From Pseudanabaena mucicola FACHB-723 (GTDB lineage: Bacteria > Cyanobacteriota > Cyanobacteriia > Pseudanabaenales > Pseudanabaenaceae), in contig NZ_JACJQB010000004.1 of assembly GCF_014696385.1 (NCBI RefSeq), forward strand, positions 1-64,000: a stretch of 64,000 nucleotides of DNA, written 5' to 3'. The position numbers were made by a program, and so were the translations under genes. Positions 1 through 64,000 of this stretch are shown here, in pieces (the first letter of the stretch is position 1; each line of letters begins with the position of its first letter). The notes under the pieces were generated by a model. It was not told the DNA's origin, did no database searches, and saw only the letters and a program-made list of their open reading frames with translations.

Positions 1-219
1 ACCTGACTCTCGCCATTGCTTGTAGTGCCAATACACTGTGGAGTATGGGGGTAAATCCTTGGGTAAGTCTGCCCAATTACATCCTTGCTTCAGTTGGTAA
101 AGTATGCCATCTAATATTTGACGTTTTATCCATTTTGGTGGGCAAGTTTTCTTTTTTCTCGGCAACAGAGGTTCAATAATCTCCCACTCTTTATCGCTTA
201 GGCTACTGCTATATCCCAT
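1..219 (-). mobile_element. IS5-type transposase, N-terminal part (runs off the left edge)
   Basis: Seventy-three codons read on the minus strand from an ATG at 219 down to base 1 without a stop. The peptide has the N-terminal signature of the IS5-group transposase domain (DUF4096-like): EWEIIEPLLP, then GCNWADLP, then STVYWHYKQWRESG at the window edge. The DDE catalytic part lies outside the window, so I cannot tell an intact element from a remnant. The element end should lie between 220 and about 300, directly beside the next gene. I did not find its terminal inverted repeat, because the other end is not visible. Confidence 0.85.
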
Positions 220-300
220 GTTTGATCCCTTTCATTACTCTTCCTAAGATACCAAATGGGTTCTATAGAGGTTAAGAGTTAACTTTGAAAGTTATCAAAA

Positions 301-732
301 CTAAGTTTGTGGAGTGCGATTAGATAGGCGATCGCAAAGGAATCGATACCAATTTGCCGCAATATCCACATCTGTAAATCTAATACTGGGCATCTCGCCC
401 GTCTTGAGTACCAATTCCAGAGAGATTTTCTTAGCATTTAAGGGAAATTCAGCATCTTTCTCGTCAAAAAACTTACTGTCAATCCGAAACCTGATTCTGG
501 CAATATCCTGAAAACTAACCGTTTGAATATCGCGGGGATCTTTGCGTGTCGGTTTGCCCCATGTTAGGAGGTCATCCTTTTGCCCTAACACTGCATAAAT
601 ATCGTACTTGTGACGTTCAAATTGCTCAGCCCAGCGTTTATAGGACTCAATCTTTTGATACTCATTCCAGCCTGACCACGCTAGCCAAAAGAAGGCAATT
701 AATAGGGGCAGCCATAATAATCCACGTTCCAT
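301..732 (-). CDS. small membrane-anchored hypothetical protein
   Basis: A 143-aa protein with one hydrophobic segment at about residues 5-21 (LLWLPLLIAFFWLAWSGW), then a polar, mixed-charge domain of about 110 residues that probably folds outside or on the membrane. I do not recognise the family. The ATG at 732 is the natural start because the membrane segment follows at once. The gene lies between the transposase edge and the hairpin at 811-846, on the same strand as the upstream tRNA-Arg. Its stop is about 80 bp from the transposase start, so the IS may have landed just downstream of it. Function unknown. Confidence 0.6.
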   Translation of the reverse strand: MERGLLWLPLLIAFFWLAWSGWNEYQKIESYKRWAEQFERHKYDIYAVLGQKDDLLTWGKPTRKDPRDIQTVSFQDIARIRFRIDSKFFDEKDAEFPLNAKKISLELVLKTGEMPSIRFTDVDIAANWYRFLCDRLSNRTPQT

Positions 733-810
733 ATATAAAAAGTTCAGTAAAAAACAGTTACGTCAATTTTATTGCCAATTCGCATTGCAAATATAAATGC
801 AAATATAAAC

Positions 811-846
811 AAAGAGAGTAATCGCATAAGTGCGATTACTCTCTTT
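811..846 (-). terminator. 16-bp perfect hairpin terminator after tRNA-Arg
   Basis: Perfect inverted repeat with arms 811-826 and 831-846 and a 4-nt loop. The A/T-rich ends give a U-run for minus-strand transcripts. It sits just 3' of tRNA-Arg (856-929, minus), so it most likely terminates that tRNA transcript. Confidence 0.75.
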
Positions 847-855
847 AATTTTTGA

Positions 856-929
856 CGAGTATGGAGGGACTCGAACCCCCGACCCTCAGAACCGGAATCT
901 GATGCTCTATCCAACTGAGCTACATACCC
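856..929 (-). tRNA. tRNA-Arg (anticodon CCG)
   Basis: Folded by eye on the minus strand. The acceptor is GGGTATG paired with CATACTC (one G-U), followed by discriminator G. The D-arm region carries AGCTCAGTTGGATAGAGC. The anticodon stem TCAGA/TCTGA encloses the loop TTCCGGT, giving anticodon CCG. The T-arm carries GGTTCGAGTCC. CCA is not encoded. Length is 74 nt. Confidence 0.95.
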
Positions 930-1143
930 TTATAGGTTGACATCATACCATAGCCTAAGGCTAAGAATTAAGTACCTATCGCGATTTCTAACCAATGTCA
1001 TAAACCCAATCCTTTCCGATTTCTTTACTTTTTGTTGAGATAATTGATAAAGAGCGCTAAACAAGTCGATCACCATAAGTAAACTTAAAACCTCAGATCA
1101 TTTGTGAGAAGCGTAATCTATGGCAGGACTCTATAAGTAAAAA

Positions 1144-2409
1144 ATGTCTCATTACAATCAACTATCTGAGCGCGATTTAATTGATACCAAAATTCATGGG
1201 GATCGCTGGGCAGCATTTTGGGGCGAGTTATTTGGTAATAGTGGACATTTCTTGATTCTCAAAAGCATGTCTGACATCACCTTGCACGGTATGGGTAATT
1301 ATTTAACCGATGCAACAGAATATCTATTGATAGGGGTGATGCTATTGCAGTCTTGGTACTTGTCACGTCAATCAGCTAACCGCTTCTTTGGAAATTTGAT
1401 CGGCGTTTGTTGTTATACGATCATTGACTTACAACTGGAGGGAGCATCATTTTTTTCCTCACCCAGTCATATTACCTTCTGGACTTTTTCTTTACTTATT
1501 GCTAGCTTGCAAGGAATGCGTGATCACTGGCATAAGTCGTTAACTAATTGGATATTGCCATTAGAGAGTATTATCCGAAGTCTGATGGTAGTTGCTTTCT
1601 ATGCGGTCACTAGCTTGAAACTCGGTGAAACAGTGGTCACATGGAATCAGATCAGCGAGTTTGCCAACAAGACTACACATCTATATCTGATCCTCAGTTT
1701 GACATTTATCGGCTCATTGTTAGGATTTCTGAGTTTACAAACTGCTCAACAACGCGACCAATTACAGAAAATAGCTCAGACTTTAAGGAATTTAGCAGAA
1801 TGGGGAATGGGGACTCATGTGGTAAATACTGCTGTAAGTAATCCGAAAGCTCTCAATTTTCAAAGATGCGATCGCACGATTTTATTTATGGATATTCGGA
1901 AGTTTACGAATTGGTGCGAACAAACCGACCCCAATCTGGTAGCTACTGTCCTTAATGACTATTATGGCGAAGTCGAGCCTATCGCTGCTGCATATCAACC
2001 ACTGAGAATTAGCTTTACGGCTGACGAGATTATGGCTATTTATGAATCTCCTGCACAGGGTTTATCTGCTGCCAGAGCAATGCAAGAATCTGCCCAAAAA
2101 GTGCTTGCACCATATGCTTTAGGTGTGGGCTGTGCTATTCATAGTGGTTCAGTGATTGAGGGGTTATTTGGTAGTCAAGATGTTCGTACCTATACAGCCA
2201 TCGGCGATGTGGTAAATACAGCCAAGCGATTAGAAGGTACAACTCCTGCGGGGGCAATCACAATATCTGAGCCAGTATACGTAGCTATTACTAATTCAGA
2301 CCTTGCTTTGCAAGTCCATGATGCTATTGCTTGTGAGCCAGTATTGGTTAAAGGAAAACAGGATGCGATCGCAATTTGGCGAATTTTCGTCGGAAACCAA
2401 AGCTCCTAA
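1144..2409 (+). CDS. membrane class III adenylate/guanylate cyclase
   Basis: A 421-aa protein. Residues about 55-200 form a membrane region of roughly five hydrophobic helices. Residues about 240-415 are a class III nucleotidyl cyclase catalytic domain. Both metal-binding aspartates are visible: D250 in LFMDIRKFT and D294 in FTADEIMAIY. The transition-state pair N358/R362 is present in GDVVNTAKRLE. The usual substrate-base lysine four residues before the second aspartate is serine here (S290), and the glycine before that aspartate is alanine. Substrate choice and even activity are therefore uncertain. It probably makes cAMP or cGMP from a membrane signal. It stands alone, tail-to-tail with ftsX. 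Confidence 0.85.
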   Translation: MSHYNQLSERDLIDTKIHGDRWAAFWGELFGNSGHFLILKSMSDITLHGMGNYLTDATEYLLIGVMLLQSWYLSRQSANRFFGNLIGVCCYTIIDLQLEGASFFSSPSHITFWTFSLLIASLQGMRDHWHKSLTNWILPLESIIRSLMVVAFYAVTSLKLGETVVTWNQISEFANKTTHLYLILSLTFIGSLLGFLSLQTAQQRDQLQKIAQTLRNLAEWGMGTHVVNTAVSNPKALNFQRCDRTILFMDIRKFTNWCEQTDPNLVATVLNDYYGEVEPIAAAYQPLRISFTADEIMAIYESPAQGLSAARAMQESAQKVLAPYALGVGCAIHSGSVIEGLFGSQDVRTYTAIGDVVNTAKRLEGTTPAGAITISEPVYVAITNSDLALQVHDAIACEPVLVKGKQDAIAIWRIFVGNQSS

Positions 2410-2414
2410 AATTA

Positions 2415-3332
2415 TTAGGAGTTAAAAGAAAATCTCCTAACCGCCAGTAAACTTCCTAACACGCCGATGATTGATCCAAAAATGCCAAGAACCATTGGCA
2501 GCAAAAATTGTACCCGCAGATCTGTTGTCAACCCTAGGGTCAGTGACTTGATTAATTCTGGCTGATTCACAATCGCATCGCCGAGTAAATTTAAACTGAG
2601 CATCAACATGACATAGGCAGTCGCCGCCCCAGTAATGCCAAAAAATATGCCCTGTAATACAAAGGGGAAATAGATCCAGACGGCTGTTGCTCCCACCAAT
2701 TGCATCACTTCAATCTCGCGTCGTCTTGCCAACACAATTAAACGGATTGTCGTTGTAATAACTGCGATCGCAATTACGGTAAAAATTGCCACGATTGCCA
2801 CACTGCTATTACTCAAAGCCTGACGCAGTTGACCAATGCGTTCGACTACCTCATTTGTATACCAAACTTCATTAATCCCCTTCAATCCTGCAATTCTCTT
2901 GGCAACATCAGGGACACGATCGCTAGTCACAGCGCGCACCTTAAATTCATCAACCAATGGATTACCACCGAGTTGCTGAGTTGCTTGACTCAGATCAGTT
3001 GCCCCTAAATCTTTGATCAAATTTTCCCACGCATCTTCCTTAGCAATTAACTTTGCCGAAGCAACGCCATCAACCAATAGCAATCGGGACTGCATCGACT
3101 CCCCAACCGTATTTTCATCCAAATAGACAGAAATTTCTAACTGACTGCCAAGTTGCCCCAATACATTTTCTAATTGCCAAGAGAGCTGTAAACTTGCGCC
3201 GAATAAAAACAACAAGACCGCCACGGTGCTAATTGCAGCCCAGTTCATCCAGCCACCACGTCGCAAGCCTAAAAAAGTCTCACGCAGTAGGTAGTCAATC
3301 TTAGTAAAGAAGCGAACGACGTTTTGTACCAT
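2415..3332 (-). CDS. ftsX: cell division ABC transporter permease FtsX
   Basis: A 305-aa inner-membrane protein with FtsX architecture: one N-terminal membrane helix (about 28-50), a large periplasmic domain (about 51-175), then three more helices (about 180-200, 225-250, 275-300). The VLARRREIEVMQLVGAT segment after the second helix is a family hallmark. FtsX partners the ATPase FtsE, encoded 87 bp upstream on the same strand, and the complex controls peptidoglycan hydrolases at the septum. Its end lies only 5 bp from the end of the convergent cyclase gene. Confidence 0.93.
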   Translation of the reverse strand: MVQNVVRFFTKIDYLLRETFLGLRRGGWMNWAAISTVAVLLFLFGASLQLSWQLENVLGQLGSQLEISVYLDENTVGESMQSRLLLVDGVASAKLIAKEDAWENLIKDLGATDLSQATQQLGGNPLVDEFKVRAVTSDRVPDVAKRIAGLKGINEVWYTNEVVERIGQLRQALSNSSVAIVAIFTVIAIAVITTTIRLIVLARRREIEVMQLVGATAVWIYFPFVLQGIFFGITGAATAYVMLMLSLNLLGDAIVNQPELIKSLTLGLTTDLRVQFLLPMVLGIFGSIIGVLGSLLAVRRFSFNS

Positions 3333-3419
3333 TTTTGTGATTCACAATTTATTTTGATTATTTTGACTGTGCTATTGAAAATGCGCTATTTAAAGTGAGA
3401 TTTTTTGTTCGCTCAATAA

Positions 3420-4163
3420 TTACACGATATAGCCGTTTTGCAAATGCAATACAGGATGATTGGCAGCCCTGACCAATTGTTCATCGTGGGTAGTCAGCAA
3501 AATTGTTACCCCAAACGAGTTCAACTTTTTCAAGATTTTAATAACTTGCCAAGCATTGTCTGGATCGAGATTACCCGTCGGCTCATCGGCTAGGACTAGT
3601 GGTGGCGTATTAACGATCGCCCGCGCAATACTTGTTCGTTGCTGTTCTCCACCTGACAATTCTTCAGGAAAGCAATTCGCTTTGTGTACTAGACCCACCA
3701 TTTTCAGAGCAGGTTGGACTCGGCGCTGGATTTCTTTATAGGTATAGCCCTGAGCCATCAGCACAAACGCCACATTTTCCGAAACAGTGCGGCGCGGCAC
3801 AAGTTTGTAATCTTGAAAGACAATGCCAATTTTGCGGCGCAGCATGGCAAGATTATTTCCCCGTAAGCTATTCAGGTTAAATCCATTCACAATGACATCG
3901 CCATCGGTTGCTTGCTCAGCTCCATACAGCAACTTTAACAGCGTAGACTTGCCTGAGCCCGAATGACCTGTAATAAATTTAAAGTCCCCCTTATACAGTT
4001 CGAGGTTCACGTCACGCAAACCAACTGCACCATTAGCATAGGTCTTACGAACGTTCTCCAACTTGACAATTACTGACTTTTGATTGTTGGCGCTATTTTG
4101 GTCAGATTCTTCAGAATGTTTATTGTTGGGTTGCGGATTAATTTTAGTTGGCAGTTTTAGCAT
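3420..4163 (-). CDS. ftsE: cell division ATP-binding protein FtsE
   Basis: A 247-aa ABC ATPase. Walker A is GHSGSGKS (66-73), the signature is LSGGEQQR (about 168), and Walker B is VLADEPT (about 189) followed by the switch histidine in TTHDEQ. A polar extension of about 30 residues precedes the conserved domain, longer than in E. coli FtsE. It is encoded directly upstream of ftsX on the same strand, the usual arrangement, and forms the cytoplasmic motor of FtsEX. Start ATG at 4163. Confidence 0.92.
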   Translation of the reverse strand: MLKLPTKINPQPNNKHSEESDQNSANNQKSVIVKLENVRKTYANGAVGLRDVNLELYKGDFKFITGHSGSGKSTLLKLLYGAEQATDGDVIVNGFNLNSLRGNNLAMLRRKIGIVFQDYKLVPRRTVSENVAFVLMAQGYTYKEIQRRVQPALKMVGLVHKANCFPEELSGGEQQRTSIARAIVNTPPLVLADEPTGNLDPDNAWQVIKILKKLNSFGVTILLTTHDEQLVRAANHPVLHLQNGYIV

Positions 4164-4587
4164 GGGCGAGCGCTTTAAATATTCTAAAAAATTCTAAAAA
4201 ATTCTGAGCATAGCGAGACAGTAGTCAACCTTTGCACTTGAGATTATACAGACTACGTCAAGGGCTTAATTCTCAGCAGGGAGTCAGCAAGGATAGAGAC
4301 ACAAACTTTTGTCAAAACTGATTCTTAAATGCAAAATTGCTGCTAAATTAAATGCGATCGCATCTAAGTTTGGAAACCGCTATATGATAAATTATTGCGG
4401 GCTTGATTACCTGACAAGTTTCTAACCGATGCGAGTTCTGACTGGGTTCTGCTCAAACTGAAACATACTTGCTACTGTTCGCTTACCATGCAACTAGCAA
4501 GTCAGTTCTTTGGTTAATGATGATTGCTAAAGAAACTAGCTAATCAAACTAAACGTCTATCCACCCAAAAATGAGGGATTATCAGCA
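4164..4587. other. divergent intergenic region, ftsE / response regulator
   Basis: A 424-bp non-coding stretch between divergent genes, so it should hold both promoters. At 4176-4205 a short unit (ATTCTAAAAA) is repeated nearly three times in tandem just upstream of ftsE. One GCGATCGC octamer lies near 4350. I see no ORF with coding character and no defined operator. Confidence 0.5.
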
Positions 4588-5160
4588 GTGGCAGCTCACA
4601 AAATACTAGTGATTGATGATAGTCGCGTAATCCGCAACATGGTTCGCGATATGCTTCCGCCGTCTAACTTCGAGGTGCTAGAAGCCGCCGATGGCATCAA
4701 AGGATTAGAGATGATCCAGCAGGAAAAGCCTTGGATGATCATGCTAGATTTTTTATTGCCTCGGATGAGTGGGTTTGAGGTATATGAAGCTTTGCAACAA
4801 AGTGATGAGCTAAGCCGTATCCCCCTAGTTTTGATGTCTGGTCGCAAGGAAGAAGTTACTAGTAAAATTCCTGAACCCTTTGAAGATAAATATTTAGTAT
4901 TTGTAGAAAAGCCCTTTGAGCAGAAGGAACTGATCACCGCAATTAAGCGAGCAATGGTCTTAGTCCAGAAGCGTCCGCCGATATCAGTGATTAATAAAGT
5001 TGCGGCTCCAGTTGCCACGGTTGGCGATGCTGCCGATAGCGCTCTTGTCCAACGTATTGAGGCTCTGGAAGCTAAGCAAGTTTTATTAGAGAAACAAATT
5101 GCATCTCAACAGAAGCAATTCCAACAACTTGTTGACTTTATCAAGAAAAAACTCAAGTAA
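4588..5160 (+). CDS. single-domain response regulator with C-terminal coiled coil
   Basis: A 190-aa CheY-like receiver (residues 4-125). Acidic pocket residues are D10/D11, the phospho-acceptor is D54 in IMLDFLLP, and the conserved lysine is K108 in VEKPF. Residues about 135-190 are a linker followed by a heptad-like Q/K/E-rich helix (LEAKQVLLEKQIASQQKQ), likely for dimerisation or partner docking, instead of a DNA-binding output domain. The start is GTG at 4588; the nearest upstream ATG (4571) is out of frame. No histidine kinase is adjacent, so the partner is unknown. Confidence 0.85.
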   Translation: MAAHKILVIDDSRVIRNMVRDMLPPSNFEVLEAADGIKGLEMIQQEKPWMIMLDFLLPRMSGFEVYEALQQSDELSRIPLVLMSGRKEEVTSKIPEPFEDKYLVFVEKPFEQKELITAIKRAMVLVQKRPPISVINKVAAPVATVGDAADSALVQRIEALEAKQVLLEKQIASQQKQFQQLVDFIKKKLK

Positions 5161-5211
5161 TCTTAATTACTCAGTAACCAAGAGATCTACTGCAATTGGT
5201 TACTAAAGTGT

Positions 5212-5595
5212 CTAGTCGTGGACAGAACCATCGGGCATAATTGCGCCACTTAATTTGGTTCGTTCAAGCTTAGCCAAGCTAAGGTCAGCTTTGAGTAGGT
5301 TGGCATTTTTGAGGTTAGCCTGACTCAAATCCGCTCTGGTCAAGATTGCCCCACGCAGGTCGGCTTTTTCCAGATTAGCTTTACTCAAATCTGCCCAACC
5401 TAAATCAGCGCCACGTAAATCGGCTCCAGTCAAGTCAACGTGGGTTAAAATTGATTCGCTCAAATCAATGCCGTGTAAAGAAATACCACGCAGGTCGATG
5501 TCATGGAGATGGGTTTGTTCAAAGTTGCGATCACCCTTGGCATAGCGATCAACTAATTCTGCTTTGGTTAGGGCGGCATGGGAAGGGAATGTCAT
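5212..5595 (-). CDS. pentapeptide repeat protein
   Basis: A 127-aa protein. From about residue 35 to 120 it consists of tandem pentapeptides of the A(D/N)Lxx type (ADLRG, ADLGW, ADLSK, ANLEK, ADLRG, ADLSQ, ANLKN). These predict a right-handed quadrilateral beta-helix. The N-terminal 30 residues are non-repetitive. Such proteins are abundant in cyanobacteria and mostly of unknown role. It lacks a signal peptide and should be cytoplasmic. The gene is convergent with the response regulator, with only 51 bp between their ends. Confidence 0.88.
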   Translation of the reverse strand: MTFPSHAALTKAELVDRYAKGDRNFEQTHLHDIDLRGISLHGIDLSESILTHVDLTGADLRGADLGWADLSKANLEKADLRGAILTRADLSQANLKNANLLKADLSLAKLERTKLSGAIMPDGSVHD

Positions 5596-5702
5596 AGGTT
5601 AAGCCTCGCTAAGCCTAGAAGCGCTGAAATCGGCTTTATCATCATAACAAAGAGTCGATGCGTCAAGAAATGAGGCAACAAGGTATAATTTGATTTTTTG
5701 TA

Positions 5703-6419
5703 ATGACAGACTGGTTACAACGTACAGAGCTATTGATTGGCTCAGATAGTCTCAATAAGCTTAAGCAAGCAAATGTCTTAGTTGTGGGCATGGGCGGAGT
5801 TGGTAGTTTTGCGGCTGAGTTCCTATGTCGTGCAGGAATTGGCAAAATGACGATTGTCGATGGTGATCGCGTCGATCCTTCTAATAAAAATCGCCAGATT
5901 GTAGCTCTAGACAGCACTGTTAATCTTCATAAGGCAGATGTGATGGCGGCAAGAATGTCTGACATTAATCCCGATATCCAGTTGACCGTTATCAAAGAAT
6001 TTTTGACTCCTGATCTGATGATGGAGTTAGTTACCACTAAATTTGACTGGGTGCTAGATTGCATCGACAGCCTCCAGCCAAAGCTTTATTTCCTTGGTGC
6101 TGCTGCCACCAATGGCGTAAAAGTTGCCAGCAGTATGGGGGCTGGTGGTCGAGTTGATCCCCAGAAAATTAGAATTGCGCCTATTTTTGAAACTGATTGT
6201 TGTCGATTTGCTTACAAGATTCGCAAAGGGCTGCGGCGCAAAGGTTTTGCGAATGCGAATATTATTGCTGTCTATTCTGAGGAGTTAGTTAATCGTGATT
6301 CTTTGCATCTAACCGATGGTAGTAATTTTAAGCGCTCATACTACGGCACGATTTCCTATTTACCCGCATTATTTGGCTTAAATTTGGCAAGTATTGTCAT
6401 TCGCGATCTAATTGAATAG
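5703..6419 (+). CDS. tcdA: tRNA threonylcarbamoyladenosine dehydratase (TcdA/CsdL family)
   Basis: A 238-aa E1-like (ThiF/MoeB superfamily) enzyme. The nucleotide-binding loop is VVGMGGVGSF (residues about 27-36), followed by the adenylation Asp/Arg/Asn region (DGDRVDPSNKNRQ). The family segment SSMGAGGRVDP is also present. TcdA cyclises t6A37 of tRNA to ct6A using ATP. Unlike MoeB/ThiF it has no adjacent sulfur-carrier gene, and its length fits TcdA. It stands alone ahead of the DPOR genes. Confidence 0.82.
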   Translation: MTDWLQRTELLIGSDSLNKLKQANVLVVGMGGVGSFAAEFLCRAGIGKMTIVDGDRVDPSNKNRQIVALDSTVNLHKADVMAARMSDINPDIQLTVIKEFLTPDLMMELVTTKFDWVLDCIDSLQPKLYFLGAAATNGVKVASSMGAGGRVDPQKIRIAPIFETDCCRFAYKIRKGLRRKGFANANIIAVYSEELVNRDSLHLTDGSNFKRSYYGTISYLPALFGLNLASIVIRDLIE

Positions 6420-6678
6420 CCTAATTAAACTTAGCCCCACTGGGATATCGGAAAAAGCTGTATTCGCTAAGTATATATACTTGCGATCGCAATAAAGCAA
6501 ATGTAAATCCTGATACTCCTGTAAACCTTTGCAACTTTTTCCCCAGTCTCTTGGTTTTACTAAATATAGTAAGGATAACTAACCCATCGATCGCGTTGTG
6601 ATCGCCTTGCTTTAATCCAAATTTCGGCATCTTCCATTTAGAAGGAAGACAAAGCCTTTCAAAAACTTAAAAAAATAG

Positions 6679-7983
<1,305 letters not shown>

Positions 7984-7989
7984 GAGTAA

Positions 7990-8062
7990 TTAGCTGTTAG
8001 CAATTAGCGATTAGCCTTTTAAAAGCTAACGGCTAATTGCTAATCGCTAACAGCCCATTAAA
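7990..8062. repeat. TTAGC(A/G)ATT-type imperfect palindromic repeat between bchN and bchB
   Basis: A run of TTAGC-type words. The block at about 7994-8016 and the one at about 8031-8053 are inverted copies matching at about 21 of 23 positions. They could form a long hairpin in the bchN-bchB transcript. The same word (GTTAGC / GCTAA) recurs in the intergenic regions near 19790-19892, 20753-20770 and 33315-33330. It is probably a dispersed host repeat. Confidence 0.6.
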
Positions 8063-8108
8063 AGCTGACAGCCCAAAACTAACAACTAAACTACCAATTA
8101 CCCAATTT

Positions 8109-9779
8109 ATGGAACTAACCCTCTGGACTTATGAAGGGCCTCCCCATGTGGGAGCGATGCGAATTGCGACTGGTATGGAAGGGGTACATTATGTACTGCA
8201 TGCACCACAGGGCGATACTTACGCTGATTTGCTATTTACGATGATCGAAAGGCGCGATCGCCGTCCCCCTGTGACCTACACCACATTCCAAGCTCGCGAT
8301 CTTGGGGGTGACACTGCGGAGATGGTGAAGACCTCGGTACGCGATGCTTACGAAAGATTTAAGCCTCAAGTAATGCTAGTTGGTGAAAGCTGCACTGCGG
8401 AATTAATTCAGGATCAACCAGGTTCTCTTGCTAAAGGTATGGGCTTACCGATCCCCATCGTTAGTTTGGAATTGCCCGCCTATTCCAAAAAGGAAAATTG
8501 GGGTGCAAGCGAAACTCTCTATCATTTGGTGCGGACTTTACTGCTGCCCGTTGTGCCGCCACCCAATACCCCTCGCCCTCAGCGCGATCCCCAGATTCGT
8601 CCGAAGGCAAACATCATTGGTCCCACGGCACTGGGATTCCGTTGTCGTGATGATATTCGCGAAGTGATTAAGTTACTAGGGGAAATCGGCGTAGATGTAA
8701 ACGTGGTCGCCCCGATGGGCGCAACACCTGCGGACTTGATGCGAATTCCTGATGCGGATTTTAATATTTGCCTCTATCCTGAAATTGCGCTCACTACCTG
8801 TACTTGGCTACAACGCAGTTTTGCCCAACCAATTATTAAGACTGTGCCGATTGGGGTTGGTGCAACTCGTGACTTTATTGCCGAAATTGGTAAGGTTGCA
8901 GATATTGATGTAAGCCAAGCTTTATTGCGATCGCAATCTGACACTCTCGGCAACTGGGATGTTTCGCGCCTATCCTCAGCCGCAAACCCCAATGCTTCCC
9001 GTCTTCCTTGGTATTCGCGATCGGTTGACTCCACTTACCTCACAGGTAAGCGCGTGTTTATCTTTGGTGATGCCACCCATGCCCTCGCGGCAGCCCGAAT
9101 TGCTACAGAAGAACTAGGCTTTACCCTTGTGGGCATTGGCACATATAGCCGTGAATTTGCGCGGGAAGTGAGGGAAGTTGCCAAAAAACATGGACTTGAA
9201 GCCGTGATTAGTGATGATTACTTAGCCGTAGAAGCAAAAGTTGCTGAAGCTGCTCCAGAACTAGTGCTTGGCACTCAGATGGAGCGCCATATTGCTAAAC
9301 GCTTGGGTATTCCTTGCGCGGTAATTTCTGCACCGATCCATGTGCAAGATGTGCCTGCCCGTTACTCACCACAAATGGGTTGGGAAGGCGCGAATGTGAT
9401 TTTTGATAGCTGGGTACATCCTTTGATGATGGGGCTAGAGGAACATTTGATTGGCATGTTCAAGGAAGACTTTGAGTTTGCTGAAGGTCATATGAGCCAT
9501 CTGCATACTGCGCCAGCCCATGCTCCAACTCAAGAATTACGAGCGTCTGAGTCTGTAATTGCCTCAACAGGCGGTTCTAGTCAAGCTGTTCTCACCCCTT
9601 TAGCCCAAGAGGTTGAAGGTATTACTTGGAGTGCTGACGGTGAAGCGGAATTAAAGAAGATTCCCTTCTTTGTCCGTGGCAAAATCAAACGCAACACAGA
9701 GAAATTTGCGATCGATCGTGGCATTGCCTCGATTACTTCAGAAACTCTCTACGAAGCAAAAGCAGCGATTGGTCAGTAA
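8109..9779 (+). CDS. bchB: light-independent protochlorophyllide reductase subunit B, BchB-type
   Basis: A 556-aa DPOR B subunit. The open frame extends back to a TTG at 8037 inside a repeat, but the ATG at 8109 is the right start: it gives the family N-terminus ([15 protein letters not shown]) and places the unusual cluster ligand Asp exactly at D36 (HAPQGD) and the conserved cysteine at C95 (GESC). It resembles purple-bacterial BchB, not cyanobacterial ChlB, which starts with a different motif (AYWMYAGPAHIG). A proline-rich insert at about residues 165-185 and an Ala/Pro/Ser-rich linker near 470-500 make it somewhat longer than typical BchB. The C-terminal domain (about 505-556) is conserved in the family. 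Confidence 0.92.
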
Positions 9780-9781
9780 TT

Positions 9782-9896
9782 GCCCTTACCCCCCAGCCTC
9801 CTCTCCCATCGGGAGAAGAGGAGCAAGAGTTTAATATTTTCTTTCTAGTTTCCCTCTCCTGCGGGAGAAGGGCTGGGGGTGAGGGGCTTAAAAATT
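9782..9896. repeat. nested palindromic repeat between bchB and bchL
   Basis: The outer arms CCCTTACCCCCCAGCC (from 9782) and GGCTGGGGGTGAGGGG (to about 9890) are near-complementary. Inside are two smaller palindromes of the CCTCTCCC-loop-GGGAGAAGAGG kind. The layout (CCCCCAGCC, then CTCCTGCGGGAGA-like cores) is that of interspersed GC-rich repeats I associate with many cyanobacterial genomes. It separates subunit B from L within an apparent operon and could affect transcript stability. Confidence 0.6.
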
Positions 9897-9905
9897 TATT
9901 CATAA

Positions 9906-10823
<918 letters not shown>

Positions 10824-10837
10824 ACCTTGAAATAAAT

Positions 10838-10868
10838 AAAAAGTGCCGCGCTCTGCGCGGCACTTTTT
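10838..10868. terminator. bidirectional terminator, bchL / sulfurtransferase
   Basis: A perfect 13-bp stem, arms 10838-10850 and 10856-10868, with a CTCTG loop and A/T-rich ends. It serves the convergent genes bchL (+) and the sulfurtransferase (-). Confidence 0.85.
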
Positions 10869-10880
10869 ATTTGGAACTTT

Positions 10881-11696
10881 TTATTTGGAAAGATAAGAAC
10901 ACCAATCGCTCCAACTGCCTGCATAGAGTTTGCAGTTTTTAATACCAGATCGATGCAGGGACAACAGGTTGACACAGGCAGTTACCCCTGAGCCACAGTA
11001 AACAATTACTTCTTGGGCTTTGCTGACCTCGCGCCAGCGATCGCCATGATCAATTACGAAACCTTGTTCATTCGTCATTTCTTGCCAAGGATAATTAACC
11101 GCTCCCTCAATATGCCCTGCAATGGGATCAATTGGTTCGCGCTCACCACGATAGCGATCGCCTTCTCGCGAATCAATCAAGACTACTTCTGGCAAGTCTT
11201 TGCGAAGTTTGACTGTTTCAATATCAACTACCCATGCAGTCTGTAGTTGGGGCATAAATTCACCAATTGTTGCGGTAGGTATTTCGGCACTAGTGGGGTA
11301 ATTGTTGGCTTGCCAACCCGCAAAGCCTCCATCTAAAACTGCCACTTGCTCGTGTCCCATATACCTCAAGAGCCACCATAGCCTAGAAGCAAAGGCAAAT
11401 CTTGAATCATCGTAGGTGACTACCATCGTTTGCTGAGAATTGATGCCCATATGGGCAAGTTTCGTCGCTAATTGTGGAAAATCTGGTAAGGGATGCCGTC
11501 CACCATGGCGTTGGACAGGGCTAGATAAATCTAGATTGAGATCGAGATAGTGAGCGCCTTGAATGTGATTTTTGTGATATTGTTCGCGCCCCAAAGTTGG
11601 ATGCATCAGTGAAAACCGACAATCGATAATCACAAGCTGGGGATCGTGGAGATGGTCATTGAGCCACTCGGCAGAGACAACTGGGGGGAAATCCAT
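10881..11696 (-). CDS. thiosulfate / 3-mercaptopyruvate sulfurtransferase (tandem rhodanese)
   Basis: A 271-aa protein with two rhodanese domains (about 1-135 and 150-271). The first is inactive-like. The second carries the catalytic cysteine in VYCGSGVTA. The CGSGVTA loop favours 3-mercaptopyruvate as donor over thiosulfate, but that is inferred from loop sequence only. The family motif DCRFSLMHP near the N-terminus is present. Length is typical. The gene is convergent with bchL; a small GGCGC hairpin (11730-11742) lies between its start and the end of gpsA upstream. Confidence 0.88.
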   Translation of the reverse strand: MDFPPVVSAEWLNDHLHDPQLVIIDCRFSLMHPTLGREQYHKNHIQGAHYLDLNLDLSSPVQRHGGRHPLPDFPQLATKLAHMGINSQQTMVVTYDDSRFAFASRLWWLLRYMGHEQVAVLDGGFAGWQANNYPTSAEIPTATIGEFMPQLQTAWVVDIETVKLRKDLPEVVLIDSREGDRYRGEREPIDPIAGHIEGAVNYPWQEMTNEQGFVIDHGDRWREVSKAQEVIVYCGSGVTACVNLLSLHRSGIKNCKLYAGSWSDWCSYLSK

Positions 11697-11760
11697 AGTT
11701 TTTTAAAATTTAATATTGATGGGGGATAAGGCGCTTTGCGCCATGCAGCAAGTAGTTGGT

Positions 11761-12696
11761 TTAGTTTTCAGGCTTGAGATCACGCTCCATTAATCCTTCA
11801 ACCGCTTGTTGTAATGTAATTTCACCCTTGAGCAGTCTATGGACATAGCGAGACACGGGCACATAAATTTTTTCCCGATCGCAAATTCCCACCAATACAC
11901 TCGCCGTGTTCACACCCTCGGCCGTACCGTGAATATTTGCGATCGCAGTTTCCAGACTTTGCCCCTGTGCAATCGCATAGCCCACTTGATAATTGCGGCT
12001 AAGATTGCTATTGCAAGTTGCTAATAAATCCCCCAATCCAGATAAACCCCAAAATGTTTCTGGTTGCGCCCCAAAGTAAACACCAACGCGGATGATTTCA
12101 ATGAGGGATCGTGTAATTAATGCTGATTTAGCATTTGTACCCAAATTTAGTCCGTCACAAGCGCCAACTGCGATCGCAATTACATTCTTGAGCGTCCCGC
12201 CTAATTCTACGCCCACAGGATCGGAATTGGTATAGACCCGAAAATTACGAGAAGCAAAAATATGTTGAATCAACTGGGCAGCATTCTCATCTTTACTAGC
12301 AACTACTGTCGCCGCAGGTTTGCCTGCCATAATTTCTTCCGATAGATTTGGTCCCGACAAAACCACAAGCGGATGATCGGGGATCAGCGATTGCCAGATT
12401 TGGGATGGAGTTTGACCTGTTATAGTCTCTAAGCCCTTAGTTGCACTAACTAATACAGCATGAGGCAAAAGCTTTACCGTTTGTAATGTCTCGGCAATTA
12501 CCCTGACCCCTTTCATTGAGACTGCGGAGATAATCGCATCGCTATCAGCTACAGCTTCGGCTAAAGAATAAGGACTTTGCCTTGACCATACTTGTAAATG
12601 ATGTTGATTAGTTTTGACCAGACTAGTTAGGGCTGATCCCCATGCCCCAGATCCAATAATTGTTACCTTTTTTAAGTCTGATCTCATATTTTGCAT
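11761..12696 (-). CDS. gpsA: NAD(P)H-dependent glycerol-3-phosphate dehydrogenase
   Basis: A 311-aa enzyme reducing dihydroxyacetone phosphate to sn-glycerol 3-phosphate for membrane lipid synthesis. The N-terminal Rossmann motif is VTIIGSGAWGSAL. Family motifs follow: SATKGLE, LSGPNLSEEI, and GTLKNVIAIAVGACDGLNLGTNAK with the catalytic lysine. GLSGLGDLLATC is also present. Length is slightly short but complete. The ATG at 12696 follows a likely non-coding stretch; a second in-frame ATG lies three codons on. Confidence 0.92.
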   Translation of the reverse strand: MQNMRSDLKKVTIIGSGAWGSALTSLVKTNQHHLQVWSRQSPYSLAEAVADSDAIISAVSMKGVRVIAETLQTVKLLPHAVLVSATKGLETITGQTPSQIWQSLIPDHPLVVLSGPNLSEEIMAGKPAATVVASKDENAAQLIQHIFASRNFRVYTNSDPVGVELGGTLKNVIAIAVGACDGLNLGTNAKSALITRSLIEIIRVGVYFGAQPETFWGLSGLGDLLATCNSNLSRNYQVGYAIAQGQSLETAIANIHGTAEGVNTASVLVGICDREKIYVPVSRYVHRLLKGEITLQQAVEGLMERDLKPEN

Positions 12697-12950
12697 AACT
12701 AATGTGATAAACGAATCTGCAGTCGGGACGAGGCTCTAGCGCCCGTTTCTTGGTCAATGTAACAACGATCAACCCAAGACCAGAAGCCAGACTCCACAAC
12801 CAAGACGGTGATATAATAGCTTGCAAAAGCTTCTCAAATTCTAAAACTCTTGCTGGATATATATTGATTGTCTTTAATAACCAATATCACATCAAGAGCT
12901 TGGGTTTATGTGAAGTATTTTCGCTCATTTCTTGACAAAGGCTAGCAACA

Positions 12951-13448
12951 ATGATCGAAATGAAGGTGGCTGGAATTGCTATTGATGCGGTCAGCCGTAA
13001 TCCTATCGTCTTACTGCGAGATACTTTAGAACGGAGGGCTTTGCCGATTTGGATCGGTGAGGCTGAGGCAAAGGCAATCGTGGGTGGTTTAGATGGCAGA
13101 CCATCGGAGCGACCGATGACCCATGATTTGCTGCTTAATTTTTTTGATGCTTGGGGACTTACGGTCGAGCGCATTGTGGTACATGCACTCAAAAACAGCA
13201 CTTTTTTCGCCGTGATCACAGTTTCGCAGGGGGATGTCAAAAAAGAAATTGACGCGAGACCTAGTGATGCAATTGCGATCGCAGTTCGTGCTAAATGTCC
13301 TATTTGGGTAATGGAAGAGGTAATTCTGGAGGCTTCAATTCCTGTTGATCAGGATGCCGATGAAGCTGAAAGGAGGGCTTTTCGAGAATTTTTGGCAAAA
13401 CTTACCCCTGAGGAACTAGTTAAAAATAGTGGCATTGAAAGCAACTAA
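12951..13448 (+). CDS. bifunctional nuclease (BFN/DUF151) domain protein
   Basis: A 165-aa cytoplasmic protein. It begins MIEMKVAGIAIDA and contains the DUF151 core: PIVLLRDTLERRALPIWIG, then RPMTHDL, then DARPSDAIAIAVR. Members of this family have been reported with RNase/DNase activity in plants, but bacterial roles are not settled. The 165-aa length and acidic C-terminal tail (DQDADEAERRAFREFLAKL) fit the cyanobacterial orthologues. It shares a bidirectional terminator with the convergent RodZ-like gene. Confidence 0.85.
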   Translation: MIEMKVAGIAIDAVSRNPIVLLRDTLERRALPIWIGEAEAKAIVGGLDGRPSERPMTHDLLLNFFDAWGLTVERIVVHALKNSTFFAVITVSQGDVKKEIDARPSDAIAIAVRAKCPIWVMEEVILEASIPVDQDADEAERRAFREFLAKLTPEELVKNSGIESN

Positions 13449-13490
13449 CTAAACAAAAAAGGGTGCAACGCACCCCTTTTTTGTTTAGTT
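13447..13490. terminator. bidirectional terminator, DUF151 gene / RodZ-like gene
   Basis: A long hairpin with arms 13447-13466 and 13470-13490 and one bulged C. It includes A6 and T6 tracts that give a U-run in both directions. It overlaps the last codons of the minus-strand gene. Confidence 0.85.
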
Positions 13491-14567
13491 AGTTGGCATG
13501 ACTAAACCTCTGAGTCGGGGATTATTTGCAACAAAACCACTGTCCTGATTTGCCCCCAATCCAAATATTTTTTCGGTTACTTCTCCTTCTTTACCAAGTA
13601 ACTGAATTGCTTGCTTGTTATAGCTCAACCCTACAGCCGAGGCATTCCCTGCCCGAATGGAAATTTGGCGATCCCCAGACCATGCTAACTTTTTGCCTTC
13701 ATTGAGGACACCTTCAAATTCAGTCTTTCCATCGACCGTAATTCTCAGCCATGATTCGCCGCGCATCACAATTCCCACATTAACTGGCTTATTACCCACA
13801 AATTCAAATTCACCATTAGTCCCGATGAAGCTGGTGGGTGTATTGGTGCTGTTGATTAAATTGCCCAATGTATTACTGAGGTTCGGATTGATTGGTTGAG
13901 AATTGTTGGTAGCTGTGGGTACAGAATTTGCAGCAATAGTGCTAACCGTAGCGCTAACTGTTTGATTCGTCGCTGCGGCGGGTGGTGTATTAGTGACAAT
14001 GGTGGGAACTGCAACGGATACAGAACCTGTCGAATCCTTTCTTAAAACCCCTAAACCACCAACCTTGGGTAATAACACATCTTTGAGGGCAATAGGGATC
14101 GGCGCTGCTGCTTTGGTGAGCTTTGCCGCATCACCAAAATTAGTTTGACTGTCATTGATGCGATTGGCATCAGGAGCATTCATAAATGTTGCTAATAAAC
14201 CGACAGCACCTGCGATGACTCCAACATAGAGAGCATACAAATGGAGCGGTCTCAATTCGGCGGCGGCACTCCCCGCCCATTTCTGCTCGGCAATGACAGG
14301 ATTTAGAGGGAATTCTGCGGAGAGGTCGCCTAATCCTAGAGCATCTCCATATTTGCGGATAAATCCGCGTACGTATACAGGTTCAGGCAATGATTCTATT
14401 TCCCCGTTTTCAATTGCCCGTAAATAGCGTTCAGATATTAATGTCATTGCGGTCAGGTGCGGAATTGAAAGATCTTTCTCTTCCCGAATTTTCTTGAAGC
14501 GTGCTCCAATTTCTGCTAATTTCTCTGCTTGCTTCGAGGTTGTAATATTCACAATACTCACAGACAT
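13485..14567 (-). CDS. rodZ: RodZ-like helix-turn-helix membrane protein
   Basis: A 360-aa protein with RodZ layout. A cytoplasmic XRE/HTH_25-type domain (about 10-75) contains ISERYLRAIENGEIESLPEPVYVRGF in pieces. One membrane helix follows (about 110-127), then a long Thr/Asn/Pro-rich linker (about 130-250) and a C-terminal DUF4115-type beta domain (about 255-335). RodZ links MreB to the cell wall machinery. The identification is by domain order; no other mre genes are in the window. Start ATG at 14567. Confidence 0.83.
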   Translation of the reverse strand: MSVSIVNITTSKQAEKLAEIGARFKKIREEKDLSIPHLTAMTLISERYLRAIENGEIESLPEPVYVRGFIRKYGDALGLGDLSAEFPLNPVIAEQKWAGSAAAELRPLHLYALYVGVIAGAVGLLATFMNAPDANRINDSQTNFGDAAKLTKAAAPIPIALKDVLLPKVGGLGVLRKDSTGSVSVAVPTIVTNTPPAAATNQTVSATVSTIAANSVPTATNNSQPINPNLSNTLGNLINSTNTPTSFIGTNGEFEFVGNKPVNVGIVMRGESWLRITVDGKTEFEGVLNEGKKLAWSGDRQISIRAGNASAVGLSYNKQAIQLLGKEGEVTEKIFGLGANQDSGFVANNPRLRGLVMPTN

Positions 14568-14776
14568 GTATGAAGAGATGGACGTGAAAACTAGTCTAAC
14601 CAGAATTGACTATAGCTGGGACTGGATCGCTAATAGTGTTTGTTAGAGAGTTTTTGTGTGGCAGTAATCTGGTGTAGTCATATTACTTTGACTATAGCAA
14701 TATAACATTTTGCAAAGATTTTATTGCAAGCGCTAAACAAGCCCTAAATTTTACGCATGTGAATTATGCATCGGGA

Positions 14777-15523
14777 TTAATCTCTGTCGCGGTTGTGGGC
14801 TGGATATAGTTGAGTTATTTCGCGATCGCATAATGGACGATATGTCCCTGATTTGAGATCGCCTAGAGGAATTGAGGCGATCGCCAGACGATGCAGTGAC
14901 AATACAGGGTGACCAAGCTGTTCTGCCATGCGGCGAATTTGGCGATTGCGCCCCTCCGACAAAATAATTTCTAATTGTGTGCGTGGCTGGGAACGAGATT
15001 GATCCACCTGTAAAATATTGACCGTGGCAGGGAGTGTCATCTTGCCATCGAGGATGATCCCTGAGCGCCATTGATGGAGAATATTGGGACTAGGAATGTT
15101 TCTTACCCATACTGAATAGGTTTTCGTAACATGATGTCTGGGGTGCATCAGATAGTTGGCAAATTCGCCATCGTTGGTCAAAATCAATGCGCCACTACTG
15201 TTATAGTCCAGTCGCCCCACTGGATACAAATGTTGATAAGCGGATGGCAAAACATCTAAAACTGTGGTTCTGCCTTGGGGGTCATCACAGGTACTCACAA
15301 CACCTACGGGCTTGTTGATTAATAGATATACAAATTCTGGCGCTTGCATGTGCAGCAGTTTGCCATCAACCTCAATGCGATCGCAATTAGGATCTGCTTT
15401 TGTTCCTAATTCCGTAACAATGATCCCATTGATCTTGACGCGCCCTGCTTGGATGATTTGTTCAGCTCCGCGCCTTGAGGCAATGCCATGTCTCGACAGG
15501 ATTTTTTGAATGCGATCGCTCAT
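14777..15523 (-). CDS. rluB: 23S rRNA pseudouridine synthase (RluB/RsuA family)
   Basis: A 248-aa protein from the ATG at 15523. The frame stays open upstream to 15589, but family proteins start at this MSDRIQKIL. An S4 RNA-binding domain (about 1-60) precedes the catalytic domain, with the catalytic aspartate in GRLDYNSSGALILTND and the family motif EGRNRQIRRM near the C-terminus. It most probably makes pseudouridine in 23S rRNA; RsuA or RluE/F specificities cannot be excluded by sequence alone. It lies divergent from nirA. Confidence 0.87.
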   Translation of the reverse strand: MSDRIQKILSRHGIASRRGAEQIIQAGRVKINGIIVTELGTKADPNCDRIEVDGKLLHMQAPEFVYLLINKPVGVVSTCDDPQGRTTVLDVLPSAYQHLYPVGRLDYNSSGALILTNDGEFANYLMHPRHHVTKTYSVWVRNIPSPNILHQWRSGIILDGKMTLPATVNILQVDQSRSQPRTQLEIILSEGRNRQIRRMAEQLGHPVLSLHRLAIASIPLGDLKSGTYRPLCDREITQLYPAHNRDRD

Positions 15524-15678
15524 TGTGCTAATTAGAAAAATTTTCAGAAGGGACTTTAGAGGATATTGAATTGGACTTACTGCAAGCAACTATGCATTTA
15601 CCGCATTGAATTATTGCAATTATTAAATAAAGTTTAAAAATATGTATTTTCTTATACGAATTGGGATCGAAACGTTAA

Positions 15679-15692
15679 GTAGTGTGAACTAC
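15679..15692 (+). promoter_or_regulatory. NtcA-binding site upstream of nirA
   Basis: An exact GTA-N8-TAC palindrome (GTAGTGTGAACTAC), about 100 bp before the nirA ATG. NtcA, the cyanobacterial nitrogen regulator, binds this consensus upstream of nirA operons. I did not find a clean TAN3T -10 box about 22 bp downstream, so the exact promoter remains open. Confidence 0.8.
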
Positions 15693-15794
15693 ATACAAGG
15701 TCGTAACAACGCTTAAAAACGACGAATTTGAGATTTCGCTGATTTAGCGATGGTCAAACTCCGAGATTTGCAGCATGAGCCAAGGATAAAACAC

Positions 15795-17360
15795 ATGGCA
15801 AACAAAATCGAAGCCCTCAAGGCTGAAAAAGATGGTCTAGCAGTGAAGGCGGAAATAGCTCGCTTTGCTGAAATTGGTTGGGAAGCAATCGATGATGACG
15901 ATCTGCAACACCGCTTGAAGTGGTTAGGCGTATTCTTTCGCAAAAGTACCCCCGGACGCTTTATGGTGCGGATGCGAATTCCCAATGGCATCCTTAATAG
16001 TGACCAGATGCGTGTGCTGGCATCGGTAGTCGAAAAATGCGGCGAACAACATGGTGTTGCGGATATTACCACTCGCCAAAATATCCAAATCCGCAGTTTT
16101 CCGATCGAAGATGTTCCCGAAATGTTCGAGAAGTTCCGCTCTGTAGGGCTAACTAGCGTGCAGTCTGCGATGGATAATATCCGTAATATTACGGGTTCTC
16201 CTGTGGCGGGTATTGATGCCAATGAACTATATGACACCCGCGAATTAGCAATTCAGGTACAGAACTTACTTACCAATAACGGTGAAGGAAATCCTGCTTT
16301 TACGAATCTGCCGCGTAAATTTAATATTGCGATCGCAGGTTGCCGCGACAACTCCACCCATGCCGAAATTAATGACTTAGCTTTTGTTCCTGCCTTTAAG
16401 GAAGAATCAAAAGAAACCTTCGGATTTAATGTACTCGTTGGTGGTTTCTTCTCAGCAAAGCGGATTGCGGCAGCGATTCCTCTCAATGTTTGGGTTCCTC
16501 CTGAAGATGTGGTTGCCCTCTGCGAAGCCCTATTAATCGTATTCCGTGACAATGGCTTGCGCGAAAAACGTGACAAATCACGCCTAATGTTTTTAATTGA
16601 CGAATGGGGAATTGACAAATTCCGTGATGAAGTAGAGAAGCAAATCGGTAAGCCCCTTGCGATTGCTGCCGCTAAAGATGAAATTGAATGGGAGAAGCGG
16701 GATCACATTGGTGTTCACAAACAAAAGCAAGCAGGCTTGAATTACGTCGGACTACAGATTCCTGTTGGCCGGATGTATGCCGATGACATGTACGAATTTG
16801 CGCGTCTTGCGGACATCTACGGTAATGGCGATCTTCGCCTAACCGTGGAACAGAATATTCTGATTACTAATGTTCCTGATGATCTAGTTCCTATTTTACT
16901 AAAGGAGCCGCTACTTCAGAAATTCCCCGCCGAGCCTGACAACCTCATGCGTGGTTTGGTTTCCTGTACAGGAAATCAATTCTGCCCAGTTGCGATCGTG
17001 GAAACAAAAAACCGTTCCCTCGCACTGACCAAGCAACTTGCCGAAGATTATCATGTCCCCCAAGTTGTTCGCATCCATTGGAGCGGTTGCCCCAACTCCT
17101 GCGCTCAGCCACAGGTTGCCGATATCGGCTTCACTGGCTGTAAGGCGCGTAAAGATGGCAAGGTTGTCGATGGTGTGGACATATACATGGGCGGCACTGT
17201 CGGCAAAGATGCCCATCTCGGCACTTGCGTAATGGAAAAAGTTCCTTGCGAAGATTTGCGAGAAGTGGTTGGCAAATTGCTTGTCGATCGCTTCGGTGCA
17301 GTTCCCAAACAGAATGGGACAACGATCACTAACTCAGCCGAATTAGTTTCCGTTGGCTAA
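15795..17360 (+). CDS. nirA: ferredoxin-nitrite reductase
   Basis: A 521-aa enzyme reducing nitrite to ammonium with electrons from ferredoxin, using siroheme and [4Fe-4S]. Cofactor cysteines are C391 and C397 (CTGNQFC) and C432 and C436 (GCPNSC). I chose the ATG at 15795 over an in-frame ATG at 15750. It has an AAGGA site about 8 bases upstream and gives the usual N-terminus (KIEALKAEKDGLAVKAE). It is the first gene of the nitrate operon and lies behind an NtcA box. It lacks the ferredoxin-like C-terminal extension found in some filamentous cyanobacteria. Confidence 0.95.
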   Translation: MANKIEALKAEKDGLAVKAEIARFAEIGWEAIDDDDLQHRLKWLGVFFRKSTPGRFMVRMRIPNGILNSDQMRVLASVVEKCGEQHGVADITTRQNIQIRSFPIEDVPEMFEKFRSVGLTSVQSAMDNIRNITGSPVAGIDANELYDTRELAIQVQNLLTNNGEGNPAFTNLPRKFNIAIAGCRDNSTHAEINDLAFVPAFKEESKETFGFNVLVGGFFSAKRIAAAIPLNVWVPPEDVVALCEALLIVFRDNGLREKRDKSRLMFLIDEWGIDKFRDEVEKQIGKPLAIAAAKDEIEWEKRDHIGVHKQKQAGLNYVGLQIPVGRMYADDMYEFARLADIYGNGDLRLTVEQNILITNVPDDLVPILLKEPLLQKFPAEPDNLMRGLVSCTGNQFCPVAIVETKNRSLALTKQLAEDYHVPQVVRIHWSGCPNSCAQPQVADIGFTGCKARKDGKVVDGVDIYMGGTVGKDAHLGTCVMEKVPCEDLREVVGKLLVDRFGAVPKQNGTTITNSAELVSVG

Positions 17361-17440
17361 TCCATCTCTTTCTAGCGCTCTGCTAGAGAAAATCAAACAT
17401 TTAAAAATTCAAAACCAATCAAGAAATCAGGAAATCAAAC

Positions 17441-18772
17441 ATGGGTATGTTCTCTCGCCGTAAATTTTTAACCACTGCTGGACTCTCAACCGTCGGCGCG
17501 ATAGCTCTTAATGCTTGTACTAGCAGCGAAACCCCTACAGCTACAACTACAACAACCGCAAGTCCCGCCACAACTACGGCTGCCCCAGTCAATGCTGCTG
17601 ATGCTCCTGAAGTTACTAAAGCCAAGCTAGGATTTATCGCTCTTACCGATGCTTCGCCGCTAATCATTGCCCAAGAAAAAGGCTACTTTGCAAAATACGG
17701 CATGACCGAGGTCGAAGTTCTCAAACAAGCTTCTTGGGGAACGACTCGCGATAATATCGTGCTTGGTTCCGATGCAGGTGGTATTGATGGCGCTCACATT
17801 CTGACACCGATGCCTTACCTGATTTCTGAAGGCAAAATTACTAACGGCAAAAAATTGCCTATGTACATTTTGGCAAGGTTGAATACAAATGGACAGGGGA
17901 TCTCGGTTGCTAATAATTTTAAAGATGCCAAGATTGCACTTAAGAGTGATGCACTTAAAGAATCCTTTGCCAATCTGAAGTCGGCTGGTAAGGAACTAAA
18001 ATGTGCTGTCACATTCCCCGGCGGAACTCACGATTTATGGATGCGTTACTGGCTATCCGCGAATGGCGTTGATCCTGACAAAGATGTTGCCACAATCGTG
18101 GTTCCACCAGCACAGATGGTTGCCAATATGAAGGCTGGCAATATGCAAGCCTTCTGTGTCGGTGAACCTTGGAATGCACGCCTAGTTGCCCAAGACTCTG
18201 GTTATACCGCCCTGATTACAGGTGAACTTTGGAAAGATCATCCTGAAAAAGCGTTCTCTCTCCGTGCTGACTGGGTAGATAAGAATCCTAAAGCAGCGAT
18301 GGCTCTTCTCAAGGCTGTTCTCGAAGCTCAAGTATGGTGCGAAGATCCAGCTAACAAAGAAGAAATGTGTAAAATCGTTGGTGCTGACAAATGGCTAAAA
18401 GTACCTGCTGCCGAGATTTTGGGTAGACAACAAGGCAAGGTTGATTATGGTGATGGACGTACTTTGGACAACCTAGATTTGTCAATGAAGTTCTGGAAAG
18501 ATAATGCTTCTTATCCTTTCAAGAGTCATGACCTTTGGTTTGTTACTGAAGATATCCGTTGGGGCTATTTTGATGCTAGCACCGACTCTAAGGCTTTAGT
18601 GGACAAGGTAAACCGTGAAGACATGTGGAAAGAAGCTGCCAAGGCGATCGGCAAGGAAGCCGACATTCCTGCCAGCACTTCGCGAGGTGTAGAAACCTTC
18701 TTTGATGGTGTCAAGTTTGACCCTGAAAATCCTAAAGCTTATTTGGAAGGATTGAAGATCAAGAAGGTTTAG
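17441..18772 (+). CDS. nrtA: nitrate/nitrite ABC transporter substrate-binding lipoprotein
   Basis: A 443-aa protein. The N-terminus has a twin-arginine-like SRRKFLTTAG and then a lipobox ending at C26 (IALNAC), so it is likely exported and lipid-anchored. A Thr/Ala-rich linker (about 30-52) tethers the binding domain. Family motifs are LGFIALTDASPLIIA, GGTHDLWMRYWL and VGEPWNARLV. NrtA captures nitrate and nitrite for the NrtBCD transporter. It follows nirA by 80 bp. A second in-frame ATG lies two codons after the first. Confidence 0.95.
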   Translation: MGMFSRRKFLTTAGLSTVGAIALNACTSSETPTATTTTTASPATTTAAPVNAADAPEVTKAKLGFIALTDASPLIIAQEKGYFAKYGMTEVEVLKQASWGTTRDNIVLGSDAGGIDGAHILTPMPYLISEGKITNGKKLPMYILARLNTNGQGISVANNFKDAKIALKSDALKESFANLKSAGKELKCAVTFPGGTHDLWMRYWLSANGVDPDKDVATIVVPPAQMVANMKAGNMQAFCVGEPWNARLVAQDSGYTALITGELWKDHPEKAFSLRADWVDKNPKAAMALLKAVLEAQVWCEDPANKEEMCKIVGADKWLKVPAAEILGRQQGKVDYGDGRTLDNLDLSMKFWKDNASYPFKSHDLWFVTEDIRWGYFDASTDSKALVDKVNREDMWKEAAKAIGKEADIPASTSRGVETFFDGVKFDPENPKAYLEGLKIKKV

Positions 18773-18787
18773 AAGTTGATTTCTATG

Positions 18788-18807
18788 CAAGGGGCTTTAG
18801 CCCCTTG
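18788..18807 (+). promoter_or_regulatory. hairpin in the nrtA-nrtB spacer
   Basis: A perfect 8-bp GC-rich stem (CAAGGGGC / GCCCCTTG) with a 4-nt TTTA loop, 15 bp after the nrtA stop, with no following T-run. It may stabilise the nrtA 3' end or reduce readthrough, keeping binding protein above permease. This role is an inference. Confidence 0.5.
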
Positions 18808-18852
18808 CCATCATTGCAAATATTCATCTTTAGCGTTTTAGGAGATACCAAA

Positions 18853-19782
18853 ATGGCGGCAGGGAGCTTAAGTTCCAAATTCTCTCCGAATAAAATTGGA
18901 GAATGGTTTCAGAAGCAGGCAAAGTTTATTATTCCGCCTGCGATCGCATTAATATTTTTGCTAGGCATCTGGCAAATTCTTTGTTCTGGAGCAAAGCCAC
19001 CTTTGCCACCACCAACTAAGGTTTGGCAAGAGACGCAGGAATACATTTGGCATCCATTTTTCGATCGCAATTCCTTTGATGTAAATACTCAAGAAAAAGT
19101 TGATAGCCCTGCGCGTCAAGCCCTCAAGGACAAGCTGACCATTGAGCAAGGTTTGGGTGTCAAAACCATGACTAGCCTCCGTCGTGTAGCAATTGGCTAT
19201 ACAGCTTCGGCAGTGATTGGCATTGCCTTTGGGATTGCGATCGGTACAAATGCTTTTCTATACCGCGCCTTTGACCCAATCTTCCAAGTTTTACGCACAA
19301 TTCCTCCCCTTGCATGGCTACCAATTGCCATGTCTGCATTTCAAGGTGTTAATGAGTCTTTGAAATCAGTGGGACTCGATGTTACCGAAGCTGCCGCGCT
19401 ATTCGTGATCTTTGTAACTTCGATTTGGCCAATCCTGATGAATACAGCCGTTGGTGTACAGCAAGTTCCACAAGACTATCGCAACGTGTCGCGGGTCTTG
19501 CGCCTCAGCAAAATTGACTACTTCATCACAATTTTAATGCCCTCAGCCGCGCCTTACATTTTCACAGGTTTACGCATTGCTGTTGGTCTGTCATGGTTGG
19601 CGATCGTGGCAGCAGAAATGCTGACAGGTGGTGTGGGGATTGGCTTCTTTATTTGGGATAGCTACAACAGCCAAAAGAGTAGTGAACTGATTCTGGCGCT
19701 ATTTTATATTGGTGTCGTTGGATTCTTGCTAGACAAATTGATCTATTACATCAGCAAATTTACTGTGCAGTCTGATGCTTAG
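18853..19782 (+). CDS. nrtB: nitrate/nitrite ABC transporter permease
   Basis: A 309-aa inner-membrane protein. The ATG at 18853 has an AGGAGA site 7 bases upstream; the longer frame from a TTG at 18805 starts inside a hairpin and is unlikely. Hydrophobic helices are visible near residues 26-44, 112-130, 145-165, 175-195, 235-255 and 280-300. The ABC permease EAA loop (VTEAAALF ... VPQDYRNVSRVLRLSK) contacts the ATPases. It forms the channel of the NrtABCD uptake system. Confidence 0.94.
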   Translation: MAAGSLSSKFSPNKIGEWFQKQAKFIIPPAIALIFLLGIWQILCSGAKPPLPPPTKVWQETQEYIWHPFFDRNSFDVNTQEKVDSPARQALKDKLTIEQGLGVKTMTSLRRVAIGYTASAVIGIAFGIAIGTNAFLYRAFDPIFQVLRTIPPLAWLPIAMSAFQGVNESLKSVGLDVTEAAALFVIFVTSIWPILMNTAVGVQQVPQDYRNVSRVLRLSKIDYFITILMPSAAPYIFTGLRIAVGLSWLAIVAAEMLTGGVGIGFFIWDSYNSQKSSELILALFYIGVVGFLLDKLIYYISKFTVQSDA

Positions 19783-19788
19783 ATTTGT

Positions 19789-19892
19789 GCTAAAAGCTAC
19801 GGGCAGTTGGCTCTTAGCTTTTAGCCATCCCATGACCATTACATTCATCCCTTGATCAAAAAAGCCTCCAGTTATCTGTTAGCTAAAAGCCA
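19789..19892. repeat. GCTAAAAGC inverted repeat in the nrtB-nrtD spacer
   Basis: The words GCTAAAAGCTA (19789-19799) and TAGCTTTTAGC (19815-19825) form an 11-bp inverted repeat. A third GCTAAAAGCC copy lies near 19882-19891. It is related in style to the repeat at 7990-8062. Confidence 0.55.
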
Positions 19893-19916
19893 CAAATCTT
19901 TTCAACCATCAAATCT

Positions 19917-20753
19917 ATGCAGACCCTTGACCTGACAGAAAATCAACAGCCAAGAAATCAAGATCCATTTTTGGTAGTTGATAACGTTTCTAAAGTCTAT
20001 CCCACACCTAGAGGCCCCTACACTGTCCTCCAAGATGTGAACTTGACCGTGTATGAAGGCGAGTTTATCTGTGTGATTGGGCATTCTGGCTGTGGTAAAT
20101 CGACGTTGCTGAATATGGTGGCGGGCTTTAACCGCCCGACCACGGGTGAAATTTGTTTGCGTTCTAAGCCGATTGTTCGTCCCGGTCCTGATCGGATGGT
20201 GGTGTTTCAAAACTATTCTCTATTACCTTGGATGACTGCCTTTGAGAATGTGTATCTTGCTGTTAAGCAGGTGTATACCGACAAATCTAAGGAAGAGAAA
20301 ATCAAAATTGCAAAGCATAGTTTAGAGCTAGTCGGCTTGACGGAAGCGATGCACAAAAAGCCCAAACAATTATCAGGTGGGATGCGCCAGAGGGTCTCGA
20401 TTGCCCGCGCATTGTCAATTCGTCCTGAAGTATTGATTCTTGATGAGCCTTTTGGGGCGTTGGATGTGATGACCCGTGAAGAACTTCAGGAAGAACTATT
20501 AGCAATCTGGCGAGAAAACAAGGTGACAGCGCTAATGATTACCCATGAAATTGATGAGGCGCTTTTCCTTGCCGATCGCATTGTAATGATGAGTAATGGC
20601 CCTGCTGCCCATGTTGCCGAAATCATAGATGTTCCCTTTGCCCGTCCTCGCAATCGTCAAGCGATCGCTGATGATCCTCGCTACTACAGTTTGCGTAACT
20701 ACATTCTCGAATTCTTGTATAACCGCTTTGCATTAGCTGATGAGGCGGATTAG
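19917..20753 (+). CDS. nrtD: nitrate ABC transporter ATP-binding subunit NrtD
   Basis: A 278-aa ABC ATPase. Walker A is GHSGCGKST (about 58-66), the signature is LSGGMRQR (about 146), and Walker B is [12 protein letters not shown] single ATPase domain without a binding-protein-like extension identifies it as NrtD rather than NrtC. Here it lies before nrtC, whereas the well-known order is nrtC then nrtD. Start ATG at 19917, just after the repeat-containing spacer. Confidence 0.93.
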   Translation: MQTLDLTENQQPRNQDPFLVVDNVSKVYPTPRGPYTVLQDVNLTVYEGEFICVIGHSGCGKSTLLNMVAGFNRPTTGEICLRSKPIVRPGPDRMVVFQNYSLLPWMTAFENVYLAVKQVYTDKSKEEKIKIAKHSLELVGLTEAMHKKPKQLSGGMRQRVSIARALSIRPEVLILDEPFGALDVMTREELQEELLAIWRENKVTALMITHEIDEALFLADRIVMMSNGPAAHVAEIIDVPFARPRNRQAIADDPRYYSLRNYILEFLYNRFALADEAD

Positions 20754-20805
20754 CGGTTAGCTATTGGCTTGCATAAATCACCCAACCACAAATCACCCAA
20801 TCACC

Positions 20806-22824
20806 ATGTCTAAATTTCTAGAAATCGATCACGTTACTCGTACCTTTAAAACCAACAATGGACAGCCCTATGTGGCGGTCAAAGATGTTTATTTTGAGAT
20901 GAAGGAAGGTGAATTTGTCTCGATTATTGGACATTCTGGCTGTGGTAAATCAACGGTGCTAAATATTTTGTCGGGACTCGATAAGGCTAGTGCTGGCGGT
21001 ATTGTGTTGGAAGGTCGGGAAGTTAGTGAGCCAGGGCCAGATCGGATGTTGGTGTTCCAAAACCATTCGCTGTTGCCTTGGTTAACTGTTCGTCAAAATA
21101 TTGGTTTGGCGGTGAATCGCGTGTTGAGAGGTCAGTCTAAAGCTGAACGCGATCGCATTATTCAAGAGCATATCGATTTAGTGGGCTTAAGTCATGCTGC
21201 GGATAAGTACCCTAGAGAAATTTCGGGCGGGATGAAGCAAAGAGTAGGAATTGCGCGGGCGCTGTCGATTAAGCCCAAAATCCTATTATTAGATGAACCC
21301 TTTGGGGCATTGGATGCCTTAACGAGAGGTCGTTTGCAAGAAAAGTTAATGCACATTTGCGATGAAAGCAAAATTTCCGCAGTCATGATTACCCATGATG
21401 TTGATGAGGCATTGTTGCTTAGCGATCGCATTATTATGATGACCAATGGCCCTGAAGCGAAAATTGGTCAAGTCCTCAATGTCGATCTGCCTCATCCGCG
21501 TAAGCGCCTCGAAGCTGTCAATCATCCCAATTACTACCGCCTACGCAGTGAAGTCGTGAACTTCTTGGATCGTCAGAAACAGATCAAGCTCGAAAAAGCC
21601 AAACTCAAGAGCAAGGCAGCGATCAGTATGGGCAAAATTGAGAAAACCAATCTCACCATTGGTTATATTCCCCTCACTGACTGTGCGCCTTTTGCGATCG
21701 CAAAGGAAAAAGGACTATTTGCCAAATATGGTCTTGATGTCACCCTTTCTAAAGAAAATAACTGGAATGATCTTGCCGACGGTATTCGCGAAGGTCGTCT
21801 TGATGCCGCCCAAATGGTTACAGGAATGCCCTTAGCGATCACTCTTGGCATGGGTAATAAAATTCCTGTACCTATCGTAACTTCGCTGACACTGAGCCGC
21901 AATGGTAATGCGATTACCCTCAGTAACAAACTACGAGAAGAAGGGGTACATGATCTTGCGACCCTAAAAACCTATATCAATAGTTTTGAAGACTATTACA
22001 ACCCAGCCCTAGGCATGGTGCATCATGCTTCGATGCATAACTTACTTCTGCGTCACTGGCTTGCGAGTGGGGGCATCCAGCCCGATAAGGATGTGGATGT
22101 CATTGTGATTCCACCACCACAGATGGTTTCTAACCTGATGGCAAACAATATCATCGGTTACTGTGTGGGTGAACCTTGGAATGTAAGAGCCGTCAATAAT
22201 AACGTTGGATTTGTTGTGGCAACTGACCTTGATATTTGGCGCGGACATCCTGAGAAAGTATTAGGAGTTCGTAAAGATTGGGCAGAGCAACACCCTAATA
22301 CCCACTTGGCGATCGTGAAAGCTTTATTAGAAGCTGCCCAATTCTGCGAACCATTGGAAAATCGCGATGAAGTTGTCTTGACTCTATCGCAACCACAATA
22401 TCTAAATCTCGATCCTGTTTACATCCGCCCTGGGTTTGCGGGTCCCTATCGTGTCAGTACGATGGAAGCCAAATATTACAAGGATTTCTGTCAGTTTGGC
22501 GTAGCGAATATGCCATCACGATCAGAGCATCTCTGGGTATTGGCGCAAATGGCGCGTTGGGGATTGGTGAATTTCCCTGAAAACCATGCGGAAGTGATTT
22601 ACAACCTACTAGCAACCGATGTCTATCAACAAGCAGCGAGAGAATTAGATCTACCCGTTGCCGATGAAGATAAAGCGCCGATTGTATTAGCCGATGGTTC
22701 TATCTTCGATCCTGCTGATCCGATCGCAGCTTTACGTGCCATGCCCTATTCTCAATTTACAGAGCCAGTTTATTTTGATACTATTAAGGGCTTTGCAAAT
22801 AAAAAGATGGCGGTACGCCAATAG
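20806..22824 (+). CDS. nrtC: nitrate ABC transporter ATP-binding/regulatory subunit NrtC
   Basis: A 672-aa fusion. Residues about 1-265 are an ABC ATPase ([27 protein letters not shown]). From about 285 on the protein resembles NrtA ([45 protein letters not shown]). In NrtC this C-terminal domain mediates ammonium/nitrate-responsive inhibition of uptake. I chose the ATG at 20806 ([10 protein letters not shown]); the longer frame from a TTG at 20764 overlaps repeat-like spacer sequence. It ends 22 bp before narB. Confidence 0.94.
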
Positions 22825-22846
22825 CTCTCAAGGCTGCTCTATTAAT

Positions 22847-25027
22847 ATGTCTACTAATATTCCTACTCACCATTCCGCATCGCAAACCGTCAAAACCCTT
22901 TGTCCCTATTGTGGTGTGGGTTGTGGATTGGAAATTGTGGAGACAACTAAAGAACCCACTGCTAAATTTCCCGATCGCTTTAAAGTCAGAGGCGATCGCA
23001 GCCATCCCTCTAGTCAGGGTATGGTTTGTGTTAAGGGAGCGACTATTGCTGAGTCGATTCAAAAGGATCGACTACTACATCCAATGATCCGCGATCGCCT
23101 TGATCAAGAATTTCGTCAAGTCAGTTGGGATGAAGCCCTTGACACAATCACAACCAAAATCCAGCAAGCCATCTATAACAAAGGCGCAGATTCTCTCTGC
23201 ATGTATGGTTCAGGACAGTTCCAAACCGAGGACTATTACACGGCTCAGAAGTTATTCAAGGGCTGTTTGGGAACGAATAACTTTGATGCTAATTCGCGGC
23301 TCTGTATGTCTTCGGCTGTGTCTGGCTATGTCAAAAGCTTTGGTGCGGATGGCCCCCCCTGTTGCTACGAAGATCTCGATCTTACTGATTGTCTCTTTGC
23401 GATCGGCACAAATACCGCCGAATGTCATCCAATTATTTTCAATCGCTTTCGTCGCCATCACAAAAAGAATCCTCATGTCAAGCTGATTGTTGTTGATCCA
23501 CGCCGCACCCAAACTGCGGAAGCGGCTGATTTACATTTAGCGATTCAACCGGGAACGGATATTGATTTATTAAATGGTATCGCTCATTTATTGTTGAAGT
23601 GGGAAAAATGCGATCGCAAATTTATTGAGAACCACACCACAGGCTTTGCTGAATTTGAGCAAATTACCCAACTTTATACCCCTGAATTCGTAGCGCGACG
23701 TTGTGCGATCAAGATTGAAGACTTAGAACTAGCCGCCAAATATTGGGCAGAATCGCAACGGGTTCTTTCCATTTGGTCAATGGGTGTAAATCAATCCATT
23801 CAAGGCACTGCAAAAGTACAATCGATTATTAATCTGCATTTACTCACCGCTCAAATTGGTAAAGCAGGATCTGGCCCCTTCTCTTTAACAGGACAACCAA
23901 ATGCCATGGGAGGAAGAGAAGCAGGCGGCTTAGCACATTTACTGCCAGGATATCGGTTTGTGGCAAATCCCGAACATCGCGCTGAATTAGAGAGCTTTTG
24001 GGGACTTCCCTCTGGACAAATTTCGCCACAGGTCGGACGGACTGCATGGGATATAATTCGGGGTCTAGAAGCTGGAGAAGTGGACTTTCTCTGGATTGCC
24101 GCCACCAATCCTGCCGTTAGTTTTCCTGATTTGGTCAGAACCAAAGCGGCTCTATTACGATCGCCATTCACAGTTTACCAAGACGCATACTATCCCACGG
24201 AAACCTCTGCCTTTGCCCATGTGCTTCTACCCGCAACCCAATGGAGTGAAAAAACTGGCACAATGACCAATTCGGAACGCTGTGTTACTCTCTGCCAGTC
24301 ATTCCAAACTCCCCTTGGTGAAGCTCGTGCCGATTGGGAAATTTTTGCGGAAGTCGGTCGCCGATTAGGATTTGCTGCCCAGTTCCCATTTAAAAATTCT
24401 GCGGATGTCTATGCTGAATTTGCAAAAGTTACTCGCGGTCGCCCCTGTGATGTTACAGGGATTAGCCATACCAAACTGACAGAATTAGGCGTAATTCAAT
24501 GGCCGAACCCTGATACACAAACGAATTTAGACCAAGTTCGCAATAAGCGGCTATATACTGACTTTCAGTTCCATACTAGCGATCGCAAAGCAAGATTTGG
24601 AGCTTATCATTCCAAAGGGGTTTTTGAAGATCCTGACGAACAGTATCCTTTCATTCTCACCACTGGCAGACTATATGGGCATTGGCACACCCAGACCCGC
24701 ACAGGTCGTATTGATAAAATTAGGCAGATGCATCCTCATCCCTTTATCGAAATCCATCCCCAAGATGCAGCGAAGTTATCAATCAATAACGGCGATCTGG
24801 TAGAAGTGAAATCTCGTCGAGGTACTTCACATTTTCCTGCCATGCTTACAAATGCGATCGCAAAAGGGGTTGTCTTTGTGCCGATGCATTGGGGCAGTCT
24901 CTGGGCAGACAATGCTGAAGCCAACGCCCTCACACATGCCGAATCCTGTCCTGACTCCAAGCAACCAGAGTTAAAAGCCTGTGCCGTATCGCTTAGTATC
25001 GTTAAGGCTAATCAGCATCAGCCATAA
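22847..25027 (+). CDS. narB: ferredoxin-dependent assimilatory nitrate reductase
   Basis: A 726-aa molybdopterin (bis-MGD) enzyme converting nitrate to nitrite. The N-terminal [4Fe-4S] ligands are C19, C22, C26 and C61 (CPYCGVGC ... GMVCVKG). Molybdopterin oxidoreductase and C-terminal dinucleotide-binding regions follow ([21 protein letters not shown] in pieces; [18 protein letters not shown] in pieces). The ATG at 22847 starts right before the cysteine motif; the frame is open further upstream inside nrtC but that is not needed. It is last in the nitrate operon, and its 3' end overlaps the convergent GDT1-type gene by 20 bp. Confidence 0.95.
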
Positions 25028-25283
25028 ATAGGCGCATTGCCATAATTGCGAATAAAGCGGCAGCGATCGCCTTCAATAGCTTAGTTGGCAAAAATACAGA
25101 AATACTGTCTCCTAGAAATACGCCCACAGCGCTTGCCAATAGTAATGCCGCCGCAGAACCGAGAAATACAAATCTTGGTGCTGCGGAACTGCCGCTTAAA
25201 CTCATTGTTGCCAATTGACTTTTATCACCTAATTCCGACAGAAAAATTGTGCCAAAGCTTAGAAACAGTAATTGCCAGTCCAT
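25008..25283 (-). CDS. half-size GDT1/UPF0016 family cation exporter subunit
   Basis: A 91-aa membrane protein with one copy of the family motif (SELGDKSQ) and three hydrophobic helices. Most GDT1/UPF0016 proteins have two such repeats; this gene and the next upstream each encode one, so the two probably assemble as a heteromer. In cyanobacteria the family exports Mn2+. I prefer the ATG at 25283, which has AGAGGGA 7 bases upstream; an ATG at 25310 would add nine residues. The stop overlaps the narB end by 20 bp in convergent orientation. Confidence 0.85.
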
Positions 25284-25374
25284 TTTTAATTCCCTCTTAA
25301 ATAAATCCATTACAGCGCAAAGCGCTGAATTAAAAACCTCTTAAAAGCGCCACTTCGCCGCACTTTTAAAATAT

Positions 25375-25728
25375 TTATGCGATCGCATCCCACAATAGGC
25401 TGATGGATAAAATCAGAAAACTCAAGCCAGCCAAAGTGTTAAGCAAATTTGGCGAAAATGTTTTCGCTAACCACTTACCCGCAAGAACACCTAACAAGCT
25501 AGTCGATACTAAAGCGATTGCTGCACCTGCAAATACAATCCAAGGCTGATGGGACTGCGCCGCAATCACGAGTGTGGTTAGTTGGGTCTTGTCACCAAGC
25601 TCAGCGATAAACACGGTAATAAAAGTCGCACTCACAATCTGCCAATGCTCAGCAGTAGATGGTAACTTTGATTGTGACTTATCAGGAAGTGACTCTTGCA
25701 ATTGTGATTCAGTCTCTACAGGCATCAT
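25375..25728 (-). CDS. half-size GDT1/UPF0016 family cation exporter subunit
   Basis: A 117-aa partner of the adjacent gene. A polar N-terminal tail of about 25 residues is followed by three helices and the motif AELGDKTQLT. The pair is on the same strand with about 90 bp between them, consistent with co-transcription. A role in exporting Mn2+ (protecting photosystem metal balance) is established for cyanobacterial family members; here it is inferred from the motif only. Confidence 0.86.
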   Translation of the reverse strand: MMPVETESQLQESLPDKSQSKLPSTAEHWQIVSATFITVFIAELGDKTQLTTLVIAAQSHQPWIVFAGAAIALVSTSLLGVLAGKWLAKTFSPNLLNTLAGLSFLILSISLLWDAIA

Positions 25729-25822
25729 TTACAGGCATTATTCAAGCTTTCATAATCATTTCATTTTAACATTTCTTAGCAAATCTAAGTAGCTATAGCA
25801 AAGTAAGTTTTGCTTAGGACAT

Positions 25823-25877
25823 AAAACTCAAGAAGGGAGTGGTGGCGCGAAGCGCCACCACTCCCTTCTTGAGTTTT
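25823..25877. terminator. 26-bp perfect hairpin terminator
   Basis: Arms 25823-25848 and 25852-25877 are perfectly complementary with a 3-nt GAA loop. A/T at the base gives a U-run on both strands. It lies immediately 3' of the FHA-TPR gene (minus strand) and also upstream of the GDT1 pair. Confidence 0.88.
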
Positions 25878-25889
25878 GGTTTGTACTAG

Positions 25890-27023
25890 CTACTTACTAA
25901 TCTGGCGACACTCATTGCCAGAAATAACTTTTGTACTGCCATCGGGTAACACTTGCACACAACTAATATCTGTCTTTGGTGCAAAGACAGTGTAGGCAGC
26001 CACTCCAGATAAAACGATGAGGGAAGTAGGAATTAGTACACCTAAAGATAGCCATTCGGGACGTAATTTCTTTTTGACATTCTCCAACTTTTTGCGGACG
26101 GATGTCAGATTATGACTTTGGTCATTAGGCGATCGTTTATAAATCTTGAGGGCTTTTTCGTAAAGATTTTTCGCCTCTTGATATCGCTTTTGTGAAGAAT
26201 AGATAAATGCTAAATCAACAAAACTAGCCGCAACCTCTGGATGATCTACACCCAATGACTTTTGCTGAATTTCTAAGGTTTGCAACAACAAAGATTCTGC
26301 TTTTGCCTCCAAACCTTGACTATGATAAATAGCCGCCAAATCAATCATTGCCGCAATAACCTCAGAATGATCTTCCCCTAAAGCTTGTTTACGAATGGAG
26401 ATCGCCTGTAAAAAATATTCTTCAGTTTTATCAAATATATTTTGGGCATAACTTAGAGAAGCCAGATCCAGTAAACAATTAGCAACGCTAGGGTGTGACG
26501 ACCCATGCAAATCCTGAGTTAAGACCAAAATCTGATTGAGATAACTCTCCGCATTGCTATATTTCCCAGACTGTTGTTCTTTGCTAGCTAAATTATGTAG
26601 ACATTCTAAAAAAAGACCGATATTACCATTGACATAGGGTGGCTCAGGCTCGACCCGATAAATAGCTTTAGTGTTGCTGCTAAAGACAATCTCATCACCA
26701 TGCATTAATACCCAAGAGTCACGCATTGTGCCATTGATCAGCAAACCATTAGTGCTTTTGCCTTTTTCAGGAGTGCCATCATTGATCCTAAATATTTGTA
26801 ATAACGGTTCTGCTACAGTAATACCCGTTAGCGTTGCATGTTCCCTTGATACCGATTGCGATCGCAAAACGATTGAATTTTCAGGTGCACGTCCCAGCAC
26901 ATAGTTCTTTGTATCTAGCAAGATCCTTTGCTGCCCTTCAGGGTAATGCACAATCAGAGAATGCTCAAATTGATTACCTTCAACTATGGTTAACTCTTGG
27001 GAGGTGAGAGATCTATGATTCAT
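25890..27023 (-). CDS. FHA domain protein with TPR repeats and a membrane anchor
   Basis: A 377-aa protein. An N-terminal FHA domain (about 30-115; VLGRAPENSIVL, SVSREHATL, NGLLINGT) binds phosphothreonine. Tetratricopeptide repeats of the kinesin-light-chain kind follow (about 140-300; LGEDHSEVIAAMIDLAAIY, LGVDHPEVAASFVDLAFIY). One membrane helix lies at about 325-348, and the short tail has two cysteines. This suggests a scaffold reading Ser/Thr kinase output at the membrane. The kinase at 36191-37939 is a possible partner but is not adjacent. Start ATG at 27023. Confidence 0.85.
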   Translation of the reverse strand: MNHRSLTSQELTIVEGNQFEHSLIVHYPEGQQRILLDTKNYVLGRAPENSIVLRSQSVSREHATLTGITVAEPLLQIFRINDGTPEKGKSTNGLLINGTMRDSWVLMHGDEIVFSSNTKAIYRVEPEPPYVNGNIGLFLECLHNLASKEQQSGKYSNAESYLNQILVLTQDLHGSSHPSVANCLLDLASLSYAQNIFDKTEEYFLQAISIRKQALGEDHSEVIAAMIDLAAIYHSQGLEAKAESLLLQTLEIQQKSLGVDHPEVAASFVDLAFIYSSQKRYQEAKNLYEKALKIYKRSPNDQSHNLTSVRKKLENVKKKLRPEWLSLGVLIPTSLIVLSGVAAYTVFAPKTDISCVQVLPDGSTKVISGNECRQISK

Positions 27024-27310
27024 AGTAATAAATCTAATTGCTAATGACCAAAAGATAATGTCAAGGTAATGATCTAGAGGTAATTGTTTGGTGAATCACC
27101 ACATCTCATACTTAAAAATTGCTATACCGCTTCAATTAAGTTTAAAACTATCTTACTGAGATCGACCTTTTAAAGAGCAACACAAGCTATTTGGCTGACA
27201 TAGAGGTTTTACACCGATTCACAAAAGCGTGATCACACTTTTGTGAATTACGAACCCAACCCAGTAGTGGTTTTTATTTAATTGCGTCCAGTTACTTATT
27301 ACAGCAAATA
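27024..27310. other. non-coding stretch upstream of the FHA-TPR gene
   Basis: It contains the FHA-TPR promoter region (minus strand). A short imperfect inverted repeat around 27219-27247 (CACAAAAGCGTGATCACACTTTTGTG) could be an operator or small hairpin. I see no ORF. Confidence 0.35.
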
Positions 27311-27356
27311 AAAAAAGAAGTGACGACACATGCTTATGTGTCGTCACTTCTTTTTT
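27311..27356 (-). terminator. 21-bp hairpin terminator of htrA
   Basis: Perfect arms 27311-27331 and 27336-27356 with a GCTT loop and T6/A6 ends, 10 bp beyond the htrA stop on the minus strand. Confidence 0.88.
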
Positions 27357-27365
27357 AGAAACACA

Positions 27366-28598
27366 TTAATTTGGAAACTTAGATGGGAACTGTGATGCTT
27401 CAACACTTAGGGCTAGTGATTGACCATTACGCTTTACTTCCATCCGAATCTTGTCACCAACAGAGCGACCTTCTACAAGTTGGGTAACTTGATCCGCACT
27501 TGAGATCTCTTTATCATCAAGCTTGACAATTACATCACCACGCTTAACACCAGCCTTTGCCGCAGGCGCATCGTCAACGACTCTAGTAATTAAAACTCCT
27601 TTATCTTCAGCAATCCTAATCCCAAACTCCTGATCTTGATTGACTTGGCGTTTCACATTTGGATCAAGGGTAACCATCTGAATACCGAGATAGGCTCGAC
27701 TGACTTTGCCATTATCAATTAACTGTTTGGCTATGCGCTGAGCTGTTTCGATAGGAATTGCAAAACCTAAACCCTGTGCACCTTGAATAATAGCCGTATT
27801 AACACCAATGACTTCACCATCTTGATTAAGCAATGGGCCACCTGAGTTTCCGGGATTAATAGCTGCATCGGTTTGAATAAAGCTAACTCGCTTATCAACA
27901 CCAATTTCACCGCTATTGCGACCGATGGCACTAATGATGCCCGCAGTTACGGTATTGTCTAAACCAAGGGGATTGCCGATCGCAATTGCCCAATCACCTG
28001 GCTGTAAACTTTGCGAACTGCCAAGACTGACCACTGGTAAATTGTCAGGGCTGACCTTAACCACAGCAATATCCGTTAGTTCATCACTACCTAAAACTTT
28101 TCCTTCAATCTGGCGACCATCTTTCAAGATGACCGTTACTTTATCTGCTCCGCTCACAACATGGGCATTGGTAATAATGTCACCTTCTTTGTTAATGATA
28201 AACCCAGATCCAGTGCCGCGCTCCACTCTTTCTCTCGGCATCCGTCGTAACTGATCGCCAAAAAATTGACGAAACATCGGGTCTTCTAAAAATTCCTGCG
28301 GAATTTGTTGATTAGTGGCAACTGTTCGTGATGCATTGATTCTTACCACTGCTGGTCCTGTACGATTTACGGCATCGACAACATAGTTGCGAGGAACAGT
28401 AATTGACTTGGTACGATCAATATCTTGCGCTACTGCAGGTGTGACAGAAGCAACCTGCGTGACAGGTGTAACTGCTGTTGTATTTGGCGATCGCACTCCA
28501 GACACAACAGCCCAAGCACCCAAAATGACTCCCAACAGGAGCATCGAAGCATAAATCAAAGGCTGCTTGTAACGAGATTTTTTGTTTGAGTCTCTCAT
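27366..28598 (-). CDS. HtrA/Deg-family serine protease (HhoA/HhoB/HtrA type)
   Basis: A 410-aa trypsin-like protease with a PDZ domain. The catalytic triad is visible: H146 (TNAHVV), D176 (LTDIAVVK) and S252 (NPGNSGGPL). One N-terminal membrane helix (about 17-35) acts as signal anchor, and a single PDZ domain spans about 300-405. It works in the periplasm or at the membrane in protein quality control. I start at the ATG 28598; a TTG at 28616 would add six residues. It lies directly downstream of the sigG/anti-sigma pair, a sensible envelope-stress context. Confidence 0.92.
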   Translation of the reverse strand: MRDSNKKSRYKQPLIYASMLLLGVILGAWAVVSGVRSPNTTAVTPVTQVASVTPAVAQDIDRTKSITVPRNYVVDAVNRTGPAVVRINASRTVATNQQIPQEFLEDPMFRQFFGDQLRRMPRERVERGTGSGFIINKEGDIITNAHVVSGADKVTVILKDGRQIEGKVLGSDELTDIAVVKVSPDNLPVVSLGSSQSLQPGDWAIAIGNPLGLDNTVTAGIISAIGRNSGEIGVDKRVSFIQTDAAINPGNSGGPLLNQDGEVIGVNTAIIQGAQGLGFAIPIETAQRIAKQLIDNGKVSRAYLGIQMVTLDPNVKRQVNQDQEFGIRIAEDKGVLITRVVDDAPAAKAGVKRGDVIVKLDDKEISSADQVTQLVEGRSVGDKIRMEVKRNGQSLALSVEASQFPSKFPN

Positions 28599-28726
28599 AG
28601 CTATTTTCGCGACCAAATAATATCTAGATTCTACAAAAATTTTTTGATGATGTTAATTCTTATTTGTAGACGGAAAACCGCCAACACAAAACAACAAGAC
28701 ATAATCCTTATGCCTTATTGTTATTT

Positions 28727-29215
28727 TTATTTGCTACTCATTGATTTGGGCAATGGTACAAGCGGTTCTTCCATCGCAATTAAGATTGGCTCTTCCTTGA
28801 CCTGTGCTGGTGACTTAATGCTATTGGAAACAGGACTAAATTGTGGACTGGTATTTAAGGTGAATAGTGAGCCAAACACCCCAACCACCGCCGCTACAGA
28901 TATACCAATGCCCGCTAATTTCCACTTGCGTCGCTGCGATCGCTTGTCAATTTCTGCTATGACGCGATTAATCATCACATCTGTGTCTCTCTTGACAGAA
29001 GAATTTACAGCCACAGGTACAGGTAGATCGATTAATGCTTGACGCAGCTTGATTTGCTGATGATAAACATGCCGCAAATTAGCGTCGTCAGACATCCATT
29101 GCTCAACAAGCTGCTCCTCAGCTTCAGTTACCTCACCATCGATATAAGCACTGAGTAACTCAAAGCGCTCCTCTGGAATCATCATAGAACTATCAAAAAT
29201 TTGTTTAGCACTCAT
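28727..29215 (-). CDS. anti-sigma factor for the adjacent SigG
   Basis: A 162-aa protein. Its N-terminal part (about 10-60; FELLSAYIDGEVTEAEEQLVEQW) resembles the sigma-binding RseA-like helical domain. One membrane helix lies at about 97-117, followed by a short periplasmic tail. It has no zinc-type His/Cys motif. It lies 27 bp downstream of the ECF sigma gene on the same strand. It should hold SigG at the membrane until stress cleaves it; the neighbouring HtrA protease fits this scheme but is not proof. Confidence 0.8.
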   Translation of the reverse strand: MSAKQIFDSSMMIPEERFELLSAYIDGEVTEAEEQLVEQWMSDDANLRHVYHQQIKLRQALIDLPVPVAVNSSVKRDTDVMINRVIAEIDKRSQRRKWKLAGIGISVAAVVGVFGSLFTLNTSPQFSPVSNSIKSPAQVKEEPILIAMEEPLVPLPKSMSSK

Positions 29216-29242
29216 AACTTCAATACACCCCTCGTTACATTT

Positions 29243-29905
29243 TTACATACTAGATAAATAGGGTTGTAATTGCGCTTGTAGCTTCAATCTTGCTCTAGCT
29301 ATCCGTGATTTGACTGTACCTAGTGATACACCTGTTAGTTCCGCAATTTCTTCATAGGATAGACCCTGAATTTCCCTTAGCACGATGGTTTCTCGGAAGC
29401 TAGAAGGTAAATCCTTAATGGCTTGACGGAGTTGCTCATAAAACTCCTGCGTAGACATGTTTTCGATTGGGCTGGGGGCAGCGCTAGGCAAATCCCAACT
29501 CATTTCATCACCATCCCCAGACTTAAATGGTGCGTCAAGGGAGACTGAATTGCCAACCCGTTTCCGTTTCCTCAATTCGTCATAAAACAAATTGGTGGCA
29601 ATGCGACTCAACCAACCGCGAAACTTTTCGGGCTCTTGCAAGCGCTTGATATTACGGTAAACACGTAACCACACCTCTTGGGCTAGGTCAGCGCGGTCTT
29701 GCCAATCAGGAGCGAGCTTATAAAGAACTTGATCGACATAGGACTGATTACGTCGCATCAATTCAGCAAACGCAGACTTACTAGCTTGCGCTTCAGTTTG
29801 GCACAGTTGTACCAGTTCAACGATGGGGAGCTTATCAACGGACACGGAGTTGGAGGGCGTATACCCTCCGATGCTGGTTGACCAAGATAGGCTGCTATAA
29901 CTCAT
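29243..29905 (-). CDS. sigG: ECF (group 3) RNA polymerase sigma factor SigG
   Basis: A 220-aa sigma-E-like factor. Region 2 (about 65-130) contains LAQEVWLRVYRNIKRL and FRGWLSRIATNLFYDELRKRKR in pieces. Region 4 (about 165-215) contains LPSSFRETIVLREIQGLSYEEIAEL and TVKSRIARARLKL in pieces. The ATG at 29905 is chosen over the adjacent TTG. It is transcribed with its anti-sigma factor. In cyanobacteria SigG is linked to envelope and oxidative stress; here the role is inferred from homology and the neighbours. Confidence 0.9.
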   Translation of the reverse strand: MSYSSLSWSTSIGGYTPSNSVSVDKLPIVELVQLCQTEAQASKSAFAELMRRNQSYVDQVLYKLAPDWQDRADLAQEVWLRVYRNIKRLQEPEKFRGWLSRIATNLFYDELRKRKRVGNSVSLDAPFKSGDGDEMSWDLPSAAPSPIENMSTQEFYEQLRQAIKDLPSSFRETIVLREIQGLSYEEIAELTGVSLGTVKSRIARARLKLQAQLQPYLSSM

Positions 29906-29908
29906 CAA

Positions 29909-30272
29909 TTACTCGCTCCTACTGGACTTGAATCCACACAGGAATCAAAAGATACTGTGTTTTGTTGTGTTCAAGGATTAGGACGAGGGATGAGAAAAGT
30001 TTGTTCCTATCAAAATAGAGCTTTATCCCGAATATCCAGTATCTTGGTGTTTTGATATCCAGATAAATTGCTGACTAACTAGATTAATGCTAAGTATTAA
30101 TGCTAGGTAGCTTGAACATAGGCAACTTTTAATTTGGATATTTGGGATAAAAGATATTTCAAGAGGATAATAGCAGTTAGTCAGTATGTTGTTCTGATTC
30201 TGTCGATTCTTTTAGATTTTTTGCTTGTTTTTTGCTTAAATCTTTTATTTGTCTTTTATCTGAAATTAAATT
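29909..30272. other. divergent intergenic region, sigG / 53-aa membrane protein
   Basis: A 364-bp spacer between divergent genes holding both promoters. Sequence from about 30120 to 30270 is T-rich on the plus strand. A longer plus-strand frame at 30134-30397 crosses it, but that lies in a different frame from the conserved-looking 53-aa protein and has no recognisable features. Confidence 0.4.
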
Positions 30273-30434
30273 ATGCAGCGATCGCAGTGGATATCGGTTT
30301 TTACAGGCATTGTCGCCGTGGCTCTTGGTCTAGGCTATTTGATTTTAGTACAGGTGCTAGATTGGCGTGGTGGCGAGATGCTGCCTGCCCCTGTTGATCT
30401 GTCTGTGGCTATTCAAGGATTTTTGCAAACTTAG
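30273..30434 (+). CDS. 53-aa single-helix membrane protein, cyanobacterial type
   Basis: A 53-aa frame beginning MQRSQWIS. One hydrophobic helix (about 7-28; VFTGIVAVALGLGYLILVQV) is followed by the motif LDWRGGEMLPAP and a short tail. I recall short cyanobacterial hypothetical proteins with the same layout (helix then LD-RG-MLPAP), which supports it as real. Function unknown. It lies just before a hairpin and the Rrf2 regulator gene on the same strand. Confidence 0.7.
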   Translation: MQRSQWISVFTGIVAVALGLGYLILVQVLDWRGGEMLPAPVDLSVAIQGFLQT

Positions 30435-30438
30435 AAAT

Positions 30439-30472
30439 AATACAAGTTCCTGCTTTTGCAGGAACTTGTATT
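30439..30472 (+). terminator. 15-bp hairpin between the 53-aa gene and the Rrf2 gene
   Basis: Perfect arms 30439-30453 and 30458-30472 with a TTTT loop. It ends only 10 bp before the Rrf2 ATG. It may terminate the upstream gene, or act as a leader structure of the regulator mRNA. Confidence 0.65.
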
Positions 30473-30482
30473 AAATACGCCT

Positions 30483-30926
30483 ATGAAACTAACCAGAAAA
30501 GGTCATTACAGTGTGAAGGCGATGCTCGATCTGGTAGTTTGGGCAAAACGTAAGCCAGTTTCTGTGCGAGAAATTAGCGATCGCCAATCAATCCCTGCTC
30601 CCTATTTAGAAAAGATTTTGATATCCCTACGCCAAGCGGATCTAGTGGAATCAATTCGCGGTGTGCAAGGGGGCTATCGACTAAAACGATCGCCCAAGGA
30701 TATTTCCCTAGGCGAAATCCTATCGGCGGTTGGCGAAGATACGCATCCTTTACCCCGACTAAAACCTCAGGAAAAGCAAGCTGCTGATTGGGTAACCTTT
30801 GCCCTCTGGCAAAGACTCGATCGCAAACTTAAAGATGCTCTGTACAGCATTTGTCTGGAAGACTTATACTACGATGCTCGCAGTTGGCAAGCATCACAGG
30901 GACAGAGTACAGGATTTATTGTTTAG
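30483..30926 (+). CDS. Rrf2-family transcriptional regulator
   Basis: A 147-aa winged-helix regulator beginning [17 protein letters not shown]. The recognition region includes [19 protein letters not shown] and the wing [10 protein letters not shown]. Only one cysteine (in SICLEDLY) is present, so the three-cysteine Fe-S site of IscR is missing and a different signal is likely. The ATG at 30483 is chosen over a TTG-type extension through the hairpin. Its 3' end overlaps ribH by 11 bp in convergent orientation. Confidence 0.88.
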
Positions 30927-31401
30927 CGCGAATTTGACGCATCAGATTTGCCATCTCGATTGCACTCATACCGAATTCCCAACCCTTATTGCTCTTAATG
31001 CCAGCGCGTTCTAGAGCTTGCTGCATCGTATCAGTAGTCAATACTCCAAAAACAATTGGCACACCTGTTTGATAGGATGCTGCTGCCACCCCCTTAGATA
31101 CTTCATTAGCAACATAATCAAAATGGGGGGTGTCGCCACGGATCACCGCACCTAAACAAATAATTGCGTCATAGCGCCCTGACACGGCTAATTCCTTAGC
31201 CACCATGGCAATCTCAAGACTTCCGGGAACCCAAGCATAATCAACTTGGCTGCCACTCTCTGACACGTCAACGCCATGGCGCAGTAATGAGTCTTGACAA
31301 CCTTGGAGGAGCTTACCGACGATCAAGTCATTAAAACGGGCGGTGACAATCGCAAAGCGGAGGCTGTCAGTATTGGTAAAGCTACCTTCAAAAACGGTCA
31401 T
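30916..31401 (-). CDS. ribH: 6,7-dimethyl-8-ribityllumazine synthase
   Basis: A 161-aa enzyme of riboflavin synthesis, condensing a ribityl-uracil with 3,4-dihydroxy-2-butanone 4-phosphate. Motifs include [42 protein letters not shown] and [11 protein letters not shown], each typical of the family. The protein assembles as an icosahedral or pentameric shell. It lies downstream of psbZ on the same strand, separated by a hairpin, and overlaps the convergent Rrf2 gene end by 11 bp. Confidence 0.95.
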
Positions 31402-31444
31402 AGAGTTAATTTACTGCGATTTTCAAATAGTTTATCTTAAAGAC

Positions 31445-31485
31445 AAATTTTTAAGAGCCTTGCGGTGCAAGGCTCTTAAAAATTT
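31445..31485 (-). terminator. 19-bp hairpin terminator after psbZ
   Basis: Perfect arms 31445-31463 and 31467-31485 with a GGT loop and A/T ends. It lies between psbZ and ribH (both minus), so it most likely ends the psbZ transcript. Confidence 0.85.
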
Positions 31486-31517
31486 GTGAACATGATATTT
31501 AGTATAAATCAGGACAA

Positions 31518-31706
31518 CTAAGCAACGAAGGCATTCAAAATGCCAATTACGATTACAAAAGCTAACCAAATTAGAGAACCTAGGAATAGCAATGGCTTCG
31601 ATTGATTCCAAGAGCTAGGGGATGCGTAAGCAACGGGAACGCCGATGACCAAAACAAAGGAAAAAAGCACGAATGCTGCCAATAATAGCTGGAATAAAAT
31701 AGTCAC
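31518..31706 (-). CDS. psbZ: photosystem II protein Z
   Basis: A 62-aa, two-helix thylakoid protein (helices at about 4-26 and 38-60; [18 protein letters not shown] lies between). It stabilises the photosystem II core and its antenna contacts. The start is GTG at 31706 with GGAG about 9 bases upstream. Length and loop sequence are typical of cyanobacterial PsbZ (Ycf9). Confidence 0.95.
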
Positions 31707-31808
31707 TTTTTTAAACTCCGAAATCCTAAATCAAAATATGTTAATACAATTGCTTTACACCAAATTAGCAGAAAATGCGTCTCTCTTCAGTTTGAGGTAG
31801 TTGATTGT

Positions 31809-33155
31809 TTAGAGCGCACCTGCGGCAGTGCGATCGAGAATGCCTTCCGATAGGTGGGTGGTGATATTGCAAGATTGCAAAATAGGTTTTCCCTTCGCTC
31901 CTTCGGGATAATCGATGACGCTTACACCGCCATTACCTTGCTTGAAGATCCAAAACTGTTCGGGTGTAAAGCCAAATAATAGACAAAGAATTGCCTTGTT
32001 GACTGCATCATGGGCAACAACAAGCGCAGTTTCACCCGCAGGGACAGATTCAACAATTTTTTGCCAAACGATCGCCACTCGATCCCATACTTCTTGGAGG
32101 TTTTCACCTTCAGGCATCTGCACGGTTTGGGGGTGTGATTGCCATAGGGCTAGTTGTCCTGCAAACTCAGCCTCGATTTCATGCTCAAATTTACCCTCCC
32201 ACAGACCATGGGAAATTTCCTTGAGTTCATCAAATAACTCAATCTGAATATGTGGATGTTTGCTTAAAATTTCTAAAGCTGTGTCTTTAGGGCGAAGCAT
32301 AGGGCTACTAAAAGCCTTGTCAATTTTGACCTGAGCAAGAAATTCGCTAGCACGTCGGGCTTGGGCATGACCATTGTTATTGAGGGGTACATCGATTTGA
32401 CCTTGAAAACGTTTTTGACGATTCCACTCGGTTTCACCATGACGGACTAGCAATAAACGTGGCCCATGGTGATTTTGCTTCGTAGGGGGCAATGGTGAGC
32501 CTGAAATATCTTCAAGATGGCTCGCAAGGTTGAGTGATTCAAGCTGCACGCCATCAGTGATATTTGCGCCTTGGAAATTCAGCACACTGATGGCACAGTT
32601 GACTTGCTGAATATTGTGGTACAGGCTAACGGGAATACCGATTGCAGAGCAAATTAAAGCGCGATTAATGCCGCTATGACCAACTAGCAGGATTGTTTTG
32701 CCTTGGTGTTTGGTCAAAATTTCTGCCCAAAAAGCTTTAGCCTGCTCAAATAAGTCAAGGACGGGATAGCGATCGCCTAGTTGAAACTGTTCAGGTTGAT
32801 TTTGCCAGAGATGATATTTTTCAGGGAATTGCTCCTTGACATCACGGGAAAGCATTGACTCCCATTCAGTGAGATCAATTTCTAATAAACTTTCGGTAGT
32901 ATTTAAAGTAGGTGGTTGAAGATTTTCTGCCAAAATAAGATTGGCGGTATGCTGAGCGCGAACTAGAGGACTAGCATAGGCGACATCAATGGTTAAATTT
33001 GCTAGGGCTTTGCCTGCTAACCTTGCTTGCTGCTTACCTTTATCGGTCAAGACAGACTGTAATTCTGGGCGATCGTAATTACCCCGTCCTTGAATTTTAT
33101 GCAGGATATTAAAATTACTTTCGCCGTGACGGACGATAACTACTCTCGTACTCAG
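31809..33155 (-). CDS. tandem histidine phosphatase (phosphoglycerate-mutase-like), apparent CTG start
   Basis: Two histidine-phosphatase domains in tandem. With the start at 33155 the protein is 448 aa: first motif RHGE at 9-12, second at 238-241 (LLVRHGETEWN). The frame shows clear coding similarity upstream of the first usual start codon (TTG at 33050): RVVIVRHGESNFN lies there. No ATG, GTG or TTG exists between 33050 and the upstream in-frame stop. A CTG at 33155 has GAGGG about 8 bases before it and gives the family N-terminus STRVVIVRHGES. Starting at 33050 would delete the first catalytic histidine. Substrate unknown. Confidence 0.82.
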   Translation of the reverse strand: MSTRVVIVRHGESNFNILHKIQGRGNYDRPELQSVLTDKGKQQARLAGKALANLTIDVAYASPLVRAQHTANLILAENLQPPTLNTTESLLEIDLTEWESMLSRDVKEQFPEKYHLWQNQPEQFQLGDRYPVLDLFEQAKAFWAEILTKHQGKTILLVGHSGINRALICSAIGIPVSLYHNIQQVNCAISVLNFQGANITDGVQLESLNLASHLEDISGSPLPPTKQNHHGPRLLLVRHGETEWNRQKRFQGQIDVPLNNNGHAQARRASEFLAQVKIDKAFSSPMLRPKDTALEILSKHPHIQIELFDELKEISHGLWEGKFEHEIEAEFAGQLALWQSHPQTVQMPEGENLQEVWDRVAIVWQKIVESVPAGETALVVAHDAVNKAILCLLFGFTPEQFWIFKQGNGGVSVIDYPEGAKGKPILQSCNITTHLSEGILDRTAAGAL

Positions 33156-33832
33156 AACCTTACCCTCAATTTGCTCTAGATTGATTTATATTGATACTGC
33201 TTTAAGATTAATCTCAATTAATGGCTAATCTTAAAACACTGTTAAGAAATTGTAGCGCTCAAAGGGTTTTGATCGCCAGAATTACCGAAGCTGCGCTACA
33301 ATAATAGGATAGGATTGATATAGCTGTTAGCTAAACGCATCTAACTGCTAGTCAAGCAATCAAGCTTACTAACCATAACTATAAACTTGAATCATCAAGT
33401 ACGCTGTTTTATTTGGAAGTTGAATGTTCCAGATAAATGGTGTAAGCACCTTTTAGATAGTCTCATAAACGCCAGTCTAAGAAATAAATCATATTTTTGT
33501 AACGAAATACCACCAATTTTCCACACAAAGCAATATGTCTGGTTGTCGTGATGTCAGAGCAGACACAGCAACTAAGTTATTAGCTCGGTACATAGCTAAG
33601 TAAACAGTTGGCGATAGGAGCATGTTGTGATCGAAATTTTTTCTTGTTTTCGTTATTTGTATGTTCTATTTGAAGCCCCTACTAAGACTTTTTATGTCTG
33701 CTGATAGATGGGTTGATAAAGGGTTTAGAAGATATTTTTTTTAATATTTTTTATATGAAGTTTAGAAAAAATGTTTTTCGGATATTTTCTTAGGCTGGCT
33801 CTCTTGAATCGAAGAAATTCCGAGGAAATTGA
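33156..33832 (+). promoter_or_regulatory. long rne upstream region with U-rich leader
   Basis: A 677-bp non-coding region upstream of RNase E. It includes an inverted repeat TTAGCT/AGCTAA near 33579-33599 and a strongly T-rich stretch at about 33725-33790. Cyanobacterial rne genes have long, U-rich 5' UTRs where RNase E cuts its own message to limit its level. This region fits that pattern, but the transcript start is unknown. A TTAGC-type repeat word occurs at 33315-33330. Confidence 0.55.
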
Positions 33833-36097
33833 ATGCCAAAGCAAATAATTATTGCCGAGCAGTATCGAATTGCTGCTGTTTTTAGCGAAGATCAAATTGA
33901 AGAAATTGTTGTTGCTGCGGGAACCCACCAAGTTGGTGACGTTTACTTGGGCGTTGTCGAAAATGTTTTAACCAGTATTGATGCTGCGTTTGTAAATATT
34001 GGCGATGGCGATCGCAATGGATTTATTCACATCACTGACCTTGGCCCCTTGAAGATGCGGCGCTCCTCTGGCAACATCAGTGATCTCGTTTCACCGCAGC
34101 AACGGGTGTTGGTACAGGTGATGAAGGAGCCAACGGGTAATAAAGGGCCACGCTTGACGGGGAATATCTCTCTCCCTGGGCGCTATGTGGTATTGCTACC
34201 CTTTGGGCGAGGCGTAAACCTATCGCGCAGAATTCGTAGTGAGGCAGAGCGCAATCGTCTTCGCGCCCTTGCGATTTTGATTAAGCCTGCGGGCATGGGT
34301 ATTTTGGTGCGGACTGAGGCCGATGGGATGTCTGAGGAGCAGATTATTGAGGATCTCGATAATTTGCAACGTCAGTGGGAAGGCATTCAGCAGGATGTGG
34401 CGACCACTCGCCAGCCAACTTTGCTTGATCGCGAGCGAGATTTTGTGCAGAGAGTATTGCGCGATCTGTACAGCACTGAAGTTAATCGTATTGTTACTGA
34501 TACTAGTGATGGGTTACGACGGATTAAGCAGCATTTATTGGGCTGGGGGGATGGCAAAATTCCTAGTGGTTTGATGCTCGATCATCACCGTGAGCGCACT
34601 TCGATTTTAGAATATTTTCGGGTGAATGCGGGTATCCGTGAGGCTTTAAAGCCAAGGGTAGACTTGCCCAGTGGTGGCTACATTATCATTGAGCCAACGG
34701 AAGCTTTGACTGTAATTGATGTTAACTCTGGCTCATTTACGCGATCGCAAACTTCCCGTGAGACTGTGCTATGGACTAACTGTGAGGCGGCGGTAGAAAT
34801 TGCCAGACAAATGCGCTTGCGGAATATCGCTGGTGTGATCGTGGTGGACTTCATTGATATGGATACCCGACTCGATCAATTGCATTTACTAGAACATTTC
34901 AATAAGGCTTTGCGATCGGATAAGTCGCGACCTCAAATTGCTCAGCTCACCGAATTGGGATTAGTCGAGCTGACCCGTAAGCGCCAAGGTCAAAGCATTT
35001 ATGAGTTGTTTGGTCGCCCTTGTGCTTCCTGTGGTGGTCTTGGTCATTTGATGCACCTCCCCGGTGAAGCCGTGGGGCAACCCGTTGATGCTACTTCTCG
35101 GACTTGGGAGGCGAAGCAATCGAATCAACTTGATTTTACTTCTGACTATGAAGATGGTGATTCAGACTTGGCGGGTGGTTTAGAACCAAATCTGGTCAAT
35201 CATCCTAGCTACCAAGAACGTAGTAATTTGCGTAGACGTGGCAAGCGTGCAGTCCTCAATAGTAAGGATGGTCGTGAATCGCGTATGCGCGAGGTGGACA
35301 AAACGCCACCCGTTGATATGCGATCGCGAATTGAGCCAAAGGTTGAGCCTTTCGTAGAGGCAAGATTTGAGCCTCGTATTGAACGGGATGCTTTTGTACC
35401 CAGAGTTGTGCCTTCAAAACTATCTTTGCCAAGTATTGCAGCTACACCTTCTAAGGCTGAACCTAGCCCAGAATTGAATGAGGTTGTTGCTGAGGTTGCT
35501 CCTGTGGTGGCGACAGAAAATACCCCTGAACGCCCAAATAAACGGGAAATTCGCACCAAAGTTGTAGAACCACCAGAATTAATTGTGGTGGAAATGACCG
35601 AAGAAGAGCAGGATGTGTACTCTCTGATTGGGGTTTCCCCGCTAGTATTAGTTGATCGCGAGATTAAAGATCCTCGTAATGTCATTGTTACGGTCGCCCT
35701 TCCGGGACAAGCTCCCAAGCCTGCCAATAATCTTGGTAATTTGCGATCTGCTGATTCTGCTAGAAGAACAATTGTGGAGGAACCAGTTGCCGATGAGCCA
35801 GAAGAAGTAGCTGAGGTGACTAATGTGGCATTACCAGAGGCGTTATCAGAACCAACTGTGGTTACCCCTGAAGTTGACGATAGTAATGATCCTGTTATCG
35901 CGCCTGTTAAGACCAATGGGACTGCTAGCGGTGTGATTTTGAGGGTTAATCGTACTCAGTCATTTGAGGCGACGGATGTTAATGAAAGTGAAGGTGGATT
36001 GCCTAAAGAGGATAGCGCGGACATAGCTAAGGAATTTGTTCCTATTCAATCTCCTGAGGCTTCTCGTCGTAAGCGTTCTTCGGCATCACAGTTATAA
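33833..36097 (+). CDS. rne: ribonuclease E (cyanobacterial RNase E/G)
   Basis: A 754-aa endoribonuclease. The S1 RNA-binding region (about 35-120) is followed by the catalytic core with magnesium-binding D296 (VIDVNSG) and D339 (VVDFIDMD), and the zinc-link CASC (C397, C400). Residues about 420-740 are a low-complexity, Glu/Val/Pro-rich disordered scaffold. The C-terminus ends RRKRSSASQL, matching the Arg-rich nonapeptide that recruits polynucleotide phosphorylase in cyanobacteria. ATG at 33833 with GAGGA upstream. Confidence 0.95.
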   Translation: MPKQIIIAEQYRIAAVFSEDQIEEIVVAAGTHQVGDVYLGVVENVLTSIDAAFVNIGDGDRNGFIHITDLGPLKMRRSSGNISDLVSPQQRVLVQVMKEPTGNKGPRLTGNISLPGRYVVLLPFGRGVNLSRRIRSEAERNRLRALAILIKPAGMGILVRTEADGMSEEQIIEDLDNLQRQWEGIQQDVATTRQPTLLDRERDFVQRVLRDLYSTEVNRIVTDTSDGLRRIKQHLLGWGDGKIPSGLMLDHHRERTSILEYFRVNAGIREALKPRVDLPSGGYIIIEPTEALTVIDVNSGSFTRSQTSRETVLWTNCEAAVEIARQMRLRNIAGVIVVDFIDMDTRLDQLHLLEHFNKALRSDKSRPQIAQLTELGLVELTRKRQGQSIYELFGRPCASCGGLGHLMHLPGEAVGQPVDATSRTWEAKQSNQLDFTSDYEDGDSDLAGGLEPNLVNHPSYQERSNLRRRGKRAVLNSKDGRESRMREVDKTPPVDMRSRIEPKVEPFVEARFEPRIERDAFVPRVVPSKLSLPSIAATPSKAEPSPELNEVVAEVAPVVATENTPERPNKREIRTKVVEPPELIVVEMTEEEQDVYSLIGVSPLVLVDREIKDPRNVIVTVALPGQAPKPANNLGNLRSADSARRTIVEEPVADEPEEVAEVTNVALPEALSEPTVVTPEVDDSNDPVIAPVKTNGTASGVILRVNRTQSFEATDVNESEGGLPKEDSADIAKEFVPIQSPEASRRKRSSASQL

Positions 36098-36138
36098 AAG
36101 AATGGGGGACAGTATTCGCTGTCCCCCATTCTTTTATA
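36093..36138 (+). terminator. 20-bp hairpin terminator of rne
   Basis: Arms 36093-36112 and 36119-36138 with a 6-nt loop. The rne stop codon (36095-36097) lies inside the left arm, so translation to the end would compete with folding. Confidence 0.85.
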
Positions 36139-36147
36139 ACCATTACC

Positions 36148-36192
36148 AAAAAACAAAAATTGAGTTGCGGTGCAACTCAATTTTTGTTTTTT
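36148..36192 (-). terminator. 21-bp hairpin terminator of the kinase gene
   Basis: Perfect arms 36148-36168 and 36172-36192 with a GGT loop and A/T ends. It overlaps the kinase stop codon and lies 10 bp from the rne terminator, giving each convergent gene its own hairpin. Confidence 0.85.
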
Positions 36193-37939
36193 AAAAGACT
36201 AGCTCCATGTCTAATTTTTTGAGATTGATCGAGTACAGTTTGTAGCCTGTAATTTCTACTGTGGCAATTGCTAACAAATTAACGTCAATTGGCGCGATCG
36301 CAGTTACTTCACCATCAATAATCTGATTATTGATATTGTTGCCCCGTAAATCGAGGAACATCAAAATTGTTTGATACTCATTGTATTTACCCGTAAGTGC
36401 GTATCCCCAAGGCGTAGATACCATCAGCAAAACATCGTATTCTAAGGGGATTCGCATCAGGCGATAGGGGTTGAGATCAAGTAGAAATATATTTTTGTGA
36501 TCGCCTTCCTCTAGTAACAGAACACGATTGCTCGTAAATGTCGCAATGCCGCAGCTAATTGGTATCGGTAGCGAGAGTCGATACATGATGTTACAGCGCC
36601 GTGAAATGACGATCGCTCTACTTTCTTTGCTTTCTGGCTTATTGGCGATCGCTAATAAATGATGTTGATCAAAGGCAATAATGCAACTTAAATCCCTCGT
36701 TGCAAACTCTAATCGCATGGCGCGACCATAGACAATGTTACGTATTTCTAGCTGTTTACCTATTGCGATCGCAAACCAATCACCATGGGGCGAGATCGCC
36801 CATTTAAATCCCTGTTGCCCCGAATGGCACTGATACAAAGATTTGGGTTTACCCTGCCCAAACTGATAAATTGAGCGTTTGGTAACCGCAAATAAAGTCT
36901 TGTGAGCAAAAGTAATTGCCTCAATTTCATGATCTGATTTGGCAATTTGCTCGGATTGAGCCAATGTTAGGCTGTGCCAATGTAATAAAAGACTGGAAGC
37001 ACTATAAAAACGAGATTTTTCCGCGCCAACTAATCCAATGATTTTCTCAGACGTTTCCTGCTGATCAAAATATGCTGCTTTTTGGGCAAAGGGAACATTG
37101 GCAACACTTTCAGCATTGATCCCAATTTTGATCTTGCGGAAATCCTCCTCACTGATTGCCGCCAAATCTTGTCGCATTTCATGGACAGAGCTATACCTAC
37201 GCTTCGGTAATTTTTCTAGCGATCGCATAATGACTGCTACTAATGATTGAGGCATACCATCAGGAATCATCACCCTCTGATTGATGTGGGCATTCATTAA
37301 CTCCGTCGGCATCCCCGAAAAGGGACGATTGCCGACTAAAAGCTCATACAACATAATGCCCACGGCATAAATATCCGATCCAGTCGAAAATTGTCCATAA
37401 AATCGCTCAGGAGCCATATATCCGGGAGATCCTGTATTGCTACCATCAGATCCAATCTCTTGACTAAGCCGCGCAATCCCAAAATCGGAAATTTTAGCCT
37501 GCCACCCTTTAGCTGTAATTTTGAGAAGAATATTTTCAGGTTTAATATCACAATGAATAATATTCGCCGCATGGGCATGTTCTAGCCCCAACAAAACATC
37601 ATTCACCAAATCGAAACATTGCCGTACCGATAGAGTCTTGCTATGGTGCATCAGATCTCGCAATGTCCCACCTTCGCAATAATCCATGACCAAATATCGA
37701 TAGTTTTGGTGATGCATGAGCGCAGTACAGGAAACGATATTTGGATGCTGTAAGGTGAGTAAAAAGCGTAACTCACGCAAAAGCTTACTAGTAGGAAATC
37801 GCTTGTGTTCCAGCTCTTTGAGCGCTACCAACTTGCCTGTGTCCCGCATCCGCGCACACAACACTTTGCCAAACTGACCTCTGCCAACTAGTCCTAAGAT
37901 CCGATATTTGGAGAACTGTGAAGTGGATTTTTCGTTCAT
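36191..37939 (-). CDS. Ser/Thr protein kinase with C-terminal beta-propeller-like region
   Basis: A 582-aa Hanks-type kinase. The glycine loop is GRGQFGKV (19-26) and the ATP lysine is K41 (VALKEL). The catalytic loop is HCDIKPEN (Cys replacing the usual Arg), the metal motif DFG is in ISDFGIAR, and APE is in YMAPERF. Residues about 280-582 lack a membrane helix and have repeating hydrophobic strands (WAISPHGDWFAIAIG, LLAIANKPE), which suggests a WD-like propeller sensor. The missing Arg before the catalytic Asp places it outside the RD kinases, which need activation-loop phosphorylation. Confidence 0.87.
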   Translation of the reverse strand: MNEKSTSQFSKYRILGLVGRGQFGKVLCARMRDTGKLVALKELEHKRFPTSKLLRELRFLLTLQHPNIVSCTALMHHQNYRYLVMDYCEGGTLRDLMHHSKTLSVRQCFDLVNDVLLGLEHAHAANIIHCDIKPENILLKITAKGWQAKISDFGIARLSQEIGSDGSNTGSPGYMAPERFYGQFSTGSDIYAVGIMLYELLVGNRPFSGMPTELMNAHINQRVMIPDGMPQSLVAVIMRSLEKLPKRRYSSVHEMRQDLAAISEEDFRKIKIGINAESVANVPFAQKAAYFDQQETSEKIIGLVGAEKSRFYSASSLLLHWHSLTLAQSEQIAKSDHEIEAITFAHKTLFAVTKRSIYQFGQGKPKSLYQCHSGQQGFKWAISPHGDWFAIAIGKQLEIRNIVYGRAMRLEFATRDLSCIIAFDQHHLLAIANKPESKESRAIVISRRCNIMYRLSLPIPISCGIATFTSNRVLLLEEGDHKNIFLLDLNPYRLMRIPLEYDVLLMVSTPWGYALTGKYNEYQTILMFLDLRGNNINNQIIDGEVTAIAPIDVNLLAIATVEITGYKLYSINLKKLDMELVF

Positions 37940-38184
37940 ACAGGCATCATTACGTCTCAGAAGAATGAAAACTAATCGAGATTAAAGGCTAAACTAGTTA
38001 TCCACTAATTTCGATCCAAACGGTATCAATAAAGCTCACGTTAAGCTTAACAATATCCGTTGAATCTACACTGCTTAACATTTCGTTGCAAAACAACTAG
38101 CGAGAAGTCCAAAGATTGTCGATATCATGGTAAACAGCGATATATAAAACGTAATATTTTTCAGCAAAATCCTTAGTCAAATTT

Positions 38185-38724
38185 ATGAGTCAAGCTTCTG
38201 CATCCGCCGATGTCCCTAGCATGGGTCGTCGTCAATTTATGAACTTAATTTTAGGGGGGTCTGCTGCTGTAACCACCCTTGGGGCAGCATTACCCTTTGC
38301 CGCTTATTTTGTTCCTCCCTCTCGTGGTGGTGCAGGTGGCGGTGTTGCTGCTAAAGATGCACTTGGCAAAGACATTCGTGCTTCAGCTTTCTTGGCTAGT
38401 CATCAAGCAGGTGAACGTGAACTTGCTCAAGGACTCAAAGGCGACCCTACCTACATTGTTGTTACCGAGAACAAAGAGATTGCATCCTATGGTTTGAATG
38501 CAGTTTGTACTCACCTTGGTTGTGTTGTACCTTGGAATGCTGCTGAGAATAAGTTTATCTGTCCTTGCCATGGCTCTCAGTACAACAACGAAGGAAAAGT
38601 TGTGCGCGGGCCTGCGCCATTGTCCCTCGCACTTGCTCACGCCACAGTCGAAGATGACATCGTGCAATTCAGCACATGGACAGAAACTGACTTCCGCACC
38701 AATGAAGCACCTTGGTGGTCTTAG
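38185..38724 (+). CDS. petC: cytochrome b6f Rieske iron-sulfur subunit
   Basis: A 179-aa thylakoid protein. One membrane helix lies at about 18-43, followed by a glycine-rich hinge ([10 protein letters not shown]). The [2Fe-2S] boxes are CTHLGC (108-113) and CPCHGS (126-131), giving ligands C108, H110, C126 and H129 plus the disulfide pair C113/C128. [11 protein letters not shown] follows, as usual. It passes electrons from plastoquinol to cytochrome f, encoded by the next gene. Confidence 0.96.
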
Positions 38725-38823
38725 TCTTGGTGACTTTAATGTAGGTGAAGTGTTTGGCACTTCACTTAATACCATTCAAAAATATGATGCCTGTCAGTCT
38801 CTAAATCACATTTGAACTCATTC

Positions 38824-39807
38824 ATGAAAAAAGCTTTATTCCGTGCTAACCGTTTACTTGTGGGAGTCAGCCTATGTGTTCTCACGAGCTTAACTCTATT
38901 ATTTGGTCTTAATGTTCAGTCTGCTCAAGCCTATCCATACTTTGCTCAAGAAGCTTATAAAAGTCCCCGCGAAGCCACTGGTAAAATTGTTTGCGCTAAC
39001 TGTCACCTAGCTCAAAAAGGTATTGAATTAGAATTACCTCAAGCTGTTACCCCTGACTCTGTGTTCGAAGCCGTTGTTAAGCTTCCCTATGACCACACCC
39101 TGCAACAAGTAACTGCTGATGGCAGCAAGGGTGGACTTAATGTAGGTGCAGTATTGGTATTGCCAGAAGGATTTAAGATTGCGCCTGAAGATCGTTTGTC
39201 TGAAGAACTCAAGGAAAAAACCAAGGATATCTACTATCAACCATACAGCGATGATCAAGAAAACATCGTTTTAGTTGGGCCTGTATCTGGTGATGAGTAT
39301 TCGGAAATTGTTTTCCCCGTACTTTCTCCAGACCCTGCTAAGGATAAGAATATTCACTTCTTGAAATATGCTGTCCATGCTGGCGGCAACCGTGGTCGTG
39401 GACAGGTTTATCCCACTGGAGAAAAGAGCAATAACAACGAATACAACTCTTCTGTTTCAGGTCTAGTTACCCAAATCAGCCCTGTGGAGCCTAACGAAGA
39501 AGAAGGCATCTACGGTGGTTATCAAATTTCTATCCAGACTACTGATGGCAGTATTGCTACTGAAACTATTCCTGCTGGTGCAACCTTGGTGGTTGAACCT
39601 GGCAGTGAAGTTAAGGTTGGTTCAGCTCTAACAACTAATCCTAATGTTGGTGGTTTTGGTCAGCATGATGGCGAAATCGTGTTGCAAGATCCTCGTCGTA
39701 TTCAGTGGTTGCTAGCTTTCTTTGCATCTGTCATCGTTACCCAAATCTTGTTGGTATTGAAGAAGAAGCAAGTCGAGAAGGTTCAAGCCGCAGAAATGAA
39801 TTTCTAA
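38824..39807 (+). CDS. petA: apocytochrome f
   Basis: A 327-aa precursor. The signal peptide (about 1-36) ends SAQA and is cut before YPYFAQ, where the mature Tyr-1 amine ligates heme. The heme-binding motif is CANCH (C57, C60, H61). A C-terminal membrane helix spans about 285-310 and is followed by the stromal tail. I start at the ATG 38824; a TTG at 38812 would add four residues. It is co-oriented with petC 99 bp upstream, the standard petCA operon. Confidence 0.96.
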
Positions 39808-39809
39808 GC

Positions 39810-39864
39810 AAAAATCGAGCATAAAAAAAGCACCCTATGGGTGCTTTTTTTATGCTCGATTTTT
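39810..39864. terminator. 26-bp perfect hairpin, petA / tRNA-Thr
   Basis: Arms 39810-39835 and 39839-39864 with a TAT loop. It contains an A7/T7 tract and A/T ends. It serves petA (+) and the convergent tRNA-Thr (-), whose 3' end is 2 bp away. Confidence 0.88.
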
Positions 39865-39865
39865 A

Positions 39866-39938
39866 AGCTGGGGACGAGACTCGAACTCGTGACCTACTGA
39901 TTACAAATCAGTTGCTCTACCAACTGAGCTACACCAGC
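39866..39938 (-). tRNA. tRNA-Thr (anticodon TGT)
   Basis: Folded by eye on the minus strand. The acceptor is GCTGGTG with CCCCAGC, giving a U6-C67 mismatch in an otherwise paired stem. The D-arm is AGCTCAGTTGGTAGAGC. The anticodon stem ACTGA/TCAGT encloses TTTGTAA, giving TGT. The T-arm is ACGAG-TTCGAGT-CTCGT. Discriminator is U, CCA is not encoded, and length is 73 nt. Confidence 0.93.
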
Positions 39939-40145
39939 GAATTTAACGCTAAAGAATAGTAACAGAATTGCGATCGCAAAAGCAACATTTATCTGCAAAC
40001 ATTATCGGCATAAGTTTTATAGTCTTTAGCATTGCCATAACAAATGGTTGACGTTGACTAAATATCCCTACAGAATGCTTACTAGCGCAAAATTTGCGAT
40101 TGCCTGCAAAAGAAGCAATTAGATTAGATTCAATTAGACAAGGAC

Positions 40146-40853
40146 ATGGCTAGGACAAGCGATCGCATTCAACAAGTAAACCATTATCAAACCCTCAGAA
40201 TTAGCTACAACGCTGCTCCTGCCGAGGTTAAAAGTGCCTATCGTGGGCTAGTTAAGGAATATCATCCTGATTGCAACCATCACCTTGATAACCATGATCA
40301 AATTGCGTCTATTAACCTTGCTTATGAAGTCTTAAGTAATCCTCAATCTCGCGCCCATTACGATCGCAGTCTTGGTATTAAGCACAAACCTAATGGCGCA
40401 TCGCAGGGAGTGAAGCGAGCACCAACTAAGCGTGAAATTCATCTCAATGAAGATCAAAAAATTGATCGATGGTCTAAACAGGTTTATGAACCGATTATTG
40501 ATCTTATCGAAGGTATTCTCGATAGTCTCGACGACCAAATTGATGCTCTTGCTGACGATCCCTATGATGATGGTCTAATGGAAGATTTTGAAGACTATAT
40601 CGATGAATGTCGTGGTTCCTATGCCAAAGCCCAGATCTTTTTTAGAGCAATGCCCAATCCTGCCTCAGCCGCAGGGATTGCTAGCTATCTTTATCACTGT
40701 CTTAACGCCATCAGTGATGGCATCGAGGAACTAAATTATTTCACCCTCAATTTTGATGATCATCACCTCCACACTGGTCAAGAACTGTGGCGTAGAGCCG
40801 AAGAAATGCGTTATTACGCTCAAAGCGCCATGCAAAATTTACAAACAGCCTAA
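40146..40853 (+). CDS. J-domain co-chaperone protein
   Basis: A 235-aa protein. An N-terminal J domain (about 12-75) has the HPD motif in KEYHPDCNHH and the usual helices (YQTLRIS, SINLAYEVLSNPQSRAHYD). The rest (about 95-235) is acidic and helical with no zinc finger or C-terminal DnaJ substrate domain, so it is a type III J-protein. It lies 183 bp upstream of dnaK on the same strand and should stimulate that ATPase. Its client is unknown. Confidence 0.87.
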   Translation: MARTSDRIQQVNHYQTLRISYNAAPAEVKSAYRGLVKEYHPDCNHHLDNHDQIASINLAYEVLSNPQSRAHYDRSLGIKHKPNGASQGVKRAPTKREIHLNEDQKIDRWSKQVYEPIIDLIEGILDSLDDQIDALADDPYDDGLMEDFEDYIDECRGSYAKAQIFFRAMPNPASAAGIASYLYHCLNAISDGIEELNYFTLNFDDHHLHTGQELWRRAEEMRYYAQSAMQNLQTA

Positions 40854-40857
40854 ACTT

Positions 40858-40885
40858 GAGTGGTGATGCTCCGCGTCGCTACTCG
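40858..40885. repeat. GAGTGG...CTACTCG palindromic repeat after the J-protein gene
   Basis: A 28-nt imperfect palindrome 4 bp after the J-protein stop. Its reverse complement matches 53394-53422 at about 23 of 28 positions, so it belongs to a dispersed repeat family. It may also terminate or stabilise the upstream transcript. Confidence 0.55.
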
Positions 40886-40907
40886 ACCCTCTCGCCTCTT
40901 AACTTGT

Positions 40908-41011
40908 CTAATCCTTTTGGTCGCGGTACGGGAAACCCTACCAGATTAGGTAGAGTCCCCCTGATGTGCTAATCGAGAAAAGTAGCTAATCTTGTATGAG
41001 ATTAAAGATTA
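40908..41011 (+). promoter_or_regulatory. structured leader candidate upstream of dnaK
   Basis: The 130 bp before dnaK contain three CTAATC words (40908, 40969, 40986) and three GATTA words (40944, 41000, 41007). They allow alternative stems. The first pair encloses a 7-bp stem with a GGG-AAA-CCC core (40925-40942). An AGGAG ribosome site (about 41021-41025) follows the last GATTA. I do not recognise it as a known riboswitch class. A temperature- or stress-responsive leader is an inference. Confidence 0.4.
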
Positions 41012-41036
41012 ACAAAACTTAGGAGTTGGAAGCCTT

Positions 41037-42938
41037 ATGGCTAAAGTAGTTGGAATCGACTTAGGTACGACAAACTCAGTCGTCGCCGTCATGGAAGGGG
41101 GCAAGCCAACGGTGATTGCAAACGCCGAGGGCTTCCGTACCACACCATCAGTTGTTGCATACGCTAAGAATGGCGATCGCTTGGTTGGACAAATTGCTAA
41201 GCGCCAAGCGGTGATGAATACTGATAACACCTTTTATTCAGTAAAGCGCTTTATCGGCAGACGTTATGACGAAGTTAGCGGCGAGTCGAAGCAAGTAGCT
41301 TACAAAGTAATGAAGGTTGGCGAAAACGTCAAAATCGACGCTCCTGCGGTATCTAAGCAATTTGCACCTGAAGAAATTTCTGCCCAAGTATTGCGTAAGT
41401 TAGTTGATGACGCTAGTAAGTATCTTGGCGAGACTGTGACTCAAGCAGTTATCACCGTTCCTGCATATTTCAATGACTCTCAGCGTCAAGCGACTAAGGA
41501 TGCTGGCAAAATTGCTGGTGTTGAAGTTCTGCGGATCATCAACGAGCCTACTGCGGCTGCCCTAGCATATGGTCTAGATAGCAAGACCAACGAAACCATC
41601 CTTGTATTTGACCTTGGTGGCGGTACATTCGACGTATCGATCCTCGAAGTTGGCGACGGTGTGTTTGAGGTAATGTCCACTAGTGGCGACACTCACTTAG
41701 GTGGTGATGACTTTGACAAGAAGATCGTTGACTTTCTTGCGAGCCAATTCCAATCTGCTGAAGGTATTGACCTCCGCAAGGACAAGCAAGCATTGCAACG
41801 CTTGACCGAAGCGGCTGAGAAGGCAAAGATTGAGCTTTCGAGCGTCACTCAAACTGAAATTAACCTGCCCTTCATCACTGCAACTCAAGATGGACCTAAG
41901 CACTTAGACACCACCTTGACCCGTGCTAAATTTGAAGAACTTTGCTCCGACTTGATCGATCGCTGTCGCATTCCTGTTGAGCAAGCGATCCGTGATGCCA
42001 AGATCGACAAGTCTAAGATTGATGAAGTTGTTCTTGTTGGTGGTTCAACTCGTATTCCTGCGGTTCAAGAAGTTGTTAAGAAGATTCTTGGCAAAGATCC
42101 TAACCAAAGCGTCAACCCTGATGAAGTTGTGGCGATTGGCGCAGCCGTTCAAGCTGGTGTACTTGCTGGTGAAGTTAAAGACATTCTTTTGCTCGACGTT
42201 ACTCCTCTGTCTCTTGGTGTTGAAACCTTGGGCGGCGTAATGACCAAAATTATTCCTAGAAACACCACCGTTCCTACCAAGAAGTCCGAAGTCTTCTCGA
42301 CTGCGGTTGATGGACAAAGCAATGTGGAAATTCACGTCCTCCAAGGTGAGCGTGAAATGTCCAATGACAACAAGAGTCTTGGGACCTTCCGTCTTGATGG
42401 TATTCCTCCTGCTCCCCGTGGCGTACCTCAAATCGAAGTTATCTTTGACATTGATGCTAACGGTTTGCTATCCGTAACCGCGAAGGATAAGGGAACTGGT
42501 AAAGTTCAAACCATCTCGATCTCTGGTGCTTCGACCTTGCCTAAGGATGAAGTTGAGCGCATGGTTAATGAAGCAGAACGTAACTCTGCGGCAGACAAAG
42601 AAAAACGCGATCGCATTGAAGCTAAGAACCAAGCTGACTCTCTTGCCTATCAAGCAGAGAAGCAAATTAAGGATCTTGGCGACAAGGTTCCTGAAGCTGA
42701 CAAGACCAAGATCGAAGGATTGGTTAAGACTCTTCGTGAATCGATCGCTAAGGATGACCACGAAGCAATCGCTGCTCAAACTGAAGAATTGAAGCAAGCA
42801 CTCTATGCTCTTAGCTCTTCTGTCTATCAACAAGGTGGCGCTGAAGCATCTACAGGAGCTGCTCCTGAAGATGGCACTCGTGATGCGGCAAGTGGCGATG
42901 ATGATGTCATCGATGCTGATTTCACTGAATCGAAATAG
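41037..42938 (+). CDS. dnaK: Hsp70 chaperone DnaK (DnaK2-like)
   Basis: A 633-aa Hsp70. It begins [22 protein letters not shown]. The nucleotide-binding domain (about 1-380) has [14 protein letters not shown] and [11 protein letters not shown]. The linker [14 protein letters not shown] leads into the substrate-binding domain (about 390-500), then a helical lid and an acidic C-terminus ending [13 protein letters not shown]. Overall it looks like the essential housekeeping DnaK2 of cyanobacteria; this is a judgement from memory of the N- and C-termini. It follows a J-protein gene and ends in a strong hairpin. Confidence 0.95.
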
Positions 42939-42946
42939 TTAAGCTA

Positions 42947-42985
42947 AAAAAATAGGAGGAGCGCTTCGCGCTCCTCCTATTTTTT
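42947..42985 (+). terminator. hairpin terminator of dnaK
   Basis: A 17-bp stem, arms 42947-42963 and 42969-42985, with a 5-nt loop and a T-run, directly after the dnaK stop. Confidence 0.88.
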
Positions 42986-43110
42986 ATTGAAAGAATTTTC
43001 TGTGAAATGAGCCATGTAAAAGTTATTGACTACAGTATTGGCTACAGCTTTGAAAGTATAGTATCTACACAACTCTCCGCAAGCTCAGATTTAGCCAAAA
43101 ATCAACAAGT

Positions 43111-43974
43111 ATGACTGCTCCGTTTCATCATGTTCCTGTCCTTGCTGAATCTGCGATCGCAGGTTTAGAGATTATTGCAGACGGGACATATCTCGATTGC
43201 ACCGTTGGTGGAGGTGGACATAGCGGCTTAATTTTACAAGCAGCCGCCAATGTCACTTTGGTGGGTATTGATCGCGACGAAATGGCGATCAATGCCGCCA
43301 GTGAACATCTCAAAGGCTATGGCAATCAAGTCACATTTTGGCGTGGCAACTTCTGTGAATATAAGCCAAACCCCAACTTACTTTTTGATGGTATCTTGGC
43401 AGACTTGGGCGTAAGCTCCACCCAGTTTGATGTAGCTGAGCGCGGCTTTAGCTTCCGTGAGTCTGGCGAACTCGATATGCGGATGGATAATCGCCAAACC
43501 CTCACGGCCGCCGAAATTATCAATCATTATCCAGAAAAAGAACTAGCTGATATCTTTTTTAAACTAGGCGAAGAAAGGTTGTCGCGCCGCATTGCCCGTC
43601 ACATTGTCGAGAAGCGTCCTTTTAAAACCACTTTAGAACTAGCAAATGCGATCGCAGCCTGTGTTCCCTCTAGCTATCGTCATGGCAGAATTCATCCTGC
43701 TACTCGCACCTTTCAAGCCCTTCGCATTGCTGTTAATCGTGAGTTAGAAAGCCTTGAAAAATGGCTAGCAGTTGCCCCCAACTGGCTTAAAACTGGTGGC
43801 AAAATTGCTGTGATTACGTTTCATAGTCTCGAAGATCGCATTGTTAAACATACTTTTCGCGAGGATGAACGTCTACAGGTAATCACCAAAAAAGTAATTA
43901 TGGCAACTGATGAAGAAATTAAAGCCAATCCGCGATCGCGATCGGCAAAGTTACGCATTGCCCAGAAAAAATAG
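43111..43974 (+). CDS. rsmH: 16S rRNA (cytosine1402-N4)-methyltransferase RsmH
   Basis: A 287-aa SAM-dependent methyltransferase (formerly MraW). Family motifs: [13 protein letters not shown] at the start, [15 protein letters not shown] for SAM binding, [20 protein letters not shown], and [15 protein letters not shown] near the C-terminus. It methylates the decoding centre of the small ribosomal subunit. Length is slightly short but complete. It is not beside ftsL/pbp genes here, unlike in most bacteria. Confidence 0.94.
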
Positions 43975-43986
43975 AAAAGACAAAAG

Positions 43987-44012
43987 AGGTAGCGCATTGC
44001 GCTACCTTTTTT
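43987..44012 (+). terminator. hairpin terminator of rsmH
   Basis: A 9-bp stem AGGTAGCGC/GCGCTACCT (arms 43987-43995 and 43999-44007) with an ATT loop, followed by a T-run to 44012. Confidence 0.8.
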
Positions 44013-44045
44013 GTAAAGTGCAAAACTTATATTGCTAGTAAAAAC

Positions 44046-45278
<1,233 letters not shown>

Positions 45279-45360
45279 GATGGATGAGTTAATCTTTTTT
45301 GATTTTGTATAGCCTTATATTATGCCCTTTACCCTGAATTAAAACCCACAGAAATTTTTG

Positions 45361-45383
45361 AAAGCGCCGCGAAGCGGCGCTTT
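45361..45383 (-). terminator. 10-bp hairpin between lpdA and dapL
   Basis: Perfect arms 45361-45370 and 45374-45383 (GCGCCGC cores) with a GAA loop, 24 bp after the lpdA stop on the minus strand. Confidence 0.7.
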
Positions 45384-45406
45384 CATATGTTGAACCGATG
45401 CAATCC

Positions 45407-46810
45407 CTAGATATGGGCAGCCCGTTTGTAAGCTTCATCTAAAACTTCGCTGAGGGTTGGGTGCGCGTGAACAATCGTGGCTAATTCCTGAACTGTTTTG
45501 CGATCGCGAATTGCTGCCGATGCCTCATGAATTAAATCTGAAGCATGGATACCAATAATATGTGCGCCCAAAAGTTCGCCCGTATCTTCGCGGTATACAA
45601 TCTTGGCTAGCCCTTCAGTTTCTCCCTCTGCGATCGCTTTGGAATTGCCCTTAAAGTAAGACTTGGCGGTAGCCACCTTAAAGTCTTCTGCTGCACCCTT
45701 CTCCTTAGCCTGTGGTTCAGTCAAACCGACAAAGCTAACTTCAGGATGGGTAAATGCTGCCGCAGGGATACTTTGATAGTCAACCGTAGAAGCACGACCA
45801 CACATATTCTCAACAGCAACAATACCCTGCGCCGAAGCCGCATGAGCCAACATCATCTTGCCCGTCGCATCACCGATCGCCCAAAGATGCTGAACGGAAG
45901 TTGCCATCGTGTCATCCACATCAATGAATCCCCGTTGATTTGGTGCAATACCTACGCTTTCTAAACCAAGATCCTTCGTAAGCGGAATCCTTCCTGTGGC
46001 AACTAAGCAAGCATCCACTTCCAGAACTTCCACTACCTTCTTGGTCTTGGCATCGGTCAGTTCAATCTTGACGGGAGAACCTGCGGTAATCTTGGTGGCG
46101 AATACACCAGTTCTAGTTTCGATATCGCGAGGTTTGAGAAGTACACGCTCGGCAATCTTGGCAATATCAGGATCGAATCCGGGCATTAATACATCTAACG
46201 CTTCGATCATCGTTACTTCTGAACCAAGCGCTGTGTAAACATCGGCAAATTCTAGCCCGATGTAACCACTACCGATAATTGCCACCCATTGGGGCAAGGT
46301 TTCTAGACGCACAGCCTGATCGCTAGTAAAAACAGTTTTGCCATCGATTTCAATGCCGCGAGGCACGAATGGCTCGGAACCTGTGGCGAGAATAATGTCT
46401 TTGGCGGTGTAAGTCTTATCGCCAACGCTAACTTTCTGCACACCAGCCACACGACCACGTCCTTCCAAAATATCTACGCCTAATCGTTTGAGGCTATTGG
46501 TCAAGTCGCCACGCAATTTTAGGACTAAGTTATCGGCATGACTGGCGATCGCACTGCGATCGAAATTCACTTCACCGACATCAATACCTAATGCCTTAAG
46601 GTGAGACTTCGCCCGCATTTCACGCACTCGTCCCGAAGCTGCTAGTAATGCCTTGGAGGGGATGCAACCACGATTAACGCAGGTTCCGCCCATTACGCCA
46701 TCTTCGACGATCGCTGTTTTTAAGCCACAGGCGACGGCATGGAGGGCTGCGCCATGTCCACCAACGCCAGCGCCAATAATGATCAAATCGTAATCAAATT
46801 TGTCCGACAC
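45407..46810 (-). CDS. lpdA: dihydrolipoyl dehydrogenase
   Basis: A 467-aa FAD/NAD flavoprotein, E3 of 2-oxoacid dehydrogenase and possibly glycine cleavage complexes. The FAD motif is [12 protein letters not shown] (about 11-22). The redox disulfide is C44/C49 ([15 protein letters not shown]). The NAD motif is [12 protein letters not shown], and the C-terminal His/Glu pair is in [13 protein letters not shown]. The GTG start at 46810 has GGAGA upstream. No other complex subunits are adjacent. Confidence 0.95.
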
Positions 46811-47019
46811 CTAATCTTTCTCCAGTAGAATCGATCTACTATTTTGACATCGTTTGCGCCTCCTGTTAGCTACCTATCGAGGTTATTACTTAGCAATCTC
46901 AGTAGTGAATGATAGCTATAACTCATTAATCGATAATTGTAGTATTTAGCCACACTAAATTTTCAAAATTATTACATAGTTATACTTAAAAAATTTTAAT
47001 TAGATAAAATAAAATTTAT

Positions 47020-48171
47020 TTATCTAGAAAAAAATCGCTTAAACTCTCTCATCTCATTATCTTCATGTAAACGCATTTGGACTTCAAGTTTATCAATTAA
47101 ATTATAAGTGAGTGAAGCTCTAACAACCTCAGTAATAGCTAATATATCTCCTCGAATCAAACCAAGCCTAGCTATTTTACTAAGATTTCGTAATTTACTA
47201 GCATCAATAGAACCTAATAAAGCAACAAAATTCTGCTCAGACAAATCATAATCATATCTTGTAATCATCTTTACTGAACTTTTAAAGGTTGGGCTATCAA
47301 TGGTTTCATTAGCATTAAAAGGAGTGTCATCATCGGATAGAATAATAAACATTTTTTCTGATTGTTTACTATAGTATTCATTAAGTGAGCTAACAATTCC
47401 GCCTGTTTTTCTTCTTACATTCTGTGATTTTCTAAGCACTTTAAATACCAAGGTAGATAAATGATTTAACCCATCAGAAACTCTTTTTCTGTCATCTAAA
47501 CTCTTTTGTGGTAGTATATAAATTTTATTTTTCTTGGCATGAAATAAATCACATCGTATTTTATAAATTTCTTCAATTATTCTTTGTTCAGTAAAATAAT
47601 CAGGGGAAGAGCTAATTACTCTTTTTAGCCAATTCTTTTCTGATTCTTTTCTGGCTATTGGACTAATTGTACTAACTAAAATTTCAAGTGCTAAATACAT
47701 ATTTCGGTAAGCATCAAAAAGATCGTCAGTAATTTGCGCCAAACGAATGTAGCGAAAGCTTTCGTGATAAATAGGTTTTTGAGTCTGCTCAGTAGCGAAA
47801 CTAATACTAACTTCTATTGACCATCTACAAAGAGTAACGACCCTTAATATTTGTTCGGATTCTTCACTACGCCACCATACTAGATACTCATCATCACCAT
47901 TTTTAATTGATAAATTATCTTTGCCTGTAACTGAAAGAATATCTAAACCTTGCTGCGCCAAAATATAGCCTTTATTGAAAGCATCATTTGCGTCTGTAGC
48001 GCCTTTAAAACGAGCAACTACATAAGGAGAAGCTACTTTAACTTCTACTTCCCAATTTGGATCAATAAATACTAATTCAGTGACATTACATTTATGGGAA
48101 AGTAAAAAAGCAGCTCCAGAATCCAATTTGGAGTTTTTGTCAGCAATTAATATCCCTCCTAATGTAGCCAT
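47020..48171 (-). CDS. hypothetical protein with HEPN-like motif
   Basis: A 383-aa protein of an AT-rich accessory patch. I do not recognise the full-length family. The stretch about 148-215 (DAYRNMYLALEILVSTISP, then IYKIRCDLFHAKK) resembles an Apea-type HEPN domain. R206-x4-H211 matches the R-x4-6-H signature found in many HEPN RNases. No signal peptide or membrane helix. Many HEPN proteins act in toxin-antitoxin or anti-phage systems, but no MNT-type or other partner is next to it, so that role is speculative. Confidence 0.6.
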   Translation of the reverse strand: MATLGGILIADKNSKLDSGAAFLLSHKCNVTELVFIDPNWEVEVKVASPYVVARFKGATDANDAFNKGYILAQQGLDILSVTGKDNLSIKNGDDEYLVWWRSEESEQILRVVTLCRWSIEVSISFATEQTQKPIYHESFRYIRLAQITDDLFDAYRNMYLALEILVSTISPIARKESEKNWLKRVISSSPDYFTEQRIIEEIYKIRCDLFHAKKNKIYILPQKSLDDRKRVSDGLNHLSTLVFKVLRKSQNVRRKTGGIVSSLNEYYSKQSEKMFIILSDDDTPFNANETIDSPTFKSSVKMITRYDYDLSEQNFVALLGSIDASKLRNLSKIARLGLIRGDILAITEVVRASLTYNLIDKLEVQMRLHEDNEMREFKRFFSR

Positions 48172-48235
48172 AAACAGTATTGCTAATAGTATTAATATAT
48201 ACTTTGAAATGATCTCAAGACAATTTTACAACTTC

Positions 48236-48496
48236 TTACATACCTTTTAAAACTTCAGAAAGAGAAAGTCTTCCGTTAATTAGCTCAAACTCATCTTCTA
48301 GTAACCATAATTGTGCCTCTTCATAGCTTTGACTAGTTAACACAACCTTATAATTTTCAACAGGATCGCAAACTCGACATACACCCATGCGATCGCCCAT
48401 CAACATTAGTAAATATGGCGGCGACTGCATTGGATCGATCCAAACCTCAAGAAAATGCCAATCATCCCTCACTGGGTTGAGTGCGGAAGATAACAT
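48236..48496 (-). CDS. small conserved cyanobacterial hypothetical protein
   Basis: An 86-aa protein from the ATG at 48496, which gives MLSSALNPVRDDWHF. The frame continues to a TTG at 48529, which I consider a worse start. Conserved-looking blocks are PPYLLMLMGDRMGVCRVCDP (two cysteines C-x2-C) and EEAQLWLLEDEFELINGRL. I recall short proteins of this form in other cyanobacteria, but no function. Cytoplasmic. It is divergent from the DUF29 gene. Confidence 0.65.
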   Translation of the reverse strand: MLSSALNPVRDDWHFLEVWIDPMQSPPYLLMLMGDRMGVCRVCDPVENYKVVLTSQSYEEAQLWLLEDEFELINGRLSLSEVLKGM

Positions 48497-48553
48497 AGTA
48501 GTAGTTATGTATTTTCCCAGTATACTCAACTGATTTTACAGGCAAAGATTAGA

Positions 48554-48988
48554 ATGAATCAGTCCTTATTTGATAAAGATTATATACTTTGGATTCAGAA
48601 AAATGTCACTAAGCTTAAAGCCAAAGATTTTGAAAATCTGGACTTAGACAACCTGATTGAAGAATTTGAAAGCTTGATCTATATCCTTAAAAGAGATTTA
48701 GATGACAAGCTGAAAAACTTGATCGTAAATATGCTCAAAAGGCTATACGTCCCCTTACCCAATCAGTTTGAGAGATGGCAAAGCGACATTAGCTTTTATC
48801 GATGCGGCATTAAGCTTATTTTTAGAGATGCCCCTAGCTTAAAAGAAGATTGGGATGAAAGGTTTAATTTTAACTACTCATCTGCGCTTTACGCTCTAAC
48901 TGCTGACTATCCAGATACGAATTTCCCTGAAGCATGGGAATTTGAACGAGATATCGAATCAATTTTGCATAAAAGATTTTGGAAATAG
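48554..48988 (+). CDS. DUF29 domain protein
   Basis: A 144-aa DUF29 member. The N-terminal block FDKDYILWIQKNVTKLKAKD and EEFESLIYILKRDLDDKLKN are typical, as is a C-terminal region with LYALTADYPDTNFPEAW. DUF29 proteins are small, all-helical and common in cyanobacteria, often in mobile or toxin-antitoxin-like settings; function is unknown. Base composition is AT-rich like its HEPN-like neighbour. Confidence 0.85.
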   Translation: MNQSLFDKDYILWIQKNVTKLKAKDFENLDLDNLIEEFESLIYILKRDLDDKLKNLIVNMLKRLYVPLPNQFERWQSDISFYRCGIKLIFRDAPSLKEDWDERFNFNYSSALYALTADYPDTNFPEAWEFERDIESILHKRFWK

Positions 48989-49013
48989 CGATTGCATTCT
49001 TCATTATTAAATT

Positions 49014-49604
49014 ATGACAACTGAAAAACTATTAACTCTCGCATCATGGATGGCAGGTGAATTTAGCAATCGTGAACAATCGCTAGATCAACCTGTTTGG
49101 TTTGTGAATTTAGTCTGGTGGCAACGTCCCATCCCATTTAACGTTTTGGGCAGCATTGCCATCTTTGCCGAACAAGCCAATGCCCTAATTCTCGATCGCC
49201 CTTATCGTCAGCGTATTTTGCAATTTGTAGAAAATGACGGCAAGATTCAGGTGAAATATTGGGGATTTAAAGATCCTGTCGCATGGACTGGGGCTGGACG
49301 CGATCGCGATCGGCTTAATCAAATCACCATTAATGACATCGAACCCCTCGCTGGTTGTTTATTAGATGTCTCATTTACTAACGATCGCTACAAAGCCGAA
49401 ATGCCCAAGGAAGCGAAATGTTGTTTTCAATATTTAAACGAATCGCGCCAAGTTGTTTTAGGTTTTGAGGCTAGTGCTGATGAATTTTGGAGTGGCGATC
49501 ATGGAGTCGATCCTGAAACAGGCACAGCTATCTGGGGGGCAACTGTGGATTTTTACAAGTTCAAAAAAATTCAAGACTTTAGCCATGAAATTACCCATTA
49601 CTAA
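49014..49604 (+). CDS. CpcT/CpeT-family phycobilin lyase
   Basis: A 196-aa chromophore lyase of the CpcT/CpeT family, which attaches phycocyanobilin to a cysteine of phycobiliprotein beta subunits (Cys-153-type site in CpcT). Motifs: LASWMAGEFSNREQS, DRPYRQRILQF, KYWGFKDP and the conserved CCFQYLNESRQVVLGFEAS. Length is typical. No phycobilisome structural gene is nearby, so CpcT versus CpeT specificity cannot be set from context. Confidence 0.87.
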   Translation: MTTEKLLTLASWMAGEFSNREQSLDQPVWFVNLVWWQRPIPFNVLGSIAIFAEQANALILDRPYRQRILQFVENDGKIQVKYWGFKDPVAWTGAGRDRDRLNQITINDIEPLAGCLLDVSFTNDRYKAEMPKEAKCCFQYLNESRQVVLGFEASADEFWSGDHGVDPETGTAIWGATVDFYKFKKIQDFSHEITHY

Positions 49605-49706
49605 TTCTGCGCTTTGAGCCATCATTAGCAATGACCGTACTTACCGAATCGTGACGATTAGTGACATAATGTACGGGAAAACTTAGGATAAAAAACTGAT
49701 ACTGCT

Positions 49707-50045
49707 ATGTCAGAGGGAAAAGGATTTGGCTTTGGTTTAGGCAAAATGAAAGAAGCCTTCCAAAAAGCCCAGCAAATTCAAGAAGGCGCTAAAAAGCTGC
49801 AAGAAGAATTAGATCAACTGCGTCTAACTGGTGAATCAGGTGGTGGTTTAGTCAAAATTACCCTAAGCGGCAACCAAGAACCTCAAGGCGTGGAAATTGA
49901 TCCTGCTGCTTTGAATGAAGGTGCAGAGGTTTTGTCTGACTTGGTACTCGCTGCACTAAAAGATGCATATCAGCTTTCGACTGGCACAATGAAGCAAAAA
50001 ATGGAAGACCTCACTGGTGGCTTAGGTTTGCCCGCAGGCTTCTAA
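49707..50045 (+). CDS. YbaB/EbfC-family nucleoid-associated protein
   Basis: A 112-aa DNA-binding protein. A long N-terminal helix ([23 protein letters not shown] in pieces) is followed by a beta region ([20 protein letters not shown]) and a C-terminal helix ([16 protein letters not shown]). It dimerises into a tweezer that grips DNA. A Gly/Phe-rich N-terminus ([11 protein letters not shown]) is a cyanobacterial feature. Usually beside recR or dnaX in other bacteria, but not here. Confidence 0.92.
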
Positions 50046-50128
50046 GTTTTGTAGACCTCAAGCAATGTGCCAACAAATTATGCAAACACATTGCTTGAAT
50101 GAGACTCAAACTTTTATTTGATATTTTT

Positions 50129-50374
50129 ATGATTAACAATCCCGCCTTGCGCGTACAGCGTCGTAACCAACCCGCAGCACTCATTCCCACCCAACAGGAA
50201 GTTTCGATTCTTGATTGGCTTGAGTCTACAGGTCGCCTCATTGCTAGAGAAGGTACGGAATCTAGCCTTAAGTTTGATGATGAAGCTGAGGAGTTGAGCG
50301 AATTGATGCTTGGTGACGATCCTAGCTACATCGATGATGATGATGACGATCTTGATGATGATGATGTTGACTAG
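50129..50374 (+). CDS. DUF3134 family protein
   Basis: An 81-aa cyanobacteria-specific protein from the ATG at 50129 (MINNPALRVQRRNQPAAL). The frame opens earlier at 50099, but that extension is not conserved in my memory of the family. The core TQQEVSILDWLESTGRLI is typical, and the C-terminus is an acidic Asp-run tail. Function unknown. Confidence 0.83.
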   Translation: MINNPALRVQRRNQPAALIPTQQEVSILDWLESTGRLIAREGTESSLKFDDEAEELSELMLGDDPSYIDDDDDDLDDDDVD

Positions 50375-50376
50375 AC

Positions 50377-50406
50377 ATAAACAATGGAGCTAGCTCCATT
50401 GTTTAT
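50377..50406 (+). promoter_or_regulatory. 30-nt perfect palindrome before the Trp-rich protein gene
   Basis: Exact palindrome with 15-nt arms (ATAAACAATGGAGCT and its complement), 2 bp after the DUF3134 stop and 8 bp before the next ATG. It may terminate the upstream transcript or sit in the leader beside the GAGGTGAT ribosome site. Confidence 0.6.
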
Positions 50407-50414
50407 GAGGTGAT

Positions 50415-50645
50415 ATGCCCAAAAAACAGAAATTCCCCCATCTGATCGGTTCTAAGTGGACTGCCATGCAAGAAACCTTCGGTTGGAGGCATTTTGTGGT
50501 GGTTAATCGCAAGAATGAAGGCGATCTGGTTTTTGCAGAAATAAAAGCAGCTTGTGATGATTCAGTACGTTTTTGGTTGAATGCTAAGGCATTACAACGT
50601 CGATCGCTATGGATGCCAGGGTGGAAGACTTTGCAAGAAATGTGA
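50415..50645 (+). CDS. small Trp-rich cyanobacterial protein (TIGR02450 family)
   Basis: A 76-aa protein with five conserved tryptophans. Typical blocks: HLIGSKWTAMQETFGWRHF, NEGDLVFAEIKAACD and LQRRSLWMPGWKTLQE. I recognise it as the small Trp-rich family of cyanobacteria and some proteobacteria. Function unknown. ATG at 50415 with a GAGGTGAT site. Confidence 0.87.
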   Translation: MPKKQKFPHLIGSKWTAMQETFGWRHFVVVNRKNEGDLVFAEIKAACDDSVRFWLNAKALQRRSLWMPGWKTLQEM

Positions 50646-50685
50646 ATCTGACAAAAAAAGAGTTATCTAGGGCAAATCAAAACAA

Positions 50686-50724
50686 AAAAACGAGTTGTGG
50701 AGCTTCGCTCCACAACTCGTTTTT
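50686..50724. terminator. 18-bp hairpin terminator
   Basis: Perfect arms 50686-50703 and 50707-50724 with a TTC loop and A5/T5 ends. It serves both convergent genes. Confidence 0.88.
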
Positions 50725-50738
50725 ATCGTAGAGAAAAC

Positions 50739-51842
50739 TTAGACAGCGACTAGAGTAGGGATTTCCATTAATTTCAAAAAGCGATTGAAATTAAAATACT
50801 TCGCCATCATGTCGCAGATGCTTGTCACTTTGACACCTTCATGCAAACGGACTTGTCCTAAAGATGCCTCAATGATGCTGACCGTGCTGAGGGTATCTTT
50901 GCTGACGGCAAGGATGGGAACACCTAACTCCATGGCTTTGTGGGCAACATCTTCGTTAACGATGGGACGACCTGTCAAAATTATGCAATTGGTCGATGTT
51001 TCTAGTGCTGCAAATTGCAGATCAATACGACTGCTGCCCGTCACAACTACTTTGTTATAGGACTTACGAAAATAGCTTTGGGCGGAGTTCACATCCATTG
51101 CCCCAATTTTTAGCTCCTCTACCATAATTTTGTCTAGCTCTACATTTTCGGGCTGACAAAGTACGGTTGCCCCCAGTTGTTCAATGATTTCCGCAATGCT
51201 GACACTCTTTAAAGTCCGGTTTTCGGGCATGAGGGCAAGCACGGGAACACCCTGTTTTTCTAGATAGGGATGTAGCACTTCGAGCGCAGTTTCGTATTGT
51301 TCATCGGGAATGTCGTTAATGACCACGCCCAAGAGGCGATCGCCAAAGCGTTGTTTTGCCATCAAGATATGGTCTACGACTAGCAATGAGCCAAAGCGCA
51401 TTACCAATAAAATTGGGGAGTCGAGATGATCCGCCATTTGCTCCAATGACAAGCCAAAGATTGTTCCCTCGGCGGTATTTGCAGGCGCTTCTAAAAGCAC
51501 TAAGTCACCATCAATATCTTTTTTGTATTCCTCTAGCTTAATTCTATAATCAGCTTGATCTTCGCCAGAAAGTCGGCGCTGAAGAGCCTCCCGATCAAGA
51601 TTGAGGAGTGTGGGGCGTAAAAGTGATGGCGGTAGATTTAGAGCTTGCTGAATAAACTCCACATCAGCTTCAGTTCGTTCTGCCGATTCGGGTAATTCTT
51701 TGGTCGTAAAAGTACCAATTGGTTTACCGTAGCCAATTTTGTAACCCTTGGCTTGCAAGTTGTATGTCAGTCCCAAAATTGTTGCTGATTTCCCACTGCC
51801 TGATCTGGTGGAGCCAATCAGCAAATGCTTAGCCTGTGGCAC
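50739..51842 (-). CDS. Pta-like protein: BioD-like P-loop domain plus DRTGG domain
   Basis: A 367-aa protein. An N-terminal P-loop domain (GSTRSGSGKSATILGL, residues about 9-24) resembles dethiobiotin synthase/AAA_26. A DRTGG domain follows (about 215-330). This is the N-terminal regulatory half of some phosphotransacetylases without the catalytic Pta domain. Cyanobacterial genomes carry it as a stand-alone gene, often labelled phosphotransacetylase family. I would not assign Pta activity. GTG start at 51842. Confidence 0.82.
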   Translation of the reverse strand: MPQAKHLLIGSTRSGSGKSATILGLTYNLQAKGYKIGYGKPIGTFTTKELPESAERTEADVEFIQQALNLPPSLLRPTLLNLDREALQRRLSGEDQADYRIKLEEYKKDIDGDLVLLEAPANTAEGTIFGLSLEQMADHLDSPILLVMRFGSLLVVDHILMAKQRFGDRLLGVVINDIPDEQYETALEVLHPYLEKQGVPVLALMPENRTLKSVSIAEIIEQLGATVLCQPENVELDKIMVEELKIGAMDVNSAQSYFRKSYNKVVVTGSSRIDLQFAALETSTNCIILTGRPIVNEDVAHKAMELGVPILAVSKDTLSTVSIIEASLGQVRLHEGVKVTSICDMMAKYFNFNRFLKLMEIPTLVAV

Positions 51843-51987
51843 GTCTTGCCCTCTAAAAAATGATTACAAACTTTACTGGATTGTATTAAAACCTACATCC
51901 CATTTGGTTATTGTAACTGATGGACTGTTACGGATAGTTTTTGCGATCGCATATTTATGCATCAGAATTATGCAAATCATGCAATTT

Positions 51988-52881
51988 CTAGGAACGCCGA
52001 TATATCGCGTCACTAATCTGACAGGCACTAAAAACCTCTTTAGGATCATGGACGCGCAAAATATCGGCTCCGCCAGCAATACAAGCGTCACAGGCTGCCA
52101 CAGTGCCAAATAAGCGATCACAGGGATCTGGTTGATTGCAAATTTTGCCGATAAAACTTTTGCGTGATACGCCTAAAAGCATTGGTGCGGCTAGTGTTTG
52201 GAAAGCGCGTAAGTTTCTTAAAATCTCCAGATTATGCTCAAGGGTTTTGCCAAAACCAATGCCGGGGTCAATCGCGATCAGATGACGCGGAATCCCGCAA
52301 GCCTTGGCTACAGCAATGGCATCATTGAGAAATTGCTTAATGTCTAGTACAACATCCCGATATTTGGGATTGGCTTGCATTGTGCGTGGTTCCCCCTGCA
52401 TGTGCATCAAAAAAATTGGCACTTGTAACTTACCTGCTAGGGGCAGCATCTCTGGGTCAAATCTGCCTGCGGACACATCATTGAGCATATCTGCCCCTGC
52501 GGCAATCGCCGCCTTTGCCACACTCGCTTTAACTGTATCCACAGAAATCGGCAACTCTGGATATTCAGTACGGATTGCTTCGATGATTGGCAAAATGCGA
52601 TCGCATTCTGCTTGGGCGCTGACAGGCTGAGCATTGGGGCGGGTTGATTCGCCACCAATATCAAGGATGTCGATGTAAGGAAGCATCTGCGCGACCTGAG
52701 TCAGAGCCGCATCCCGTGAGTTAAATTGACCACCATCACTAAAGCTATCGGGGGTCACATTCAAAATCCCCATTAGATAAGTTCGCGCACCCCAAACAAA
52801 TTTGCGATCGCGAACCGTCCAATTAGTTAATTGTGATGTTAATTGCGGTGCATTAGCAGTCTTGGTGTTACTGGAACTCAA
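51988..52881 (-). CDS. folP: dihydropteroate synthase
   Basis: A 297-aa TIM-barrel enzyme joining 6-hydroxymethyl-dihydropterin diphosphate to p-aminobenzoate in folate synthesis. Motifs: MGILNVTPDSFSDGG, DIGGESTRPNA, DPGIGFGKT and LLGVSRKSFI. About 35 residues precede the conserved core. The TTG start at 52881 is preceded by an AGGA. Length is typical. Confidence 0.94.
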   Translation of the reverse strand: MSSSNTKTANAPQLTSQLTNWTVRDRKFVWGARTYLMGILNVTPDSFSDGGQFNSRDAALTQVAQMLPYIDILDIGGESTRPNAQPVSAQAECDRILPIIEAIRTEYPELPISVDTVKASVAKAAIAAGADMLNDVSAGRFDPEMLPLAGKLQVPIFLMHMQGEPRTMQANPKYRDVVLDIKQFLNDAIAVAKACGIPRHLIAIDPGIGFGKTLEHNLEILRNLRAFQTLAAPMLLGVSRKSFIGKICNQPDPCDRLFGTVAACDACIAGGADILRVHDPKEVFSACQISDAIYRRS

Positions 52882-52916
52882 TTTTTCACCATTCCTATCA
52901 ATAGGCTGTTATTTAA

Positions 52917-53372
52917 TCAGATATCCGCCAGAACTTGCGCGGGATGCGGTTCAGCTTTGACAGCCAAATAAACCTTCTCGATTTTACCGTCTGGATCAAT
53001 CACAAAGGTATTGCGGAAGATACCCATATACTCTTTGCCCATAAATTTTTTCTGTCCATAGCTCTCATAGGCTGTGGCAACTTGCGCGTCAACATCGCAG
53101 AGTAAAGGGAAAGGCAACTTAAACTTTTCTGTAAAATTTTGATGGGACTTGGCATCGTCGGTACTAACACCAAAAATCAGCGTGTTTTTGGCTTGAAACT
53201 GGGCGTAATGATCACGAAAGCCACAGGCTTCTTTAGTGCATCCGGGAGTATTGTCACGGGGATAAAAATATAAAACTACACGCTGCCCCTTGAGGCTAGA
53301 GAGGGTTACGAGGTTGCCATGGGTATCAGGCACACTAAAATCGGGAGCGATATCGCCTACTTTCAAATTCAT
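52917..53372 (-). CDS. bcp: thioredoxin-dependent peroxiredoxin (Bcp/PrxQ)
   Basis: A 151-aa PrxQ-type peroxiredoxin reducing hydroperoxides. The peroxidatic C45 and resolving C50 lie in NTPGCTKEACGFRD. Downstream are FGVSTDDAKSHQNF and RNTFVIDPDGKIEKV. No signal peptide, so it is cytoplasmic. It is divergent from the KDPG-type aldolase gene. Confidence 0.93.
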   Translation of the reverse strand: MNLKVGDIAPDFSVPDTHGNLVTLSSLKGQRVVLYFYPRDNTPGCTKEACGFRDHYAQFQAKNTLIFGVSTDDAKSHQNFTEKFKLPFPLLCDVDAQVATAYESYGQKKFMGKEYMGIFRNTFVIDPDGKIEKVYLAVKAEPHPAQVLADI

Positions 53373-53393
53373 AGATATTTTTTATCAGGAGAA

Positions 53394-53422
53394 CGAGTAG
53401 TGACGCGGAGCGCCGCTACTCG
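53394..53422. repeat. CGAGTAG...CTACTCG palindromic repeat
   Basis: A 29-nt palindrome with 7-bp perfect outer arms, in the spacer between divergent bcp and the aldolase. It matches the reverse complement of 40858-40885 at about 23 of 28 positions. Here it does not follow a gene end, so a terminator role is unlikely. Confidence 0.55.
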
Positions 53423-53515
53423 CTTTATATCATGAAGCACGGCTGCTTATTGTCGGGTTTGCAAAAACAAAGCTTTGTGTCATGATCTTGGGCAGTTGAT
53501 CGCAAATGCAAACTT

Positions 53516-54169
53516 TTGCAAAATCCTGTGAATCCTTGGCTCAGTTTGTTGCAGCAGCATCGCATTATTGCCGTTATTCGTGCCGATAATGTTGGTACTG
53601 CAAGGGAAATGGCACTTGCTTCCGCCGCAGGTGGCATTAAGCTGATTGAAATTGCTTGGAATACTGATCGCGCGGAGTCGCTCATTCCCAAATTGCAACA
53701 GGAACTACCTGATTGCAAAATTGGTACAGGCACAATCTTAGATTTAGATATGGCAGAACGAGCGATTGACTGTGGTTGTAGCTTTTTATTTACACCTCAT
53801 ACCAATCCTGAATTAATTGCTAAGGGGGTCGAAAATCATATTCCTGTAATTGCAGGAGCCTTGACCCCCACCGAAATCGTAACCGCATGGCAAGCGGGTG
53901 CTGCGGCTGTTAAGGTTTTTCCCATCAAAATCGCGGGGGGAGTGGATTATTTAAAATGTCTCCAGCCTGTACTTCGCGATATTCCCTTAATTCCTACGGG
54001 TGGGATTACGATGCAAAATGCCGATCAATATCTTGCCGCAGGGGCGATCGCTGTGGGCATTTCTAGTCATTTGTTTACCGAAGAAGTGATTGCCAATGAT
54101 GATTGGACAACGATCACTTTGCGATCGCAAGCATTAATCCAAAAGGTTCAACCATTTCAAAATCAATAG
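53516..54169 (+). CDS. eda: 2-keto-3-deoxy-6-phosphogluconate / 4-hydroxy-2-oxoglutarate aldolase
   Basis: A 217-aa class I aldolase of the KDPG/KHG family (Entner-Doudoroff). Motifs: IIAVIRADN near the start, KIGTGTILD, LFTPHTNPEL, the Schiff-base lysine in VKVFPIK, and PTGGITMQNADQYL. The start is TTG at 53516; a GTG at 53528 is also possible. Whether it acts on KDPG or another oxo-acid cannot be told from sequence. Confidence 0.88.
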   Translation: MQNPVNPWLSLLQQHRIIAVIRADNVGTAREMALASAAGGIKLIEIAWNTDRAESLIPKLQQELPDCKIGTGTILDLDMAERAIDCGCSFLFTPHTNPELIAKGVENHIPVIAGALTPTEIVTAWQAGAAAVKVFPIKIAGGVDYLKCLQPVLRDIPLIPTGGITMQNADQYLAAGAIAVGISSHLFTEEVIANDDWTTITLRSQALIQKVQPFQNQ

Positions 54170-54205
54170 CATGTCTTGCTTTGCACAACATTCCAAAAGT
54201 AATTT

Positions 54206-54634
54206 ATGCAATATGCAGCATTAGGGCTTGATGTCGGCAGAAAGCGAATTGGTGTCGCGGGTTGCGATCGCCTCGGCATATCTGTCCATGGCATTACTAC
54301 GATTATTCGTAAATCGTGGGATGAAGACATGGCAATTTTGCGATCGCTAATTACAGAACGGAGCATCAATATCCTTGTGGTTGGCTTACCCTACAACATG
54401 GATGGCTCTCTGGGGCATCAAGCCAAACATGTCCAAAAATTTGCCAATGGCGCTGCCAAACAATTAGGTATAGCAGTGGAATATGTCGATGAGCGCTTAA
54501 CCTCCTACGAAGCCGAAGAGATGATGAAGTCTCAAGGGATTTCCACAAGGCACAATAAAGAGATGATTGATCGCAAAGCTGCGGCACTAATCTTGCAACA
54601 ATGGCTAGCTCTTAAATGTCAACCAAGTTCATAG
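54206..54634 (+). CDS. ruvX: YqgF/RuvX-family Holliday-junction resolvase-like nuclease
   Basis: A 142-aa RNase H-fold protein. Motifs: LGLDVGRKRIGVA with the first acidic residue, VVGLPYNMDGSLG, VDERLTSYEAE, and DRKAAALILQQW with the last acidic residue. The family processes pre-16S rRNA and may resolve junctions. It lies 36 bp after the aldolase gene on the same strand and ahead of the DUF3727-mltG pair. Confidence 0.92.
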   Translation: MQYAALGLDVGRKRIGVAGCDRLGISVHGITTIIRKSWDEDMAILRSLITERSINILVVGLPYNMDGSLGHQAKHVQKFANGAAKQLGIAVEYVDERLTSYEAEEMMKSQGISTRHNKEMIDRKAAALILQQWLALKCQPSS

Positions 54635-54766
54635 ATTAAATTCTTGCTTTGCGAGACTTTTCTATAAACTGTCCCCTTTGCTGTCATAATGCTTAGGAGC
54701 GCCAAAAGCCTTATACCACAGGGTTTCTCTAAGCTAGTAGTGCTATAGGATACAAAACAGCAATCT

Positions 54767-55321
54767 ATGGAAGGATCGACGATCGTACTGACGGATGACG
54801 CAGGTAAGAGTTTGCCTTGCACTGTCGAAACCGCATTTAAAGTGGACAGCACCGAATATTTGTTGCTGCAACCAGTGGATTTTTCTGTGCAAATCTTTGC
54901 ATGGCAAGAAACTGATGACGAAGAAGAGACTGAATTAGTCGATGTTACTGAGGAAGAAATCGATCTAATTTTTCCAGTCGCTCAGGCGGTTTTAGCAGAA
55001 CAAAATCTTTCCCTCAAGCGTTCGGCACATACCTTGACCGTGGCAGGGGAATTACCTGAGCCAACGGAAGAAGACATCATTGAGATTGATACTGAAGAAG
55101 ACGGCAACTGTGGTGAATTTCAAGAACTAGCGCATTTCTATTATGAAGAGCAAGCTTTTTCCGTATTTACATCCCTCGATCCACTCATGTTTATTGCCAA
55201 AGTTGGCGATGACGGTCAGCCCCAGATCCTTACAGCCGAGGAAATGGCAGACCTTGAGCCTTATGTGGAGCAATATCTAGATCATGTCCTCAGCACAGAA
55301 GATGCCGAAGAAGAGTTCTAA
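54767..55321 (+). CDS. DUF3727 protein
   Basis: A 184-aa, strongly acidic cyanobacterial protein. The N-terminal block STIVLTDDAGKSLPCTVE and the C-terminal DUF1292-like part (LAHFYYEEQAFSVFTSLDPLMFIAKV in pieces) are characteristic of DUF3727. Function unknown, though homologues recur next to mltG. Its 3' end overlaps the start of mltG by 38 bp (20 bp if mltG starts at the second ATG), implying translational coupling. Confidence 0.85.
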   Translation: MEGSTIVLTDDAGKSLPCTVETAFKVDSTEYLLLQPVDFSVQIFAWQETDDEEETELVDVTEEEIDLIFPVAQAVLAEQNLSLKRSAHTLTVAGELPEPTEEDIIEIDTEEDGNCGEFQELAHFYYEEQAFSVFTSLDPLMFIAKVGDDGQPQILTAEEMADLEPYVEQYLDHVLSTEDAEEEF

Positions 55322-56375
55322 TTGGCTATTTTTTGGTGTTGCACTCCCTGCAACCATCATATTTACTGGCATCGCTAGTAGTGCATGGTGGCTCTGGGCA
55401 AGTGCAGCACCTAGTAGCTTCGGTTCAAAAATTCGCTTGACGATCACCGATGGAATGCCAACCCAAGCGATCGCACAAGAGTTAGAAGCCGCAGGCGTAA
55501 TTCGTTCGAGTTTAGCCCTGCGGATATGGCTACAATGGCAAACACTAAGGGGGAGTAACGCAGGAGCATTACGGTCAGGAACTTACGATTTCATGACCAA
55601 TCAGCCATTGTCAGAAGTAGTTGGCAAAATCCAAAGTGATCAATCTACAGAAGTAAGATTTACCATCCCTGAAGGTTGGTCAATCGCGCAGATGGCATCT
55701 CTATTTGAGGCGCAGGGATTTTTTAAAGCAGAAGAATTTGTACTAGCAGCTCAGAGAACTAGCCCAAGGCGAAGACCTTGGATTCCTGAAGACTTACCCA
55801 GTTTAGAAGGATTTCTGTTCCCAGATACCTATCAAATCTTGCCCTCGGAAGCAACTCCCGATCGCATTATTGATTTGATGCTTGATCGCTTTGAGCAAGT
55901 AGCTCTACCTATCTACAACGAAGACCAATCAGGGAATCCGAAAAACAAAATTAGTCTCAAAGATTGGGTCACGCTCGCCAGTATTGTCGAAAAGGAAGCT
56001 GTACTCGAATCTGAGCGTCGTCTGATTGCGGGTGTGTTTTGGAATCGCTTGAAGCAAAATAAGCGCCTCGAATCTGACCCCACTGTTGAGTATGGGTTAA
56101 ATATTCGCCAAACCCGTGAAAAACCCCTAACCTTGAGTCAAGTACGCACCGAGTCTCCCTATAACACCTATCTCAATGAGGGGCTACCACCAGGTGCGAT
56201 CGCATCGGTAGGATTAGCCAGCCTTAAGGCAACTTTGGAGCCAGCCAACACTGATTACTTCTTTTTTGTCGCTAGGTATGATGGCAGTCATGTTTTTAGT
56301 CGTACCCTAGAAGATCACGAAAAAGCCCTGCAAGAGATCGATAAAAAAATTCAACAACAAACACCAAAGCAATAA
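55284..56375 (+). CDS. mltG: endolytic murein transglycosylase
   Basis: A 363-aa YceG-like protein. One membrane helix (about 16-38) is followed by a LysM-like part and the catalytic domain with the conserved SIVEKEAV (E236/E238). It also has GVFWNRLKQNKRLESDPTVEYG in pieces and SPYNTYLNEGLPPG. It cuts glycan strands as they emerge and so sets their length. The ATG at 55284 lies inside the DUF3727 gene; a second in-frame ATG is at 55302. Confidence 0.92.
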   Translation: MSSAQKMPKKSSNWLFFGVALPATIIFTGIASSAWWLWASAAPSSFGSKIRLTITDGMPTQAIAQELEAAGVIRSSLALRIWLQWQTLRGSNAGALRSGTYDFMTNQPLSEVVGKIQSDQSTEVRFTIPEGWSIAQMASLFEAQGFFKAEEFVLAAQRTSPRRRPWIPEDLPSLEGFLFPDTYQILPSEATPDRIIDLMLDRFEQVALPIYNEDQSGNPKNKISLKDWVTLASIVEKEAVLESERRLIAGVFWNRLKQNKRLESDPTVEYGLNIRQTREKPLTLSQVRTESPYNTYLNEGLPPGAIASVGLASLKATLEPANTDYFFFVARYDGSHVFSRTLEDHEKALQEIDKKIQQQTPKQ

Positions 56376-56377
56376 AT

Positions 56378-56430
56378 AAAAAGCTAAGAGAGAGTCACGG
56401 TACAAATTACCGTGACTCTCTTAGCTTTTT
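56378..56430 (+). terminator. long hairpin terminator of mltG
   Basis: An approximately 23-bp stem with a 2-nt bulge (GCTAAGAG / CTCTTAGC outer part, TCACGGTA / TACCGTGA inner part) and a short loop, ending in T5, directly after the mltG stop. Confidence 0.85.
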
Positions 56431-56534
56431 ATAGCAGCTATGTATAGAGAATTTTCTGGGTTTAATTGGAATATAAAAGCTCCATAAACATCTAAAGTAA
56501 ATTCTATTCGTTAATACTACGAGAGAAAATTAAT

Positions 56535-56870
56535 GTGCTAGAAGCCTTTGTCCTTGCAACGATACTCCTTGGTTTTTTAGGAATTATCCTGAAAAGGAAT
56601 CTTGTCATGAAAATCATTTCTATGGATGTGATGAGCACGGGCGTAATCGCCTATTTTGTAGTAATTGCATCCCGACAAGGAGTATTTACACCAATCCTCA
56701 GCGATATCCCAAGAACTAACTACGCTGACCCAGTACCGCAGGCTGTAATTTTGACGGCGATCGTGATTGGCTTCTCAATTCAAGCATTGATGTTAGTTGG
56801 GGTGATCAAACTCGCACGCAATAATCCCACCTTGGAAATTCATGAGATTGAGAAGAGTGATCTGGTATGA
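56535..56870 (+). CDS. mrpC: Mrp Na+/H+ antiporter subunit C
   Basis: A 111-aa three-helix membrane protein, homologous to NuoK/NdhE. Motifs: GIILKRNLVMKIISMDVMS and DPVPQAVILTAIVIGFSIQAL. GTG start at 56535; the ATG two bases earlier is out of frame and stops at once. It begins a tightly packed operon, with its stop overlapping mrpD by 4 bp. The complex exchanges Na+ for H+ and supports salt, pH and carbon uptake. Confidence 0.88.
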   Translation: MLEAFVLATILLGFLGIILKRNLVMKIISMDVMSTGVIAYFVVIASRQGVFTPILSDIPRTNYADPVPQAVILTAIVIGFSIQALMLVGVIKLARNNPTLEIHEIEKSDLV

Positions 56871-58339
56871 CTTTTCTAACGTTGCTCTGGATTGTCCTAC
56901 CATTTTTGGTGGGATTCATTATTTATATATTTCCGAAGTGCGATCGCATTTTGGCTTTAGTCGGTGCATTGGCATCAGCGCTATATGTGATTCCTCTGTT
57001 TGTCCAGCAAACTCCAATTAACCTACGACTGCTCGATAACTTTGGCGTGACCTTGGTTCTTGATCCTTTGGCAGGATTTTTTATTTTGACCAATGCTCTC
57101 GTCACGGCGGCGGTGATTATTTATTGTTGGCATTCAGATAGAACTGCCTTTTTTTATGCCCAAGTTTTGATCTTGCATGGCAGTGTCAATGCCGCTTTTG
57201 CCTGCTCAGATTTTATTAGTTTGTATGTTGCCCTAGAGGTAATTAGCATTGCCACATTTTTGTTGATTGCTTACCCCCGTAGCGATCGCTCTATTTGGAT
57301 TGGCTTGCGCTATTTGTTTGTCAGTAACGTTGCCATGCTGTTTTACCTGATTGGGGCGGTATTGGTTTACAAAGCCAACAATTCCTTTACCTTTAGCGGA
57401 CTGCGGGGCGCACCTCCTGAAGCGATCGCCTTGATCTTTTTGGGGCTATTAGCTAAGGGTGGCATCTTTGTTTCAGGGCTATGGTTGCCCTTAACCCATG
57501 CCGAATCGGAGTCGCCAGTGTCGGCGATGATGTCGGGCGTGGTCGTGAAGGCGGGAGTCTTGCCATTAGTGCGCTGTGCCTTACTAATCGAAGAACTTGA
57601 TCCAATCGTGCGAATTTTTGGGGTTTTAACTGCTCTGTTTGGCGTGTTTTTTGCCGTATTCGAGAAAGATTCCAAACGGATGTTAGCCTTTCACACCATT
57701 TCGCAGTTAGGTTTTATCCTCGCAGCACCAGAGGTTGGCGGCTTCTATGCGCTCACCCACGGCTTAGTCAAAGCGGCTCTGTTCCTAATTGCGGGCAAAT
57801 TGCCTAGCCGTAACCTCAAAGAATTGCAGCATCAGCCTATTCTCAATCAACTCTGGATACCTTTGGTAATTGCCAGCTTTTCCATTTCTGGGTTTCCCTT
57901 ACTATCTGGATTTGGGGCGAAAGTATTAACCATGAAAAATCTCCTACCTTGGCAAGTAATCGGCATGAACATTGCGGCTTTAGGTACAGCGATCTCCTTT
58001 GCGAAGTTTATTTTCCTGCCCCATTACAATCAAACTCCCCACAATCAGACTAATGATCAAGGGCAATCAGTGCTGAAAGCACCGTTGCAGGTGGAGTTTT
58101 GGGTGGCGATCGCCATTTTATTAGGCGGCTTGTTTGTGGCAAATGCCGTTTACTATGAAGCCTATACTCTGGAAAATGCCGTCAAACCTCTAGCAACGAT
58201 CGCGATCGGTTGGTTAGCCTATTGGCTAATTTTTAAACGCGCTACGGTCAAATTTTCCAAGTTGTTTGAGGATTTTGAGCATCTGATTGGGGTTATGAGC
58301 CTGACGTTAATTCTACTGTTCTGGATGGTGCTGGCATGA
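56867..58339 (+). CDS. mrpD: Mrp Na+/H+ antiporter subunit D
   Basis: A 490-aa polytopic protein of the NuoM/NuoN proton-pumping family with about 14 helices. Key signatures are YVALEVISIATFLLIAY (helix 5 glutamate) and LLAKGGIFVSGLWLPLTHAESESPVSAMMSGVVVKAG (helix 7 lysine and loop, in pieces). HTISQLGFIL and LTHGLVKAALFLIAGK are also present. It is the only D-type subunit in this operon, whereas some cyanobacterial mrp operons have two. ATGA overlaps on both sides. Confidence 0.9.
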   Translation: MTFLTLLWIVLPFLVGFIIYIFPKCDRILALVGALASALYVIPLFVQQTPINLRLLDNFGVTLVLDPLAGFFILTNALVTAAVIIYCWHSDRTAFFYAQVLILHGSVNAAFACSDFISLYVALEVISIATFLLIAYPRSDRSIWIGLRYLFVSNVAMLFYLIGAVLVYKANNSFTFSGLRGAPPEAIALIFLGLLAKGGIFVSGLWLPLTHAESESPVSAMMSGVVVKAGVLPLVRCALLIEELDPIVRIFGVLTALFGVFFAVFEKDSKRMLAFHTISQLGFILAAPEVGGFYALTHGLVKAALFLIAGKLPSRNLKELQHQPILNQLWIPLVIASFSISGFPLLSGFGAKVLTMKNLLPWQVIGMNIAALGTAISFAKFIFLPHYNQTPHNQTNDQGQSVLKAPLQVEFWVAIAILLGGLFVANAVYYEAYTLENAVKPLATIAIGWLAYWLIFKRATVKFSKLFEDFEHLIGVMSLTLILLFWMVLA

Positions 58340-58728
58340 TTGGACAATTTATTTTACGAATCGTGATCTGGTTTTTGCTAACCGCCAATTTCAGTATCAC
58401 CAATATCATCATTGGCGTGAGTATCTCCCTGATCATGCCCTATTACCGATCGGAAAACGTTCGCTTTAAAGATATTTTGCGAGGCATCGGTAGACTTATT
58501 AAAGCAGTCCCCCAAGCCTATGTCGAATCACTAGAAATGATTCTGCAACCCCATAAATACGAAGAAGTGGTGATTGAAAAAGCCAAATATCGGCGATCGG
58601 CAGCATTAGTTTTCTTAGATATCTTCTTGATTACCTTCACACCCAAAACCATTGTACTGAGCCATCACGATGAGGGCTGGTATTTAGTGCATCACGTTAT
58701 TAAACGCCAGAAGAGGAATAATCCATGA
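58336..58728 (+). CDS. mrpE: Mrp Na+/H+ antiporter subunit E
   Basis: A 130-aa protein. Two N-terminal hydrophobic stretches (about 3-35) and a cytoplasmic domain with AYVESLEMILQPHKYEEVV, then TFTPKTIVLSHHDEGWYLVHHV. It is coupled to both neighbours by 4-bp ATGA overlaps. MrpE is needed for assembly of the complex rather than transport itself. Confidence 0.88.
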   Translation: MIGQFILRIVIWFLLTANFSITNIIIGVSISLIMPYYRSENVRFKDILRGIGRLIKAVPQAYVESLEMILQPHKYEEVVIEKAKYRRSAALVFLDIFLITFTPKTIVLSHHDEGWYLVHHVIKRQKRNNP

Positions 58729-59009
58729 ACATTGATTTATCAACTAATGCCATATTAAATTTTGTCGTGGGCGCGATGGTTTTTTCTTTAGTAATTCCGC
58801 TATATCAGGCGTGGAAGAATAATGACGATATTTGGGAAATTATGCTTGCTTTTTCCAGTATTGCCGCCAAAGCTGCCGTAATGATTTTAGTGATAGCAAT
58901 ATTGCGCGATGATTGGATGATCGGTGTAGTGGGCGTAATTATTTTGAGCGTCGGTAATGCGGGATTTATGCTCCTAGCTCATATCATTAGGCGGACAGGA
59001 GACATATAA
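58725..59009 (+). CDS. mrpF: Mrp Na+/H+ antiporter subunit F
   Basis: A 94-aa three-helix subunit (about 11-30, 38-60, 64-88). A conserved acidic residue lies near helix 2 (NNDDIWEIMLAFSSIAAKA). Position between mrpE and mrpG and the length identify it; sequence signal is weak on its own. Confidence 0.83.
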   Translation: MNIDLSTNAILNFVVGAMVFSLVIPLYQAWKNNDDIWEIMLAFSSIAAKAAVMILVIAILRDDWMIGVVGVIILSVGNAGFMLLAHIIRRTGDI

Positions 59010-59011
59010 GC

Positions 59012-59299
59012 ATGACCACTTTAGCGAATATCCTCAGTTACATTTGTATTTTTGGTGGATTAATATTCTGGTTTTGGGGAACTTCGGCTTTACTAACGAA
59101 GCGATCGGTGCTTTTTAAACTGCACAGCCTTTCGGTATCTGACACCATTGGCTCGATCTCGATTGTATTTGGTTTAGTCTTACTCCGCCCCAAGGAATTG
59201 CCATTACTGATTCTTGCAATTATTTCCTTAGCTCTATGGAATACGATGCTGTGCTATGTGCTGGCATACTGTTCCAGCAGTACGGCTAAAAAGAAATAG
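59012..59299 (+). CDS. mrpG: Mrp Na+/H+ antiporter subunit G
   Basis: A 95-aa three-helix membrane protein. The conserved region includes KLHSLSVSDTIGSISIVFGLVL, where MrpG usually has RLHA..ADTLG. It starts 3 bp after mrpF. The following gene is 75 bp downstream. Confidence 0.85.
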   Translation: MTTLANILSYICIFGGLIFWFWGTSALLTKRSVLFKLHSLSVSDTIGSISIVFGLVLLRPKELPLLILAIISLALWNTMLCYVLAYCSSSTAKKK

Positions 59300-59374
59300 A
59301 TTCGTTGCGTTGCATTCACACATCCCAAAAACAATTAAGCATTCCCCAAGATTAGAACAGTATTAAAACAGTAA

Positions 59375-60052
59375 ATGATTAGTAATTACGATGGTTATGT
59401 CTATGCGATCGCAGTGCTGTTACCAATATCAGCATCAATGTTGGTATTCCAAACTAATCCCTACAAAGCTCTAGTCATTCGCGGCATTTTAGGAGCAGTA
59501 TCGGCGTTAGTCTATACGATTTTAGGTGCGGCGGATGTGGCGCTGACTGAGGCACTAGTCGGAGCTTTTTTAGCAACAATGCTCCAAGCAGTGGCGGTAC
59601 GTTCCTCTTTAGTTTTGCGTTTGGGTGTGGTTGAGGAGATGGCGATCGCTCATGATTTAGAAGAAGAATTAAATAAGCTCTATCTTCCCTTTGGGCAATT
59701 AGGGCAAAAAGAATTACAACAACCTGAGCAGTTTGATGAACATGCAGTTATAGATAAGGATAATAAAATAGCTCACGATCATATTTCTATATCTAATTTT
59801 GAGAAATTGATCGATGTCCTCAAGAATACTTTCAGTAAATACTATATGCGAGTTGAATTAGTTCCCTATGAGAACGAAGCAGCCTTAGAACAAGCACTAA
59901 TTGATAAACTTGTACATGCCACTTTGCATGATGCTGAGCCTCAAGAAGTTAATCAAGCCAGATTTTATCAAATCAAAATCCGTTTGCATCGGCTTTATGA
60001 GATTATGCAAGCGAATCCAGATTTGGCTAATGTTCAATTAATTCACATCTAG
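59375..60052 (+). CDS. MrpA-like short subunit (DUF4040/MbhD domain) with cytosolic extension
   Basis: A 225-aa protein. Residues about 1-85 are three membrane helices with the DUF4040/MbhD motif (VYTILGAADVALTEALVGAFLATML in pieces), equal to the C-terminal end of large MrpA. Residues about 90-225 are a soluble, charged extension with no recognisable domain (SNFEKLIDVLKNTF ... NQARFYQIKIRLHRLYEIM). No full-length NuoL-like MrpA is present in the operon, so this short form takes its place, as seen in other cyanobacteria. Confidence 0.8.
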   Translation: MISNYDGYVYAIAVLLPISASMLVFQTNPYKALVIRGILGAVSALVYTILGAADVALTEALVGAFLATMLQAVAVRSSLVLRLGVVEEMAIAHDLEEELNKLYLPFGQLGQKELQQPEQFDEHAVIDKDNKIAHDHISISNFEKLIDVLKNTFSKYYMRVELVPYENEAALEQALIDKLVHATLHDAEPQEVNQARFYQIKIRLHRLYEIMQANPDLANVQLIHI

Positions 60053-60109
60053 CAATTAGTTTTGGGATAACTCTAAACTTCTACCATCTTAACTACTCCC
60101 CCAAGAACA

Positions 60110-60769
60110 ATGAAATGGATTTATATAATCGCGGGAATTGCTTTTTTTATAAAAATGCTATTTTTGCCCAACCCTGCGCCTAGTTTGCCTTTCTCGATTG
60201 TCGAGGCGATCGCCCAAGATAGTGGCGTAAGTAATGTCGTATCAGGCATCATTTTTCGCAATCGCCTTTACGACACTATTTTTGAAGTAATTGTCTTTAC
60301 GATCGCAATTATGGGGGCAAACTTTTTGCTTGCCAATGAGAAACCCTTTACGAGAATTTACCAATTTACCGATCAAACTTCGATAGTCCTTGCTCAATTG
60401 GGAGCAACTATTGCGGCATTGGTAGCGATCGAGTTAGCAATTCGTGGACATCTCAGTCCTGGAGGAGGCTTTGCCGCAGGTGTCGCAGGTGGAACGGCGA
60501 TCGGCTTGATTGCGATTACTTCCTCTCCAGAAAGACTTCAGAACCTATATAAGCGATGGCACGCCGCAACTTGGGAGAAGATATCGGTTCTAATTTTTAT
60601 TGTTTTATCAGTGATCACACTTTCTGGGCTAGAACTACCCTATGGTCAAATGGGAGAGCTAATTAGTGGTGGCATCATCCCAATTCTGAATATTCTTGTT
60701 GCGATTAAGGTAGCACTAGGCTCATGGTCAGTTGTTTTAGTCTTCATTCGCTATCGTGGCTTGCTATAG
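60110..60769 (+). CDS. mrpB: Mrp Na+/H+ antiporter subunit B (MnhB domain)
   Basis: A 219-aa membrane protein. A short N-terminal part with one helix and SGIIFRNRLYDTIFEVIVFTIAI precedes the MnhB domain. Its hallmark is ELAIRGHLSPGGGFAAGVAGGTA. Further helices lie at about 160-180 and 185-210. It is last in the mrpC-D-E-F-G-A'-B operon, an order typical of cyanobacteria with A and B at the end. Confidence 0.88.
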   Translation: MKWIYIIAGIAFFIKMLFLPNPAPSLPFSIVEAIAQDSGVSNVVSGIIFRNRLYDTIFEVIVFTIAIMGANFLLANEKPFTRIYQFTDQTSIVLAQLGATIAALVAIELAIRGHLSPGGGFAAGVAGGTAIGLIAITSSPERLQNLYKRWHAATWEKISVLIFIVLSVITLSGLELPYGQMGELISGGIIPILNILVAIKVALGSWSVVLVFIRYRGLL

Positions 60770-60840
60770 CACTTCATGCTGCTGGGGTAATTCTGAGATA
60801 AGATATTCTTAATTATTTAATTAACATTTTCAAAATATTT

Positions 60841-61377
60841 GTGAAAGCTTGGAAACTTATTGCTCCTGACCTTGTTTTGTCAGCGCCAATTTACACGATC
60901 ACGCCGCAACTCATGGAAACCCATGGATTACGCGGCTTGATTTTAGACGTGGATAATACATTGATTGGTGATGATGAAGCCGATGCGTCGGAAGAAATTT
61001 GTCGTTGGGTAGAGCTAATGCGATCGCAATATCCCATCTGGCTAGCTAGTAATAATTTTAGCGATCGCCGTATTCAAAAAGTTGCCGAAAGTCTCAATCT
61101 TCCCTATCGCAGTCGTGCGGGTAAACCGTCACGTCGGGTAGTCCGTCAAGTTCTCGAAGCAATGGAACTGCCTGCGGCACAGGTGGCAATGGTGGGCGAT
61201 CGTCTATTTACCGATACGATTGTGGGTAATCGGTTAGGACTATTTACAATTTTGGTACAGCCTCCTTGCGAAGAATTAGTATTCAAGCCATCGCTTGCCA
61301 CTATGTTTAAGGCGCGATCGAGCTTTCTCCGTAATTGGGAAATCTGGATTGCTCGGAAATCGGGTGTAAAAATTTAA
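60841..61377 (+). CDS. YqeG family HAD-IIIA phosphatase
   Basis: A 178-aa HAD-superfamily protein. The catalytic aspartates are D36 and D38 (LILDVDNTL), motif II is in LASNNF, and motif III/IV residues are K (RAGKPSRR) and [15 protein letters not shown]. Related bacterial YqeG proteins and mitochondrial PTPMT-like/GEP4 enzymes dephosphorylate phosphatidylglycerophosphate. A role in phosphatidylglycerol synthesis, essential in thylakoids, is plausible but inferred. GTG start at 60841. Its stop overlaps the convergent UPF0182 stop by 4 bp. Confidence 0.87.
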
Positions 61378-64000
61378 GGCTGTGGCTCTGTCACTGGAGC
61401 TTCGACAGGACGAATAATTGGTGGAGTGATGTCTGGTTCTGGTTTGAAGATCGCCGCGATCGCCTGTTGTAAAGTTTGCGCCATCACAATCCGATTTTCG
61501 TAAGCGACAATCACGCGGACTAGGGTCGGTAATTTGTTTTGGGTTGATTCTAAATACAGTGGTTCTACATATAAGAGCGATTGTTCAATGGGAATGATTA
61601 ATAGATTGCCTTGAATTACCCGTGAACCTTGACGATTCCAGAGAGAAATTTGTTGAGAAATAACGGGATCTTGATTGATGCGGGCTTCGATTTGTTCTGG
61701 ACCATAAACGAGTATTTGCTTCGGAAAAGTGTAGAGCAGTAACTTTCCATAGTTCTCTCCATCGGAACGAGCCGCTAACCAAGCTACTAAATTTGTACGT
61801 TCTTTGGGAGTAAACGGTAATAGGAGAATGAATTCTTCAAAGGGAACTTCAGGCAGACTCGTAATCAGATAATATGGATCAACGAGGCGAGGTTTATCGC
61901 CATAGACTTCATTGGGGATTTGCCATTGATCTTCACGGTTATAGAACACTTGCGCGTCAGTCATGTGATAGGTCATCAAGCGTTCTGATTGAATGGAGAA
62001 AAAATCGGCAGGATAGCGAAGGTGCTGGCGCAGAGTTGCAGGCATAGCGCTCAGAGGTTTTAATAAATCAGGAAAAATCTTTGACCATGTGCGAATCATT
62101 GGGTCACTGGGGTCGGCAATATAGAAGTCCACTTTGCCGTGATAGGCATCGATTACCACCTTGACGGAATTGCGAATGTAATTAATACCTTCTTTGCCAA
62201 TATCGGAGTATGGATAGCGATCGCTAGTGGTGTAGGCATCAACGATCCAATAGAGATTACTGGGATCTTCTGTATTGCTTTTGGTACGGGCGGCAACGAT
62301 GTAGGGGTCGCTGTCATATCGTAAAAATGGGGCGATTGCTTTAATTCGCTGCATGATGTTGCGGCGAAACAGTAACTTAGTTTCGGGCAGAAATTCAGGG
62401 GTGACTACCATGCGCCAATCGTTGAGATATTTAGCAAATAAAATCCTGCGCCAAAAGGAATTGAGGGCAATGCCACCGCGTCCATCGTAAATGTTGTACA
62501 CATTGTCATTGTCGCTGGGATAGTCTAGTTCCTTAACTTTTGTGGCAGTCATCACATAGGTATCGGTATTTTCACCGTAATAGATGCGGGGCTGACCAAT
62601 GGGGATACTATTCCGCACGGCTGGGCTAGATGTGGTGAGGGGAGTACCTTGAGTAACGCCGATATCTTTGATGAAGTATTCTGGCAAACCTCCTGCCCCA
62701 ACCCGATTGACAGGGCTGAGGGTAAAGCCATAGCCATGGGTATAGATCAAATGCTGGTTTACCCAAGTTTGGGCTTCTTGGGGAACGGCGGTATAGTCTA
62801 ATTCTCTGGCAGCGATGAGTACCTGCTGTTGGCTAGTTTTGCTATTTGTGGGACTAGAGTTTTGTTCACTGATCGTATAGCGATCGATATCGGCATCGGG
62901 GAAGCTGTAGTAGAGGCGAATTTGCTGAAGTTGACGATTGGTGGCGAGGAGTGGTTGTTGATCCCAAAGGCGAATATTGCGAACGGTGAGATCATTATCT
63001 TGAATTGACTTTTCGGTTAATTTACCCTGTGGGTTAAATACCTGTGAATTAATGCTTTCGAGTCCAAAGGCTTCGCGGGTAAGGGCGATCGTACGCTGGA
63101 TATAGGGTTGTTCACGGGCAAGTTCATTGGGCTGCACAATCAGAGATTGCACGGCGATCGGTAAGCCGATACCGAGACCAATTGCCATGGTTAGATATAT
63201 GGATAAAGCGGCAACTACAGGCTTGCGACTAACGGGTTGACGGTGAAATTTGATCCAGCGCAAAATTAAGTAAATTGCGATCGCAAAGGCTAAAAAACTC
63301 AGCCCTGTATATACGGGCAACTGCACCACCGTATCGGTATAGCTTGCGCCATAGGAAACGCCGCGTGGTGAATATAAAAGCTCATAGCGATTGAGCCAAT
63401 AGCTAAATCCAATGACCAGCATCATCACGCCACCCATGCCATAGAGATGACGCTGTTGATCGTGGGAGATGCCGATAAACTTGCCTTCGCTGAGGCTACT
63501 GCCCGATAGGAGATAGGTTAAAAGTACGGCAATAAAACCGTATAGACCAATACTAACTAGACCAAATTCCAGAATTTCTAGGGTGGGTAAATTGAAAATA
63601 TAAAAGCCAATGTCTTGATTAAAAACTGGCTCGGTGCGCTCAAAACTGGTGGGTTGAAAGTAGGGGATAATCCGCGTCCATTGTCGAGAAATCACCCATG
63701 CAGTTGAGCCACTGATCAAAACTGCGATCGCTTTTAAAAGAACCTTGGGATAGATAAGGATGCCAATTGCCACCACCAAAGTACCAATCGCAGCACGACT
63801 ATCTTTGCTAATCTGGGCTAACAATTGGGCAATAGTTTCGGGGCGAAATAGAAACGGGGCAATCAGTGGGGTACTGGACTGGCTGGTTACAGGTCGCCAT
63901 TGGGTAATCGCCACCTGTCCATAATGAATCAGCAGTAAACAGGTGAGTAAAGCTAAGCCCAACGTGAGGGGCAATAACCAACGTAAGCGTAGGGATGTGG
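61374..64000 (-). CDS. UPF0182 family membrane protein (5' end beyond the window)
   Basis: At least 866 residues, still open at base 64000 (the upstream codons read SLRLRWLLP), so the true start is outside. The N-terminal third has about seven hydrophobic helices, with [16 protein letters not shown] between them. The large extracytoplasmic part has UPF0182 signatures ([33 protein letters not shown] in pieces; [25 protein letters not shown] in pieces; [16 protein letters not shown]). The proline-rich end reads [11 protein letters not shown]. Function of the family is unknown. Confidence 0.9.

Follow-up and report, generated by a model that had tools for sequence, protein, structure and literature searches.

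CTG as the probable start codon of a tandem histidine phosphatase gene in Pseudanabaena and other cyanobacteria

Introduction

Where does translation begin when the first catalytic motif of an enzyme is encoded upstream of every usual start codon in its reading frame? This question is raised by a gene for a tandem histidine phosphatase of Pseudanabaena mucicola FACHB-723, which lies in the stretch of 64,000 nucleotides analysed here (contig NZ_JACJQB010000004.1, positions 1 to 64,000 of the forward strand; hereafter the window) and for which an initial annotation had proposed a CTG at 33155 as start codon. According to the accessible parts of the respective papers, CUG starts are very rare in bacteria (PMC11497404, PMC9845219, PMC5622118) and CUG initiation complexes are less stable (PMC11497404). 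There, 20 annotated ORFs with CUG in 69 genomes are cited (PMC9845219), and two out of 61,358 reconstructed AUG starts are given as switched to CUG (PMC5622118). CTG is listed among the “typical” initiation codons in the accessible part of PMC8557916, where ATA and ATT starts are reported in Nostoc 7120. No report of a CTG or CUG start in this enzyme, be it in cyanobacteria or in bacteria, was found in the titles and abstract openings of the open-access literature, and the accessible part of PMC13339759 does not mention the phosphatase gene.

The locus and its reading frame

The phosphatase frame on the minus strand is open from 33185 to the stop codon at 31811-31809 and comprises 458 codons (Table 1). 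Under translation table 11 its first start codon is the TTG at 33050, which would yield a protein of 413 amino acids. As the initial annotation had claimed, the motif VRHGES, residues 8-13 when counted from CTG, lies 5' of every ATG, GTG or TTG in the frame, CTG is preceded by GAGGG, and a stop codon shortly upstream closes the frame. It was equally right that a start at TTG 33050 would cost domain 1 its catalytic histidine, as His10 is encoded before this TTG. None of the ten codons between the stop and CTG (ATC AAT CTA GAG CAA ATT GAG GGT AAG GTT) is ATG, GTG or TTG. The window contains 56 frames that span at least 150 codons from stop to stop, and of these the phosphatase frame loses the highest number of codons before its first usual start, namely 45, followed by 36 in the runner-up.

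Table 1. Coordinates of the phosphatase gene and its features in the window
Feature	Position	Strand	Basis
Tandem histidine phosphatase (branch 1) CDS, CTG to stop, 448 aa	31809..33155	-	Frame and PF00300
CTG initiation codon (very probable)	33153..33155	-	Conservation in genus and class orthologues
Shine-Dalgarno sequence GAGGG, 7 nt before CTG	33163..33167	-	GAGG invariant in genus, 26/26
In-frame stop TAA, 10 codons before CTG	33186..33188	-	Closes the frame
TTG codon 36, first usual start, judged an internal leucine	33048..33050	-	Codon drifts in genus
Histidine phosphatase domain 1, about residues 5-196; nucleophile His10 at 33128-33126	32568..33143	-	NCBIfam NF038349, best stretch
Histidine phosphatase domain 2, residues 234-420	31896..32456	-	Pfam PF00300, best stretch

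Upstream of the phosphatase gene, a divergent RNase E/G-type gene is located at 33833 on the plus strand, and no ORF of at least 150 amino acids on the strand of the phosphatase ends between the two. A promoter scan of the region upstream of the phosphatase gave two matches, with 2.6 expected. Judged by their coordinates, the genes of the phosphatase and of the RNase E-like protein lie side by side in divergent orientation, both in the window (33155-33833) and in the genomes G022, G003, G030, G031, and G033; in G028, the seventh family member examined, they are found on separate contigs. In the window as well as in G022 and G003, the phosphatase gene is followed by ribH. A terminator-like hairpin with a T-rich tail lies at 33136-33121 on the minus strand within codons 7-12 (one found, 0.3 expected), and is perhaps a chance product of the codons for RHGE.

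Conservation of CTG in the genus and the family

An orthologue is present in all 26 genomes of the genus, the others being 84-91% identical to the window protein. CTG and the preceding GAGG are invariant in all of them, and the leader further 5' is rich in insertions and deletions. For the codon statistics of the genus 25 of the 26 rows were used, as G024 is partial. In the rest of the gene CTG makes up only 8% of 1,320 leucine codons, and out of 42 columns that contain leucine throughout, codon 1 is the only one with a single codon in all 25 full-length rows. The conservation of CTG is therefore more than chance. Four-fold sites in these rows have a median difference of 0.53. Among the other family members with a complete 5' end, the homologous codon is CTG in nine of 11 and GTG in the remaining two, which brings the family including the genus to 35 of 37 with CTG. 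The two GTG codons independently support this column as a start. Comparing the start regions of orthologues, which had been named as a check in the initial annotation, thus speaks for CTG.

The same data bear on two alternatives that the initial annotation had named as possible refutations. A sequencing or assembly error could mask an ATG or GTG, as only a single base, C for A or G, makes the difference. However, CTG and GAGG have the same placement in all 26 genus genomes, and CTG recurs in records with species names, among them Pseudanabaena sp. FACHB-1998 and Acaryochloris, a set that overlaps with the other genomes examined. We rejected an error, the probability of which is negligible, because the relatives share CTG. 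Alternatively, translation could begin at TTG 33050 or another internal start, with the first 35 codons being an untranslated leader, and this TTG is indeed the first start that a table-11 gene finder accepts. Yet codon 36 varies in the genus (TTG in 14, TTA in six, and CTG in five of 25), whereas the protein sequence ahead of it is conserved despite variation at many synonymous sites in codons 13-35, and both R9 and H10, the latter being the nucleophile that would be deleted, do not vary across 22 selected diverse proteins. With its codon drifting to TTA and CTG in the genus, the start at TTG 33050 was rejected as well, and we regard an internal start of any kind as hardly credible.

The start codon across the class

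For the class-wide survey 290 genomes were drawn, of which 285 have the protein and 270 were examined; the 15 omitted ones comprise 14 of family f2 and one of f25. Five further genomes of the window's own family were added, resulting in a total of 275, and G026 was left out as its match starts at residue 82 at a contig end. Four of the 275 loci have no readable first RHG, leaving 271, and in two of these the frame is too short for a codon at position -8, leaving 269. The codon eight positions before the first RHG in these 269 orthologues is CTG in 126, TTG in 45, ATG in 30, GTG in 28, and another codon in 40. Hence, the share of NTG at the start codon is 85% (229/269; CTG 47%), compared to 1% for the preceding codon and 8% for the following one. 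Leucine codons in the start column are CTG (126), TTG (45), TTA (2), and CTC (1). Since CTG and TTG thereby account for 171 of 174, but for 47% of those in the remainder of the gene, the column has the profile of a start codon rather than of a leucine codon. The start codon is thus found conserved at the homologous position in the genus, the family and the class, and the CTG start reaches class-wide, beyond what the initial annotation could see. When a single start is assigned to each locus, CTG is the start in 125 loci from 21 of 39 families; the difference from 126 is due to one locus with CTG at -8 that was counted under a usual start at -7.

A set of 80 loci with species names overlaps with the class sample and was never summed with it. 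Here, the start is CTG in 20, TTG in 18, GTG in 14, and ATG in five loci, or lies one codon later as ATG in 14 and GTG in five; two have another codon and two are unreadable. Of the 80 loci, two yielded no N-terminus and two no clear start. CTG starts occur in Pseudanabaena sp. FACHB-1998, Leptolyngbya sp. FACHB-8, Acaryochloris, Nodosilinea, Laspinema, Elainella, and Lyngbya confervoides. TTG takes this position in Microcystis, Gloeocapsa, Hyella, and also Leptolyngbya cf. ectocarpi, Prochlorococcus and Cyanobium mostly have GTG, and in Nostoc, Calothrix, and Tolypothrix the start mostly lies one codon later, as ATG or GTG.

As controls the RNase E-like gene and RibH were inspected in 30 genomes picked from the CTG list, two genes being a small control. 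At the position of residue 1 the alignment has ATG in 29 of 30 genomes for the RNase E-like gene, the remaining row being unclear, and in all 29 genomes with a match for RibH (one gave none), which argues against a free use of CTG in these genomes. At locus L385 (G045), no ATG, GTG or TTG occurs in the RNase E-like gene from the in-frame stop up to the codon corresponding to residue 12 of the window protein, so that either its start differs or its frame is disturbed.

The class data also allow weighing initiation further upstream, at a usual or near-cognate codon such as the ATT at 33170 in the window, with CTG being an internal leucine codon. ATT initiates infC, and an in-frame ATG, GTG or TTG is present upstream in 44 of the 125 CTG loci. 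Moreover, the NTG share reaches 14% at codon -13, some of the upstream starts directly preceding the Shine-Dalgarno sequence. On the other hand, no ATG, GTG or TTG occurs between the stop and CTG in the other 81 loci, and the NTG share is only 1% at -9, 6% at -10, 2% at -11, and 1% at -12, where the common codons (GAG, GAC/GAT/GGT, AGA/AAA) spell the Shine-Dalgarno stretch. In genome G018 merely AAC GAG GGT AAA GTT separate the stop from CTG, and the near-exclusive use of CTG and TTG among the leucine codons of the start column speaks against an internal leucine, too. An upstream start may be used in the 44 loci that have one; as an explanation of the window gene we consider upstream initiation very improbable.

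A small frame that overlaps with the CTG is found at 33168-33151 of the window and in the genus, being of the type NTG AGG GTA AGG TTC TGA. It could be an upstream ORF of five codons in Pseudanabaena, the TGA of which overlaps CTG (C-TGA) and which feeds ribosomes to the phosphatase by reinitiation. The small frame, with an ATG, TTG or GTG start and the overlapping TGA, exists in 19 of the 26 genus rows, but the other seven lack its start or its stop, and GCT, with 46 of 271 the commonest codon 2 class-wide, yields no overlapping TGA. There is little to expect from this explanation, either.

We therefore conclude with high confidence that translation of the window phosphatase starts at CTG 33155 and that this is a genuine CUG initiation codon. 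It is known from Escherichia coli that the initiator tRNA reads CUG as formyl-methionine. In Pseudanabaena, a strong Shine-Dalgarno sequence at a fixed distance would put CUG into the ribosomal P site and make up for the weak codon, and the reading of CUG by the initiator tRNA as formyl-methionine, presumably at useful rates, would lead to a protein beginning with M-STRVVIVRHGES... in which both catalytic domains are whole.

Shine-Dalgarno sequence and RNA of the start region

A Shine-Dalgarno sequence was regarded as strong when AGGA, GGAG or GAGG occurs within -20 to -5, following the definition given in the accessible part of PMC5622118. By this measure it is strong in 122 of 125 loci with CTG, 39 of 45 with TTG, 12 of 28 with GTG, and seven of 30 with ATG at the same codon. 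In contrast to a simple rule, it is also strong in most loci with a start one codon later (ATG 14/19, GTG 3/3); where an ATG start lies one to three codons further upstream, none of the 11 loci has one. The last GAGG is spaced 8 nt from CTG in 103 of 126 CTG loci, and many relatives have GGAGGA where the window has GAGGG. When relatedness is counted, only about four independent pairs differ, nearly all of them in the expected direction, which is not significant (median p 0.125). For GUG and UUG, a strong Shine-Dalgarno sequence that offsets a weak codon is described in the accessible part of PMC5622118. The pattern in the phosphatase gene would fit such a compensation, for which, however, the independent pairs are too few.

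Neither a known nor a conserved RNA structure came to light at the start. An Rfam search of 33000-33900 with E up to 1 gave no match, and folding 36 selected CTG start regions to a consensus resulted in three weak pairs (energy -0.35, no covariation), formed by AGG of the Shine-Dalgarno sequence with YCU at the start. In 121 of 125 CTG loci, a C or T immediately precedes CTG, so that AGG could pair with YCU in these loci, although with negligible energy and no covariation. With respect to RNA accessibility, CTG loci do not stand out as open (the median unpaired value is 0.46, compared to 0.43 for TTG, 0.42 for GTG, and 0.52 for ATG). In the genus, codons 2-12 are the most synonymously conserved stretch of 11 codons (0.81 vs 0.57), a level that is reached in none of 425 other windows of this size.

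History of the start codon and what may keep it

A FastTree of 270 proteins was calculated with the first 10 residues omitted and with family f14, which we take to be Gloeobacter-like, placed as outgroup by us. Between CTG and the other starts 20 changes are required on this tree, compared to at least 72 in 200 shuffles of the labels, and the start type is therefore inherited, which has no bearing on its use. By parsimony, the node below the outgroup and the majority of the deep nodes are reconstructed as CTG; for some deep nodes the result is CTG/TTG, and support is low for several of them in this one protein tree. Thus, CTG is likely to be ancestral in cyanobacteria. The old CTG would then have been kept in about half of the sampled loci. 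Elsewhere TTG, GTG or ATG would have taken its place, or the start would have moved one codon on, to ATG or GTG.

Why CTG has been kept can be explained in two ways. The first one is pure history, CTG being a start that is good enough together with a strong Shine-Dalgarno sequence and that is retained without any tuning or regulation. The start codon type indeed tracks the lineage, CTG, TTG, GTG, and ATG interchange, so that none of them is indispensable, and the fold and Rfam results give no hint of a conserved RNA element near the start. Two observations oppose this: in the genus CTG has never turned into TTG, one transition away, though leucine codons elsewhere exchange freely, and codons 2-12 show the exceptional synonymous conservation described above. 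Both together suggest that selection may act on the initiation region in the genus. We give pure history nearly an even chance and regard it as a serious rival to the second explanation, a tuning role. Selection would then retain CTG since a low or tunable enzyme level is thereby set; such a role for CTG is put forward tentatively, with a chance somewhat below even. More far-reaching, and in our opinion rather unlikely, is the idea that the CUG start, already present in the ancestor shared by most or all of today's cyanobacteria, has been held by selection in this single enzyme of serine metabolism. Together, the strong Shine-Dalgarno sequence and the weak codon would form a translational brake that senses the state of the initiation machinery (IF3, charging and formylation of the initiator tRNA, one-carbon supply) and ties serine and one-carbon metabolism to translation.

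Comparison with other non-AUG starts and consequences for annotation

A conserved non-AUG start is a kind of start already known in bacteria, as AUU of infC is one. Another is GUG of psbC, according to the accessible part of PMC9845219. The phosphatase gene resembles both in having a weak start codon that is conserved in one gene across many genera. It differs from them in using CUG, which is nearly absent among bacterial starts in the accessible parts of the work cited above, and in encoding a metabolic enzyme. As far as our searches in titles and abstract openings of the open-access literature show, CUG as the commonest start of one gene across a bacterial class is new, and a gene of this sort would lend itself to studying how bacteria make use of CUG and why this codon persists. 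Gene finding that is limited to ATG, GTG, and TTG would affect annotation, cloning, and assays of the phosphatase. In the 125 CTG loci, a finder of this kind would have an upstream start in 44, a start up to residue 10 in 20, and only a start beyond the first catalytic histidine in 61.

The protein and its predicted activity

The window protein matches the histidine phosphatase superfamily, branch 1 (PF00300), in two stretches with 338.5 bits, compared to a gathering cut-off of 21.7. Both domains have the RHG motif as well as the catalytic arginine, glutamate, and histidine, and R9, H10, R66, E92, and H160 of the first domain and R238, H239, R288, E313, and H382 of the second one, to which we ascribe the catalytic roles, are invariant in the 22 chosen diverse proteins. 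The best NCBIfam match is PspA (NF045917), which misses its cut-off with 251.4 vs 350 bits, whereas for alpha-ribazole phosphatase (TIGR03162) the score is 235.4 vs a cut-off of 162.9 bits, this being a whole-protein score over two stretches, so that a single domain may fall short. Automatic names for tandem histidine phosphatases may mislead, the whole-protein score exceeding the TIGR03162 cut-off and the PspA equivalog being missed.

Slr1124 of Synechocystis is presumably a tandem-domain enzyme of the same family and the orthologue of the window protein. In the accessible parts of PMC12077085 and PMC11257934 Slr1124, annotated as phosphoglycerate mutase, is identified or annotated as phosphoserine phosphatase, the activity that is also predicted for the window protein, and its start codon is not mentioned there. 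Based on the PspA model, the literature on Slr1124, and the best match among solved structures, which is phosphoserine phosphatase 1 (4ij5, to domain 2, E 5.5e-30), the window protein is likely to have phosphoserine phosphatase activity. It differs from phosphoserine phosphatase 1 (4ij5/4ij6) in its architecture, the 211-residue chain of the latter being matched as one domain, whereas the window protein has two.
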